From: Nanobdellota archaeon | Lineage (GTDB): Archaea; Nanobdellota; Nanobdellia; Woesearchaeales; SM23-78 | Assembly: GCA_018819305.1 (NCBI GenBank) | Contig: JAHJQO010000031.1 | Span: 1-44,041 of the forward strand | Length of the DNA: 44,041 bases | Reading direction: 5' to 3' | Shown: positions 1-44,041 of the stretch, one piece after another | Numbering within the stretch: position 1 is the first letter of the stretch | Layout of the letters: every line of letters begins with the position of its first letter | Translations under genes and position numbers: made by a program | Notes under the pieces: generated by a model | Database searches by the model: none | Told to the model about the DNA's origin: nothing | Seen by the model: only the letters and a program-made list of their open reading frames with translations

Positions 1-18
1 ACGCTACTCAGAATGGGT

Positions 19-53
19 ATATGAGTGCGCCAAAATCCGCTGCGCACTCATAT
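19..53. repeat. Perfect 12-bp inverted repeat (hairpin)
   Basis: The arms ATATGAGTGCGC (19-30) and GCGCACTCATAT (42-53) are perfect reverse complements around an 11-base loop. There is no T-run after it, so it is not a plain intrinsic terminator. It lies upstream of the protease/ligase operon and just before a second structured segment. Function unknown. Confidence 0.75.
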
Positions 54-87
54 CATAATCATATGTCAAAGAAAAAGTTAACGGAGG

Positions 88-129
88 ACGGCAGTTCCTC
101 TCGGCTAAACTCCGAGTATCCTCTGCCGT
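88..129. repeat. Two-level hairpin upstream of the protease gene
   Basis: The outer arms ACGGCAG (88-94) and CTGCCGT (123-129) pair perfectly. Inside them CTCGG (100-104) pairs with CCGAG (112-116) around a 7-base loop. The structure ends 21 bases before the first possible start of the next gene, so it could act in a leader RNA or as the 3' end of an upstream transcript. It resembles no RNA family I recognise. Confidence 0.6.
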
Positions 130-149
130 AAATGTAATGAATAAAAAAA

Positions 150-557
150 ATGAATAATGATATGGATTGCGAGGAAATGAAAAAAAGAACTATTGTTGGC
201 TTGACTGAGATAGTTAAAGTCAATAGTAATTCGCACGAACAAGAATTAATAGCAAGAATTGACACCGGAGCTACAAAAAGCAGTCTTGACCTTACTCTTG
301 CATCTGAATTAAGACTTGGCCCTGTGGTGGATTCCAGACTTATCAAAAGTGCCCATGGCAGCAAACTAAGGCCTGTTGTTGAAGCTGAAATAAATATTTG
401 TGGCAGAACCATAAAAGCCAAATTCACACTTGCAGACAGAAATCATATGAGATATCCTATGCTTATTGGACAGAATGTCTTAAGAAAAGGTTTCCTTATT
501 GACCCAAGCAGAAGTGCTGATAAAATATTTGCTGACAGCAAAGTTAAAAAAGAATAA
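150..557 (+). CDS. RimK-associated retropepsin-like aspartyl protease
   Basis: 135 residues. The segment RIDTGATKSSL carries the D-T/S-G-A active-site signature of retropepsin-like aspartic proteases, and HMRYPMLIGQNVL is the usual C-terminal half of the family often annotated as ATP-dependent zinc protease (COG4067). These proteins are typically encoded beside RimK-type ligases and are thought to trim or oppose the amino acids the ligase adds; the ligase lies 41 bases downstream on the same strand. A second in-frame ATG at 177 (MKKRTIVGL), closely preceded by GAGG, could be the true start, giving 126 residues. The family call is solid; the substrate is unknown. Confidence 0.85.
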   Translation: MNNDMDCEEMKKRTIVGLTEIVKVNSNSHEQELIARIDTGATKSSLDLTLASELRLGPVVDSRLIKSAHGSKLRPVVEAEINICGRTIKAKFTLADRNHMRYPMLIGQNVLRKGFLIDPSRSADKIFADSKVKKE

Positions 558-598
558 TAAAAAAAGAGGAAAAAATAAAGATTTGATGGTGGTATATT

Positions 599-1705
599 TT
601 GAGTTTAAAAGCAGCAATTATAAGTTTAGGCAGTGAAAGTTCAGAATGGACAGTTGAAGCTATGCGCAAATATTTTTCAGAAGTTGACGACCTTGACATT
701 CGCCAAATTGAAATCAATATTTCTGGCAAATCTGCAGAGATTCTTTATAATGGAAAACCAATTCCAAAATATGACTGTGTTTATGCAAAAGGTTCATTCA
801 GATATGCGCCACTGCTTAAAACACTAACTTCTGTGCTTGAAAACAAATGCTATGTTCCCATTTCTTCTGATGCTTATACAATTGCTCATGACAAGCTGCT
901 TACTCACTTAGAGCTTCAGAAACATAACATATCGATGCCAAAGACTTATGTAAGTGCAACAATTGCAGCAGCTAAAAAAATTCTTGAAAAAATCAATTAT
1001 CCTATTATTATGAAATTCCCGCATGGCACAGGAGGAAAAGGTGTTATGTTTGCAGACAGCTATGCAAGTGCTTCTTCTTTGCTTGATGCACTCACTGCTT
1101 TAAGGCAGCCTTTTATTATTCAAGAGTACATTGAAACTAAAGGAACAGATGTTCGGGCTATTGTTGTTGGCAACAAAATAATTGCCTCTTATAAACGCAA
1201 GGCTGGCTTAAATGAGGTGCGTTCTAATTTTCATTCTGGCGGAAGTGCAGAGCCTATTGAATTAGATAGTAATACAAAAAGAATTGCCATTAATACAGCA
1301 AAGGCAATAAAAGCAGACATCTGTGCAGTTGACATGCTTGAAAGTTCAAAAGGTGCTCTTGTTATTGAAGCCAACATCAGCCCGGGTTTGCAGTTGATTA
1401 CAAAGACAACACAAATTGATGTTGCTGACAAGATTGCAAAGTATCTTTATGAGAGAACTCTTGAATTCAAAACCAGAGACAAGGAATTAAAGAGTGCTCA
1501 GATTATGAAAGGAATTGACAAAGAAACAACTGCTGACGGCAAAAGGAAATTCATCACAAATCTTGATTTCAGAGGCAACAAGATTCTTCTTCCTGAAATC
1601 ATAAGTCAGATATGTGATTTTGATTCAGAGGACAACTATGACATCACAGCTGAACCTGACAAGGTTGTTATTAAGAAGCTGAAGATTAAGAAAGATGATG
1701 ATTGA
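599..1705 (+). CDS. RimK-family ATP-grasp amino-acid ligase with C-terminal extension
   Basis: 368 residues, starting with TTG and preceded by GGTGGT at a suitable distance. The ATP-grasp fold is visible from about residue 100 to 290: IIMKFPHGTGGKGVMF is the glycine-rich ATP loop, and VIEANISPG holds the Glu and Asn that bind magnesium. RimK-type enzymes add glutamate or similar amino acids to a protein or cofactor terminus. The last 70 or so residues, after the ATP-grasp domain, form a Lys-rich extension that I do not recognise. The upstream aspartyl protease is the typical partner, so the two probably form an operon for a reversible amino-acid tag. The target cannot be read from sequence. 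Confidence 0.85.
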   Translation: MSLKAAIISLGSESSEWTVEAMRKYFSEVDDLDIRQIEINISGKSAEILYNGKPIPKYDCVYAKGSFRYAPLLKTLTSVLENKCYVPISSDAYTIAHDKLLTHLELQKHNISMPKTYVSATIAAAKKILEKINYPIIMKFPHGTGGKGVMFADSYASASSLLDALTALRQPFIIQEYIETKGTDVRAIVVGNKIIASYKRKAGLNEVRSNFHSGGSAEPIELDSNTKRIAINTAKAIKADICAVDMLESSKGALVIEANISPGLQLITKTTQIDVADKIAKYLYERTLEFKTRDKELKSAQIMKGIDKETTADGKRKFITNLDFRGNKILLPEIISQICDFDSEDNYDITAEPDKVVIKKLKIKKDDD

Positions 1706-1723
1706 TAAAATGAATTGGAATAT

Positions 1724-2473
1724 TTAGTCCAGCCAAGCTTCTACTAAAACAGATTTATGTTTTACTAACTTATTAATTTTTTTGCCAATATCTAATTCTT
1801 CTGCAACCAAGTCCATTACAAACTGACTCATCCCTGATGCAAAATATGTCGGATATATACACAAACCATAATGAATGCCATCTATAGTAATTCCTTCCAG
1901 CAAAGTAGGGAGTTCACCCAGAATATAGGAAGCAAGCCTGTCTGTTTTTCTTTTATCATTTATTATTCTTTCTTTTTTTCGCATGTATTTTTTAACAAAA
2001 TATAACACAGCAGATTTAAATTCAGAATCAATTTCATATTGTTTCTCTAAAAATTCCTTTAGTTCAAGGTATTTTTTATCTTTTAAAACAGTTTCCCACT
2101 TGTAGATTTCAATTTTAGGCTGGTCACAAAGAGGTAACTTTTTTATTTGTTTCAGAAATAGCTCCTCAAAATAACTTCCTTGGCTTTGTGCCCTTTTCTT
2201 AGCCTTTCCTTTACTATATTTATCTAAAATCTCATAATTAACTATATTCAATTCATCTGCAATAATTACTGCAACTTTTCCTTTTGTATTGCGAACCGCC
2301 CAAGTTAGATAGTTAAGTGCCATTTCACCAGTAATCTTCTTATTGCTTATACTGATTCCAATAAAAATATGAAATCTCTTATTGTAAATCTCATCAGAAC
2401 TAGCACCAAAAAATCTCATTTTTTTCTCAGATTCATACACACTCTTAGGAATAGTAATCATTTCTTCTTTCAT
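1724..2473 (-). CDS. tRNA-dependent cyclodipeptide synthase
   Basis: 249 residues. Cyclodipeptide synthases use two aminoacyl-tRNAs to make a cyclic dipeptide (diketopiperazine). Compared from memory with AlbC of Streptomyces noursei, the key residues match with the same spacing. The catalytic Ser is S41 in HIFIGIS (AlbC S37). Y183 and E187 in YILGELP match Y178 and E182. Y207 in CIYP matches Y202, exactly 24 residues after Y183 as in AlbC. The Lys/Arg-rich helix KGKAKKRAQSQG fits the tRNA-binding helix. It is divergent from a deoxyribosyltransferase-like gene across an 82-bp promoter gap. No oxidase, methyltransferase or transporter adjoins it, so the product may be used unmodified. Confidence 0.88.
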   Translation of the reverse strand: MKEEMITIPKSVYESEKKMRFFGASSDEIYNKRFHIFIGISISNKKITGEMALNYLTWAVRNTKGKVAVIIADELNIVNYEILDKYSKGKAKKRAQSQGSYFEELFLKQIKKLPLCDQPKIEIYKWETVLKDKKYLELKEFLEKQYEIDSEFKSAVLYFVKKYMRKKERIINDKRKTDRLASYILGELPTLLEGITIDGIHYGLCIYPTYFASGMSQFVMDLVAEELDIGKKINKLVKHKSVLVEAWLD

Positions 2474-2555
2474 ACATATAATAAAGGATTACAAGTTTAT
2501 AAATTTACTGAACTTTTTCATAACCTTTAAAAAAGAAACCATATCATATCTAAAT

Positions 2556-2894
2556 ATGACGAAGCGTTTAAGAATTTATGTGGCTGGGCCTTTGACTTCT
2601 AATGATTTAAAAGTTTTTAAGCAGAATGTAAAAAAAGCAAAAGAAATTGGCGAGCAGATTTTTAAAAAAGGTCATCTTCCTTATGTCCCTCATGCACATT
2701 TTTATGATTGGGATATTCACATGTATAAAGATTATGAATTCTTGCTGGCGCATGGTATTGACATCCTTGAGAAATGGGCTGATGCTTTGTTCTACATAGA
2801 CCCTAGCAAAGGTGCAGACATTGAAAAGAAACGAGCAGAAGAACTTGGCTTGAAAATATTTACTGATATTTCTGAGATTGAAGAAGTTAAATAG
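2556..2894 (+). CDS. Nucleoside 2-deoxyribosyltransferase-like protein
   Basis: 112 residues. It opens with IYVAGPLTSND, the start of the nucleoside 2-deoxyribosyltransferase/DUF4406 fold, and contains DPSKGADIEKKRAEELG, which matches the family's S-x-G-A-x-x-E segment with the active-site Glu retained. The family cleaves or exchanges N-glycosidic bonds of nucleosides or nucleotides; some members are nucleotide-monophosphate hydrolases. The gene is divergent from the cyclodipeptide synthase, with a leaderless-type promoter. Substrate is not predictable, and no functional link to the divergent gene is implied beyond proximity. Confidence 0.7.
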   Translation: MTKRLRIYVAGPLTSNDLKVFKQNVKKAKEIGEQIFKKGHLPYVPHAHFYDWDIHMYKDYEFLLAHGIDILEKWADALFYIDPSKGADIEKKRAEELGLKIFTDISEIEEVK

Positions 2895-2943
2895 ATAAAT
2901 AAGTTAAAGATAATTTTATAAGTTAAATAGAAATTCTAAAAGA

Positions 2944-3225
2944 TTAAAGCAGATTCTTTAACTTGTCAATATATGTGGCTACTTCTTGTCCTTTTTTTGT
3001 CAGAGTCAGAACTTTTAGTCTTCCTCTTTTTTCAAAAGTTACTAATCCTGCTTTTTGCATTTCCTGAAGAATCTTAACTACATGGCTGTATGTGCAGTCC
3101 ACGATTTTGGCAAGGTTTGAAGCATATATATTGTTGCTTTTATGAAGAAGTTGTACCAACATCATTGCTGGCTTTTCCCGAAAGAAAACATTGAATATTT
3201 TTTTGCTCTTCATAAAATCATACAC
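2944..3225 (-). CDS. Winged-helix transcriptional regulator (MarR/ArsR-like)
   Basis: 93 residues containing one winged-helix domain. The helix-turn-helix reads ASNLAKIVDCTYSHVVKILQ, followed by GLVTFEKRGR as the wing and a terminal dimerisation helix. It is like the small single-domain MarR-type regulators common in archaea, with no ligand-binding extension. A second ATG five codons downstream (MKSKKIF) could be the start. It stands alone between convergent and divergent neighbours, so its target genes are not evident. Confidence 0.7.
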   Translation of the reverse strand: MYDFMKSKKIFNVFFREKPAMMLVQLLHKSNNIYASNLAKIVDCTYSHVVKILQEMQKAGLVTFEKRGRLKVLTLTKKGQEVATYIDKLKNLL

Positions 3226-3396
3226 CCCTCCAGCATTATTTTTGGAATCTTGGTATTATAAATATTTATTTAGTCCTTTATATATGTTGTGAACATTATT
3301 TCCCTTTATATACTTTTCGTTTCATATAATCAAAAAGAACTAAGCAAATGCTATAAATTTTAGTCAATAAATCAAACAATAAATTGAAAATAGCAA

Positions 3397-3406
3397 ATAT
3401 TTAAAA
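3397..3406 (+). promoter_or_regulatory. TATA box for the beta-CASP nuclease gene
   Basis: ATATTTAAAA is centred about 28 bases before the ATG at 3430. That spacing places the transcription start at or next to the start codon, so the mRNA is probably leaderless. No Shine-Dalgarno sequence is seen before this gene, which agrees. Confidence 0.55.
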
Positions 3407-3429
3407 ACTTTTCCATATACTGAATTAAT

Positions 3430-4707
3430 ATGAAGCTCGTTTTTCACGGAGCTGCTAAAGAGGTGGGGAGAAGCTGCATTGAAGTGCAGACTCAGGGAGA
3501 TCGCTACCTTCTGGATGCAGGCATAAAGTTTAAAGAAGGCGGTCTAGCTTACCCAGAGAATCTTGTAAATCTTCCGGATGTTGACGGAATATTTATTTCT
3601 CATGCTCATGAAGACCATGCAGGAGCACTGCCGCTTCTAGAACACTACAAAATAATCTGCCCTATCTATTGCACCAAGCTAACTTATGGAATAAGCAAAG
3701 TACTTCTAAAAGATTCTTACAAAATTGCAAGAATCAAAAACCTGCACCCAGCATACACAAAAATAGATTTAAAGCAAGTAGAAAAAGATGTAAGATTTGT
3801 AAAATATGACCATCTGTACAAGCACAGAAAAATAAAATTTGTTTTTAGAAACGCAGGCCATGTTCCTGGCAGCGCAATGATAACAATAACAGATGGTGAA
3901 AAAAAACTTGTTTACACAGGCGACACAAAACTAAAAACAACAGAGCTTGTCAAAGGAGCACACACTTTTTATGAAGATGTTGACGCACTCATAATTGAAA
4001 GCACCTATGGAGACAGAGACCTGCCAGACAGAGCAGAAACAAGAGAACAATTTCTAGCCAAAATCGAGGAAGTCATTGCAAGAGGCGGCTCAGTAATCAT
4101 ACCTGTGTTTGCCCTTGGAAGAGCACAGGATGTGCTGATAATGCTGGCAGAAAAAAAATTCAAAGCACCAATATATTTTGACGGCATGGCTAAAAGACTA
4201 ACCCAAAGAATACTAACAACACCTGATCCATATGTTAATAATCATGCAATTCTTGATGAGATGTTCAATAAAAAAGTCATTCATATAGGAAGCCCAAAGC
4301 ACAGAGAACATGCAATGAAAAGCCAGGGCATCTTTGTTACAACAAGCGGAATGGTGCAGGGTGGACCTGTGATGTCATATATAGAAGAAATGTGGCATGA
4401 CCCAAAGCACGCAATTCTACTGACAGGTTTTCAGTGCAAACGAACCAATGGAAGGCATTTGCTTGATGAAGGATTTATCTACATTGACGGCTGGCGAACC
4501 TATGTGAAATGCGAAATTCTTAAGTTTGGTTTTTCAGGACATGCAGACAAAGAAGACCTAAAAGAAATAGTAAGAAGAGTCGATCCAAAAAAATTAATAT
4601 TTCAGCACGGCGACCCAGAAGCCATTGAAGCCATGAGAAGCTGGGCAGAAAAACAAAACAAATGGAGAGTTTATGCTCCTGAGATTGGCGAAGAGATTGA
4701 AGTTTAA
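3430..4707 (+). CDS. Archaeal beta-CASP ribonuclease (aCPSF2-like)
   Basis: 425 residues, metallo-beta-lactamase fold with a beta-CASP insert. Zinc motif 2 is HAHEDH (58-63), motif 3 is AGHVPGS (H144) and motif 4 is YTGDT (D165). The beta-CASP motifs are IESTYGDR, SGHAD (H371) and FQHGD (H393). There are no N-terminal KH domains, so it matches the shorter aCPSF2 or RNase J-like proteins rather than aCPSF1, the transcription-termination nuclease. Such enzymes cut or trim RNA with two zinc ions in the cytoplasm. All catalytic residues are present. The stop overlaps the convergent zinc ribbon gene by 4 bases. Confidence 0.88.
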   Translation: MKLVFHGAAKEVGRSCIEVQTQGDRYLLDAGIKFKEGGLAYPENLVNLPDVDGIFISHAHEDHAGALPLLEHYKIICPIYCTKLTYGISKVLLKDSYKIARIKNLHPAYTKIDLKQVEKDVRFVKYDHLYKHRKIKFVFRNAGHVPGSAMITITDGEKKLVYTGDTKLKTTELVKGAHTFYEDVDALIIESTYGDRDLPDRAETREQFLAKIEEVIARGGSVIIPVFALGRAQDVLIMLAEKKFKAPIYFDGMAKRLTQRILTTPDPYVNNHAILDEMFNKKVIHIGSPKHREHAMKSQGIFVTTSGMVQGGPVMSYIEEMWHDPKHAILLTGFQCKRTNGRHLLDEGFIYIDGWRTYVKCEILKFGFSGHADKEDLKEIVRRVDPKKLIFQHGDPEAIEAMRSWAEKQNKWRVYAPEIGEEIEV

Positions 4708-5036
4708 TTTTTTTTATTTTTCACATCTTTTTTTATTTTTTTAGCCTGATTCTGTTTTCTCACATACTCTCTAAATTCTTTTACTTTGTGATTAATTACA
4801 AGAAGAAAAACTCCTTCATAATCACAGTCACGGCACTTATATTTAGAAGGGGCAAAAATAATATTTGAGCCTATCATCTGGCCGTTTGCAGAGCCGCATT
4901 TGGGACAAAGAGCAGTTGAATTTTTTCTGTCTTCTTTCTTTCTCCTGTGATGACGAAGAAGTCTATAGCCAATATAAACAATAAACGCAAGCATCACTAC
5001 ATTAAATAATATTAACATAAATTGAAGCAGTTTCAT
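4704..5036 (-). CDS. Membrane-anchored zinc ribbon protein
   Basis: 110 residues. One transmembrane helix (about residues 5-25) is followed by a basic RRHHRRKK stop-transfer stretch, a zinc ribbon made of CPKCG and CRDCDYEG, and a Lys-rich tail. The topology suggests a cytoplasmic zinc ribbon tethered to the membrane. I recognise no specific family. It is convergent with the beta-CASP nuclease, with 4 bases of overlap. Confidence 0.65.
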   Translation of the reverse strand: MKLLQFMLILFNVVMLAFIVYIGYRLLRHHRRKKEDRKNSTALCPKCGSANGQMIGSNIIFAPSKYKCRDCDYEGVFLLVINHKVKEFREYVRKQNQAKKIKKDVKNKKN

Positions 5037-5119
5037 AATAAAGAAGAAAGATTGTTCCTATATAAAATTAGCGAAACAAGTCTTAATACAATCTCAAGAA
5101 TATGTTGCGGAGTTATTTC

Positions 5120-5204
5120 TGCTCGTACCTCGCAGGATTTGCGTCGAGCAATCTGCATGCGCTCAAAAACAAAAATGTTTTTGGCGCCGCAAAACAAGTT
5201 TTGC
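5120..5204. repeat. Palindromic intergenic repeat, copy 1
   Basis: Successive hairpins fill this gap: TGCTCG (5120-5125) with CGAGCA (5145-5150), inner CGCA with TGCG, AAAAACA (5165-5171) with TGTTTTT (5176-5182), and GCAAAAC (5189-5195) with GTTTTGC (5198-5204). The blocks GCTCAAAAACAAA and GTTTTTGGC recur on the opposite strand in the copy near 16.8 kb. An open frame runs through it into the next gene but does not look like protein. Confidence 0.6.
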
Positions 5205-5293
5205 CGGAATCGCTTGTTCTCCTGATTATTCTCCAAGGCAACACACCAAAGCGAAACAAAGAATATATAAAGCAACTCCCTCTTAAGTCATAC

Positions 5294-5584
5294 ATGGCTA
5301 TTCAATACAAGCAGAAATGCACAAGATGCAGAACCAATTATGTCACAGTAACCAGAAGGCAGCCTTTTCCTGTGTGTGAAGAATGCCAGAAAAAAGAAAT
5401 GTCAGGAGAAATAACAGATCCTAAGATGAAGGAGATGTTTGATATTCCTGAGGAATTCTATAAAAAGAGCAATTTCCTAAGAAGCATAAAGGTAAATTAT
5501 CTAAGATTTGGGAGTCTTTCAGAAAAACAAATCGATGCTTTCAAGAATACTGTAAAAAATATGAAAGAAAAAAAAGATTCTTAA
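5294..5584 (+). CDS. Small zinc ribbon protein
   Basis: 96 residues from the ATG at 5294. The frame is open upstream to 5102, but that part is the palindromic repeat and codes for an unlikely sequence, so the downstream start is chosen. CTRCRTNY and CEECQKKE form a CxxC/CxxC zinc site near the N-terminus, and the rest is a helical, Lys-rich tail. It is like small archaeal zinc ribbon proteins in the range of translation or RNA factors, but I cannot name the family. Confidence 0.65.
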   Translation: MAIQYKQKCTRCRTNYVTVTRRQPFPVCEECQKKEMSGEITDPKMKEMFDIPEEFYKKSNFLRSIKVNYLRFGSLSEKQIDAFKNTVKNMKEKKDS

Positions 5585-5692
5585 AAATATTCTTAGCCAT
5601 ACTTTATCTTAAGTTCTTTTTCATCACTAAATCTTTTTAAAAATATTGTGGAGAATATTATCACCACAAAATTATCTCAACCAAAATACATA

Positions 5693-5764
5693 TGCCTGCG
5701 CCGGGAATCAAACCCGGGTCTGATCCTCCGCAGGGACCTATTCTATTCACTATACTACGCAGGC
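5693..5764 (-). tRNA. tRNA-Arg (anticodon GCG)
   Basis: Read on the minus strand, the acceptor stem GCCTGCG (5764-5758) pairs with CGCAGGC (5700-5694), with discriminator A at 5693. The anticodon stem is GGTCC with GGATC around the loop CTGCGGA, giving anticodon GCG with G37. The T stem is CCGGG/CCCGG. The D stem is short, about 3 pairs. No intron and no encoded CCA. The gene decodes CGC/CGU arginine codons. Confidence 0.92.
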
Positions 5765-5898
5765 GCAATATAAAGTGAAAAAGAAAGAGTCTTTTAATTA
5801 TTTGTGCTTTTCATAGTAGCGACTAAGAAATCAGGGCACTGCAAAAAACACTTGGAGGTAGTGTTCGCCACTGTAGAATGTTCCCAGAAATAGCATAT

Positions 5899-6552
5899 CT
5901 AGGGCGCACCAGGTCTCGCAATTGTGCTTGGGGCTTTTCTGCCAACACAAGGACCATCTTCAACTTTAAAGCCAGCTTTTTTTAAGTTCTCCCTGACAAC
6001 CCCAGCACAAGAATAAGTAGTTAGAATTCCATCATCAGAAATCTTTTTTCTAATCTCTTTGAAAAACTCTTCTGTCCAGAGCTCAGGACATTTCTTAGGA
6101 CTAAAAGGGTCATGAAGAATAATATCAAATTTGCCCTGAACTTGCTTAATTCCTTTCAAAGCGTCGCAGACCAAAATTTTAACCATTATACCTTCACAAT
6201 CATAAAAATACTGGTTTGCAACAGCATCCTGAATAACATAATAAGTTTTAATCATAGGCTTAAGTTCCTTAATCTTATCAAGAATTTTCTCATCGTTTTC
6301 CAAACCAACAATCTCAACTTCGCAACCCAAGTGCTCCTCCAGAACCTTGTCCAGTATTGCAGCAGAATTATAGCCAAGACCAAAACAAATATCAAGAACC
6401 CTGACAAAATCCTTTCCTTTCACAGCTTCAAGAGCAGGCTCTGCAAACTTCTTAAAAGCCTCTTCAACAGCACCACTGACAGAATGATAAGTCTCATCAA
6501 ACTCATCAGAATGAAAAGTTATGCTCTTGTCACCTGTAACAATTTGCTTCAT
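5899..6552 (-). CDS. MnmC-like SAM-dependent methyltransferase
   Basis: 217 residues. The start has the MnmC methyltransferase-domain pattern: TGDKSITFHSDEFDETYHS followed by GAVEEAF. VLDICFGLGYNSAAIL is the SAM-binding glycine loop, and DIILHDPFSPKKCPELW is the active-site region typical of PF05430. Bacterial MnmC methylates aminomethyl-uridine in the tRNA wobble position; archaeal stand-alone domains probably do a related tRNA step, which is inference. There is no FAD domain. It lies upstream of the tRNA-Arg on the same strand and 24 bases downstream of a membrane protein gene. Confidence 0.82.
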   Translation of the reverse strand: MKQIVTGDKSITFHSDEFDETYHSVSGAVEEAFKKFAEPALEAVKGKDFVRVLDICFGLGYNSAAILDKVLEEHLGCEVEIVGLENDEKILDKIKELKPMIKTYYVIQDAVANQYFYDCEGIMVKILVCDALKGIKQVQGKFDIILHDPFSPKKCPELWTEEFFKEIRKKISDDGILTTYSCAGVVRENLKKAGFKVEDGPCVGRKAPSTIARPGAP

Positions 6553-6576
6553 ACAAAGAAAGTGAAATTCTAGTCT

Positions 6577-7044
6577 TTATAAAAACAACCCAATAATACC
6601 AAGAACAAGGCCGACAATGAAAAAACCAATGTATTGTTTAAACAAGCCACCAATAATCTTTTTTACCTTTTTAATATCTTTAAAATGGTCCTGAAGATAG
6701 ATTCCTCCAATAGGCAAGCCATAAAGAAATATCAAAGGAGCAATCAGCGCAAAGCCATTGTATTTCCAGGACAAAAAGAAAACAACTGCCAAAGCATAAT
6801 AATACAATGTTTCTCTGTATTTGCTAAAACTAAAAATAATAATTAATAATGCAACAACCAGCACCAGCAAGATAGACCAATTCTTTAAAAAGAAAAGCAC
6901 CAGTATAACTACAAATAAGATATGCCTGAAAATATTAAAATATATTTTGCCAGCTTTTAATTCTTCTTTTGCAAAATAACTAATTAACAAACCTGCAAAT
7001 ACTCCGAGAAAAGCCAGTATCAATAAAATAAAGTATTTTAACAT
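6577..7044 (-). CDS. Polytopic membrane protein, unknown
   Basis: 155 residues with about five or six hydrophobic segments covering most of its length, for example LLILAFLGVFAGLLISYF at the N-terminus and FFIVGLVLGIIGLFL at the C-terminus. A short basic stretch (DHFKDIKKVKK) lies before the last helix. It is probably an integral membrane protein. No transporter or enzyme motif is visible. It is read in the same direction as the MnmC-like methyltransferase, 24 bases upstream of it, and may share its transcript. Confidence 0.65.
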   Translation of the reverse strand: MLKYFILLILAFLGVFAGLLISYFAKEELKAGKIYFNIFRHILFVVILVLFFLKNWSILLVLVVALLIIIFSFSKYRETLYYYALAVVFFLSWKYNGFALIAPLIFLYGLPIGGIYLQDHFKDIKKVKKIIGGLFKQYIGFFIVGLVLGIIGLFL

Positions 7045-7091
7045 GATTTATCCATTATCACTGGGCTTTATAAATATTTTTATCCTTGCAG

Positions 7092-7249
7092 CTCTGTCCT
7101 AAGTACGCTCGCAGTTCCTGCTCGCTAGCGTCAGTTCGCAGAGACAAAAACATTATTCTCTTTCATCGATTGTTTTTGCCCCCTATGACATCTCTTACGA
7201 ATTAATAAGCTCTGCTCACAAATAAATGACGCAAATACTTAGGACAGAG
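7092..7249. repeat. Palindromic intergenic repeat, copy 2, 14-bp terminal inverted repeats
   Basis: CTCTGTCCTAAGTA (7092-7105) and TACTTAGGACAGAG (7236-7249) are perfect reverse complements enclosing about 130 bases without an ORF. The interior has CAGTTCGC at 7132 and TCTTACGA at 7193, then CTCTGCTCACA. The same blocks in the same order and nearly the same spacing occur in the element at 12.03 kb. It looks like a small non-autonomous, MITE-like element; no transposase is seen. Confidence 0.65.
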
Positions 7250-7299
7250 ACTATCCCTACAAAAGGTTTATTAATATTCAAGTATTTCTCTTCTCAACA

Positions 7300-8106
7300 A
7301 TGGGCGTGCATGGAACTGATGAATTATTGATTGTGAACAGCAAGAATAAGAAAGATGTAGAGACTGTTCTGAGCGCTTACCGCTCTGTTCTTTCAGATAT
7401 TTCATATGCCAGCATGCCAATTACCTCTGGAACCAGATATTATAATGTTCTTGAAGAATACGAAGTCAAATCCATTTCTGAGCTTCTGGAAAAAGATAAA
7501 GATGCTCTTGTTAAAAAAATTATTGAGCCCAATATTGAAGAAGGAGTTGCTTTTGCAAGAAGCCTGACTGGAAAAACAAAATATCCTGTGGTTGCACCAG
7601 GCATGTTTGAGCCTAAAAAAAACAGATGGAGCCAGGAGGACTACATGTTTTTATGGTATCGAGTTATTGAACAGAAATCAGCACAGCTTCATTTTATAGA
7701 TGGCTGGGAATATTCAAATGGTGCAGCGCAGGAGTTTGTAAGAGGTATTGAGATGCAGTTTGGTTTTGTTAACCCCATAAATGGAATGGAATATTTTCCC
7801 AGTTCCAACAGAGAAGAATTGGAAAAAGAATATCAACGCTTAAAAAAAGTAAAGCTCTTGGATAATGATAAAAAAGAACTCAGGATTCATCATGGAATCC
7901 ATATGCTATCACATTCAATTCTTAATCTTGAGAAAAGAGGTTTTGATGTGAAATCATTGTCCCAGTCACTTCATAAATTATTTTCTGTTGGCACTTATTA
8001 TCAAACCAAGCTTGACCAACGTCCATATGACTTTTATGCTCCTTTTCAAATCGAAATATTCATGGAAGGTATTTATCCAAGACTACATGAACTCACTAAA
8101 GACTAA
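7300..8106 (+). CDS. Hypothetical protein, possible deoxyribosyltransferase-like fold
   Basis: 268 residues, no signal peptide or membrane helix. The middle segment reads HFIDGWEYSNGAAQEFVRG, whose GW-x-x-S-x-G-A-x-x-E pattern resembles the C-terminal active-site region of nucleoside 2-deoxyribosyltransferase-like proteins; the rest does not let me assign it. A His-rich helix, LRIHHGIHMLSHSILNL, follows. The gene stands alone behind its own promoter after the palindromic element. The fold suggestion is weak inference. Confidence 0.55.
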   Translation: MGVHGTDELLIVNSKNKKDVETVLSAYRSVLSDISYASMPITSGTRYYNVLEEYEVKSISELLEKDKDALVKKIIEPNIEEGVAFARSLTGKTKYPVVAPGMFEPKKNRWSQEDYMFLWYRVIEQKSAQLHFIDGWEYSNGAAQEFVRGIEMQFGFVNPINGMEYFPSSNREELEKEYQRLKKVKLLDNDKKELRIHHGIHMLSHSILNLEKRGFDVKSLSQSLHKLFSVGTYYQTKLDQRPYDFYAPFQIEIFMEGIYPRLHELTKD

Positions 8107-8122
8107 AAAAGAATTCTAAATA

Positions 8123-8620
8123 TCAAGATATATCTACACCGCAAGGTGTGCCGCCGACAGTCACATTAGGGCTGCCTATTCCTGTCTTTTGACCTATCAT
8201 TATAATGTTTCCTTCAGCATCTTCAAAAAATATGCAAAAATGTCCTCTTATTCCAAGCTGGTTTTTTATTTCTTCATAATTATCAGATACATTAAGAACA
8301 AACGCATCAAATTTTGTCTTATCTATAACATCCGCCTGAAGAAATCCAATTTCATGATTTTTTTCAAGCTCTATTTTCAGGGATTCTGCTTCTGATTCAA
8401 GATCTTTTAAACCTTTGTTCTGCCTTGCACCCATAGTCACATAGAATACAAGGATTATAGATACAAATATCACTACAGCTAATAATACATCTACACTCCA
8501 AACTTGGCCTCTTCCCATTTCCTCTTTTTTTCCTCTGGATTCCTTTTTATGAACAAGCTCTTTTTTAGAAACTCGCCTCTTTTTTGAAACCCTCTTTTTC
8601 TTATTTTTCTTACGAGCCAT
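8123..8620 (-). CDS. Membrane protein with pilin-like N-terminal helix
   Basis: 165 residues. The first 35 are extremely rich in Lys and Arg, followed by GQVWSVDVLLAVVIFVSII, a hydrophobic segment that looks like the H-domain of archaeal type IV pilin-like proteins. The remainder is an extracytoplasmic domain with a charged helix and two Cys. In DPANN genomes such proteins with a GQ(V/A)WS-D motif before the membrane helix are common, from general knowledge. Processing by a prepilin peptidase is possible but not shown. It is convergent with the hypothetical protein before it. Confidence 0.6.
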   Translation of the reverse strand: MARKKNKKKRVSKKRRVSKKELVHKKESRGKKEEMGRGQVWSVDVLLAVVIFVSIILVFYVTMGARQNKGLKDLESEAESLKIELEKNHEIGFLQADVIDKTKFDAFVLNVSDNYEEIKNQLGIRGHFCIFFEDAEGNIIMIGQKTGIGSPNVTVGGTPCGVDIS

Positions 8621-8800
8621 TTTACCTTTTTAATACTTTGCATTTTCTGATTTAGAACTTTTTATATTTTGTTATTCTAAAATCTCAAAAAGCTTTTCGA
8701 CGAGAGCAATCGAAAACTTTATAAAGGTTTCTCTGTTTCGGTTTATAAATCTATCGCAACATTAACAAGTTATGAGAAAACTTGCAACGGGGGGAAATCA

Positions 8801-9724
8801 ATGTCATTTGTCAAAAAATGTCCTGAGTGTGGCGGAATAAATTTATTCTGGAACAAAGAAAAAGGGGAAATCATCTGCAGAGACTGCGGACTTGTTGTAG
8901 AAGACAAGATGGTCGATTTTGGCCAGGAATGGAGAGAATTCGACAGCTCAGACGCAGATAAAATGAGAAGAACTGGAGCTCCTATGAGCTACACCCAGTT
9001 TGACCAAGGATTAGGAACAGAAGTAGGTAAAAAAGCAGATTTATACCAGCTTGGCGGCAAAGCCAAGAACAAGTTCTTTAGATTAAGAAAATGGCAGCAA
9101 AGAATCAGCACAGCAATCGAAAGAAACCTAAAGCTAGCGCTTTCTGAACTTAAAAGAGTTAGTTCATACTTAAGGCTGCCTGGAAGTGTTGAAGAAGAAG
9201 CAGCCAGAATCTATACTCTGGCAGTTCAAAAAGGCCTTGTAAGAGGAAGAAGCATGGAATCTGTTGTTGCAGGAGCACTTTATGCAGCCTGCAGAAGGCA
9301 TGATGTGCCAAGAACCCTTGATGAACTGGGAGAAGCTTCTAACATTGAAAAAAAAGAAATCGGAAGAACCTACAGATTTGTAACAAGAGAACTTGGAATC
9401 AAAATTCTACCAAGCAATCCTGCTGATTATATTCCAAGATTTGCCTCAAGCTTAAAGCTAAGTGCAGAAACTCAGAGCAAAGCAGTTGAGATTATTGAAG
9501 AAGCACAGCGTGTTGAATTGACTTCTGGAAGAGGCCCAACAGGAATTGCAGCTGCAGCTCTTTATGTAGCAGCTCTTATCAATGGGGAAAAAAGAACCCA
9601 GAGAGAAGTTGCAGATGTTGCTGGCGTAACAGAAGTAACCATCAGGAACAGATACAAAGAGCTTCTTGACAAGCTAAAGCTTGAGAAAGAAATCAAGAAA
9701 ATCAAGAAGAAGAGACGCGGGTAA
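8801..9724 (+). CDS. tfb: Transcription initiation factor B (TFB)
   Basis: 307 residues. The N-terminal zinc ribbon has C7, C10, C26 and C29 (KCPECGG and ICRDCG), followed by the B-finger/linker with EWREFDSSDADKMRRTGAP. Two cyclin-like repeats follow: one includes RSMESVVAGALYAACRR and the other GRGPTGIAAAALYVAALI, then the helix-turn-helix TQREVADVAGVTEVTIRNRY that contacts the BRE. TFB recruits RNA polymerase to TBP-bound promoters. Length is normal for the family and all zinc ligands are present. A GGGGG tract lies 7 bases before the ATG. Confidence 0.96.
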   Translation: MSFVKKCPECGGINLFWNKEKGEIICRDCGLVVEDKMVDFGQEWREFDSSDADKMRRTGAPMSYTQFDQGLGTEVGKKADLYQLGGKAKNKFFRLRKWQQRISTAIERNLKLALSELKRVSSYLRLPGSVEEEAARIYTLAVQKGLVRGRSMESVVAGALYAACRRHDVPRTLDELGEASNIEKKEIGRTYRFVTRELGIKILPSNPADYIPRFASSLKLSAETQSKAVEIIEEAQRVELTSGRGPTGIAAAALYVAALINGEKRTQREVADVAGVTEVTIRNRYKELLDKLKLEKEIKKIKKKRRG

Positions 9725-9951
9725 AGCAGATTAAAATCTTTTAAGTTCTTTAAATGTTTTATTCAAAACATTTATATACATTTTATACTACCTCCTATTT
9801 ATGTTTCAGTTAAACTCATTTAAAATAGCAGAACATATTGATTCAAGTTATTGTATTTGTTGTTGCTAATTCTTTTCAGAGGCTTTCAAATTTATTAAAC
9901 TTTTTTTAAAATATAAACATAATCAAAAACTAAAAAGACACTAAGAAAAAC

Positions 9952-9958
9952 AAGGAGG
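9952..9958 (+). promoter_or_regulatory. Strong Shine-Dalgarno site
   Basis: AAGGAGG lies 8 bases before the ATG at 9967. It is the fullest Shine-Dalgarno match in the window, where most genes show GGTGAT-type sites or none, and it fixes the start of the cysteine synthase gene. Confidence 0.8.
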
Positions 9959-9966
9959 ATAAAAAA

Positions 9967-10860
9967 ATGTACAAAAACATACTACAAACAATTGGAGCAA
10001 CACCACTTGTAAGAATTAACAGGCTTAACCCTAATAAGAATGTTACAATTTATGCAAAGCTAGAAGGATTTAACCCTACAGGAAGTATCAAGGACAGAAT
10101 TGCCTTGAAAATGATTGAGCAGGCAGAAAATGAAGGCAAACTTGATAATAGCAAAACAATTATTGAGCCAACATCCGGAAATACTGGAATTGGTCTTGCT
10201 ATGATTGCAGTAGTCAAGGGATATAATTTGGAAATTGTTATGAGCAAAGCAGTGTCTATTGAAAGGCAGAAAATGATTAAGGCTTTTGGTGCAAAGATTA
10301 CTTTAACAGAGGCAGAACTTGGCACAGATGGAGCCATTCAAAAGGCAAGAGAGCTTGTAAAGAAATATCCTAACAAATATTTTATGCCAGACCAGTTTTC
10401 TAACAAATATAACAAGCTTGCGCATTACAAGACAACTGCTGAAGAAATATGGAAAGATACTGCGGGAGAAATTAATTATTTTGTTTCATCATTAGGAACT
10501 TCAGGAACTATTATGGGAATCGGCAAAGCACTCAAGGAGAATAACCCCAACATAAAAATTGTTAGTGCTCATCCTGTAAAAGGACATTATATTCAAGGTC
10601 TAAAAAATATGGAAGAAGCCATTGTTCCTGCAATTTATGATCCTTCTCAAATTGATGAGACAATAATGGTCAGTACTGAAGATGCTTATAGAATAGCCAG
10701 AGACATTGTCAAAAAAGAAGGTATTTTCGTTGGCATGAGCAGCGGGGCAGCAATGTACGCCGCAATAGAAATCGCTAAGAAAATTGATAAAGGGACTATT
10801 GTCGTGATTTTTCCAGATCGGGGAGAGAAATATTTGAGCACTGACCTATTTAAGGTTTAA
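9967..10860 (+). CDS. cysK: PLP-dependent cysteine synthase
   Basis: 297 residues. The PLP lysine is K42 in PTGSIKDR, and PTSGNTG (68-74) is the substrate-binding loop of O-acetylserine sulfhydrylases. IVSAHPVKGHYIQGL and VGMSSGAA complete the family pattern. The enzyme makes cysteine from O-acetylserine (or O-phosphoserine) and sulfide in the cytoplasm. The choice between CysK, CysM and the archaeal phosphoserine type is uncertain. No serine acetyltransferase lies nearby. The strong AAGGAGG site and bacterial look of the protein suggest possible transfer, as inference only. Confidence 0.88.
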   Translation: MYKNILQTIGATPLVRINRLNPNKNVTIYAKLEGFNPTGSIKDRIALKMIEQAENEGKLDNSKTIIEPTSGNTGIGLAMIAVVKGYNLEIVMSKAVSIERQKMIKAFGAKITLTEAELGTDGAIQKARELVKKYPNKYFMPDQFSNKYNKLAHYKTTAEEIWKDTAGEINYFVSSLGTSGTIMGIGKALKENNPNIKIVSAHPVKGHYIQGLKNMEEAIVPAIYDPSQIDETIMVSTEDAYRIARDIVKKEGIFVGMSSGAAMYAAIEIAKKIDKGTIVVIFPDRGEKYLSTDLFKV

Positions 10861-10897
10861 ATCTAAAAAGTTTTTAAATTGTTTTTAATTTCTTCTT

Positions 10898-11305
10898 ATG
10901 AAAATGATAAATGCAGTACTCTTAATACTTGAAAAAGATGGAAAAATAGTTTTTGGCCGCAGAGCAGGAACTAAGCAATCTCTGCCTGGAAGATGGAGTC
11001 TTCCTTCTGAGAAGATTGAGCCAGGTGAAAACTTAGAAACTGCTGTCAGGAGATGTGCTGAACATGAACTTAATCTGCTCAATTTATCTAATATCACCAA
11101 ATACGACCAAATCGAAGTGCATAAAGAAGGAGAAGATAAAATCCTTTATTTCTTTAAAGCAAATTATGAAGGACATCCTTTTCCTGCTGCTCAAAACGAG
11201 CTAACCAAATTAGAACATCACACTTTCAAAGACTTCTTTGCAAAATACAAGGATGAAGAAATAGGCCGTGGTCTGCAGTATTTAAGGGCGAAAATGAATT
11301 ATTAA
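10898..11305 (+). CDS. Nudix-fold protein with degenerate Nudix box
   Basis: 135 residues. The start, INAVLLILEKDGKIVFGRRAG, and SLPGRWSLPSEKIEPGENLE are typical Nudix fold. The Nudix box should read G-x5-E-x7-R-E-U-x-E-E-x-G-U, but here it is AVRRCAEHELNL: the Glu after Arg is Cys, the first Glu of the EE pair is His, and the leading Gly is Ser. Two metal ligands are therefore altered, so the protein may bind rather than hydrolyse nucleotides, or use different ligands. It follows the cysteine synthase by 37 bases on the same strand. Confidence 0.72.
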   Translation: MKMINAVLLILEKDGKIVFGRRAGTKQSLPGRWSLPSEKIEPGENLETAVRRCAEHELNLLNLSNITKYDQIEVHKEGEDKILYFFKANYEGHPFPAAQNELTKLEHHTFKDFFAKYKDEEIGRGLQYLRAKMNY

Positions 11306-11342
11306 TAAAAAGAATTATTTTAAAAGTCACTTAAACACATAT

Positions 11343-11639
11343 TTACCGCAGTAAATAATCTGTTAACATTGCCACATCAAAAAGAAATTCCTGTCGGGAT
11401 TTGTTCCAGCTTCTTGAGTCAAGATAATCCAGGGCTTGTTCCCAAGTATCTTGCTGGCCTAATTTTTCAAGTTCTCTGCATAAATAAACTACCTGCACAA
11501 CATCTTGACTCTCTGCATACGAGCCTGACCAGTCCCAAACATAATCAGTAAGAGTTTGCCTAAGTCTTTTTTGCAAAGAAGTTATTTGCTTTACATGATC
11601 TTCATTTAATTCATGATGTTCATTTGCTGGGTTATTCAT
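11343..11639 (-). CDS. Hypothetical protein
   Basis: 98 residues from the ATG at 11639. The frame is open upstream to 11735, but that start would overlap the MGMT gene, and GGTG lies just before the chosen ATG. The protein is soluble and helical, rich in Gln, Glu and Trp, without recognised motif. It lies 43 bases downstream of the MGMT gene on the same strand and may be co-transcribed. Confidence 0.55.
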   Translation of the reverse strand: MNNPANEHHELNEDHVKQITSLQKRLRQTLTDYVWDWSGSYAESQDVVQVVYLCRELEKLGQQDTWEQALDYLDSRSWNKSRQEFLFDVAMLTDYLLR

Positions 11640-11682
11640 TTTTTCACCATTATTGTTTGAAAAAGGAAACAAATCATCATAT

Positions 11683-11997
11683 TTATACTTTATGAATGCA
11701 AGAATTATCCACTTTTCCCAATTTAAAAACAACACCTTCTTTCCTCAGCAACGCAATTTTCTCAGAAATTGCCTTTCCTTTTATCTTTCCTTTGAACCCA
11801 CCGATACTACCATCAGCACTCACAACCCTGTGGCAGGGAACTTTTGGTGCAAATGGATTTGTTCGCATTGCCTGACCAATAGCTCTAGGACTTGTTTTCA
11901 GCTTCTTAGCAAGAACACCATAAGTTGTGACTTTGCCTCTGGGAACTGTTTTTAGAAGTTTGTACACGCGCTTTTGAAATGGTGTGGTTTGAGTCAT
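11683..11997 (-). CDS. ogt: Methylated-DNA-protein-cysteine methyltransferase, DNA-binding domain only
   Basis: 104 residues, about the DNA-binding half of MGMT/Ogt. PCHRVV carries the methyl-accepting Cys (C55), RAIGQAMRTNPFAP has the arginine finger of the DNA-binding helix, and TTYGVLAKKL is the conserved Tyr segment. The protein directly removes O6-alkyl groups from guanine and is used up in the process. The N-terminal ribonuclease-like domain of larger homologues is absent. The Cys is present, so it is not an alkyltransferase-like protein. It is followed by a hypothetical gene on the same strand. Confidence 0.88.
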   Translation of the reverse strand: MTQTTPFQKRVYKLLKTVPRGKVTTYGVLAKKLKTSPRAIGQAMRTNPFAPKVPCHRVVSADGSIGGFKGKIKGKAISEKIALLRKEGVVFKLGKVDNSCIHKV

Positions 11998-12031
11998 TTT
12001 TTAATTTTCATAAAAAAAATAATTCTTTCCC

Positions 12032-12162
12032 AGCAAAATTGTTTTTGCCAGTTCGCTCGACATAATTTAAGCAGATTAATCAAAAGAAATTATGTTCCAA
12101 ACCAGTGTCTTACGAGGTCAATCAGTCTCGCTCACATAATTGGCATAAACAACAATTTTGCT
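12032..12162. repeat. Palindromic intergenic repeat, copy 3, 12-bp terminal inverted repeats
   Basis: AGCAAAATTGTT (12032-12043) and AACAATTTTGCT (12151-12162) are perfect reverse complements, continued inward by TTTGCCA and TGGCA. Interior blocks CAGTTCGC (12049) and TCTTACGA (12108), then CTCGCTCACA, match the copy at 7.1 kb with 59 versus 61 bases between them. The right arm abuts the stop codon of the nucleotidyltransferase gene. Confidence 0.65.
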
Positions 12163-12998
12163 TATTTCAATCCTTCCCATTCTCTTTCAGCATTTGAGAA
12201 TCTTTCTGGTGTGCCTGTGTCAAACCATTGTCCTGAGAACACATATCCGAGAAGCTTATCATTTGATGCAAGTCTTGGGAAAACATAGTTCTCTACCATT
12301 GAAAATCCTTCTGGCACCATTTTCAGAACTTCTGGCTCAAAAATATATAATCCTGCGCTGATAAGATTGCTGGGTGCTGCTTTTTTATTTGGTTTTTCAA
12401 TAAAAGTCATAATCCTATTGCCATTCATCACAGCAACTCCATAACTAGAAGGGTCTTCTGCTGTTGTTAATGCAATGGTTGCAACGCCTTTGTTTTTTCT
12501 GTGAAACATAAACATATCTTCTAAATCTATGTCTTTTAATTCATCTCCATTCATTAGTATAAATGTGCTGTCAACCTTGTCTTTTAAGAGAGTCAGTGGT
12601 CCTCCTGTTCCAAGAGGTGCTTCTTCTTCAACATAACTAATATTTACACCAAGCTGGCTGCCGTCTCCAAAGTATTCTTTTATTTTATCTCCTTTATGAC
12701 CTACACTTATAATAATATCTTTTATACCATGTCTTTTGAGCAGTTCAATATTGTGTTCCAAAATTGGCTTATCATTAATTCTTAGCATTGGCTTAGGTAG
12801 AAAGTTGGTCATTGGCTTCATTCTTGCGCCTTTGCCTCCTGCTAAAATGACTGCTTTGGATGGCTTGTTTTCTCCAAAAGCCTTTGTGAGCAAAAGCTCT
12901 ACTGCATGGCTTCTGTTTTTCACATCTATGCCGTTGACTGAATTATCAACTTTTTCCAGAACACCTTTCTCAATGGTAAGCGTAACTCTCTCTTTCAT
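12162..12998 (-). CDS. Sugar nucleotidyltransferase with N-terminal ribbon-helix-helix domain
   Basis: 278 residues. The first 42 residues (ERVTLTIEKGVLEKVDNSV, then RSHAVELLLTKAF) form a CopG-like ribbon-helix-helix DNA-binding domain. From residue 47, AVILAGGKGARMKPMT is the pyrophosphorylase signature, LPKPMLRINDKPILEHNI the sugar-phosphate region, and MNGDELKDIDL the metal-binding segment. Relatives activate sugar 1-phosphates with a nucleoside triphosphate (GlmU, ManC or RfbA type); the specific sugar is not readable. It has a GGTGAT ribosome site before the ATG. The fusion suggests a nucleotide-sugar enzyme that may regulate its own gene, which is inference. PGI/PMI at 22.4 kb could supply related sugar phosphates. 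Confidence 0.85.
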   Translation of the reverse strand: MKERVTLTIEKGVLEKVDNSVNGIDVKNRSHAVELLLTKAFGENKPSKAVILAGGKGARMKPMTNFLPKPMLRINDKPILEHNIELLKRHGIKDIIISVGHKGDKIKEYFGDGSQLGVNISYVEEEAPLGTGGPLTLLKDKVDSTFILMNGDELKDIDLEDMFMFHRKNKGVATIALTTAEDPSSYGVAVMNGNRIMTFIEKPNKKAAPSNLISAGLYIFEPEVLKMVPEGFSMVENYVFPRLASNDKLLGYVFSGQWFDTGTPERFSNAEREWEGLK

Positions 12999-13157
12999 AT
13001 TATCACCTGTTACTTTATATTCCTCTTTTTAGATGGAGAAAAAAAGTAATGAACCTCTATTTTTAAAGTTTTTGATTTATATGATGAAGTATGATACAGT
13101 ACCACAATATTTAAATATTGGAAAATACATCTTATGTATATACTCGAAAAATCAATG

Positions 13158-13181
13158 GGTGTGATTAAAAAGTTTTCACAC
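13158..13181. promoter_or_regulatory. Inverted half-sites before the small acidic gene
   Basis: GGTGTGA (13158-13164) and TTTCACAC (13174-13181) form an inverted repeat with a 9-base centre, 20 bases before the small gene's ATG and downstream of the TATA-like TTTAAATA near 13110. The half-site resembles the TTTCACACC arm at the TrmB-type regulator gene at 27.2 kb. A protein-binding site is possible; so is a weak RNA hairpin. Confidence 0.35.
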
Positions 13182-13201
13182 AAAACCGAGGGGTGTTTCG
13201 A

Positions 13202-13309
13202 ATGAGTGAATATATCGAAGAGCCTCTTGAAGTCGACCTTGAAGACATGGAAGGCAAAGATCCTGCAAGGGCAAGATTTATCAAGGGGTATCTGAAAGCA
13301 ATGATTTAA
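13202..13309 (+). CDS. Small acidic protein
   Basis: 35 residues: MSEYIEEPLEVDLEDMEGK, then DPARARFIKGYLKAMI. GAGGGGTG lies just before the ATG at a good Shine-Dalgarno distance, and a TATA-like element lies about 90 bases upstream, so expression is likely. The N-terminal half is strongly acidic and the C-terminal half a short basic amphipathic helix. It fills an otherwise empty gap between two minus-strand genes. No family recognised. Confidence 0.55.
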   Translation: MSEYIEEPLEVDLEDMEGKDPARARFIKGYLKAMI

Positions 13310-13359
13310 GTGAAAAGATAAGAAAACTCTTTCATGAGGGGGACTGCTCGCATCATGCG

Positions 13360-14649
13360 TCATACCAACTCTGCTTCTAGGTAATTCTGTTTAACTCTTT
13401 TGACCTTTACTTCAACAATAGAACCTATTTTTAGTTTGCAGTTCTTAATAGCTACGAGCTTATAAAACTCATTTCTACCAAGCATAGAGTTATTTTTTCC
13501 AATTTCATCAATAATTATCTTTCCTTTCCAGCCAATCCACTCATTATTGGTTATTATTTTTGCCTGCAGATTCACCAGTCCTTTAGACCTCTTCTTCACT
13601 GTCTTTGTAGGAACACGTTTCATCTTAAATGCTCTTGTTCCCTGACGCGGGCTGAATTTAGTCATATTAACAACAGGAATTTTGAGTTCTTGCAAAAGCC
13701 TGCAGGTTTTTTCAAAATCATCTTCTGTTTCTCCAGGAAAACCAGAAATTATGTCAGTAGCAATAGTGATGTCAGGAATTTCTTTTCTTAATATTTTTAC
13801 AATTCTGACAAAATCCTCAACTTTATATTTTCGATTCATTAATTTCAAAATCTTGTTGCTGCCGCTCTGCACAGGAAGATGCGCAAACTTAAACATATTT
13901 GGATGCTTGAAAAGTTCAGCAAGCTCATCAACAAAAACCAAAGCATGATCTGGGTTAAGCATGCCAAGTCTGATTTTATAATCATCATTTACACCCTTAA
14001 AACCTTTTATACTCAGCAATTCTTTTAGAAGCACAGGAAGATTAGAGCCAATGTCTTTTCCATAAGCACCAGTGTCCTGGCTGGTCAGCCAAATCTCTTT
14101 AACACCATCTTTAACAGCATTTTCAAATTGTTTTTTAATGGCTTTAATATCATAGCTCATAAGCTGGCCTCGCGCAAAACGGGTTTTGCAATAAGAACAA
14201 GCACCCAAGCAGCCAATGTTCAGAGGAATAATCTCAACCACATTGTTTTTTCTGACCTTGGGTAGATTTAATCTGGGATTCTTGCTGTCTTTCAGGATTC
14301 TGACAATATTTCCAGCAGCAGTCTCCTCAACCACATCAACTATCTTATCCAAACTCTTAACACCAAGCAAAGAAACATTTTTTAATCTTACATCATGCTG
14401 TTCTGACTGAGGAATACATCCGGCAACAACAACTTTCTTATTTATATTATTCATCTTATCTAATTCAGAAAAAAACTTTTTCTCAGTATTATCCTTGACA
14501 ATGCAGGTGTTAAACAAAACCAGGTCTGCATTCTCAACACTATCAACCATCTTATGACCTGCTTTAACAAGAAAACCAGCCATGACCTCGCTGTCAGATT
14601 GATTAAGAGTACAGCCAAATGTTTTGATGAATATTTTTAATTTCTTCAT
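13360..14649 (-). CDS. mtaB: tRNA threonylcarbamoyladenosine methylthiotransferase (MtaB/CDKAL1 type)
   Basis: 429 residues, radical SAM methylthiotransferase. The N-terminal domain carries C13, C49 and C78 (KTFGCTLNQSDS, FNTCIV, AGCIPQ) for the auxiliary 4Fe-4S cluster, and the radical SAM cluster is C147, C151, C154 in GCLGACSYC. SGFPGETEDDF is a typical conserved segment, and a TRAM RNA-binding domain ends the protein. Archaeal e-MtaB enzymes convert t6A37 to ms2t6A37 in ANN-reading tRNAs. All six Cys are present and the length is normal. Confidence 0.9.
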   Translation of the reverse strand: MKKLKIFIKTFGCTLNQSDSEVMAGFLVKAGHKMVDSVENADLVLFNTCIVKDNTEKKFFSELDKMNNINKKVVVAGCIPQSEQHDVRLKNVSLLGVKSLDKIVDVVEETAAGNIVRILKDSKNPRLNLPKVRKNNVVEIIPLNIGCLGACSYCKTRFARGQLMSYDIKAIKKQFENAVKDGVKEIWLTSQDTGAYGKDIGSNLPVLLKELLSIKGFKGVNDDYKIRLGMLNPDHALVFVDELAELFKHPNMFKFAHLPVQSGSNKILKLMNRKYKVEDFVRIVKILRKEIPDITIATDIISGFPGETEDDFEKTCRLLQELKIPVVNMTKFSPRQGTRAFKMKRVPTKTVKKRSKGLVNLQAKIITNNEWIGWKGKIIIDEIGKNNSMLGRNEFYKLVAIKNCKLKIGSIVEVKVKRVKQNYLEAELV

Positions 14650-14700
14650 GATAAGTACAAGAAAAAAAGGTTATTAATAAAGTTTTTAGTTTCTCTGCCA

Positions 14701-15357
14701 TCACAATATCTTTATTATCCCCAGAATAGCATCAGCCTTATTACCTGCACATTTAAACACAAAGCCATCTTCTTTCAACTCATTTTCTCTTCCTTTGTAT
14801 CTATGAGGCACTTTGAAAAGTTTTGAGAAATCATAAACAATTGCAATATCAATTCTGATAGGTTCTCCACGGTCTGTAATTGGCCAAAAATAAAATGGTT
14901 CTAAAAAATGCTTAAAATAGACATCCTTATTATTAATTGCAAAATCCAAGGCAAAAAAATCTATGTGTGCATTATCAAGGTTTTCATATCTGTCTCCTTT
15001 TCTGGCAGGATTATATCTATCATGGCCAATTTTTTTGATTATTTTAATAAGCTCATCTGCTGATTTTCCTTTGTGCTCTTGCGAACCCAGTGCTCTGATA
15101 ACAACTTCTTTTCCAATAAAATGTTTTTTCAGGCATTTGTCAATTTTGGCACCAATCTTTTCAAAATCAGGCTTATTATCCCAATATATTTGAGGAATCT
15201 TGACATTATACCAAGTAGTAACAGCATAATTTGATTTTTTAGAAGTTTTAGAAGTATTCCTAAAAACTTTTAGCTTGTATTCAGGCACAGATATTTGATA
15301 AACAGGTATTTCATTCATACCAGAACATGATTTGTTTTTGTTTATTAATCTTTTCAT
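14701..15357 (-). CDS. Hypothetical protein
   Basis: 218 residues, soluble, without signal peptide or membrane helix. Aromatic-rich stretches (VTTWYNVKIPQIYWDN, FLEPFYFWPITDRG) and a possible acidic segment, HIDFFALDFAIN, are visible but do not match a family I know. It is upstream of the methylthiotransferase on the same strand with a 51-base gap, and divergent from the methyltransferase. Function unknown. Confidence 0.55.
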   Translation of the reverse strand: MKRLINKNKSCSGMNEIPVYQISVPEYKLKVFRNTSKTSKKSNYAVTTWYNVKIPQIYWDNKPDFEKIGAKIDKCLKKHFIGKEVVIRALGSQEHKGKSADELIKIIKKIGHDRYNPARKGDRYENLDNAHIDFFALDFAINNKDVYFKHFLEPFYFWPITDRGEPIRIDIAIVYDFSKLFKVPHRYKGRENELKEDGFVFKCAGNKADAILGIIKIL

Positions 15358-15403
15358 CGAAGCAGGCGATTGATTTATATAAATAATTAGATTTACTTAT
15401 CAT

Positions 15404-16051
15404 ATGGCAGATTGGAAAGAAATTTATAGGGAGCAAGGGACAGTACAAGCAAATCCGAGCAAACAAATAGTAAAATTAGTGCCCCTTCTTAAAAGAGAAG
15501 GTATAGAAAAAGTATTAGATTTGGGATGTGGAACTGGAAGACACGTTAAGTATTTGGCTCTGGCAGGTTTTTACGTTGTCGGGACAGATTATTCAAATGA
15601 TGCCATTGCAGAAGCAAAGAGATTAGTTGCAGGTTTATCAAATATTGAATTGATTCAAAGTGAAATGTCACACATTCCTTATGAAGACAGTTTCTTTGAT
15701 GCTGTTATTTGTAGCCATGTGGTTCAACATGGTTTAAGGAGCGATAGAGATAAATCATTTTACGAGATGTGGCGAGTTTTAAGACCAAACGGACTTTTAT
15801 TTTTAAGAACCACATCTAGAAAACATAGAGTTTATGGAAAAGGTAAAGAAATAGAACCAGACACTTTCATAAATATATCTGAGTTGCCTGATGGTGATAC
15901 TCCACATCATTATTTTTCTGATGAAGAATTGAGAAAATGTTTATCAGGATTTGATATTGTTTATTTAGAGCATCATAGTTTTCCGCCAGAGCCAAATGAT
16001 TTTTGGAAGCATGGTTTAGAAGAATGGGTATTACTTGGAAAGAAGCGATAA
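15404..16051 (+). CDS. Class I SAM-dependent methyltransferase
   Basis: 215 residues, Rossmann-fold methyltransferase (Methyltransf_11 type). Motif I is VLDLGCGTGRHVKYLA, followed by the acidic GTDYSNDAI that binds the ribose of SAM, DAVICSHVVQHG (motif IV) and EMWRVLRPNGLLFL (motif V). These domains act on small molecules, lipids or tRNA; nothing nearby indicates the substrate. Expression is probably from a leaderless promoter with TTTATATAA about 26 bases before the ATG. It is convergent with the RelE-type pseudogene. Confidence 0.8.
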   Translation: MADWKEIYREQGTVQANPSKQIVKLVPLLKREGIEKVLDLGCGTGRHVKYLALAGFYVVGTDYSNDAIAEAKRLVAGLSNIELIQSEMSHIPYEDSFFDAVICSHVVQHGLRSDRDKSFYEMWRVLRPNGLLFLRTTSRKHRVYGKGKEIEPDTFINISELPDGDTPHHYFSDEELRKCLSGFDIVYLEHHSFPPEPNDFWKHGLEEWVLLGKKR

Positions 16052-16053
16052 TA

Positions 16054-16416
16054 CTATTTTTTTCTATAACCAAAAAACTTATTGTATTTATTATGATTAA
16101 GAATATCTAACACAAAACAAATTATTTGAACTTCATCTCCTTTAATAGTATACAACATCCTCCAATAACCTGTAAGTTCAACTCTCCATAAGTTTTGAAC
16201 ATTATAATGCATATTAGGAATCTTTTTCTTCGCAATACAATCGCCATAAAAAGGATTTGCTTTAATTAAATCCCGCTTTTGTTTTATTGATCTTAGCAAT
16301 TGCATCTCTTCAGTATTTTCTTTACCCTCTTTGCTCTATTGACCAACGATTTCGTTCAATCTGTTATATTCAAAATCTGCTTCACCCAAAAGAATTACTC
16401 TTACGGTTTTTTTCAT
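16054..16416 (-). pseudogene. RelE/ParE-type toxin with in-frame TAG
   Basis: From the ATG at 16416 (MKKTVRVILLGEADFEYNRL) the frame reads 26 codons to a TAG at 16338-16336, then continues in frame for 93 residues that look like an archaeal RelE fold (KRDLIKANPFYGDCIAKK, VELTGYWRMLYTI). Without the TAG the product would be 120 residues, the family's usual size. Its ATG overlaps the stop of the upstream HTH gene by 4 bases (ATGA), as in toxin-antitoxin operons. CAG or AAG to TAG is the simplest explanation, so the toxin is probably inactive. An internal ATG at 16305 could give an 83-residue C-terminal fragment. Confidence 0.75.
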
Positions 16417-16688
16417 ATCTCTGTCCCTCTTTTGATTAATTCATCCAATTCTTTTTTTTCCGTATAAACCCAAAGCACTCCTTTTGTCCCAATAATAATT
16501 TTTCCGCTCATCTGAAGGTAATCTAAGGTTGTAATTAAAGTCTGATGCATGATCTTTTTAGGCATTCTTCTCTTTAAATCAGCAATAGTTATCACTTCAC
16601 CTACTTCTTTTAAAGTTCCCTCCACCATAAGAACAGTAGTTAATGTGGGTGAATGACCTACTTTTTCGAATATTTGCTTTTGAGTCAT
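16413..16688 (-). CDS. Winged-helix antitoxin-like protein
   Basis: 91 residues. TIADLKRRMPKKIMHQTLITTLDYL has a helix-turn-helix look and is followed by a wing (GKIIIGTKGVLWVYT). The stop overlaps the start of the RelE-type toxin pseudogene by 4 bases, the typical order of antitoxin then toxin. It probably binds its own promoter and, when the toxin is intact, the toxin. TATA-like TTAATATATAA lies upstream around 16.73 kb. The role is inferred from gene order. Confidence 0.65.
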   Translation of the reverse strand: MTQKQIFEKVGHSPTLTTVLMVEGTLKEVGEVITIADLKRRMPKKIMHQTLITTLDYLQMSGKIIIGTKGVLWVYTEKKELDELIKRGTEI

Positions 16689-16760
16689 TTTATATCTCCA
16701 ATTTATATAAACTTATATTAATTTAATATATAATCATATATAAATCTTTCGATTTTGTTG

Positions 16761-16835
16761 TGCTCAGAAAAGTTTTTACTTTTCTGGCACTCAAAATTTT
16801 CAATTTTGCTGTGCCAAAAACTTTGTTTTTGAGCA
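16761..16835. repeat. Palindromic intergenic repeat, copy 4
   Basis: The hairpin is nested: TGCTCA (16761-16766) with TGAGCA (16830-16835), GGCAC (16786-16790) with GTGCC (16811-16815), and CAAAATT (16792-16798) with AATTTTG (16802-16808). Read on the minus strand it contains GCTCAAAAACAAA then GTTTTTGGC, as in the copy at 5.16 kb, and AGCAAAATTG as in the arm of the copy at 12.03 kb. It lies between the toxin operon promoter and the end of the surface operon. Confidence 0.6.
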
Positions 16836-16867
16836 TGAGAGTGAGCGTTAGCGAACGGGCGAAAATC

Positions 16868-18226
16868 TCATTTGAAGTCATCAAGAATCAAATCAACAAC
16901 ATCTTCTCTCCAGCCAACATGGAGAAGAGTCTTTTTTACATCATCAAGAGTTTTGCCTTTTTCAAGAGATACTTCCACAAACCTGTCAAGCTTGTCAATG
17001 TTATTGTCAACAATATGCACATCATACATTATCACATCAAGAGCATGCTCATCCCATCCTGCATCAAGCATCTCCTTCTTTATTTCATAGTCAGTTCTGC
17101 CTTCTCTTATTTTGGTTTCAATAAATCTTTCAACACTTCTGACCTTATCCAAAGGCACAACAAGATCTGGCCTTATCATCAAATCATTTTTCGCAAGTTT
17201 CTGCTTCAACAACAAAGCACTCTTTGCCTTTTCCTTTTTCATGTACACAAGCGCGCCATAAATTCCTCCACCCACAATTATGATTATTATAATCCACACC
17301 CATGGAAGTTTTAATTTTTTCTTTGGTTTTGGTTCTGGATCTGGCTTTGATTCAGGTGTTATTACTTCTCCTGTAGGAACTGTGAGTGCTTTGGGTTTTG
17401 TATTAACAACAAATGTTCTAAAATCATCAGAAGTCACTTCTCCTTTTACATAATACTGAAATGTCTTTGTTTCTCCTTTTCTTATCAAAGGAACATTCCA
17501 TTCCAGCAAAGGATCTTCTGCAAGAATTTTTGGATTGTCAGAAGTAAATACTAATGAAGAAGAAGCACTGCTCGCAATACTTTTAGGTATGTACTCAATA
17601 ATTCTAACTTCAGTAATATCTTTGTCAGGGCGCACTGTTATAATAACCCTGGTCCTATGTGTATGATTATCAAGATTAGTATATATAGTGTCAATCTTAA
17701 AAACTTGTGTCTCATGCTCAACACTAGTGCTCTCAAGTTCTCCATCCTCAAGCCCTTGAACAATTTTTTGCAGCTCGCTTTGCGCCAGGGCGTTCTGCAC
17801 CATTCCAATAAGAGCTCTTATTCCAGATGCATCCAGCTGGCTAGTTCTCAGAAAATTATTAATCTCTTCTGCTTTCATTTTATCAATGCTTAAAAGAGAA
17901 AAACCAAGGTCAGAGGCCTTTACAGTCCCAAGCAATTCCTCGAGGTTTTGAATAACTTTTTTTGCAGGCGTTGGAGTAGAATAATTTGTTCTGTCAAAAT
18001 AACCGCTTCCCCCACCAGAGCCTGAATTATCATCATCTGAAGGAGAATAAAAAATAATAGAGAGTGTATTTGACATACCAATGTCAACCTGGCCATTATC
18101 ATTGTTCAGAGTTATAGTTCCTGTTGCATTGTAGACATTTTCTGCTGATGCAAATGATAAACTGATTAATAAGAATATTACAAATACAAAGCTGATTAAA
18201 AGTAAAGGAAAAAATAATTTCTTCAT
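16868..18226 (-). CDS. Membrane-anchored surface protein with duplicated cytoplasmic domain
   Basis: 452 residues. A signal peptide (about 1-27, ending SLSFASA) is followed by an extracytoplasmic part with a Gly/Ser linker and beta-sandwich-like domain, a Pro/Lys linker (PESKPDPEPKPKKK), one membrane helix (WVWIIIIIIVGGGIYGALVY), and a C-terminal part with two copies of a 40-residue helical unit. The units share RFIE/RFVE, an (R/K)(T/L)-x-(Y/D)-(E/D) turn, and (A/V)GW-(D/R)-E-(H/D)-(A/V)-(L/V)-D, like UBA-type helix bundles. It lies 24 bases downstream of the beta-helix protein gene, so the two probably form one surface operon. Confidence 0.7.
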   Translation of the reverse strand: MKKLFFPLLLISFVFVIFLLISLSFASAENVYNATGTITLNNDNGQVDIGMSNTLSIIFYSPSDDDNSGSGGGSGYFDRTNYSTPTPAKKVIQNLEELLGTVKASDLGFSLLSIDKMKAEEINNFLRTSQLDASGIRALIGMVQNALAQSELQKIVQGLEDGELESTSVEHETQVFKIDTIYTNLDNHTHRTRVIITVRPDKDITEVRIIEYIPKSIASSASSSLVFTSDNPKILAEDPLLEWNVPLIRKGETKTFQYYVKGEVTSDDFRTFVVNTKPKALTVPTGEVITPESKPDPEPKPKKKLKLPWVWIIIIIIVGGGIYGALVYMKKEKAKSALLLKQKLAKNDLMIRPDLVVPLDKVRSVERFIETKIREGRTDYEIKKEMLDAGWDEHALDVIMYDVHIVDNNIDKLDRFVEVSLEKGKTLDDVKKTLLHVGWREDVVDLILDDFK

Positions 18227-18250
18227 CTAATTACCTCTCATAATTCTCAT

Positions 18251-21200
18251 TTAACTTGTTGTGAACAATCCCCATCCATAACTGCCGCTGTAAGAACCTG
18301 CACTTAAGCCAGTGTAAGGTGTAATAACCAAAGTCAGATTATCTCTATATATTCCTGTTGAATACAACACATACGAAGGCAAATAGCCTGATGTAATAGC
18401 AGGCAGAGTATATGTGCTGGCTCCGCTATAATCAAAACTGCCGCTAATATTTGTTTCATTGTTTGCGCTGTTCTTTACTTTAGCATAAACTGTGTTAAAT
18501 ACATTGGCTCCGCTTGTCAGGTTCATAAAGAACTTTGTATACGGATAAGCTTTTGAAGTAACATTAAATTCAAAGTTAATATCACTTCCGCCAATAGTGG
18601 CACTGCCTGTTGCACTGCTGGCAAGCACTGGCTTAATTGCTATAGCAGATGTGATTGTCTGATTGGCACTGTAATTATTACCTAGTGTGTCTGAACAATT
18701 CACAATAACACTCCATGTTCCCACAGGTAAGAAGATGCTGTCATAATTAGATGAAAAACTCTTGCTAGTAGAATTAAAAGTTCCATTTGCCCAAACCATT
18801 GTTGTATTGCTTGCGTTAAGCACCTGATATGTTCCATTAGCAAAATAATCATCAGTGGCAGTTGCATTAACCCTGAAGTTCTGAGCTATTAGTGTTGTCT
18901 GATTTACAGATAGGCTAATACTGTAATTCCTGCAGGCAATGCTTGTTCCTTCAGTAAATGTTGCATTTAGCAGAGGACAGAAATCAACTGCTCCAACAGA
19001 TGCTTCTTCACTATCATAAATTAAAGTGTCAACAAATGGACCCCAGGTGCTTGCCCAATAATTGTTTTCAGCTGTAACAGCTGTCCCTGACTGTAAATTT
19101 TCCATATCATAATTAGTGTTATTCGTTAAATCATTATATGATATGTTATTGCTTGTACATGCAGTCACACCAACTTCATCAAAGCTTATACCAATCAAGT
19201 TAAACTGCACAAAGTTATATGACATGTTATTGCTAGTTGCATTTAGAAGCTCAACTCCATTGTCACTGTTATATATTATTGTGTTGTTGTTGAAAACATT
19301 GCTAGTACTGGATGTTACTTCTAATCCATCACCAGTATTATTATTCAAGGTGTTGTTTGTCAGAGTATTACTGTGAGACGTGCTTAACTTAAAGCCGTTC
19401 AGAGTTGCATATCTTACAATATTACTATCTATTGTGTTGCTGTCAGAACTTGTCAAAGTAAGGCCTGCTGTTCCTGAGTTGTTAATTAGGTTATTTGCAA
19501 ATGTATTGCTGTCAGAACTTGTCAAACTAGCATTGACATTATAGAAGTTATTGTTAGAGAGATTTCCTGATTGAGATGAATCTGCTAATAATCCGCCGAG
19601 ATTGTATGTTGTGATTGTGTTGTTATAAAGCACTGCATTGTCAGAATCATAGAGGTAAACTGCAAGAGCATTAGCATTCACCAAAGTGTTTATCAATGAA
19701 TTATTAAAAATTCTTGTTGCATTTGACATGTTCACTAACATTCCTCCAAGCTCATTGTTTGAAAAAGTATTCTCATCAATCAAACTTCCATGAGAAAGCA
19801 ACATGTTAATTCCTTTTTGATCATTCAATCCCAATGTGTTCTGCTTTATTGTGCTGTTATGCGCATCATAAAGATTGACACCATACAAAGTGTTTGAGTT
19901 CATAGTATTGTTATCTATGATTGTGAAGTTAGAATTCCATAAGTACATTGCACTTTGAGTGTTGGAATTCAAAACATTTCCTGTATGGATGTTGTTGTAG
20001 TTAGATGCATTAATCAGAATTCCATTGCCCGCAGTACTGATAAACCTGGAGTCTGTTATATTATTATAACTACCTCCAAATATTTCAACACCAATATCAG
20101 GTGTGCCTGTTAGATTGACTCCTGTCAAGATTGAATTTGTTGAGTTGCAAATCAAAACTCCTCTGTCATTGCTGCCTGAGACTGCAACATTGCTGAAAGT
20201 AATGTTGTCAGAGTTAATTATTCCTAAGTATGCTCCTGTGAAATCTGAAATAACAGAATCAGATAAACCCATAGCAAATCGTATCACTACTCCATCAGCC
20301 TTATTGCCAGTTCCTGAGAAATTCTGAGAACAATCAGTAGCATCATTTACAATAATGTTCAAATCATCAGTTCCGCTGTTATTAATCTGATTGCTAATGA
20401 AATTATTGTTTGCAGAATCTGTTATATATAAGCCGACAGTTGTTGCATTAGTAATTATATTATTGTTGAAAATACTTGAGTTTACATTAGTAAGATTTAT
20501 TCCTGTAGCACCAGCATACGTACTATTAGTATTAATAAGAGTAAGATTTACTGAATTCAAAAATGAAATACCCTCTCCACCACTGTTATTAACCAGCGAA
20601 TCTAATATTATATTGTCATTAGAATTAACACCAGATACAGAAATACCATAGTTATTTGCATTGTAAATTTTAAAGTTTGAAACATTATTACTCCCAGAAG
20701 CCTCTATTATGAATCCTGCTCCACCAGACGAAACATCTATGGTATCTATGATGTTATTATGCAAATTATTCGAATCTGAACCAGAATATAAACTAATTCC
20801 ATTATTAGCAGAATAGCTAATGTTTGTGTTGTTGATTGTGTTGCCAACAGATGTAATAATGACAAAAGAACTGTCTCCAGAGTTATTAATAAGCAAGCTC
20901 ATGAAAATATTAGAGTTAGAATTTGATAAGTTCACACCCAATGTTCCAGCATCATAGATTATATCGCCTGTGAAATTGTTGCTGTGACTATCAAACACAC
21001 TAAGTCCATAAGTTGTAGCATCATCAACAATGTTGTTATTAAAACTACTGGAGTTTGTGTTATTCATGTACATACCAGATACGCCAGCATTCGTTATGTT
21101 TGTAGAGTTAACTACATTACTTATTGAATCTACAATCATCAGACCATCTGAACCACTGTTGTTCACAACAGCACTGAGAAAGATATTAGAATTTGAACCA

Positions 21201-22159
21201 ATTGATAAATATATTCCAATTGTGCCTGCATCATAAACATTTGAACTTGTAAAATTATTATAATTACTGGAAATTAAGTACATTCCTTCAGAAGATGACG
21301 TTGTATCAACGAGAACATTATTGAAATTGCTGGAGTTCATCCGAGAAGTTGCAATACCAAGAGCAGAATTAGTCACATTCGTATCATTGACAGTCATGCT
21401 CACAGACTCTTCAATATCCATACCATTCCCTACACTGTTGTTAAAGAGGCAATTTAAGACAGTATTTGAATTTGACAATCCATTCCAAAAACCAGAAGAA
21501 GCATCATAAACAATCACAGCATCAAAAGTATTGCTATGACTATCATAAACATAAACTCCCTCTGAAACAGGATCATCAACAATGATATTGTAGAAACTAC
21601 TGGAATTTGTATTACTCATATTCACACCAATTGCTCCTGAAGCAGTTATATTGTCATTATTCAAAAACAAAGTCTGTGAATTAAGAAGATAAATACCTGC
21701 TGAACCAGAACCAGCAGATGTACTATCATTTATAGTTGCATTAGTTGAAGCATTCACATAATAGTTAATTGAATAGTTTTTTACATTGCAATTAATTACA
21801 GTCACATTATCATAACTGCTCACTAAAATTCCATAACCTGCGTCATCTTCTCCATCTATAATTGATGAATTGCAGTTAAGAGTAATATTATCCGCAGCCA
21901 GGATTATTGTTCCATTTGAAGCAGCATCCGTAATATTAAAGGTTGTGGTTTGGTTGATGGTGTAGGTTCCGCTCTCATTTATGATTGTTGTATTTGCAGA
22001 ATTATTATTGTTAAAAAGCGCTGTTGTAAAGTTTCCTGCGTTGTAGTCACAACCAGATGTGCTGCAAACATAAAAATCTCTTGCATTAACAAATGTCATT
22101 GCCAGCAATGCCATCATCGCAATTATTGTTATAAAGAAAAGTGTTTTTTTCAAATTCAC
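18251..22159 (-). CDS. Secreted parallel beta-helix surface protein
   Basis: 1302 residues. A signal peptide (1-26, ending MTFVNA) precedes about 950 residues of Asn/Ser/Thr-rich right-handed parallel beta-helix coils of about 23 residues (NosD/PbH1 type), with coils such as SNNFTGDIIYDAGTLGVNLS. Two Ig-like or beta-sandwich domains end it (near 1050-1302). N-glycosylation sequons (N-x-S/T) are very dense, as expected for an exported archaeal glycoprotein. No C-terminal membrane helix is seen, so the downstream membrane protein may anchor it. Coils 187 to about 600 are organised in larger repeats. Beta-helix proteins often bind or cleave polysaccharides, but no catalytic motif is visible. Confidence 0.85.
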   Translation of the reverse strand: MNLKKTLFFITIIAMMALLAMTFVNARDFYVCSTSGCDYNAGNFTTALFNNNNSANTTIINESGTYTINQTTTFNITDAASNGTIILAADNITLNCNSSIIDGEDDAGYGILVSSYDNVTVINCNVKNYSINYYVNASTNATINDSTSAGSGSAGIYLLNSQTLFLNNDNITASGAIGVNMSNTNSSSFYNIIVDDPVSEGVYVYDSHSNTFDAVIVYDASSGFWNGLSNSNTVLNCLFNNSVGNGMDIEESVSMTVNDTNVTNSALGIATSRMNSSNFNNVLVDTTSSSEGMYLISSNYNNFTSSNVYDAGTIGIYLSIGSNSNIFLSAVVNNSGSDGLMIVDSISNVVNSTNITNAGVSGMYMNNTNSSSFNNNIVDDATTYGLSVFDSHSNNFTGDIIYDAGTLGVNLSNSNSNIFMSLLINNSGDSSFVIITSVGNTINNTNISYSANNGISLYSGSDSNNLHNNIIDTIDVSSGGAGFIIEASGSNNVSNFKIYNANNYGISVSGVNSNDNIILDSLVNNSGGEGISFLNSVNLTLINTNSTYAGATGINLTNVNSSIFNNNIITNATTVGLYITDSANNNFISNQINNSGTDDLNIIVNDATDCSQNFSGTGNKADGVVIRFAMGLSDSVISDFTGAYLGIINSDNITFSNVAVSGSNDRGVLICNSTNSILTGVNLTGTPDIGVEIFGGSYNNITDSRFISTAGNGILINASNYNNIHTGNVLNSNTQSAMYLWNSNFTIIDNNTMNSNTLYGVNLYDAHNSTIKQNTLGLNDQKGINMLLSHGSLIDENTFSNNELGGMLVNMSNATRIFNNSLINTLVNANALAVYLYDSDNAVLYNNTITTYNLGGLLADSSQSGNLSNNNFYNVNASLTSSDSNTFANNLINNSGTAGLTLTSSDSNTIDSNIVRYATLNGFKLSTSHSNTLTNNTLNNNTGDGLEVTSSTSNVFNNNTIIYNSDNGVELLNATSNNMSYNFVQFNLIGISFDEVGVTACTSNNISYNDLTNNTNYDMENLQSGTAVTAENNYWASTWGPFVDTLIYDSEEASVGAVDFCPLLNATFTEGTSIACRNYSISLSVNQTTLIAQNFRVNATATDDYFANGTYQVLNASNTTMVWANGTFNSTSKSFSSNYDSIFLPVGTWSVIVNCSDTLGNNYSANQTITSAIAIKPVLASSATGSATIGGSDINFEFNVTSKAYPYTKFFMNLTSGANVFNTVYAKVKNSANNETNISGSFDYSGASTYTLPAITSGYLPSYVLYSTGIYRDNLTLVITPYTGLSAGSYSGSYGWGLFTTS
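20477..21601 (-). repeat. Higher-order repeats of about 90-98 residues inside the beta-helix
   Basis: Residues about 187-276, 277-370, 371-463 and 464-561 are four diverged copies of one unit of roughly four coils, with a partial fifth after it. Each opens with a line such as SSFNNNIVDD, then DSHSNNFT, then VYDAGTxGxxLS, then NNSG, then a coil like NTNIT/NTNVT. The pattern suggests growth by duplication of whole four-coil blocks rather than single coils. Confidence 0.6.
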
Positions 22160-22388
22160 TCACCCCAACCCCTTTTTTTTACCCAAAATCTATAATTATA
22201 AGTAATTTATAAGTAATTAAAAATAGATAATCGATTTTTTATATATAAATCTTTCTAAATAGTATGAGTAAATTTAATATCATTAGTAATATTATGAATT
22301 TTATTATGAATATTAATAATTTTTAATAAATTATTTAAAGGTAGCAACACTACTTTAATGTATAAAAAGGAGAGAAAGAGGTATTTCT

Positions 22389-23429
22389 ATGACAGAGCAG
22401 AATTATGATTTGCCAGAAGATTATCACAAGTTTGATCCTCAGGATATGAGGCGCGCTATTTTAGAAACTCCTCTTCTTGCAGAAAAAGGATATAAGATTG
22501 CTGAGCCTGTTGACATTAGCAAATTAAATGGCAAATACACTTCTGTTATTATTGCCGGCATGGGAGGTTCAAGCATTGCTGGCCTGCTCCTTCAGAGTTA
22601 TCTGGCTGATGACAAGATTCATATTCATGTTGTTCAGGATTATTATATGCCTGCGTGGGCTGATGAAAAGACTTTGGTGTTTGCCTGTTCTTATTCTGGA
22701 AACACAGAAGAAACTCTGAGCACTTACAAGGATGCAAGGCGCAAAGGATGTGCTGTTCTTGCTGTTGCAACAGGCGGCAAACTGGCTGAGATGACAAAGA
22801 TGGTCAGGGTTCCTACTGTTATTATTCCTACAGGCTACCAGCCAAGAGTGGCCATGGCTATGCAGTTTTTTGCAATGCTGAGGTTATTGGAAAGGCTCAG
22901 GCTTGTTGAGAGCAAAGCCACAGATGTGTTAAAATTAAAAGATGATTTAAAGCCGCTTATTCCAAGCCTGGAAAAAAATGCAGTTGTTTTGTCTGAAAAA
23001 CTCATTCACAAAACACCAATCATCTATACAAGCACAAGATTTGGTCCTGTGGGTTACAGATGGAAGTGCCAGTTTAATGAGAACTCCAAAGTATTTGCTT
23101 TTAACAATGTGTTTTCTGAGATGAATCATAATGAGACAGAAGGCTTTGAACATCCAAGAGGTCATTATCATGCTATCCTTCTTAAGTTTACAGAAGACCA
23201 CAGACGTGTGCAAAGGCGGATGAGCCTGACCAAGGAAATAATAATTCGAAAAGGCATTAGTGATACTGAGATTGGAATCAGAGGCCCTTCTTTGCTAAGC
23301 AAATTGTTTTCTGCTGTTCTTCTGGGTGACCTGACTTCTTATTATCTTGCTCTCAGACTGCGTGTTAATCCAAGCGAAGTCCATATTATTGAGAATTTTA
23401 AAAAAGATTTAGGTCCTTTTGTTGCTTAA
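22389..23429 (+). CDS. Bifunctional phosphoglucose/phosphomannose isomerase
   Basis: 346 residues, SIS-domain isomerase of the archaeal PGI/PMI type. SVIIAGMGGSSIAGLLL is the first SIS strand and phosphate loop, VFACSYSGNTEET the second Ser/Thr phosphate loop, and NHNETEGFEHP the catalytic Glu/His region. The enzyme interconverts fructose 6-phosphate with glucose 6-phosphate and mannose 6-phosphate, feeding central metabolism and nucleotide-sugar synthesis for glycosylation. An SD-like GAGG lies before the ATG, with TATA-like elements in the AT-rich gap (22160-22388) that also holds the promoter of the beta-helix gene. Confidence 0.9.
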   Translation: MTEQNYDLPEDYHKFDPQDMRRAILETPLLAEKGYKIAEPVDISKLNGKYTSVIIAGMGGSSIAGLLLQSYLADDKIHIHVVQDYYMPAWADEKTLVFACSYSGNTEETLSTYKDARRKGCAVLAVATGGKLAEMTKMVRVPTVIIPTGYQPRVAMAMQFFAMLRLLERLRLVESKATDVLKLKDDLKPLIPSLEKNAVVLSEKLIHKTPIIYTSTRFGPVGYRWKCQFNENSKVFAFNNVFSEMNHNETEGFEHPRGHYHAILLKFTEDHRRVQRRMSLTKEIIIRKGISDTEIGIRGPSLLSKLFSAVLLGDLTSYYLALRLRVNPSEVHIIENFKKDLGPFVA

Positions 23430-23470
23430 TGTCAGCGACGGTCAAGAATTTCAGTTTATGAATAGAAACA

Positions 23471-23512
23471 AGCAAACAAAGTTTGCTGTTCCTAAAAAAC
23501 CGTGTTTTTTAG
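23471..23512 (+). repeat. Two hairpins after the isomerase gene
   Basis: AGCAAAC (23471-23477) pairs with GTTTGCT (23481-23487) over a 3-base loop, and CTAAAAAAC (23492-23500) pairs with GTTTTTTAG (23504-23512) over CGT. They could stop or stabilise the upstream transcript; the style also resembles the palindromic repeat family. Confidence 0.5.
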
Positions 23513-23597
23513 AAACCTTTAAATACTCTAAACATTAATCCACTTATTGATTAATAGTCAATAAAACCTTAAGTTAAGGTGAAAGGAGGGAAGGCTT

Positions 23598-24005
23598 ATG
23601 AAGTTTTTCTCATTAAAAAGAAGAAAAAAGAATGTTTATGACGAAGATGATCATCTACAGGCAGAAGATGAATATGTTGAGCTGAATACAGAGGCAAATC
23701 AAGGCAAGAGTTCCAAAATTCTTGTACGGCCTTTTGTTATGAATGACTTCTCTGATATTAAGAATATTCTTGATGCACTGAGGGAAGGATACACTATTGC
23801 TCTGGTAAATATCAAGCCTTTGAAAGACAAGGATTTGGTTGAACTTAAGAGAGCTATCAACAAACTCAAGAAAACAACTGATGCTATCGAAGGAGATATT
23901 GCAGGCTTTGGAGAAGACTATGTTGTCATCACGCCAAGCTTTGCAACAATTTACAGAGCTAAAGGCGCTGCTAATCCTTTGAAAGAAGACGATTTTGATG
24001 ATTAA
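23598..24005 (+). CDS. sepF: Cell division protein SepF (archaeal)
   Basis: 135 residues. The core ILVRPFVMNDFSDIKNIL, GYTIALVNIKPLKDKDL and DAIEGDIAGFGEDYVVITP is typical SepF. Archaeal SepF anchors FtsZ to the membrane at the division site. The N-terminus, MKFFSLKRRKK, is short and very basic, consistent with membrane targeting. AGGAGGG lies 7 bases before the ATG. No ftsZ lies in the window. Confidence 0.88.
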   Translation: MKFFSLKRRKKNVYDEDDHLQAEDEYVELNTEANQGKSSKILVRPFVMNDFSDIKNILDALREGYTIALVNIKPLKDKDLVELKRAINKLKKTTDAIEGDIAGFGEDYVVITPSFATIYRAKGAANPLKEDDFDD

Positions 24006-24052
24006 ATTTTTCTTTATTCTTATTTAATTTTTTCTCTTTTTTATTTTTTTAA
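24006..24052 (+). terminator. T-rich terminator after sepF
   Basis: Five T-runs of 4 to 7 bases (such as ATTTTTC, AATTTTTTC and ATTTTTTT) follow the sepF stop without a hairpin. T-runs in the coding strand are the usual archaeal termination signal. Confidence 0.5.
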
Positions 24053-24168
24053 ACCAGAAGATTTAAAAACCATCATTTCATGTTTTAAAAAGTTTTCTGT
24101 ATCACAAAATCATTTTTATGAAACCATAGTTTGTAATACCGTAAACTATAAAAAGCGAATTTCCAATT

Positions 24169-24741
24169 ATGAAGGATAGAGTGGCAAAGAAAGAAACAGA
24201 AAAAAAAGAGGAAAAGGCTGAAAGCACTCCCACTGTTGTACATGGAGAGACTTGTCCTATTTGTCATAACAAGACGCTTACGCTGGCAGAGTCCGATATA
24301 GATATTCCTTTTTTTGGAGTAACTTATTTATTCTCTATGAATTGTTCTAGTTGCGGCTATCACAAAGCAGATATTGAAGCTGACGAGCAAAAGCCACCTA
24401 TAAAAGTCAGTATTGATATTGATTCTGAAAAAGACATGAAGATCAGAGTTATCAAGTCTTCTAATGCAACTGTCAAGATTCCTCACATCGGAACTATTGA
24501 GCCTGGCGAAATATCCAACGGCTACATTACAAATGTTGAAGGCATTCTCCAGAGATTCAAAAAGATGACTGAAGTTTTGAGAGATGATGCAGAGGATAAA
24601 GCTGACCAGAAAAAAGCCAAGAACATGATTAAGAAAATTACAAGAGTTATATGGGGTCAGGATAAAGTCAAGCTGACAATTGAAGACCCTTCAGGTAATT
24701 CTGCTATTATTTCTGACAAGGCTGTGAAGAAGAAACTTTAA
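24169..24741 (+). CDS. ZPR1-related zinc finger protein
   Basis: 190 residues. CPICHNKT and CSSCGYHKADIE form the ZPR1 zinc ribbon, and the segment IPFFGVTYLFSMNCSSCGY followed by KVSIDIDSEKDMKIRVIKS and IPHIGTIEPGEISNGYITNVEGI is the conserved ZPR1 beta-rich domain. Eukaryotic ZPR1 binds elongation factor 1A; archaeal single-copy forms have one zinc finger and one domain, as here. Start at 24169 gives a Lys/Glu-rich leader of about 30 residues, and GTG at 24181 is another possibility. Confidence 0.85.
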   Translation: MKDRVAKKETEKKEEKAESTPTVVHGETCPICHNKTLTLAESDIDIPFFGVTYLFSMNCSSCGYHKADIEADEQKPPIKVSIDIDSEKDMKIRVIKSSNATVKIPHIGTIEPGEISNGYITNVEGILQRFKKMTEVLRDDAEDKADQKKAKNMIKKITRVIWGQDKVKLTIEDPSGNSAIISDKAVKKKL

Positions 24742-24791
24742 GCAAATATTTTCTTTTACTTCCTATTATTATTTATTAGTCTGGCTAGCAA

Positions 24792-26135
24792 TTAGGTTTC
24801 ATTTCCATTAGGAGGCAGGACATAAGGCGGTACTTCTCCTTGTTCTAACAAAACATCGTATCTTTGCTTAAATGCGCTGTAAAACCTGGTGTTAGGAACC
24901 TGCTTAAAAGCAATATCCATTGCAGGAGGAGCAAATCCACCTTCTTTCACAGATTTAATCCAGAGCACATGGCTTTCAATGGCATGCAAACCTGTAGTCT
25001 TGTCAATCTGAACAAATCTTCTTTGAGAGGATGAAGGAAAACGCCTGTGGTTTTCAGAATTAATAGCTGACAAATAAATTACTTTCATCACATCATCTTC
25101 TGTGCAGGGAAAAGGTTCTTTAAAAGTGTCTTCATAAGTTTTTTTAACTCCCTGACCAATTACTTCATCCTGCCCGTCTCTTATAATCATAGCTGTTGAC
25201 TTGTCCCATGTATCTATAGCATCAATTAACAAAAGGCCACATGCTGCTTCAAGCCCAAAAAGCAGGGCTGTTGAGATAAAAGCTGCGTCATCACTGACAC
25301 CATATCCTTTTTGAAGCTGAATAAACCCAGACACATATCCGCTTGAATATAAGGTCTTATATGCTTTACTCACAATATTTTCATTTTCCAGTTGTTCTAA
25401 AGATACACTTTTGGCATCCATGTTTGCCAGGTCAGAAAGAGTGTATCCTTTTTTTCTGGCTCTTTCCACATGCACAGGCATGCACACACCCTGATGCAGT
25501 TTGATTTTGTATTTATCTTCTGTGCGCGCCCTCCATTCTGCAGAGTCAATGCACCCTCCAATGTAGGCTCCGATTAGAAAATCAAGAGGCTTGTTAATAA
25601 GCGTGTATTCCAGAAATTTAATTCCACCCAAAGGATCTCTCTCGCCATTAATGCCCCTTTGGTTAGTAACCATTTTAGCGCAATGTTTCTTTGGATCACA
25701 AAAAAGCTTGCCAGGGTCTGTAATTCCGTTTAGCACTTTGTCCTCTAGTTTTCTTGTCTCTTTCATATAAGTAAAAACTTTTTTGATGTATGTTGATATA
25801 TCTGTGATTATTTTTTGCCGGTCTTTGTGAACCGCACCCACATGCAAATCTAATGCCTGAAAAATGTCTTCATTAGTTGTGTTGGGATAATAGTAGATTG
25901 TATCTGTGTTCTTTCTCAAAGAGTATGCCCATGCACCCTGCATTGCCCTACCCTGCAGGCTTTGCATTAGAAGCAGTTCTTTCTTAGTAGAAGCCAGGTC
26001 CACATTCTTTATTAGCTCTTCAGTTGTCAAATTTATAGCTCTTTTAAAGAAATCATCAGGCTTATCTTTTGCAATAAATGATTTAAACCTTGGCTCTTGG
26101 TAATCATTGTTTTTTTTCTTTCTTTTTCTCGACAC
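24792..26135 (-). CDS. Hypothetical protein
   Basis: 447 residues, started from GTG with AGGTGA 6 bases before it. Mostly alpha-helical and soluble, with a basic N-terminus (SRKRKKKNN). The middle contains CDPKKHC and several other Cys and His residues, and the region YIGGCIDSAEW to MPVHVERARKKGY looks conserved-protein-like but matches nothing I can name. It has no signal peptide or clear membrane segment. It is convergent with ZPR1 and alone on its strand. Confidence 0.6.
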   Translation of the reverse strand: MSRKRKKKNNDYQEPRFKSFIAKDKPDDFFKRAINLTTEELIKNVDLASTKKELLLMQSLQGRAMQGAWAYSLRKNTDTIYYYPNTTNEDIFQALDLHVGAVHKDRQKIITDISTYIKKVFTYMKETRKLEDKVLNGITDPGKLFCDPKKHCAKMVTNQRGINGERDPLGGIKFLEYTLINKPLDFLIGAYIGGCIDSAEWRARTEDKYKIKLHQGVCMPVHVERARKKGYTLSDLANMDAKSVSLEQLENENIVSKAYKTLYSSGYVSGFIQLQKGYGVSDDAAFISTALLFGLEAACGLLLIDAIDTWDKSTAMIIRDGQDEVIGQGVKKTYEDTFKEPFPCTEDDVMKVIYLSAINSENHRRFPSSSQRRFVQIDKTTGLHAIESHVLWIKSVKEGGFAPPAMDIAFKQVPNTRFYSAFKQRYDVLLEQGEVPPYVLPPNGNET

Positions 26136-26295
26136 TGTAGTTCACCTAAGTATAGAACTTTTTTGGGATTTATAATCTTTTCCATAGCGTAACCATTATA
26201 AAATAGTCATAAATCAGCGCAACATTTAAATACTAGAAAAACCAATATATGATGTTCAGTTAAACAATTGTAACGGTGATACAAGGTGATAGAAT

Positions 26296-26445
26296 ATGTG
26301 TGAATACTCACTTAATGGTATATGTTTTGATCCAGAAAAAAAAGAAAAAGGCTTTGTAGCGCATGAGTGCGACCACTGTCCAAAACAGAATTTTACAGAG
26401 ACGCCAAACGCAGAAGAAGAATACATACACCCTGCTTTTAGGTGA
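26296..26445 (+). CDS. Small Cys-rich protein, possible metal-binding
   Basis: 49 residues beginning MCEYSLNGICFDPEKKEKG, then CDHC, so Cys at 2, 10, 25 and 28 could bind zinc or iron. GGTGAT lies 8 bases before the ATG, and TATA-like TTTAAATAC lies upstream near 26225. It is convergent with the TrmB-type regulator; the stops overlap by 8 bases. No family recognised. Confidence 0.5.
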   Translation: MCEYSLNGICFDPEKKEKGFVAHECDHCPKQNFTETPNAEEEYIHPAFR

Positions 26446-27202
26446 GGTGCGATTCATCCCAAAATTTAAAGAACACATCTCTCAAATTCTGTGCTAGCTT
26501 CTTATTCTCAATAAAAATCAGCCCTCCAAACTGAAGAGGATCCTCATGTACCAATTTAATAAGAACTTTTTTACCATCAATTATATCACAACGTGTAAAA
26601 TCAGTATCCAGCCTTCTAATAATGAATTGTTTGGGAAACTTGTTATTAAGCTCTTTAATTAATGGAGGGAGGTCAACATTCAAAGGATAAATTACTTTGA
26701 AAACTACTCCTCTTTTTACAGCATTAATTATCTCTTTTTCCCAAATTGTTTTGTTTTTCCGGTTAGATTTTGGTTTGTGATGTATATTAATTATCTGAAG
26801 AACTTCTTTTTTAGCTTCTGTAAACGTACGGCTCTGGATTCTTCTATTATCTTCCAGGGTGGTTCCAACATCTGCAAAAGGAGTATGATTGCCATCTCTT
26901 ATATCAAAAGAGGTTGCCAATTCTTTTAGCCTATCCACGACATCATCCTGCCTTATTTCATATTCCTTTGTTAATTTTGATATTAAATAAGAAGCATTCT
27001 CTATAAAAAGTGTTTTAGGGCGTTTTTCTGTTGCATTAATAAGTCCTTTTTTTAATAATATTTTTGCTACAGAATATACTTTTCCAGGAGGAATATTCGC
27101 CTCTTTGCTTAACTCCTTTAAAGTGTGTTTTCTCTTTAATAAGGCAATAATTATTCTGCTCTCATAAGTGGATAATCCTGTTGCTTTTAACTCATCTATC
27201 AT
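26438..27202 (-). CDS. TrmB-family transcriptional regulator
   Basis: 254 residues from the ATG at 27202. The frame is open further upstream, but that extension covers the palindromic operator and reads as non-protein. The N-terminal winged helix (GLSTYESRIIIALLKRKHT, then ELSKEANIPPGKVYSV) is TrmB type. The C-terminal half (residues 90-254) resembles the PLD-like sensor part of TrmB regulators, which bind sugars in the founding members. A perfect 9-bp inverted repeat begins at its start codon, so self-repression is likely. It is divergent from a hypothetical gene that it may also control. Confidence 0.75.
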   Translation of the reverse strand: MIDELKATGLSTYESRIIIALLKRKHTLKELSKEANIPPGKVYSVAKILLKKGLINATEKRPKTLFIENASYLISKLTKEYEIRQDDVVDRLKELATSFDIRDGNHTPFADVGTTLEDNRRIQSRTFTEAKKEVLQIINIHHKPKSNRKNKTIWEKEIINAVKRGVVFKVIYPLNVDLPPLIKELNNKFPKQFIIRRLDTDFTRCDIIDGKKVLIKLVHEDPLQFGGLIFIENKKLAQNLRDVFFKFWDESHLT

Positions 27203-27224
27203 TTCACACCACACAGGTGTGAAA
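27202..27224. promoter_or_regulatory. Palindromic operator of the TrmB-type gene
   Basis: The arms TTTCACACC (27202-27210) and GGTGTGAAA (27216-27224) are perfect reverse complements with the spacer ACACA. The site covers the regulator's start codon and lies between it and a TATA-like AAAATATTC around 27233-27241, where a bound protein would block transcription. The same AT-rich block can serve the divergent gene. Confidence 0.65.
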
Positions 27225-27276
27225 AGTACAGAATATTTTATAAGTTTATCTGTTTTTGCTAAAGAAAGTGATAAAA

Positions 27277-28140
27277 ATGAAAAATACAACCTACATCCAT
27301 AAATACATCCCACTCAACCAAAAGATAATAAAAGAGTTTGATGGAAAACCTTACATACCTGAAAATCAGAAAAATGATCTCATAAATCAGAACGTAAAGC
27401 CAAGAATTCCTGTTTATTTTGCAAAATCAATTAAAACAGAAATCCTCCATGACACTCCTGTAAGAGGAGCATATGAATATGGACTACAACAGATTACATT
27501 AAATGGACCTTTTTCGAGTGAAACAGAAGCAGAATCAAATATTATTTCAATCAAAGAAAAAACAGATAGTATAAGTTTTGAATTCTCATCAAAAATAATC
27601 GCTCGGCTTTCTAATTCTCAAACGTGGCCGCCAGAATATGAAAAGTTCTTCATAGAAAAAAAGTCTTTGATGATAAAAAGACAAAGTTATGGTTATGAAT
27701 TTGGACTGGGTGGTTTTTATGGATTTAGAAATAATGAAGAAATGGGAGAAGAAATATCTGATCTTATTCCTGAAATTACAAAAAGAATAAGTGATAAAAT
27801 CGTTGAATCAACTGAATTACACAGAATTGCGAATAATAATAACCTTCTTGCTGTAATTGGTGATTCATTAATTCAATTAAGTTCTTCAAGCTTAAATTTT
27901 CATTATGAGAGAGAGATGGCTTTAGAAGTTATGTCTAAAGACGAAAACGAAATTAACAATATATTTTCAGACATTATGATTTCGGAGTTTTTTCATGAAA
28001 ATCACTATTCTGAAAATATCTATAAAGCTCTGGCTGTTTATCCGGGAAAAGTATGTTTTATAGAGGCTCCAGGACCTAAGTTTTCTATGGATTATGATTC
28101 AATAGATAATTTTCTGGAAAGACAAAACTTCATCTATTAA
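27277..28140 (+). CDS. Hypothetical protein divergent from the TrmB regulator
   Basis: 287 residues from the ATG at 27277 (MKNTTYIHK), preceded by AGTGAT. An upstream start at 27256 is less likely because no ribosome site precedes it. The protein is soluble and acidic, with the segment YGYEFGLGGFYGF and a C-terminal half of helices. I do not recognise the family. It shares its promoter region with the TrmB regulator, so it may be a target of it, which is inference from position. Confidence 0.55.
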   Translation: MKNTTYIHKYIPLNQKIIKEFDGKPYIPENQKNDLINQNVKPRIPVYFAKSIKTEILHDTPVRGAYEYGLQQITLNGPFSSETEAESNIISIKEKTDSISFEFSSKIIARLSNSQTWPPEYEKFFIEKKSLMIKRQSYGYEFGLGGFYGFRNNEEMGEEISDLIPEITKRISDKIVESTELHRIANNNNLLAVIGDSLIQLSSSSLNFHYEREMALEVMSKDENEINNIFSDIMISEFFHENHYSENIYKALAVYPGKVCFIEAPGPKFSMDYDSIDNFLERQNFIY

Positions 28141-28171
28141 TTATTATCTTCAGATTAATTAATTTGATATT

Positions 28172-29326
28172 TTAGTTCTCAGCTTCTTTTCTCAGCTCTT
28201 CTGCCTTGTCTGTTTTCTCCCATGTAAAGTCAGGGTCTTCTCTTCCAAAATGGCCATAGCTAGCAGTTTTCATATATATTGGGCGTTTGAGCTTTAAGTG
28301 CTTGATAATCTCGCCTGGTTTCATTGGAAAGTGTTTTTTTACAAGCTCAACAAGCTTGCCATTGTCAATTTTTCCAGTGCCAAAAGTATTAACCAGAACA
28401 CTCACAGGCTCTGCAACACCAATACAATAGCTTAACTGAACCTCGCATTTTTTTGCCAAGCCCGCAGCAACAATGTTTTTTGCAATATATCTTGCCATAT
28501 AACTGGCACTTCTATCAACTTTGCTGGGGTCTTTGCCAGAAAAACATCCTCCTCCATGGCTGCCAACACCGCCATAAGTGTCAACAATGATTTTTCTGCC
28601 AGTCACACCAGCATCTGCAACAGGACCGCCTACAACAAATCTGCCAGTAGGATTAATAAAAAACTTTGTCTTGTCATCAATCCAGTCCTTGCAAACAGGC
28701 AGAATAATTTTTTCCTTAACCTGCTTTCTAAGGTCCTCCAACTTAATATCAGGTTCGTGATGTGTGCTCACAACAACAGCATCCACACGCTTAGGCTTGC
28801 CATCAACATACTCAACAGTAACCTGGCTCTTGCCGTCAGGCCTGAGGAATTTTAATTCTTTCTTTTTTCTGGCATCTGCCAGCCTTAGAGTAAGTTTATG
28901 AGCAAGCATTATTGGAAGAGGCATAAGCTCTTTTGTTTCATTGCAGGCATAGCCAAACATTATTCCCTGGTCACCTGCACCCTGTTCCTGCTCCTTGGTT
29001 TCATCAACGCCAAGAGCAATGTCAGGGCTTTGTTCAGAAATACTTGTCAGAACACCGCAGGTTTCATAATCAAAACCATAACGAGGATTATCATAACCAA
29101 TATTTTTCAAAGTCTCTCTGACAATATTCTGGATATCAACATAAGTTTTGGTAGTGACTTCTCCAGCAGCAATAATAAACCCTGTCTTTGTCAGACACTC
29201 AATAGCAACCCTTGATTCAGGATCATCTTTAAGCATTGCATCAAGAATAGCATCACTCACCTGGTCGCACACCTTGTCAGGGTGCCCTTCTGTAACACTC
29301 TCACTTGTAAAAAAATATCTGCTCAT
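28172..29326 (-). CDS. metK: S-adenosylmethionine synthetase, bacterial type
   Basis: 384 residues from the ATG at 29326 ([11 protein letters not shown]), with GAGGTGG at a normal distance before it. [23 protein letters not shown] and [18 protein letters not shown] are the signatures of the bacterial/eukaryotic MetK family, not of archaeal MAT. It makes SAM from methionine and ATP. The usual GGGAFSGKD motif has Cys for Ala. Length is normal. SAM supplies the radical SAM and methyltransferase genes in this window. Confidence 0.95.
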
Positions 29327-29443
29327 AAAAGACCACCTCAAATATTATTAAACTAACTCTGAAACCACTCATTTATAAGATTTATGGATTTTTGTTCCAG
29401 GATATAGAAAAATTAATAAACATCACCTTTCAAATATCAAAAC

Positions 29444-30100
29444 ATGAAAAAAGCTTATTTTGCAATGATTATTATCATTCTGGTGTCTATACTTATTTCT
29501 TTTTGGGCTTATCCAAAACTTCCTGAAGAAACAGCTTCACATTGGAATGCAAAAGGAGAAGTAGATGATTATATGCCAAGGTTCTGGGGTGCTTTTTTAA
29601 TGCCAGTAGTATCAATTGGATTGTTTATTCTTTTCCTGGTCATCCCTATCATTGACCCATTGAAATTTAATATTGAGAAATTCAGAAAATACTTTGACTG
29701 GTTCATAATAATCATATTTGTATTCTTGTTTTACATTCATATGCTGACACTTTCATGGGGCTTGGGAATAAGGTTTAATATGAGCCACATGATAACCCCA
29801 GCAATAGGACTGCTCTTTTTATATGCAGGATTGTTGGTGTCAAAAGCCAAACGGAATTGGTTCATAGGAATCAGAACACCCTGGACCCTGAGCAGCGATA
29901 AAGTCTGGGACAAGACTCATCAACTAGGAGGAAAACTTTTCATGGCGGCAGGAATCATTGCAATTCTTAGCGTGCTGTTTCCCAAAATCTCAATATGGCT
30001 TGTTATAGTGCCAATTCTTGCAGTCGTCATATTCACTGTTATTTATTCATATATATTATACAGAAAAGAGGAAAAAAATAAAACAAGGTTGAAAAAATGA
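29444..30100 (+). CDS. SdpI/DUF1648-family membrane protein
   Basis: 218 residues, about six membrane helices. The N-terminal DUF1648 part has WAYPKLPEETASHWNAKG, and the C-terminal SdpI part has NWFIGIRTPWTLSSDKVW then THQLGGKLF. In Bacillus, SdpI gives immunity to a killing peptide and acts in signalling; most archaeal relatives are uncharacterised. Its stop overlaps the next gene by 4 bases (ATGA), so the two are co-translated. Confidence 0.8.
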   Translation: MKKAYFAMIIIILVSILISFWAYPKLPEETASHWNAKGEVDDYMPRFWGAFLMPVVSIGLFILFLVIPIIDPLKFNIEKFRKYFDWFIIIIFVFLFYIHMLTLSWGLGIRFNMSHMITPAIGLLFLYAGLLVSKAKRNWFIGIRTPWTLSSDKVWDKTHQLGGKLFMAAGIIAILSVLFPKISIWLVIVPILAVVIFTVIYSYILYRKEEKNKTRLKK

Positions 30101-30429
30101 ACGTAGGCGATATATTAAACAAAGAAGAAGATTTGGTTGTTCACATAAACCGGATTGAGACAGCAGATGAAAAAGACAAAACAAGAATCGTCATGAATAT
30201 TGTTCCTTTTGGAGAATACAGTGTTGTTCTTCCTAATAATGTTGCTAAAAAATTATGGCCAGGTGAAACACTTGAAGCCATACTTGTGCTCACGCCCAGC
30301 GAACTGACAGATTTCATAGGGCAAAAACCAGAACCTTATGATGTTGTTACTGCTTCTTATGTTCTGGATGAATTAAAAACACCACAAGGAGATATTATTT
30401 ACAAAAGAAAGACGAAAAAAAGATATTAA
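30097..30429 (+). CDS. Hypothetical protein in SdpI operon
   Basis: 110 residues, soluble, beta-rich, ATG overlapping the SdpI-like gene's stop by 4 bases. It has no Cys or zinc site, and its C-terminus is basic (YKRKTKKRY). I recognise no family. Translational coupling suggests a joint function with the membrane protein. A convergent gene begins 15 bases after its stop. Confidence 0.55.
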   Translation: MNVGDILNKEEDLVVHINRIETADEKDKTRIVMNIVPFGEYSVVLPNNVAKKLWPGETLEAILVLTPSELTDFIGQKPEPYDVVTASYVLDELKTPQGDIIYKRKTKKRY

Positions 30430-30444
30430 TTTTTCTTATTAATT

Positions 30445-30717
30445 TTATTTCTTGTAAAGCACATCTCCATTAGGAATCTGAAGATGAACAAGTTCATAAG
30501 AATCCCCTCTCTTAATCACTTCTGCTTCTAGAACAGGAACATCCCCTAACTGAATACTTCTTTCCAATCCATTCAATCCTCCATCAATCAACAATTCATG
30601 TTCATCAAATCTTGTTTCCACAGTCAATTTAAGCATGTTGTTGTCAGCCAACTCTCTCTTTCTAACATTAGCATATAATTCAATTCTTTCTTCAGATTGT
30701 TCTTTTTGTTTAATCAT
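30445..30717 (-). CDS. Hypothetical protein
   Basis: 90 residues from the ATG at 30717 (MIKQKEQSEER). The open frame continues upstream inside the phosphoesterase gene, so the inner start, overlapping the phosphoesterase stop by 8 bases, is chosen. The protein is mixed alpha/beta and acidic, ending GDVLYKK. It resembles the SdpI-operon protein in ending (GDIIYKRK versus GDVLYKK) but not enough to claim homology. Confidence 0.5.
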   Translation of the reverse strand: MIKQKEQSEERIELYANVRKRELADNNMLKLTVETRFDEHELLIDGGLNGLERSIQLGDVPVLEAEVIKRGDSYELVHLQIPNGDVLYKK

Positions 30718-31441
30718 TTTCAAAGTCAGAAATCTTTCCAAATTTATAAACTTTGTCCCCGACGACAAAGACCTCGAAGTCACTTATGTTATTCAAGAAA
30801 GGGCTTAATAGTCTCTCCTGCAGAACATTTGTGCCTTCTGTTACAAAATTAAAGCTTGGCACAACAATCAAATTCTTTTTTTTGTATTTGCCAAGGAGAA
30901 AGCATTTGTATTTTTCAACTCTGACATCATCCTTAATATTAATTGCAGGGTGCTCATGCCCAATGATTATAGTTTTTGCTTTCTTAAGGTCAGGATTGTC
31001 ATCCATTAGTTTATGGCCATGGCAAAGGAAAATATCATCTGCAACAAAATAATCTTTAATTTCAATATCTTTTTTCTTTGCAATAGGACCAAGAATAGTG
31101 TCATGGTTGCCTTTGAGAAGAACAATCTTAGCACCACTTGTTTTTTCAGATAAGTAATCAAGAAATTTAAGTGTATCCTTCCATTCCTGGTCTGAGATAA
31201 ATCCAAACTCATGCTTAACATCACCAATAAAAACAATCTTGTCAACATTTTCAGGCTTGACCTGCTCAAACACTTTGTCCATCTCAGCAAAAATCTCCTT
31301 AAGATGCATTCTTGGAATCAAAATGCCTTGCTTATTCAGAGCTTCTTCATAACCAATATGAGTGTCGCCAATCACAAGAATCTTTTGCTTTTCCAGATAG
31401 AGTGTTAATCCAATAATCTTAATGTTAGGAAGGATGTTCAT
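30710..31441 (-). CDS. Metallophosphoesterase (archaeal COG1407-like)
   Basis: 243 residues from the ATG at 31441; a longer start at 31498 would overlap the FAD gene. All five calcineurin-like metal motifs are present: GDTHIGYE, FIGDVKHEF, LKGNHDT, LCHGHKL and IIGHEHP. Archaeal members are putative phosphoesterases often linked to DNA helicase or ligase genes; here it sits between the FAD enzyme and a small hypothetical gene. It is not the Mre11 partner of the Rad50 at the end of the window, as it lacks the Mre11 layout and cap domain. Confidence 0.82.
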   Translation of the reverse strand: MNILPNIKIIGLTLYLEKQKILVIGDTHIGYEEALNKQGILIPRMHLKEIFAEMDKVFEQVKPENVDKIVFIGDVKHEFGFISDQEWKDTLKFLDYLSEKTSGAKIVLLKGNHDTILGPIAKKKDIEIKDYFVADDIFLCHGHKLMDDNPDLKKAKTIIIGHEHPAINIKDDVRVEKYKCFLLGKYKKKNLIVVPSFNFVTEGTNVLQERLLSPFLNNISDFEVFVVGDKVYKFGKISDFEND

Positions 31442-31466
31442 GCAAAGAACGAACTTAGTTTCTTTT

Positions 31467-32816
31467 TTAAAGCTTGTCAAGAATTCCTCTTGCTGCAATT
31501 ATTCCTGTGCCTGCAGCCCAGACAATTCCCCTGCTTTTACCTGCGCCGTCACCTGCAACAAAAAAGTTAGCAACATTTGTTTCCAGATTCTTGTTGGTCT
31601 TGTACTTTGTATCATAGAATTTAATTTCAGGAGCATAAATCAGAGTTGCAGGATTAGTGATTCCATATAATATTCTGTTAAGCCTTTCAAAACTTTCCTT
31701 AAGATTATTCATAATGCGCGCTTTGTAAGCCAGATTAATATCTCCCGGAGTCACTGAACCTTCAGGAGGCAGTCCTGGTTTGAGAGTCGGCATTATTAAG
31801 TCATATCCCATTGCACGATCAAAAAAGGTTTCTGTTTTTGAGCGTCGTCCTTCAAGAAAATCCCCCATTCTCTGAACAAGAGGGCGGCCACCGCCCATTC
31901 TGTTAGCATCAATTGCAATATTTCTTGCCATTTCAGTTGTATCTGCATAAGGCTGTGTTAAATCAACAGTGTTAAGAATAGCAAAATTTGTATTTGGAGT
32001 TTTATGTTTTTTCAATGCATCACCATTGATTAATTTGAAGCCATTTACAGCACTGGGCTCAAGTCTTACTCTACCCCCTGGATTAGAGCAAAACGTTCTT
32101 ACCTTGTCTCCATGGCATTTGGTTTTTAAAACAAACTTCGGATCATAAATAATATTTGTTATCGGATCATAAACTTCTTTACGAACTTCCAGTCTTACAC
32201 CAATATCAACAGGACCCCACCTGTACTTAACACCTAACCTACCCGCCAGGTCCCTAAGCCAATAAGCACCGTCTCTGCCAGGAGCACAAAGCACATATTT
32301 TGCTCTGAATTCACCAGAGTCGGTAAAGAGCTGAAACACATCATCTTTTTTCTGAATGTCTTTGACATTTGTTTGCATATAAAATTCTACAAATTTTGAT
32401 TCCAGGTCTTGCCTGAATTTTTCAACAATAACTTTGGCCTGGTCTGTACCAATATGCCGCTGCCTGCAAGCAATAAGTTCAACGCCAGAACGCTCTGCTT
32501 TTTCAACCCATTTATTTACTTCTTCCTCATTAGTGCCTGAAACATAAGGGTCTGCTCCAAAATAAAGAAATCTTTGGTCAACAATCTCTATAAGTCCATG
32601 TGCATATTCTTCAGGAATCTTAAGTTCATCAAGGTCAACCCCAATTTTATGGCTGAGGTTAAGCTTGCAGTCATTAATCATTCCTCCTGAAGAAAAATTG
32701 TTTTTTTCAAAAATAGCAACTTTGAGTCTAGGGTCGCTCCTAATCAACTCATCTGCAGCCCAGAGATTTGTAGGACCGCTGCCAATAAGAGCAACATCAT
32801 AATCTCTATCTTTCAT
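31467..32816 (-). CDS. FAD-dependent dehydrogenase (COG2509-like)
   Basis: 449 residues from the ATG at 32816 (MKDRDYDVALIG), with GTGAT before it; GTG at 32825 is the longer alternative. The dinucleotide-binding motif is ALIGSGPTNLWAADEL and the C-terminal FAD motif is FFVAGDGAGKSRGIVWAAGTG. The middle of the protein matches the uncharacterised FAD-dependent dehydrogenase family. Substrate unknown. It starts a run of three minus-strand genes with a 25-base gap to the phosphoesterase. Confidence 0.8.
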   Translation of the reverse strand: MKDRDYDVALIGSGPTNLWAADELIRSDPRLKVAIFEKNNFSSGGMINDCKLNLSHKIGVDLDELKIPEEYAHGLIEIVDQRFLYFGADPYVSGTNEEEVNKWVEKAERSGVELIACRQRHIGTDQAKVIVEKFRQDLESKFVEFYMQTNVKDIQKKDDVFQLFTDSGEFRAKYVLCAPGRDGAYWLRDLAGRLGVKYRWGPVDIGVRLEVRKEVYDPITNIIYDPKFVLKTKCHGDKVRTFCSNPGGRVRLEPSAVNGFKLINGDALKKHKTPNTNFAILNTVDLTQPYADTTEMARNIAIDANRMGGGRPLVQRMGDFLEGRRSKTETFFDRAMGYDLIMPTLKPGLPPEGSVTPGDINLAYKARIMNNLKESFERLNRILYGITNPATLIYAPEIKFYDTKYKTNKNLETNVANFFVAGDGAGKSRGIVWAAGTGIIAARGILDKL

Positions 32817-32915
32817 ATTTATCACACAAACCCAAAATTAAGTAACCACTCCAGTATAAAAACTTTTATGGTTTGGAGAATATAAAAAATACCAATTCAC
32901 ATCAAAGACTCTAAT

Positions 32916-33236
32916 TCATTTACTTTCTCTCAATAATGTCAAATCATTTTTGCCAAAATATTTTGCATAATTAGAAGGATCACATTGATGAAAACAAATG
33001 TTCTGTTTTTGGGTTTTATATTCTGCTGCCATATCCCCAAGAACAAAACCTAATGCTCTTCTCTTCTCAGTGTCAGTCAAATTTGCCTGCACAACAATAT
33101 GCACTTGAGCTGAATCATCCTCTTTGTAAAAATCCACAGATACTATATTGGACTCATACTCGGAAAGTCGTGATAATTTTCCCTGAACTTCCATAAGAAT
33201 ATCTTCTATTTCAGAATGCTTAATTTTGTTTGCCAT
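32916..33236 (-). CDS. Hypothetical protein
   Basis: 106 residues, soluble, alpha/beta, starting MANKIKHSEIEDILME. One Cys-His-Gln-Cys segment (CFHQC) near the C-terminus could bind metal. It is 99 bases upstream of the FAD gene on the same strand. No family recognised. Confidence 0.5.
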   Translation of the reverse strand: MANKIKHSEIEDILMEVQGKLSRLSEYESNIVSVDFYKEDDSAQVHIVVQANLTDTEKRRALGFVLGDMAAEYKTQKQNICFHQCDPSNYAKYFGKNDLTLLRESK

Positions 33237-33392
33237 GATAACAATTGAGAATCTGCCCAGATTTAAATAATTTACTAAAGAATGATGAGTGCGAATTCCG
33301 AAGCAAAATAAAAATTATAACCCTGAAAATACTAAGCAGATACCATATCCAATACAAAAGATTTAAATTATCCTAAATAATAAAATAGGTTT

Positions 33393-34121
33393 ATGTTCAG
33401 AAAAAAACATATTGCAAAGAATATCATAGTTGCATTAGACTTTGATGGATGCATTGCCTACGGCGAGAAAGCCAAGATACATTATGCTAATAAATTATTT
33501 GGTATTAATCCTAATAGAGACCAGATTGTTAAAGCAACATTTCCTCTTGGAGGGAAAAAATACAGGGAACTCATGGACCATGTTGCTACAGAAGGGATTA
33601 TGGAATATGAGCTGGCTCCTGATGTCCATCATGTTCTGAGAAAATTGTATTCAGAAGGATTCAGGTTTGCAATTGTTACATCAAGGCTGGAATATGGAAG
33701 TTATCGGGAATTATCAGCTTGTAAGAAATTCTGCAGATATCATAATCTGCCAATCAAATATTTCTATAATACCAACGATAATCCTAAAGAGATAATCTGC
33801 AGAAAGCTTCATTCCAGAGCTATTATTGATGACACATTGTTTAAGCTCAGAGACTTGATGAATTCAGATATGAATTTATTCTTCTTAAGGCAGAGATGGA
33901 ATTCCCATGAAAGTGTTCACTTATCTGAAAAGAACATGATTTTTGAGATTGGCAGCTGGCAGGAATTTTATGAAAAACTTCATGCCATGCGAAGACTGCA
34001 TGAATCTGTGTGCCTTGCCTTGAACATAGACAACAACTGGTCTAACTTATCAAAAATAGTTAGTTTTATCAGGCAGAATCCTGGCAAAGCCAATGAGTAT
34101 TATAGGAAATATAGTGGTTAG
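33393..34121 (+). CDS. HAD-superfamily-like protein
   Basis: 242 residues. VALDFDGCIAYG is HAD motif I with both aspartates, FAIVTSRLEYGSY contains the Ser of motif II, and AIIDDTLFKLRD resembles the motif IV acidic pair. Most members are phosphatases. A Lys for motif III is not clear, so activity is uncertain. The C-terminal 60 residues after motif IV are extra and helical. TATA-like TTTAAATTATCC lies about 28 bases before the ATG, so a leaderless mRNA is likely. Confidence 0.7.
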   Translation: MFRKKHIAKNIIVALDFDGCIAYGEKAKIHYANKLFGINPNRDQIVKATFPLGGKKYRELMDHVATEGIMEYELAPDVHHVLRKLYSEGFRFAIVTSRLEYGSYRELSACKKFCRYHNLPIKYFYNTNDNPKEIICRKLHSRAIIDDTLFKLRDLMNSDMNLFFLRQRWNSHESVHLSEKNMIFEIGSWQEFYEKLHAMRRLHESVCLALNIDNNWSNLSKIVSFIRQNPGKANEYYRKYSG

Positions 34122-34208
34122 TAATATCTAAAAGAAGTTAGGAAAATTTTATTCTGAACAAAAAAAGAAAAAAGATCATACCCGCACAACAACAAAAATT
34201 ATTTTGAT

Positions 34209-34649
34209 CTAAAGATTATCTTTAAGCAAAGGGTAAATCTTCATTGTGAAAGCCACTACTTTTTCTGCATATACTTTATCAAGTATTCTGCCGTAGTAAA
34301 TCATTCCATTACGAAAATACCTCATCTGATCTGTAAACTGAACATCATTTTCACTCAAATCCAGAATTCGCATATAAGATACTTCGGCCTCATGCGCTCC
34401 TTGTCCTGATGCATTGTATCCTTTAAGAAGCATTTTTGCCCTTATTAATTCCATTAAAATATCATAACAGTCCTTTACAATTGAATTTGCATTCTTGTCA
34501 TTTATTCCTATTTTTTCAAGACGTTCTTTTAATCCTTCAAATGAATTCTCCGCCTCACTAATTAAGAACAATGCTCTTGATTTATCAGGACTTTGCTTTT
34601 TGACAATTCCTGATTTTAAAAACTCATCAAAAGATTTGATTGCCCTCAT
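34209..34649 (-). CDS. HEPN domain toxin-like protein
   Basis: 146 residues, all-helical HEPN fold. The family's ribonuclease motif R-x4-H (with a later Tyr in HepT toxins) is here RNGMIYYG, so the His is replaced by Tyr. Its ATG overlaps the stop of the nucleotidyltransferase gene by 4 bases, typical of HEPN/MNT toxin-antitoxin pairs in which the MNT protein AMPylates the HEPN toxin. The variant motif may mean weak or no ribonuclease activity. Function as toxin is inferred from gene order. Confidence 0.7.
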   Translation of the reverse strand: MRAIKSFDEFLKSGIVKKQSPDKSRALFLISEAENSFEGLKERLEKIGINDKNANSIVKDCYDILMELIRAKMLLKGYNASGQGAHEAEVSYMRILDLSENDVQFTDQMRYFRNGMIYYGRILDKVYAEKVVAFTMKIYPLLKDNL

Positions 34650-35194
34650 AATTCAATTCCTCCTGCCAGCACAATTCCATTGCAAAGATTTTCTTTCAGG
34701 TTTTTATGTATTTTACTCATAGAATTGTAAAAATTAACAACTATTTTTCTTTCGAGCAGTTTTTCGAATTTAGTTAAATTAATATTTTTTTCTTTTCCAC
34801 CAATCACGGCAACATCAATGTCTGAAGTAATTGTGTCTTCTCCTCTTGAATATGAACCAAATAAAATAATTGTATCTCCTGGAAATGATGTTTCAAGAAA
34901 GTCTGTTAATCCAGATTCATAGATTTGTTTCAGATTGTCTGCTCTTTTTAATTCCATAACCTTGCGATTATCCCTGTTTAGTTCAACAGACCATCTTTTT
35001 GATTCCTTGTCCTGATTTAACTTAATTAAATTTTTTTTTTCAATACCAGGTAAAGCTTTCATTACTGCCGGCTGTGAAACTCCCAGAAACTGAGCAATTC
35101 TTCTTTGATTTAATGAAGACCCTGCTTTTATGAACAAAAGTCTAATAATCTCTTGTTGAAGGATAGTTAACTCAAGTTTATACATATTTATCAA
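34646..35194 (-). CDS. HTH-MNT nucleotidyltransferase antitoxin
   Basis: 182 residues. The N-terminal 70 residues form a winged helix (RRIAQFLGVSQPAVMKALPG). The MNT domain follows: IILFGSYSRGEDTITSDIDVAVIGG carries the G-S-x(n)-D-x-D nucleotidyltransferase motif. The pair with the downstream HEPN gene is a type II-VII HEPN/MNT toxin-antitoxin module. The fused HTH suggests it represses its own promoter; the TTTATAAA about 25 bases upstream fits. Confidence 0.8.
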   Translation of the reverse strand: MINMYKLELTILQQEIIRLLFIKAGSSLNQRRIAQFLGVSQPAVMKALPGIEKKNLIKLNQDKESKRWSVELNRDNRKVMELKRADNLKQIYESGLTDFLETSFPGDTIILFGSYSRGEDTITSDIDVAVIGGKEKNINLTKFEKLLERKIVVNFYNSMSKIHKNLKENLCNGIVLAGGIEL

Positions 35195-35360
35195 AGTTAA
35201 TAGATGTTAACTTAAGTTTATAAATGTTTCGGAAAAAATAATAACATCCATTTAACAAAAAACTCACTCGTTTAAGCCCGATATCATAACCCTTCCAAAT
35301 AGCGATAAAACTCATTAGAAAGACTACAATTAGGCATGACAAATAAAACTCAGGGAGTAA

Positions 35361-35456
35361 TTAAGACTTATTTGGAATCTTAAGAAGACATTTGTCACAA
35401 TATATCCTGTCATTAGGTATTTCAAATTGGCATTTTAAACAATTATTTTCCATCAT
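35361..35456 (-). CDS. Tiny zinc-ribbon peptide
   Basis: 31 residues: MMENNCLKCQFEIPND, then RIYCDKCLLKIPNKS. The two CxxC pairs, 10 residues apart, could bind one zinc. AGAGGA lies a few bases before the ATG pair at 35456/35453. It follows another small ORF by 24 bases. Could be a real micro-protein or the remains of a larger zinc protein. Confidence 0.45.
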   Translation of the reverse strand: MMENNCLKCQFEIPNDRIYCDKCLLKIPNKS

Positions 35457-35480
35457 AATCCTCTTAATTTTTCTTTAAAG

Positions 35481-35609
35481 TCAGTTGTAATAATCAAAGA
35501 TGTTTTTTTCCAGCTCTTGCTTTGATTCATTATACTTGATTGTAAAACGATGTTTCTGTTTATGCTCTTCCATTCTCAAACACCACACAGCTAATCCGAC
35601 ATCTCCCAT
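35481..35609 (-). CDS. Small ORF, unknown
   Basis: 42 residues beginning MGDVGLAVWCLRMEEHKQK and ending FDYYN. GGGTGAT lies 4-10 bases before the ATG at 35609. The C-terminal part is a charged amphipathic helix. It lies 24 bases upstream of the zinc-ribbon peptide in the same direction, so a two-gene transcript is plausible. Confidence is limited by size. Confidence 0.4.
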   Translation of the reverse strand: MGDVGLAVWCLRMEEHKQKHRFTIKYNESKQELEKNIFDYYN

Positions 35610-35942
35610 TCATATCACCCATGACTTTTCATAGTAAAATTAATTTCATGAATATAATCTATTCTTTACCCGCATCGTGTTGATAATTGATAAATTTCTT
35701 TTAAAAAAAGCTATTTTTCGTTTCTTGTAAAACCAGATAAATTCAGATTAAACTCATCTATATAAAAAACAAATGATGCAGACTATATAAAGGTTCACTT
35801 AAATGCCCACTTATTCCCATATTTAGAAGGATAATATGGCCCCGCCCAATCTATGAAGAAAAAAAAGAGATGACATTAAGTATCACACCAAGAAATAACT
35901 GCATAAAAACTAAGTTGTGTCGCTTGAATCTCAAGAAGAAAA
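35610..35942. other. Gene-free AT-rich stretch
   Basis: No ORF with a ribosome site and no RNA gene is visible. It includes a TATATAAA-like element near 35787 and scattered T- and A-runs. It separates the small ORF pair from the Fic remnant and may hold decayed coding sequence. Confidence 0.4.
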
Positions 35943-36125
35943 TCAGTTCATTAAACTTTCATGTAATAGCAAATGGTAAAATAACTGAGTTAATTTTTCA
36001 TCGTTTCTTTTTTTAGCTAGTTTTGTTAGATTCATGTATTCATCAAAGCAGCCCATTCTTATTACAAGCAGAGGCACTCTATGTTTTAGCAGAATCCAGT
36101 TAAGAACCATTCTTGTTGTTCTGCT
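35943..36125 (-). pseudogene. Remnant of a Fic-domain gene (3' part)
   Basis: On the minus strand from 36125, the frame reads RTTRMVLNWILLKHRVPLLV, then a linker, then EYMNLTKLAKKRNDEKLTQLF and a stop at 35945-35943. This fits the end of a Fic AMPylating/de-AMPylating domain, directly after the missing HPFxxGNG part of the active-site motif (the GNGRTTR block is cut at its R). The upstream part is lost: a stop lies two codons before and the 40-bp repeat begins 7 bases further on. Fic genes are often toxin-antitoxin or regulatory. Confidence 0.55.
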
Positions 36126-36131
36126 TTAAAT

Positions 36132-36171
36132 TAACTATTTTTACGTTTTTTTGTCAAAAAAAGTTAATTAA
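36132..36171 (+). repeat. 40-bp direct repeat, left copy
   Basis: Forty bases are identical to 40060-40099 in the same orientation; the sequence starts TAACTATTTTTACG and ends AGTTAATTAA. It is quasi-palindromic (AACT-T-rich against AAAAAAAGTT). It lies 69 bases before the RHH antitoxin start and abuts the truncated Fic gene. Confidence 0.85.
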
Positions 36172-36212
36172 ATAGATGAATCTCGGCAAATCCCTAAACC
36201 AGAACATTTAAA

Positions 36213-36239
36213 TACTATAGCTACTATACTCACTATAGA
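36213..36239 (+). promoter_or_regulatory. Three 9-bp operator repeats before the RHH antitoxin
   Basis: TACTATAGC, TACTATACT and CACTATAGA stand directly next to each other and end at the ATG (36240). TATA-like TTTAAATA (36207-36214) precedes and overlaps them by two bases, so a protein bound here would cover the start of transcription. RHH dimers bind tandem sites of this spacing, which suggests autoregulation. Similar 9-mers lie before the second RHH gene at 40.0 kb. Confidence 0.7.
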
Positions 36240-36431
36240 ATGATATCCAGCATACAACTAAGCAAAGAAACAAAAAATCTAATAGGGACCTTTGGCACAA
36301 AAGAAGACACATACGAAGACATAATCAAAAGAATGTATGAGTTAGCAGTAAAAGAACAACTAAGAGAATTTCTTATGTCATCAGAGAATACACTAACCAT
36401 AGATGAAGCCAGAAAACTGATAAACAAATAA
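36240..36431 (+). CDS. RHH antitoxin-like protein
   Basis: 63 residues. The N-terminal beta-strand and first helix (SIQLSKETKNLIGTFG) and KEDTYEDIIKRMYELA are typical of short archaeal ribbon-helix-helix antitoxins. The C-terminal NTLTIDEARKLINK would bind the toxin. A 2-base gap to the RelE-type toxin gene indicates an operon. The TATA box and operator suggest a leaderless mRNA and self-repression. The helical core is close to that of the RHH-fusion protein at 39.4 kb (shared FG-x-K-x-D-x-Y-x-DII). Confidence 0.8.
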   Translation: MISSIQLSKETKNLIGTFGTKEDTYEDIIKRMYELAVKEQLREFLMSSENTLTIDEARKLINK

Positions 36432-36433
36432 AA

Positions 36434-36778
36434 ATGGCTAAAGTAGAATTAGTAAGAAGTTTGGTTGTAGAAATAAAAAAGAAATTCAGCAAAGCCGAAG
36501 CCAACAAAATAATAGACTTAATCTACACACTAGAAGAAAACCCTAAAAAAGGAAAAATTTTAGGAACAATAGGAGGAATAGTAATAAAAGAAATAAAATA
36601 CAATAACTTCCGATTCTACTTCCTAGCAGATGGACACAAACTCAAATTCTTCTCAGAAGAAGAACTCACAGACCTATTACTTCGATTTGTCAGGATGTCA
36701 GACAAGAAACACCAGCAAAAAACAATAAACGAAATAAGACAAGTTCTAATTAAGATAGGGCCTAAAGGATTTGAATAG
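36434..36778 (+). CDS. RelE/ParE-type toxin
   Basis: 114 residues, of the archaeal RelE-like group: SKAEANKIIDLIYTLEENPKKG is the first helix pair, and EIKYNNFRFYFLADGHKLKFF is the beta-hairpin core. RelE-type proteins cut mRNA on the ribosome. No premature stop is seen, unlike the pair at 16.1 kb. Its partner gene is 2 bases upstream. It is probably an active type II toxin, by family knowledge. Confidence 0.75.
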   Translation: MAKVELVRSLVVEIKKKFSKAEANKIIDLIYTLEENPKKGKILGTIGGIVIKEIKYNNFRFYFLADGHKLKFFSEEELTDLLLRFVRMSDKKHQQKTINEIRQVLIKIGPKGFE

Positions 36779-36795
36779 GATGATTCAGTTCCATT

Positions 36796-37749
36796 CTAAG
36801 AACGACTTATCCTTCCCTTAAGAACGTCCACCACAACGTCAGGGACAAGCTGTACTTTAAAGAACTCTGTGTTCTGCAGGACATCAATTTTCAGGTTCGG
36901 ATCAAATGCTTTAAGGTTTTCAACAAACTTTATGAGTTCATTATGTGATGGAGGGAGGTAATGCATAGCATACTGATTGTATGATTCAAATACAAAGCCA
37001 GAGTAAATGTTTGCTCTTATATGGGCAAGCAGCTGCTTTTTTTTATTTGGCACAACTTCTAGCCTGAGAATATATGCAATTCTGCTTATTTTGAAGATAT
37101 TAATGCCGTATCTGAATTTTTGTATTAGATTTGATTTTAAGTATTTTTTTATGCGCTCTGTAATTGTTTTTCTGTCAAAACCTGTTGCTTCACTTATCTT
37201 TGTTGCTGGTTCTATTGGATGCTGAATTAAATATGCCAACAAAGAATAATCAATATTATTAAGTTCAATTGCTTTATCAGTTTTTAATAGGTCTGGTGTT
37301 ATACTGAGATTAAAAGGATTGTAATCATCAGGTATAGAACGAATTACAGGATAAATCTCAAAGTGAACATCTGGCAGATATTTCAGGCAAAAGGTTTCAA
37401 TATCATCAGTTACAACATTTATAATCCATTGGTATGCGCCAACACACTGCATTAGAAAATATATCTCTTTGCTCTGCATTAACTGTTCAATATGTTCTTT
37501 TGAATAGTCTTTAAGATAAATCATGTACTGGGGAATTTTGAGCAGAGTGAAATTCATAAAGATTGCAGGCTCAAGAATCTCTTTTTTCAGGCGTTCAATC
37601 TTGTAATTGGTCCGCTGTGGAGAAATTTTAAGTTTTTTAGCAAGCGAATTAACTGGCTCTCTGGAGTTCTGGCTTAAATAGAAAATAAGCTTTTTATCAT
37701 AGAGGTCTAATTTTATTCTTTCCTGTGATTTCCTTGAAATAACAGCCAT
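36796..37749 (-). CDS. Lrp/AsnC-like regulator with two winged helices
   Basis: 317 residues. Two DNA-binding halves are visible: DLYDKKLIFYLSQNSREP with VNSLAKKLKISPQRTNYKI at the N-terminus, and NIDYSLLAYLIQHP with ATKISEATGFDRKTITERI from about 170. Each precedes an alpha/beta segment that could be a degenerate Lrp ligand domain. Divergently transcribed from the radical SAM gene (106-base gap), which is a likely target. The duplicated layout is common in archaeal Lrp-like proteins of this size. Confidence 0.7.
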   Translation of the reverse strand: MAVISRKSQERIKLDLYDKKLIFYLSQNSREPVNSLAKKLKISPQRTNYKIERLKKEILEPAIFMNFTLLKIPQYMIYLKDYSKEHIEQLMQSKEIYFLMQCVGAYQWIINVVTDDIETFCLKYLPDVHFEIYPVIRSIPDDYNPFNLSITPDLLKTDKAIELNNIDYSLLAYLIQHPIEPATKISEATGFDRKTITERIKKYLKSNLIQKFRYGINIFKISRIAYILRLEVVPNKKKQLLAHIRANIYSGFVFESYNQYAMHYLPPSHNELIKFVENLKAFDPNLKIDVLQNTEFFKVQLVPDVVVDVLKGRISRS

Positions 37750-37844
37750 TTAAATAATATGTGTTCTTTTATTTATATATTTTTCCCCAAAAAACAAGAA
37801 AATCAATACATTATTTTAAATATCTGTTTATGTACTCTATTTAT

Positions 37845-37850
37845 GGTGAT
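37845..37850 (+). promoter_or_regulatory. Ribosome-binding site of the radical SAM gene
   Basis: GGTGAT lies 5 bases before the ATG at 37856. It matches the archaeal anti-Shine-Dalgarno end and recurs as the main ribosome site type in the window (for example before the genes starting at 12998 and 26296). Confidence 0.6.
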
Positions 37851-37855
37851 ATAAG

Positions 37856-38740
37856 ATGTCAGGCGCAATAGCTGGAACAGCAATACTCAATACAAAACCC
37901 GAAGAAAAACTTCAGACAATAACTCTCACAGTTAATAATAAATGCAATTTAAAATGCAGTCATTGCTATCTGCAGGATGATGATACTGGCTTTGTGGATT
38001 CTGAAATTCTTAACAAGGTAATTAAATCAACTGCAAAACACATTGTTATAGTTGGCAAAGAACCTCTGGCAGATATTGAAAAAACAAGCCAAACAATTCA
38101 ACTGTTAAATGAAAATGGAAAGCAAGTGAGCATGGTAACCAATGGAATAAATCTTCATAAAATGGATAGGAATATTTTGAAAATGTTAAAATACATTGAT
38201 ATAAGCATGGACGGAGGGCCAAAAACATATTCCAGGAGTAATTATGAAACTATTCTGAAAAATCTTGAACTGCATCCAAATACAAATATTCTGCATACTA
38301 TTTACAATGAGAACCTGGAAAACATAAATGACATGCTAGAAGTGCCTCACAAAATAATGATGTTCTCGCCTTATCTGATAACAGACAACAAAGGCATTAA
38401 CACAGTCACTCCTGCCAGTCTTAAAAAGATAATTAAAGCATTCAGCAAAAGCAAAATCAAAGAATATCCGAATGCATATTTAATGATAGACACCTATCAC
38501 TTAGAACAAGATAAACTTACAGTCTCAGAACTAGAAACACAGATAAAAGAGGTCGGACTAGAACAAAACATCATCCTAATCAAACAAGACGCCCTAGAAC
38601 ACGGCATAGTGCGAGTAACCCACAACGGAAAGATATTAACTCCCAGCGATTCATTGCATACTCAAAGATATGATTTTACAGGCAGAGAAGTTGGGAATAT
38701 TGATGAGCAATATAAAGAATTCTGTAGTGTTGGTGTTTAG
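37856..38740 (+). CDS. Radical SAM protein
   Basis: 294 residues. The radical SAM cluster is C30, C34 and C37 in NNKCNLKCSHCYLQ. HIVIVGKEPLADIEK corresponds to the GGEPL motif, with Lys replacing the second Gly. VTNGINL and DISMDGG are further core motifs. A SPASM-type C-terminal Cys cluster is missing; the only late Cys is C291. It is regulated probably by the divergent Lrp-like gene. Substrate is unknown: it could modify a small molecule or a peptide, and no precursor peptide is obvious nearby. Confidence 0.8.
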   Translation: MSGAIAGTAILNTKPEEKLQTITLTVNNKCNLKCSHCYLQDDDTGFVDSEILNKVIKSTAKHIVIVGKEPLADIEKTSQTIQLLNENGKQVSMVTNGINLHKMDRNILKMLKYIDISMDGGPKTYSRSNYETILKNLELHPNTNILHTIYNENLENINDMLEVPHKIMMFSPYLITDNKGINTVTPASLKKIIKAFSKSKIKEYPNAYLMIDTYHLEQDKLTVSELETQIKEVGLEQNIILIKQDALEHGIVRVTHNGKILTPSDSLHTQRYDFTGREVGNIDEQYKEFCSVGV

Positions 38741-38775
38741 AGTTTGAATATTAACTAGAAAAAAATAGCTCTCAA

Positions 38776-39414
38776 TTAATAATCAATAGGGTTTAATAAA
38801 GGAATAAGTGTTCTATCTTGAGAAGTTATTTTATCAATATCTTTAAAGAATATTTGTTCTTTGTGTCCACCTGGAAATTCATATTCGATTCCTCTAGTTT
38901 GAAGAGATTTTTGTATTTTTTCCAATAATAATTGTCTTTGAGAACCAAGTTTATCAATTTCTTCTTTGTTTAGTAAAGCTTCATCTAGATCTTCTCTACA
39001 TATATGAACAATATCTTTCAGCACTGGAAAAAATCCTTCAATACATTTTTCATATTGGTCAGCATCATCTAAATCTAGCATAAGCCACAAGTGACCAACT
39101 TTTTGATCTGGATTAGCTCCATGAATATGGAATTGCACATGAGGTTTATCATGTTGACTTTTATCTTCTTGATGATGTTCTATAGAAATTTCTCTTTGAA
39201 AGATTTTTCCTTCTTCTTGATGTTCATGATGTTTGAATTTAACTGTAAAATCAATAGTTACCCTTTCATCATAATCTTGTTGACTTCGCACTAAAATTGA
39301 AGAAGTATATTCATCAGGGACTGAAACCTCAACAAAAACTGTGTCAGGACTCCCTGGTTTCATATTTTTAGGATTAAGATATTCTTTGAAATCATCTGCG
39401 TTAATAAAAGTCAT
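38776..39414 (-). CDS. Unrecognised His-rich partner of the RHH-fusion protein
   Basis: 212 residues, soluble. The first 130 residues look like a beta-rich domain with His clusters (KFKHHEHQEEG, ISIEHHQED, HVQFHIHGANP, GHLWLMLDLDD) that could bind metal. The rest is helical. No family recognised. Its ATG overlaps the RHH-fusion gene's stop by 4 bases, with GGAGTGAT ahead of it, so the two are tightly coupled. By gene order it occupies the toxin position, and possible activity would be metal-dependent. That role is inference only. Confidence 0.6.
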   Translation of the reverse strand: MTFINADDFKEYLNPKNMKPGSPDTVFVEVSVPDEYTSSILVRSQQDYDERVTIDFTVKFKHHEHQEEGKIFQREISIEHHQEDKSQHDKPHVQFHIHGANPDQKVGHLWLMLDLDDADQYEKCIEGFFPVLKDIVHICREDLDEALLNKEEIDKLGSQRQLLLEKIQKSLQTRGIEYEFPGGHKEQIFFKDIDKITSQDRTLIPLLNPIDY

Positions 39415-39998
39415 AGTATCACTCCAAAACTGATTAGCTTTTCTTCAATATCTGAACGATACGAATCTTCTGATAAACCCAAAGCAGAAATTTTTTGTTT
39501 CCACCATCTTAAGTCTAAAAGTCTGCGCTTATCAATTCTAAACAGAGGATCAACGTACTTTTTAATCAATTTTTCGTAAATCAATAAGTAATCTTTAGTC
39601 ATAGTTAAAGAATCTGCATAAGCAGATTGACCCCTCATCTTCATTCCTATTGAAATTTTTTCGTAGTTTATATCAAATCTAAAATAGGTTAAAGACTTAT
39701 TAGGAACATTAAAACTAAAAAAGATTTCTTTACCAGGAAATACTTGCGACGAAGTCTTTCTACTCAAAGAAGAGATAAATAATTTATTTAAATTCTCTTG
39801 ATTAGCTGGTTTCATATTTTCTATTTGAGATTTAAATCGTTTATTTTCTTTAACTAAAGTCCTAATTATGTCATCATATGAATCCCGTTTATCCCCAAAT
39901 GAATCTAATAGATACTTTGTACCTCTTTTTAAGCTAATTGTAGTGGGACTTAATTTTAATTCAACATTTCCGAATTCTTCATCGTTAATAGTAACCAT
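39411..39998 (-). CDS. RHH domain fused to an unknown domain
   Basis: 195 residues from the ATG at 39998. The start lies about 26 bases after TATA-like TTTATATA, so the mRNA is leaderless or nearly so; ATG at 40007 is possible, while the open frame to 40085 runs through promoter and repeat. Residues about 12-50 (TISLKRGTKYLLDSFGD, KRDSYDDIIRTLVKEN) match the antitoxin at 36240 at about 14 of 34 positions. About 145 residues follow, with strands such as FSFNVPNKSLTYFRFDIN and a helical end, that I do not recognise. It may bind DNA at the 9-bp repeats and neutralise or cooperate with its partner. Confidence 0.65.
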   Translation of the reverse strand: MVTINDEEFGNVELKLSPTTISLKRGTKYLLDSFGDKRDSYDDIIRTLVKENKRFKSQIENMKPANQENLNKLFISSLSRKTSSQVFPGKEIFFSFNVPNKSLTYFRFDINYEKISIGMKMRGQSAYADSLTMTKDYLLIYEKLIKKYVDPLFRIDKRRLLDLRWWKQKISALGLSEDSYRSDIEEKLISFGVIL

Positions 39999-40020
39999 AG
40001 TAATCATAGTAACTATAGAA
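39985..40020 (-). promoter_or_regulatory. 9-bp operator repeats at the RHH-fusion gene start
   Basis: Read on the minus strand, TTCTATAGT, TACTATGAT, TACTATGGT and TACTATTAA follow one another without gaps, from 40020 to 39985. The middle two each contain an ATG, and the last lies inside the coding sequence. TATA-like TTTATATA lies just upstream (around 40022-40029). The unit matches that at 36213-36239. Likely binding site for RHH protein dimers. Confidence 0.7.
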
Positions 40021-40059
40021 GTATATAAATGTTTCGGTTTTATTGGCTTTGTGTAAAAG

Positions 40060-40099
40060 TAACTATTTTTACGTTTTTTTGTCAAAAAAAGTTAATTAA
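40060..40099 (+). repeat. 40-bp direct repeat, right copy
   Basis: Identical over 40 bases to 36132-36171 and in the same orientation. It lies 62 bases upstream of the RHH-fusion gene and 63 bases beyond the 3' end of the tRNA-Gln gene. Outside the 40 bases the two loci differ. Confidence 0.85.
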
Positions 40100-40161
40100 T
40101 CAGGATTAAGAAAAGAACACAAACCTCAAAGAATAGTTCTCTGAGGTCGTGTTTTTAGTAC

Positions 40162-40284
40162 TAGCCCCGCCCGGATTCGAACCGAGGTCCAAGGACCCAA
40201 AATCCTCGATGATTGGTCTAAAAACCAGAGTTTTTAGAGTTTCAAAAATCTCTGATTTTTGTTTGGCCACTACACCACGGGGCT
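40162..40284 (-). tRNA. tRNA-Gln (anticodon TTG) with D-loop intron
   Basis: On the minus strand the acceptor AGCCCCG (40284-40278) pairs with CGGGGCT (40169-40163), discriminator A at 40162. The anticodon arm GAGGA, loop TTTTGGG, TCCTT gives anticodon TTG. The T arm is CTCGG, TTCGAAT, CCGGG. The D arm begins GGTGTAGTGGCC and continues with AATCATC only after a 50-base insertion. The mature tRNA would be 73 nt without CCA. Confidence 0.88.
40215..40264 (-). other. 50-nt intron in the D loop of tRNA-Gln
   Basis: The insertion separates GTGGCC from AATCATC; the exact edges may shift by up to 2 bases because CCAA flanks both sides. Inside, AAAAATCAGAG pairs with CTCTGGTTTTT (one G-U pair), and TTTTT pairs with AAAAA nearer the tip, so the intron folds on itself. 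Archaeal introns are cut by the tRNA endonuclease at bulge-helix-bulge sites and can lie outside the usual 37/38 position. Confidence 0.75.
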
Positions 40285-40380
40285 GTAACGTAGATTGGTG
40301 TCAGTGGGTTTATAAAGTTTTCTTGCTGTGGTGATTATCTCAATAATAAAATTTATATAGACTCAATCTTAAGCATGTTC

Positions 40381-40983
40381 ATGGCTGAAGAATATGAGTA
40401 CGAAGACATTGCTAATGAAGTGTTGAGTGATATGACTGCGTTCATGGATGTTGAGAATAATTTTATTAAAAAGAAACATGAGCTAAAAGAGAGGTTATTG
40501 TCGCTGGATTATGTAATAATTCATCTTGATGAGAGAATTCCTTCTAATAATAAAAGTGCTCACGCTTTAACTAATGAGATTAATGATTTACTGCAGGCAA
40601 TAACAGGAATGATAGAATCTTTTGAACAAAAAGAAGTGCATATTGAGCAGAAAGAAGAATATATCCTGGATCATATTAAAACAGACCTTGCGCACAAGGA
40701 CTGGCGGGCTGTCAGAAAAGATATTAATCTGGAGAAAAAAGAAGAAGAAATAATAATAAGACTGCAAAGTCATGAATTAAGTGAATTACATTTTTTATTC
40801 AAAAAAATAAAAATCACTATAGAAAAAGGATTACCTTCTGTTGAAAAAGAAATCAGACACTATTACAATGAGCTTTACAAAGTTGCAAATGTTTATGAAA
40901 GGTTTTTCAGGGATTTGGAGAGAAAAGAACGATTACTATATGGCAGGCTAAAAAAGTTTCCTGAAAAACAGCAAATCTTATAA
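40381..40983 (+). CDS. Coiled-coil hypothetical protein
   Basis: 200 residues from ATG at 40381 (MAEEYEYED); ATG at 40375 is also possible. TATA-like TTTATATA centred near 40355 puts the transcription start close to the ATG, so a leaderless message is likely. The protein is helical and highly charged, rich in Glu and Lys, with extended coiled-coil heptads and no membrane segment. Family unknown. Confidence 0.55.
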   Translation: MAEEYEYEDIANEVLSDMTAFMDVENNFIKKKHELKERLLSLDYVIIHLDERIPSNNKSAHALTNEINDLLQAITGMIESFEQKEVHIEQKEEYILDHIKTDLAHKDWRAVRKDINLEKKEEEIIIRLQSHELSELHFLFKKIKITIEKGLPSVEKEIRHYYNELYKVANVYERFFRDLERKERLLYGRLKKFPEKQQIL

Positions 40984-41009
40984 ATCAAAACCCGTTCTGA
41001 TTTGTTACT

Positions 41010-41795
41010 ATGATTGAAGGGATAATTTTTGATTATGATGGCACTATTGGCATGACCTTGGAAAGGCAGCACAACTGGTTTATGCATTGGGCCAAGCTAA
41101 ACAACATATCATTTCCACTCACAGACTTTAATGAATTCAAAGAAGTATACAATCAAATTCTTAATGAAAAAGGAATACAGGCTTTCTATGACCAATTTGA
41201 TTTGCCATGCAAAATGAATGATTTAAATCATCCTGTGTGGATTGCTTATAATAGTTTCAAGAAAGATAATCCTGTAAAATATTACCCCGGGATAAAAGAA
41301 GCAATAAAAAAAATACATAAAATTGGAGAGCTCTCAGAAGATTCCCAAAGAAACCAGAGGCTTAGAATGATAATCAACACCAACAATAGCTGGGGGTCAA
41401 TATATTCTGAATTAAAAAAACAAAAAATACTTGGGCTCTTTGATTCTTTCGTAACAAAAGAAGTGTTGGTCAATTATCATGGCGCTGGAAAAGGAACTGC
41501 CATAACCAAACCTTCAAAAATATCCGTGGCGCTTGCCTTAAATATACTCAACACAGACGGGGGAGCAACCATCCATGTCGGAGATACCCTGACTGATTTA
41601 GCAGCATCAATTGATGTTCGAAGACACCCGCAAATACACAGGAAGGAAAGACTAATCACAATAGGGGCTGGGTGGGGTTATGAAAGCGTTGACAGGCTGA
41701 ATCAAGGATTAAAAACAGAAATCGGGACAGAACATTTTAATCATGTATTGGAAGAACCAGCCATGCTGCCTGAGGTAATTAAGCAGTACATGTAA
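41010..41795 (+). CDS. HAD-family phosphatase
   Basis: 261 residues. IIFDYDGTIGM is motif I with the nucleophile Asp, MIINTNNSWGS motif II, TKPSKISVAL holds the motif III Lys, and TIHVGDTLTDLAAS motif IV. The cap insert (about residues 16-90) is helical, as in phosphoglycolate phosphatase-like members. Natural substrate unknown. It lies 26 bases after the coiled-coil gene and 43 bases before rad50, all on the same strand. Confidence 0.85.
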   Translation: MIEGIIFDYDGTIGMTLERQHNWFMHWAKLNNISFPLTDFNEFKEVYNQILNEKGIQAFYDQFDLPCKMNDLNHPVWIAYNSFKKDNPVKYYPGIKEAIKKIHKIGELSEDSQRNQRLRMIINTNNSWGSIYSELKKQKILGLFDSFVTKEVLVNYHGAGKGTAITKPSKISVALALNILNTDGGATIHVGDTLTDLAASIDVRRHPQIHRKERLITIGAGWGYESVDRLNQGLKTEIGTEHFNHVLEEPAMLPEVIKQYM

Positions 41796-41838
41796 ACAAA
41801 CACAAATTATTTATAATATTTTTTTTTCCTTTATCATA

Positions 41839-43902
41839 ATGATAATAAATTCTCTGAAATTAAAAAATATCAGGTCTTATGTAGATGCGAGTTTGGAGTT
41901 TCCCAACAGCACAGTCCTGCTCTCTGGCGATATTGGCTGTGGCAAGACAACTATTCTTTTGGCTATTGAATTCGCTATTTTTGGCATCATGAAGGGCTTG
42001 GTTGCTGGCAGCTCTCTTCTGCGTCATGGAGCTAGCAACGGCTTTGTTGAACTTGGCTTTAGCCTTGGCAAAGACAATATATTAATTAAGAGAAGCCTTA
42101 AGAGGACTTCTGCTGGTGTTGCCCAGGAATCTGGCACTTTGATTGTGAATAACAATGAATTTGAAGGAACACCTCAGGAATTAAAAGCCAGAATGCTTGA
42201 AATGCTTGGCTATCCTGAATCCTTGCTTAACAAATCTAAATCATTAATCTTTCGCTTCACTGTTTTCACTCCTCAGGAAGAGATGAAAAGAATTCTTTAT
42301 GAAAAAAAAGAAGACAGGCTTGATATTCTCAGAAAATTATTCAATATCGACAAGTACAAGCGGGTTAAAGAAAATTCTCTTAATTATATCCGGGAATTAA
42401 AAAACAAGTGCAATGTTTTGCAGGGCAAACTTGAGATTCTTCCTGACAAAAAGATTGAATTAGAAAACTACACCAAGCAGATTGAGACTCTGAAAGAAAA
42501 AGCAGAAGACAAAGGAGATGATCTTGCAAAAGCAAAACAAGAATTTGACACAACAAAAGAGCTTTATGAAGAGCTTGAAAAACAGCTTGATGAATTAAAA
42601 AAGAATGAAAAGGATTTTGAGGTTAAAAAAAGCGAATTTCAGTCTGCGACTTATCATCTTGAAAGAAATGAGCCAGAATTAAAAAGAATAAATGAGGCAC
42701 TTGAAGAACTGCTAAAAGGCTTGGCTGGTTTTGATGCAAGCAAAGCAGAAGAAATTAAGCAGAGGATTATAGAGAAAAAAACAGAACTAAAAACCATTGA
42801 AGAAAAGCTCTCTGATATTAATTCAAAGCGCTCTGCATTTAAAACAAAAAAAGAAGCTTCTCAGAGCATTACTAAAAAAATAGCAGACCTTGACAAGTGC
42901 CCCACTTGCGAACAAAAAGTCACTCTAGAGCATGCAAGAAAAGTAACTGCAAGAGAACAGGTAATTATAACCAAGTGCGATACAAATCTTGCAACCCTTG
43001 ATGACTGGGAAAACAAATTCAGAGAAAAAAAGAAAGTTATTGAGCAGGAAATTGATAATTATATTCAGGGAGAAAGAGAGCTTGAAGCCAACAAAGTAAA
43101 GCTTATGGCTCTTGAAGAAAAGAAAGAGCGTAAAAAGCTTCTTGAAAAAGAAATCAGCGAATTAAAAGACAAAACAACAAAGCTCAAATTTGAAATTGAG
43201 GAATTACAGGCAAAGCTGGAAAAAGATAAACACAAGAAAACAGAATTTGAAGCCACTAAAAAAGACCTGGAATTCAAAAGAGAAAAAAAGAATACAATTG
43301 AGAAAATCATGCTTGAGAACAAGACCAGGCTTGACACAATCACACAAATGATTGAAAAGATTAAATCTGAAATTGAACGCCTGCGTGAAGATGAGAAAAA
43401 ACTCAACCTGCTCAATGAAATAAAGAACTGGATGCAGACACATTTAATCAATCTTGTTGATGTAATTGAAAAACATATTCTTGCTAAAATATATAATGAA
43501 TTTAATGCTTTTTTCCAGGAATGGTTCAACACTCTGCTTGAAGACGAAACATTAACAGTCAGGCTTGATGAATATTTTTCTCCTGTTATTGAGCAGAATG
43601 GTTATGAGACTTGGCTTGAAAACTTGTCTGGCGGAGAAAAAACCAGTGTTGCTCTGGCCTACAGATTAGCCCTGAACAAGGTAATCAATGATTTCCTGAG
43701 CTCAATCAAAACCAGAGACCTTATCATCCTGGATGAACCAACAGACGGCTTCTCATCAGAACAGCTTGACAGGGTAAGAGAAGTTCTTAACCAGATAAAT
43801 GTAGCCCAGATAATTATTGTAAGCCATGAAGCCAAAATGGAAGGTTTTGTTGACAGCATAATAAGAATCAGAAAGCAAGGGCATGAGAGTCAGATTTATT
43901 AG
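41839..43902 (+). CDS. rad50: Rad50-like double-strand-break repair ATPase
   Basis: 687 residues. Walker A is GDIGCGKTT (30-38). Coiled coils run from about 180 to 540 around a zinc hook C354-P-T-C357. The ABC signature is LSGGEKTS (from 596) and Walker B is LIILDEPTDG (628-637). Rad50 with Mre11 senses and processes DNA ends. The length is well below the roughly 880 residues of Pyrococcus Rad50, so the coiled-coil arms are short. No mre11, herA or nurA lies in the window; the usual partners may be beyond the end. Confidence 0.92.
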   Translation: MIINSLKLKNIRSYVDASLEFPNSTVLLSGDIGCGKTTILLAIEFAIFGIMKGLVAGSSLLRHGASNGFVELGFSLGKDNILIKRSLKRTSAGVAQESGTLIVNNNEFEGTPQELKARMLEMLGYPESLLNKSKSLIFRFTVFTPQEEMKRILYEKKEDRLDILRKLFNIDKYKRVKENSLNYIRELKNKCNVLQGKLEILPDKKIELENYTKQIETLKEKAEDKGDDLAKAKQEFDTTKELYEELEKQLDELKKNEKDFEVKKSEFQSATYHLERNEPELKRINEALEELLKGLAGFDASKAEEIKQRIIEKKTELKTIEEKLSDINSKRSAFKTKKEASQSITKKIADLDKCPTCEQKVTLEHARKVTAREQVIITKCDTNLATLDDWENKFREKKKVIEQEIDNYIQGERELEANKVKLMALEEKKERKKLLEKEISELKDKTTKLKFEIEELQAKLEKDKHKKTEFEATKKDLEFKREKKNTIEKIMLENKTRLDTITQMIEKIKSEIERLREDEKKLNLLNEIKNWMQTHLINLVDVIEKHILAKIYNEFNAFFQEWFNTLLEDETLTVRLDEYFSPVIEQNGYETWLENLSGGEKTSVALAYRLALNKVINDFLSSIKTRDLIILDEPTDGFSSEQLDRVREVLNQINVAQIIIVSHEAKMEGFVDSIIRIRKQGHESQIY

Positions 43903-43938
43903 GGTATTGTCTACTTAATGAAGGATGCGTCACCCCCA

Positions 43939-43984
43939 CCACATCAAGCATTAGGGTATGCAAATCTTGTCGACGGTGATGTGG
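43939..43984. repeat. Stem near the window end
   Basis: CCACATCA (43939-43946) pairs with TGATGTGG (43977-43984), extended one pair outward. GATGC (43924-43928) can also pair with GCATC (44015-44019). The region past rad50 may hold a structured RNA or terminator, but no known RNA family is recognised. Confidence 0.4.
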
Positions 43985-44041
43985 TAAGGGTTGGCTCCCT
44001 CGGAGTGTCGCATAGCATCATTCATTCGCAAAGATGACAAT

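Follow-up and report, generated by a model that had tools for sequence, protein, structure and literature searches.

Cyclodipeptide synthases (CDPSs), a family known from bacteria, join two amino acids taken from charged tRNAs into a small ring. Within the XYP clade that ParcuCDPS (CDPS 90, from Parcubacteria bacterium RAAC4_OD1_1; PDB 7QB8 and mutants) shares with the CDPS described here, we know of no other assayed enzyme. The functional residues S26, Y167, E171, and Y191 of ParcuCDPS and Y178 of AlbC have been described, and D58 of ParcuCDPS is essential, less than 1% of the activity being left after its mutation (PMC7613923). Two papers set out the ping-pong route, through an aminoacyl and a dipeptidyl enzyme, as established for the family (PMC5935735; PMC7613923). 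The pocket motifs of the characterised CDPSs, including ParcuCDPS, are given in Table 2 of PMC5816076, which also reports several XYP CDPSs as inactive in E. coli.

As of a 2015 review, no archaeal CDPS gene was known, the compounds alone having been reported from a haloarchaeon (PMC4609331); the first archaeal CDPS to be noted was one metagenomic XYP sequence in 2018 (PMC5816076). The CDPS family, the XYP subfamily, and one archaeal example are already known (PMC5816076), while the extent and shape of the DPANN presence is new to us: it takes in members of both subfamilies, transfer on more than one occasion, and a clade held in common with CPR. In the literature found on cyclodipeptides together with DPANN, the latter were named only within a reference. 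The usual picture of DPANN archaea is one of minimal metabolism, and knowledge of their small molecules is close to nil.

Family assignment, active site, and substrate pockets

The stretch of DNA analysed here (the window, 44,041 nucleotides) belongs to an 82%-complete draft genome of 1.53 Mb, whose class also contains a Candidatus Pacearchaeota MAG. An earlier note on the window had proposed a CDPS in a DPANN genome, and both parts of that proposal held. An open reading frame of 249 aa with an ATG start lies exactly at positions 1724-2473 of the minus strand, and its product matched both family profiles above their curated cut-offs, namely, PF16715 of Pfam (E 3e-18; 66.8 bits, the cut-off being 27 bits) and TIGR04539 of NCBIfam (E 1.6e-24; 86.7 against 45 bits). 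It was the sole CDPS match in the draft genome, and the same search gave no matches in 14 control genomes. The nearest solved structures in a sequence search of the PDB were all of ParcuCDPS (E about 5e-17). An AlphaFold2 model built from a 20-row alignment of relatives (pLDDT 92.1, pTM 0.89) had ParcuCDPS as its top Foldseek match (E 4.5e-12, TM 0.70 to 0.82), followed by YvmC, BtCDPS, the S. haemolyticus CDPS, AlbC, and others, with only CDPS entries among the 50 matches listed. The profile search and the structure prediction, both proposed in the earlier note as checks, thus came out in its favour, the predicted fold being of the class I aminoacyl-tRNA synthetase-like Rossmann type. The gene and its key codons are as follows.

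1724..2473, minus strand, stop codon included: predicted CDPS of the XYP subfamily, 249 aa (PF16715, TIGR04539, PDB match, AlphaFold2 model, Foldseek)
2351..2353, minus strand: S41, nucleophilic Ser and putative aminoacyl carrier; invariant in the 20-row alignment, aligned with ParcuCDPS S26
2342..2344, minus strand: N44, AlbC position 40, the X of XYP (alignment)
2255..2257, minus strand: D73, equivalent of the essential ParcuCDPS D58 (alignment; role of D58 from PMC7613923)
1925..1927, minus strand: Y183, AlbC Y178 (alignment)
1913..1915, minus strand: E187, AlbC E182; invariant in the 20-row alignment
1850..1855, minus strand: Y207-P208, AlbC Y202-H203, the putative cyclisation Tyr (invariant) and the Pro that marks XYP (motif table)

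The catalytic Ser/Tyr/Glu/Tyr set (S37, Y178, E182, and Y202 in AlbC) is present as S41, Y183, E187, and Y207, at the places first proposed, and aligns with S26, Y167, E171, and Y191 of ParcuCDPS. The claim that these residues are spaced as in AlbC was right for the last two intervals (4 and 20), while the first, from Ser to Tyr, is one residue longer, the series being 142/4/20 in the window protein and 141/4/20 in both ParcuCDPS and AlbC; for AlbC we took the numbering to be S37/E182/Y202. Outside this set we found D73, N44, and P208, and the agreement with ParcuCDPS extends to all seven catalytic or subfamily positions (7/7). The XYP signature (X40, Y202, and P203 in AlbC numbering) is present as N44, Y207, and P208, which places the protein in the XYP subfamily, and in the tree it stood with the XYP rows, separated from the NYH rows at 100/99. 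We conclude that the gene encodes a CDPS of the XYP subfamily, with activity predicted from homology.

By analogy with the family route, the first tRNA would hand its aminoacyl group to S41, which D73 would orient, and the side chain of that group would sit in pocket P1. A second aminoacyl-tRNA would dock at P2 and be attacked, in ping-pong fashion, by the amino group of the S41-bound residue, which Y183 and E187 would position and activate, giving the dipeptidyl enzyme. Y207 would then promote cyclisation, and a 2,5-diketopiperazine would be set free.

Pocket positions were chosen so as to reproduce the published ParcuCDPS motifs GAYAWELY (P1) and FEWKYTR (P2), and the mapping returned both exactly. 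In the window protein P1 reads FGIYWTLC (F37, G39, I70, Y124, W126, T190, L191, and C205) and P2 reads FKYKTSG (F159, K162, Y163, K166, and the residues after P208, the latter uncertain since they lie at a two-residue insertion). The histidine pocket is not conserved. Because the histidine-binding Y55, E174, and Y189 of ParcuCDPS are replaced by I70, T190, and C205, a histidine-containing product is unlikely, and there is a weak indication that the product differs from the cyclo(His-Pro) and cyclo(His-Glu) of ParcuCDPS. The nearest characterised P1 motif is FGLAWSLL (Phe; 4/8 positions identical), and the nearest P2 motifs are FSYRGFG and FRYRGFS (Leu/Ile; two to three of seven positions identical to FKYK(TSG)). 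These motifs point weakly to a hydrophobic cyclic dipeptide of the cyclo(Phe/Leu/Ile-Leu/Ile) type, a prediction that in our judgement is likelier to fail than to hold.

The two closest relatives of the window CDPS, L039 (60% identity; genome G1035) and L040 (56%; genome G948), both come from the order containing a Candidatus Pacearchaeota MAG (hereafter, the Pacearchaeota order). The three proteins all agree at 21 of the 22 positions assigned to catalysis or pockets, compared with 114 of the 249 columns of the full alignment (hypergeometric P about 3e-7). Third codon positions are the most divergent, and synonymous sites are saturated, precluding an estimate of dN/dS. Constancy of the pockets at an overall identity of 56 to 60% looks like the mark of selection keeping one activity.

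We also considered whether the fold might have been kept and the function changed, to that of a tRNA-binding or regulatory protein or of a non-cyclising transferase of aminoacyl groups to another acceptor. The protein is distant from assayed enzymes (about 25 to 29% identity to ParcuCDPS), and such drift does occur in DPANN, since two CDPS-like proteins of the same order score near the profile cut-off and have YE in place of YP/YH. We nevertheless regard a changed function as quite improbable in view of the retention of every catalytic residue, D73 and Y207 included, and of pocket positions better conserved than the rest of the protein.

The locus and its insertion site

The following features surround the CDPS gene.

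599..1705, plus strand: left flank, a RimK-like ligase of the ATP-grasp type, conserved in 7/7 congeners (Pfam); its gene is convergent to that of the CDPS
1706..2943, no strand: RimK-HTH interval; about 21 to 115 bp in G001 to G003, unrelated genes in G004 to G006
2556..2894, plus strand: DUF4406/DUF7768 protein of 112 aa, similar to nucleoside 2-deoxyribosyltransferases; gene divergent from that of the CDPS (Pfam; absent from G001 to G006)
2944..3225, minus strand: right flank, an HTH protein of the winged-helix type, conserved throughout the congeners (Pfam; 80 to 87% identity in G001 to G006)
2496..2503, minus strand: TTTATAAA, resembling a TATA box, its centre about 26.5 bases upstream of the CDPS ATG; a motif no commoner than chance in the window
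2525..2532, plus strand: CTTTAAAA, a TATA-like motif, its centre about 27.5 bases upstream of the start codon of DUF4406 (sequence)

Each of the two start codons has a TATA-like box some 27 bases upstream, which suggests that the CDPS and DUF4406 genes are read as two divergent leaderless transcripts. No structured element was found in the region between them (z -0.23).

In the six sampled congeners (G001 to G006) the RimK-like and winged-helix flanks occur in the same order (6/6), and the CDPS gene is absent (0/6). The interval between the flanks is about 21 bp in G001, 69 bp in G002, and 115 bp in G003, with no remnant of a CDPS gene; it holds a kinase-like gene in G004, several genes in G005, and methylthioribose-phosphate-isomerase-like and aldolase-like genes in G006 (identities in G004 to G006 read from the sequence alone). 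In this genus the interval thus carries differing cargo in four of seven genomes. Since this cargo varies, and since the DUF4406 gene, like that of the CDPS, is absent from all six congeners, the interval is a variable insertion site, which in the window holds a two-gene islet of CDPS and DUF4406. The DUF4406 gene probably arrived together with the CDPS gene in one insertion. The HTH gene is not specific to the CDPS, because it is conserved in all the congeners, which lack the latter.

Absence from the six congeners, together with a G+C content of 30% for the CDPS gene against 36% for the neighbouring RimK gene, would also be expected if the CDPS gene stood in the window merely through a misassembled or contaminating contig. 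Such an origin is extremely improbable: both flanks are orthologous to those of the congeners and keep the gene order found there, further genes shared with the congeners, TFB among them, follow on the contig, the join falls at a site that is variable in other congeners too, and relatives of the CDPS occur in independent DPANN genomes on contigs bearing aIF2-alpha, ribosomal proteins, or histidyl-tRNA synthetase (HisRS). As the neighbours of the CDPS gene are the congeners' own genes, the contig is a genuine DPANN contig and not contamination.

The earlier note had seen no tailoring enzyme beside the CDPS gene, and we agree, since the flanking genes, DUF4406 excepted, are common to congeners without a CDPS. 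No oxidase, P450, methyltransferase, or exporter linked to the CDPS was found at the locus in this 82%-complete draft, where a tailoring gene may lie farther away, and the diketopiperazine would, given no linked tailoring gene, probably leave unmodified. A nitroreductase-family gene elsewhere in the genome was considered as a candidate cyclodipeptide oxidase and set aside as uninformative, as the family matches all 14 controls. PADLOC gave no match for the CDPS or DUF4406 that would indicate a role in defence; the HTH protein was likewise rejected as a defence component, being matched only by generic winged-helix models and conserved where the CDPS is missing. An all-against-all comparison of neighbours gave no recurrent neighbour for the window's own CDPS clade; the nucleoside-deoxyribosyltransferase-like genes near the window CDPS and near L043 (L054) are only weakly alike. 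A tandem Lrp/AsnC-type regulator, of the kind found beside NYH CDPSs, lies at positions 36796-37749 of the window (minus strand), 34 kb from the CDPS gene.

Distribution, phylogeny, and horizontal transfer

We found CDPSs in 13 of 353 genomes of the window's order, which is probably Woesearchaeales, in 11 of 200 of the Pacearchaeota order, in 18 of 371 in an even sample of the phylum, and in 9 of 384 of a CPR class, which puts the share of genomes with some CDPS at about 4 to 6% in two DPANN orders. The earlier view that archaeal CDPSs are known mainly from salt-loving groups found no support in the 2015 review or in these three DPANN samples. A scan for the window's clade across 84,980 genomes, guided by a profile, using short patterns, and not exhaustive, returned four relatives, all from DPANN or CPR, and no relatives were found on plasmids or phages (tblastn) or on viral contigs. 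Among the CDPS-like proteins scoring close to the profile cut-off, L012 and L013 have YE in place of YP/YH and L026 has FP; these are possibly divergent or non-cyclising DPANN branches.

In the tree, the window CDPS grouped with L039 and L040 at 100/99. The next group comprised six rows, five of them from the Pacearchaeota order (100/97), and the enclosing clade comprised 17 rows, from DPANN and CPR only (99/99), an exclusivity that is a statement on the sampled sequences, the tree having no non-CPR bacterial XYP enzymes (there were none in the scanned collections). ParcuCDPS and two CPR relatives were nested among rows of the Pacearchaeota order (98/90). Three alternative topologies were rejected by AU tests: one that joined the window CDPS to the second sequence from its order within the 17-row clade (p 0.0015), one in which the Pacearchaeota-order rows formed a clade that left out the window CDPS (p 3e-5), and one that united the CPR XYP rows in a single clade (p 9e-4). 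The contig carrying L039 does belong to the Pacearchaeota order: its HisRS is 49 to 63% identical to those of that order and 31 to 41% to those of the window's order. Between G1035 and the window genome (G000) the CDPSs are 60% identical and the HisRSs 40%; the CDPS gene therefore moved between the two or from a common source. The gene neighbours differ, with a DDE transposase beside L040 and a phosphoribosyltransferase near L039.

The scatter of CDPSs across many DPANN families could also reflect an ancestral gene lost from most lineages without any transfer. We hold this to be very improbable, since three congeners have a short RimK-HTH junction (about 21 to 115 bp) with no remnant, the sister sequences belong to another order, the AU tests reject the vertical groupings, and identity between the orders is higher for the CDPS than for HisRS. 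With the closest relatives, which have nearly identical pockets, found in another order and with congeners lacking the gene, we conclude that it was transferred horizontally. Taking transfer and catalytic competence jointly, we think it very probable that the window encodes a competent XYP CDPS, its activity judged by homology, acquired horizontally from a Pacearchaeota-like DPANN donor, the direction resting on a tree of modest sampling.

Several of the other CDPS loci had features of their own. Six NYH-type CDPSs (L078, L080, L081, L082, L083, and L085), from six genomes and six families of the same order, have a divergent tandem Lrp/AsnC-type regulator of ~340 aa at a distance of 108 to 173 bp, which amounts to 6/9 of the DPANN NYH loci; the conserved pair suggests amino-acid-responsive control. 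Two CPR CDPSs are of about 460 to 475 aa, one of which (L029, 664-2088, minus strand) has a family-3 solute-binding domain (Pfam SBP_bac_3) fused behind the CDPS, the other (L030) being homologous and similarly long; the domain fused in L029 may act in amino-acid sensing or may be dehydratase-like. At L055 (7650-9520) a histidyl-tRNA-synthetase-like gene is directly followed by that of a Pacearchaeota-order CDPS, L024, in which the Glu and one Tyr of the ParcuCDPS histidine pocket are kept, and at L090 (7889-9861; CPR) a CDPS gene lies a few bp behind a glycyl-tRNA-synthetase-like gene; such adjacency, at 2/34 loci, may be due to chance. CDPSs of two branches (L056, 6456-8387; L060, 6840-9793) stand beside XerA-like tyrosine recombinase genes and serine-recombinase fragments, both loci adjoining the rpS9/rpL13 operon, and a shared insertion site is possible. 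A B12-binding radical SAM protein, possibly a tailoring enzyme, is encoded directly beside the CDPS of G223 (L061, 700-2061, minus strand).

Possible role and comparison with characterised CDPSs

In addition to the explanation given above, and not as an alternative to it, the cyclic dipeptide may signal to, or inhibit, the host or neighbouring organisms, much as the earlier note suggested; we consider this less likely than not, and nothing found here speaks for a specific signal or toxin role. Diketopiperazines affect bacterial quorum sensing (PMC4609331), and a patchy, mobile distribution among presumed symbionts of both domains suits an ecological trait; on the other hand, patchiness fits any accessory trait, and the CDPS has no linked gene for a receptor, an exporter, immunity, or tailoring. 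Bolder still, and in our estimate rather unlikely, is the idea that the tiny symbiotic archaea of DPANN and the tiny bacteria of CPR swap a private CDPS clade across domains, that selection keeps its pockets, and that the unmodified cyclic dipeptides serve them as a small-molecule tool toward hosts or neighbours. The window CDPS, a tRNA-dependent peptide-bond enzyme apparently kept by selection, moved between DPANN orders, and placed in a clade shared with CPR, offers a concrete and cheaply testable candidate natural product for this hard-to-culture group.

AlbC of Streptomyces noursei and the other CDPSs of the NYH subfamily share the fold and the catalytic Ser/Tyr/Glu/Tyr with the window CDPS, at about 15% identity in structural alignment, but have His after the last Tyr (the NYH motif) where the window protein has YP; they often adjoin tailoring oxidases, whereas the window CDPS has no tailoring neighbour. 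The sequence AQS34941 from a metagenomic archaeon (Canu et al. 2018, PMC5816076) is, like the window CDPS, archaeal and of the XYP subfamily. In L039 and L040 the identity with the window CDPS runs over the whole length, the N-terminal extension included, the P1 motif is the same with one I/V change, and the P2 motifs are the same, while the host order and the gene neighbours are different. ParcuCDPS is the closest solved structure by both sequence and fold and has the catalytic set in common with the window CDPS, including the Asp partner of the nucleophile. The window protein is archaeal, whereas ParcuCDPS is from CPR; at its N-terminus the window protein is longer by about 15 residues, and it has two additional residues following YP. 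The structurally studied ParcuCDPS now stands beside archaeal relatives, and the specificity code of the CDPSs gains new pocket types.
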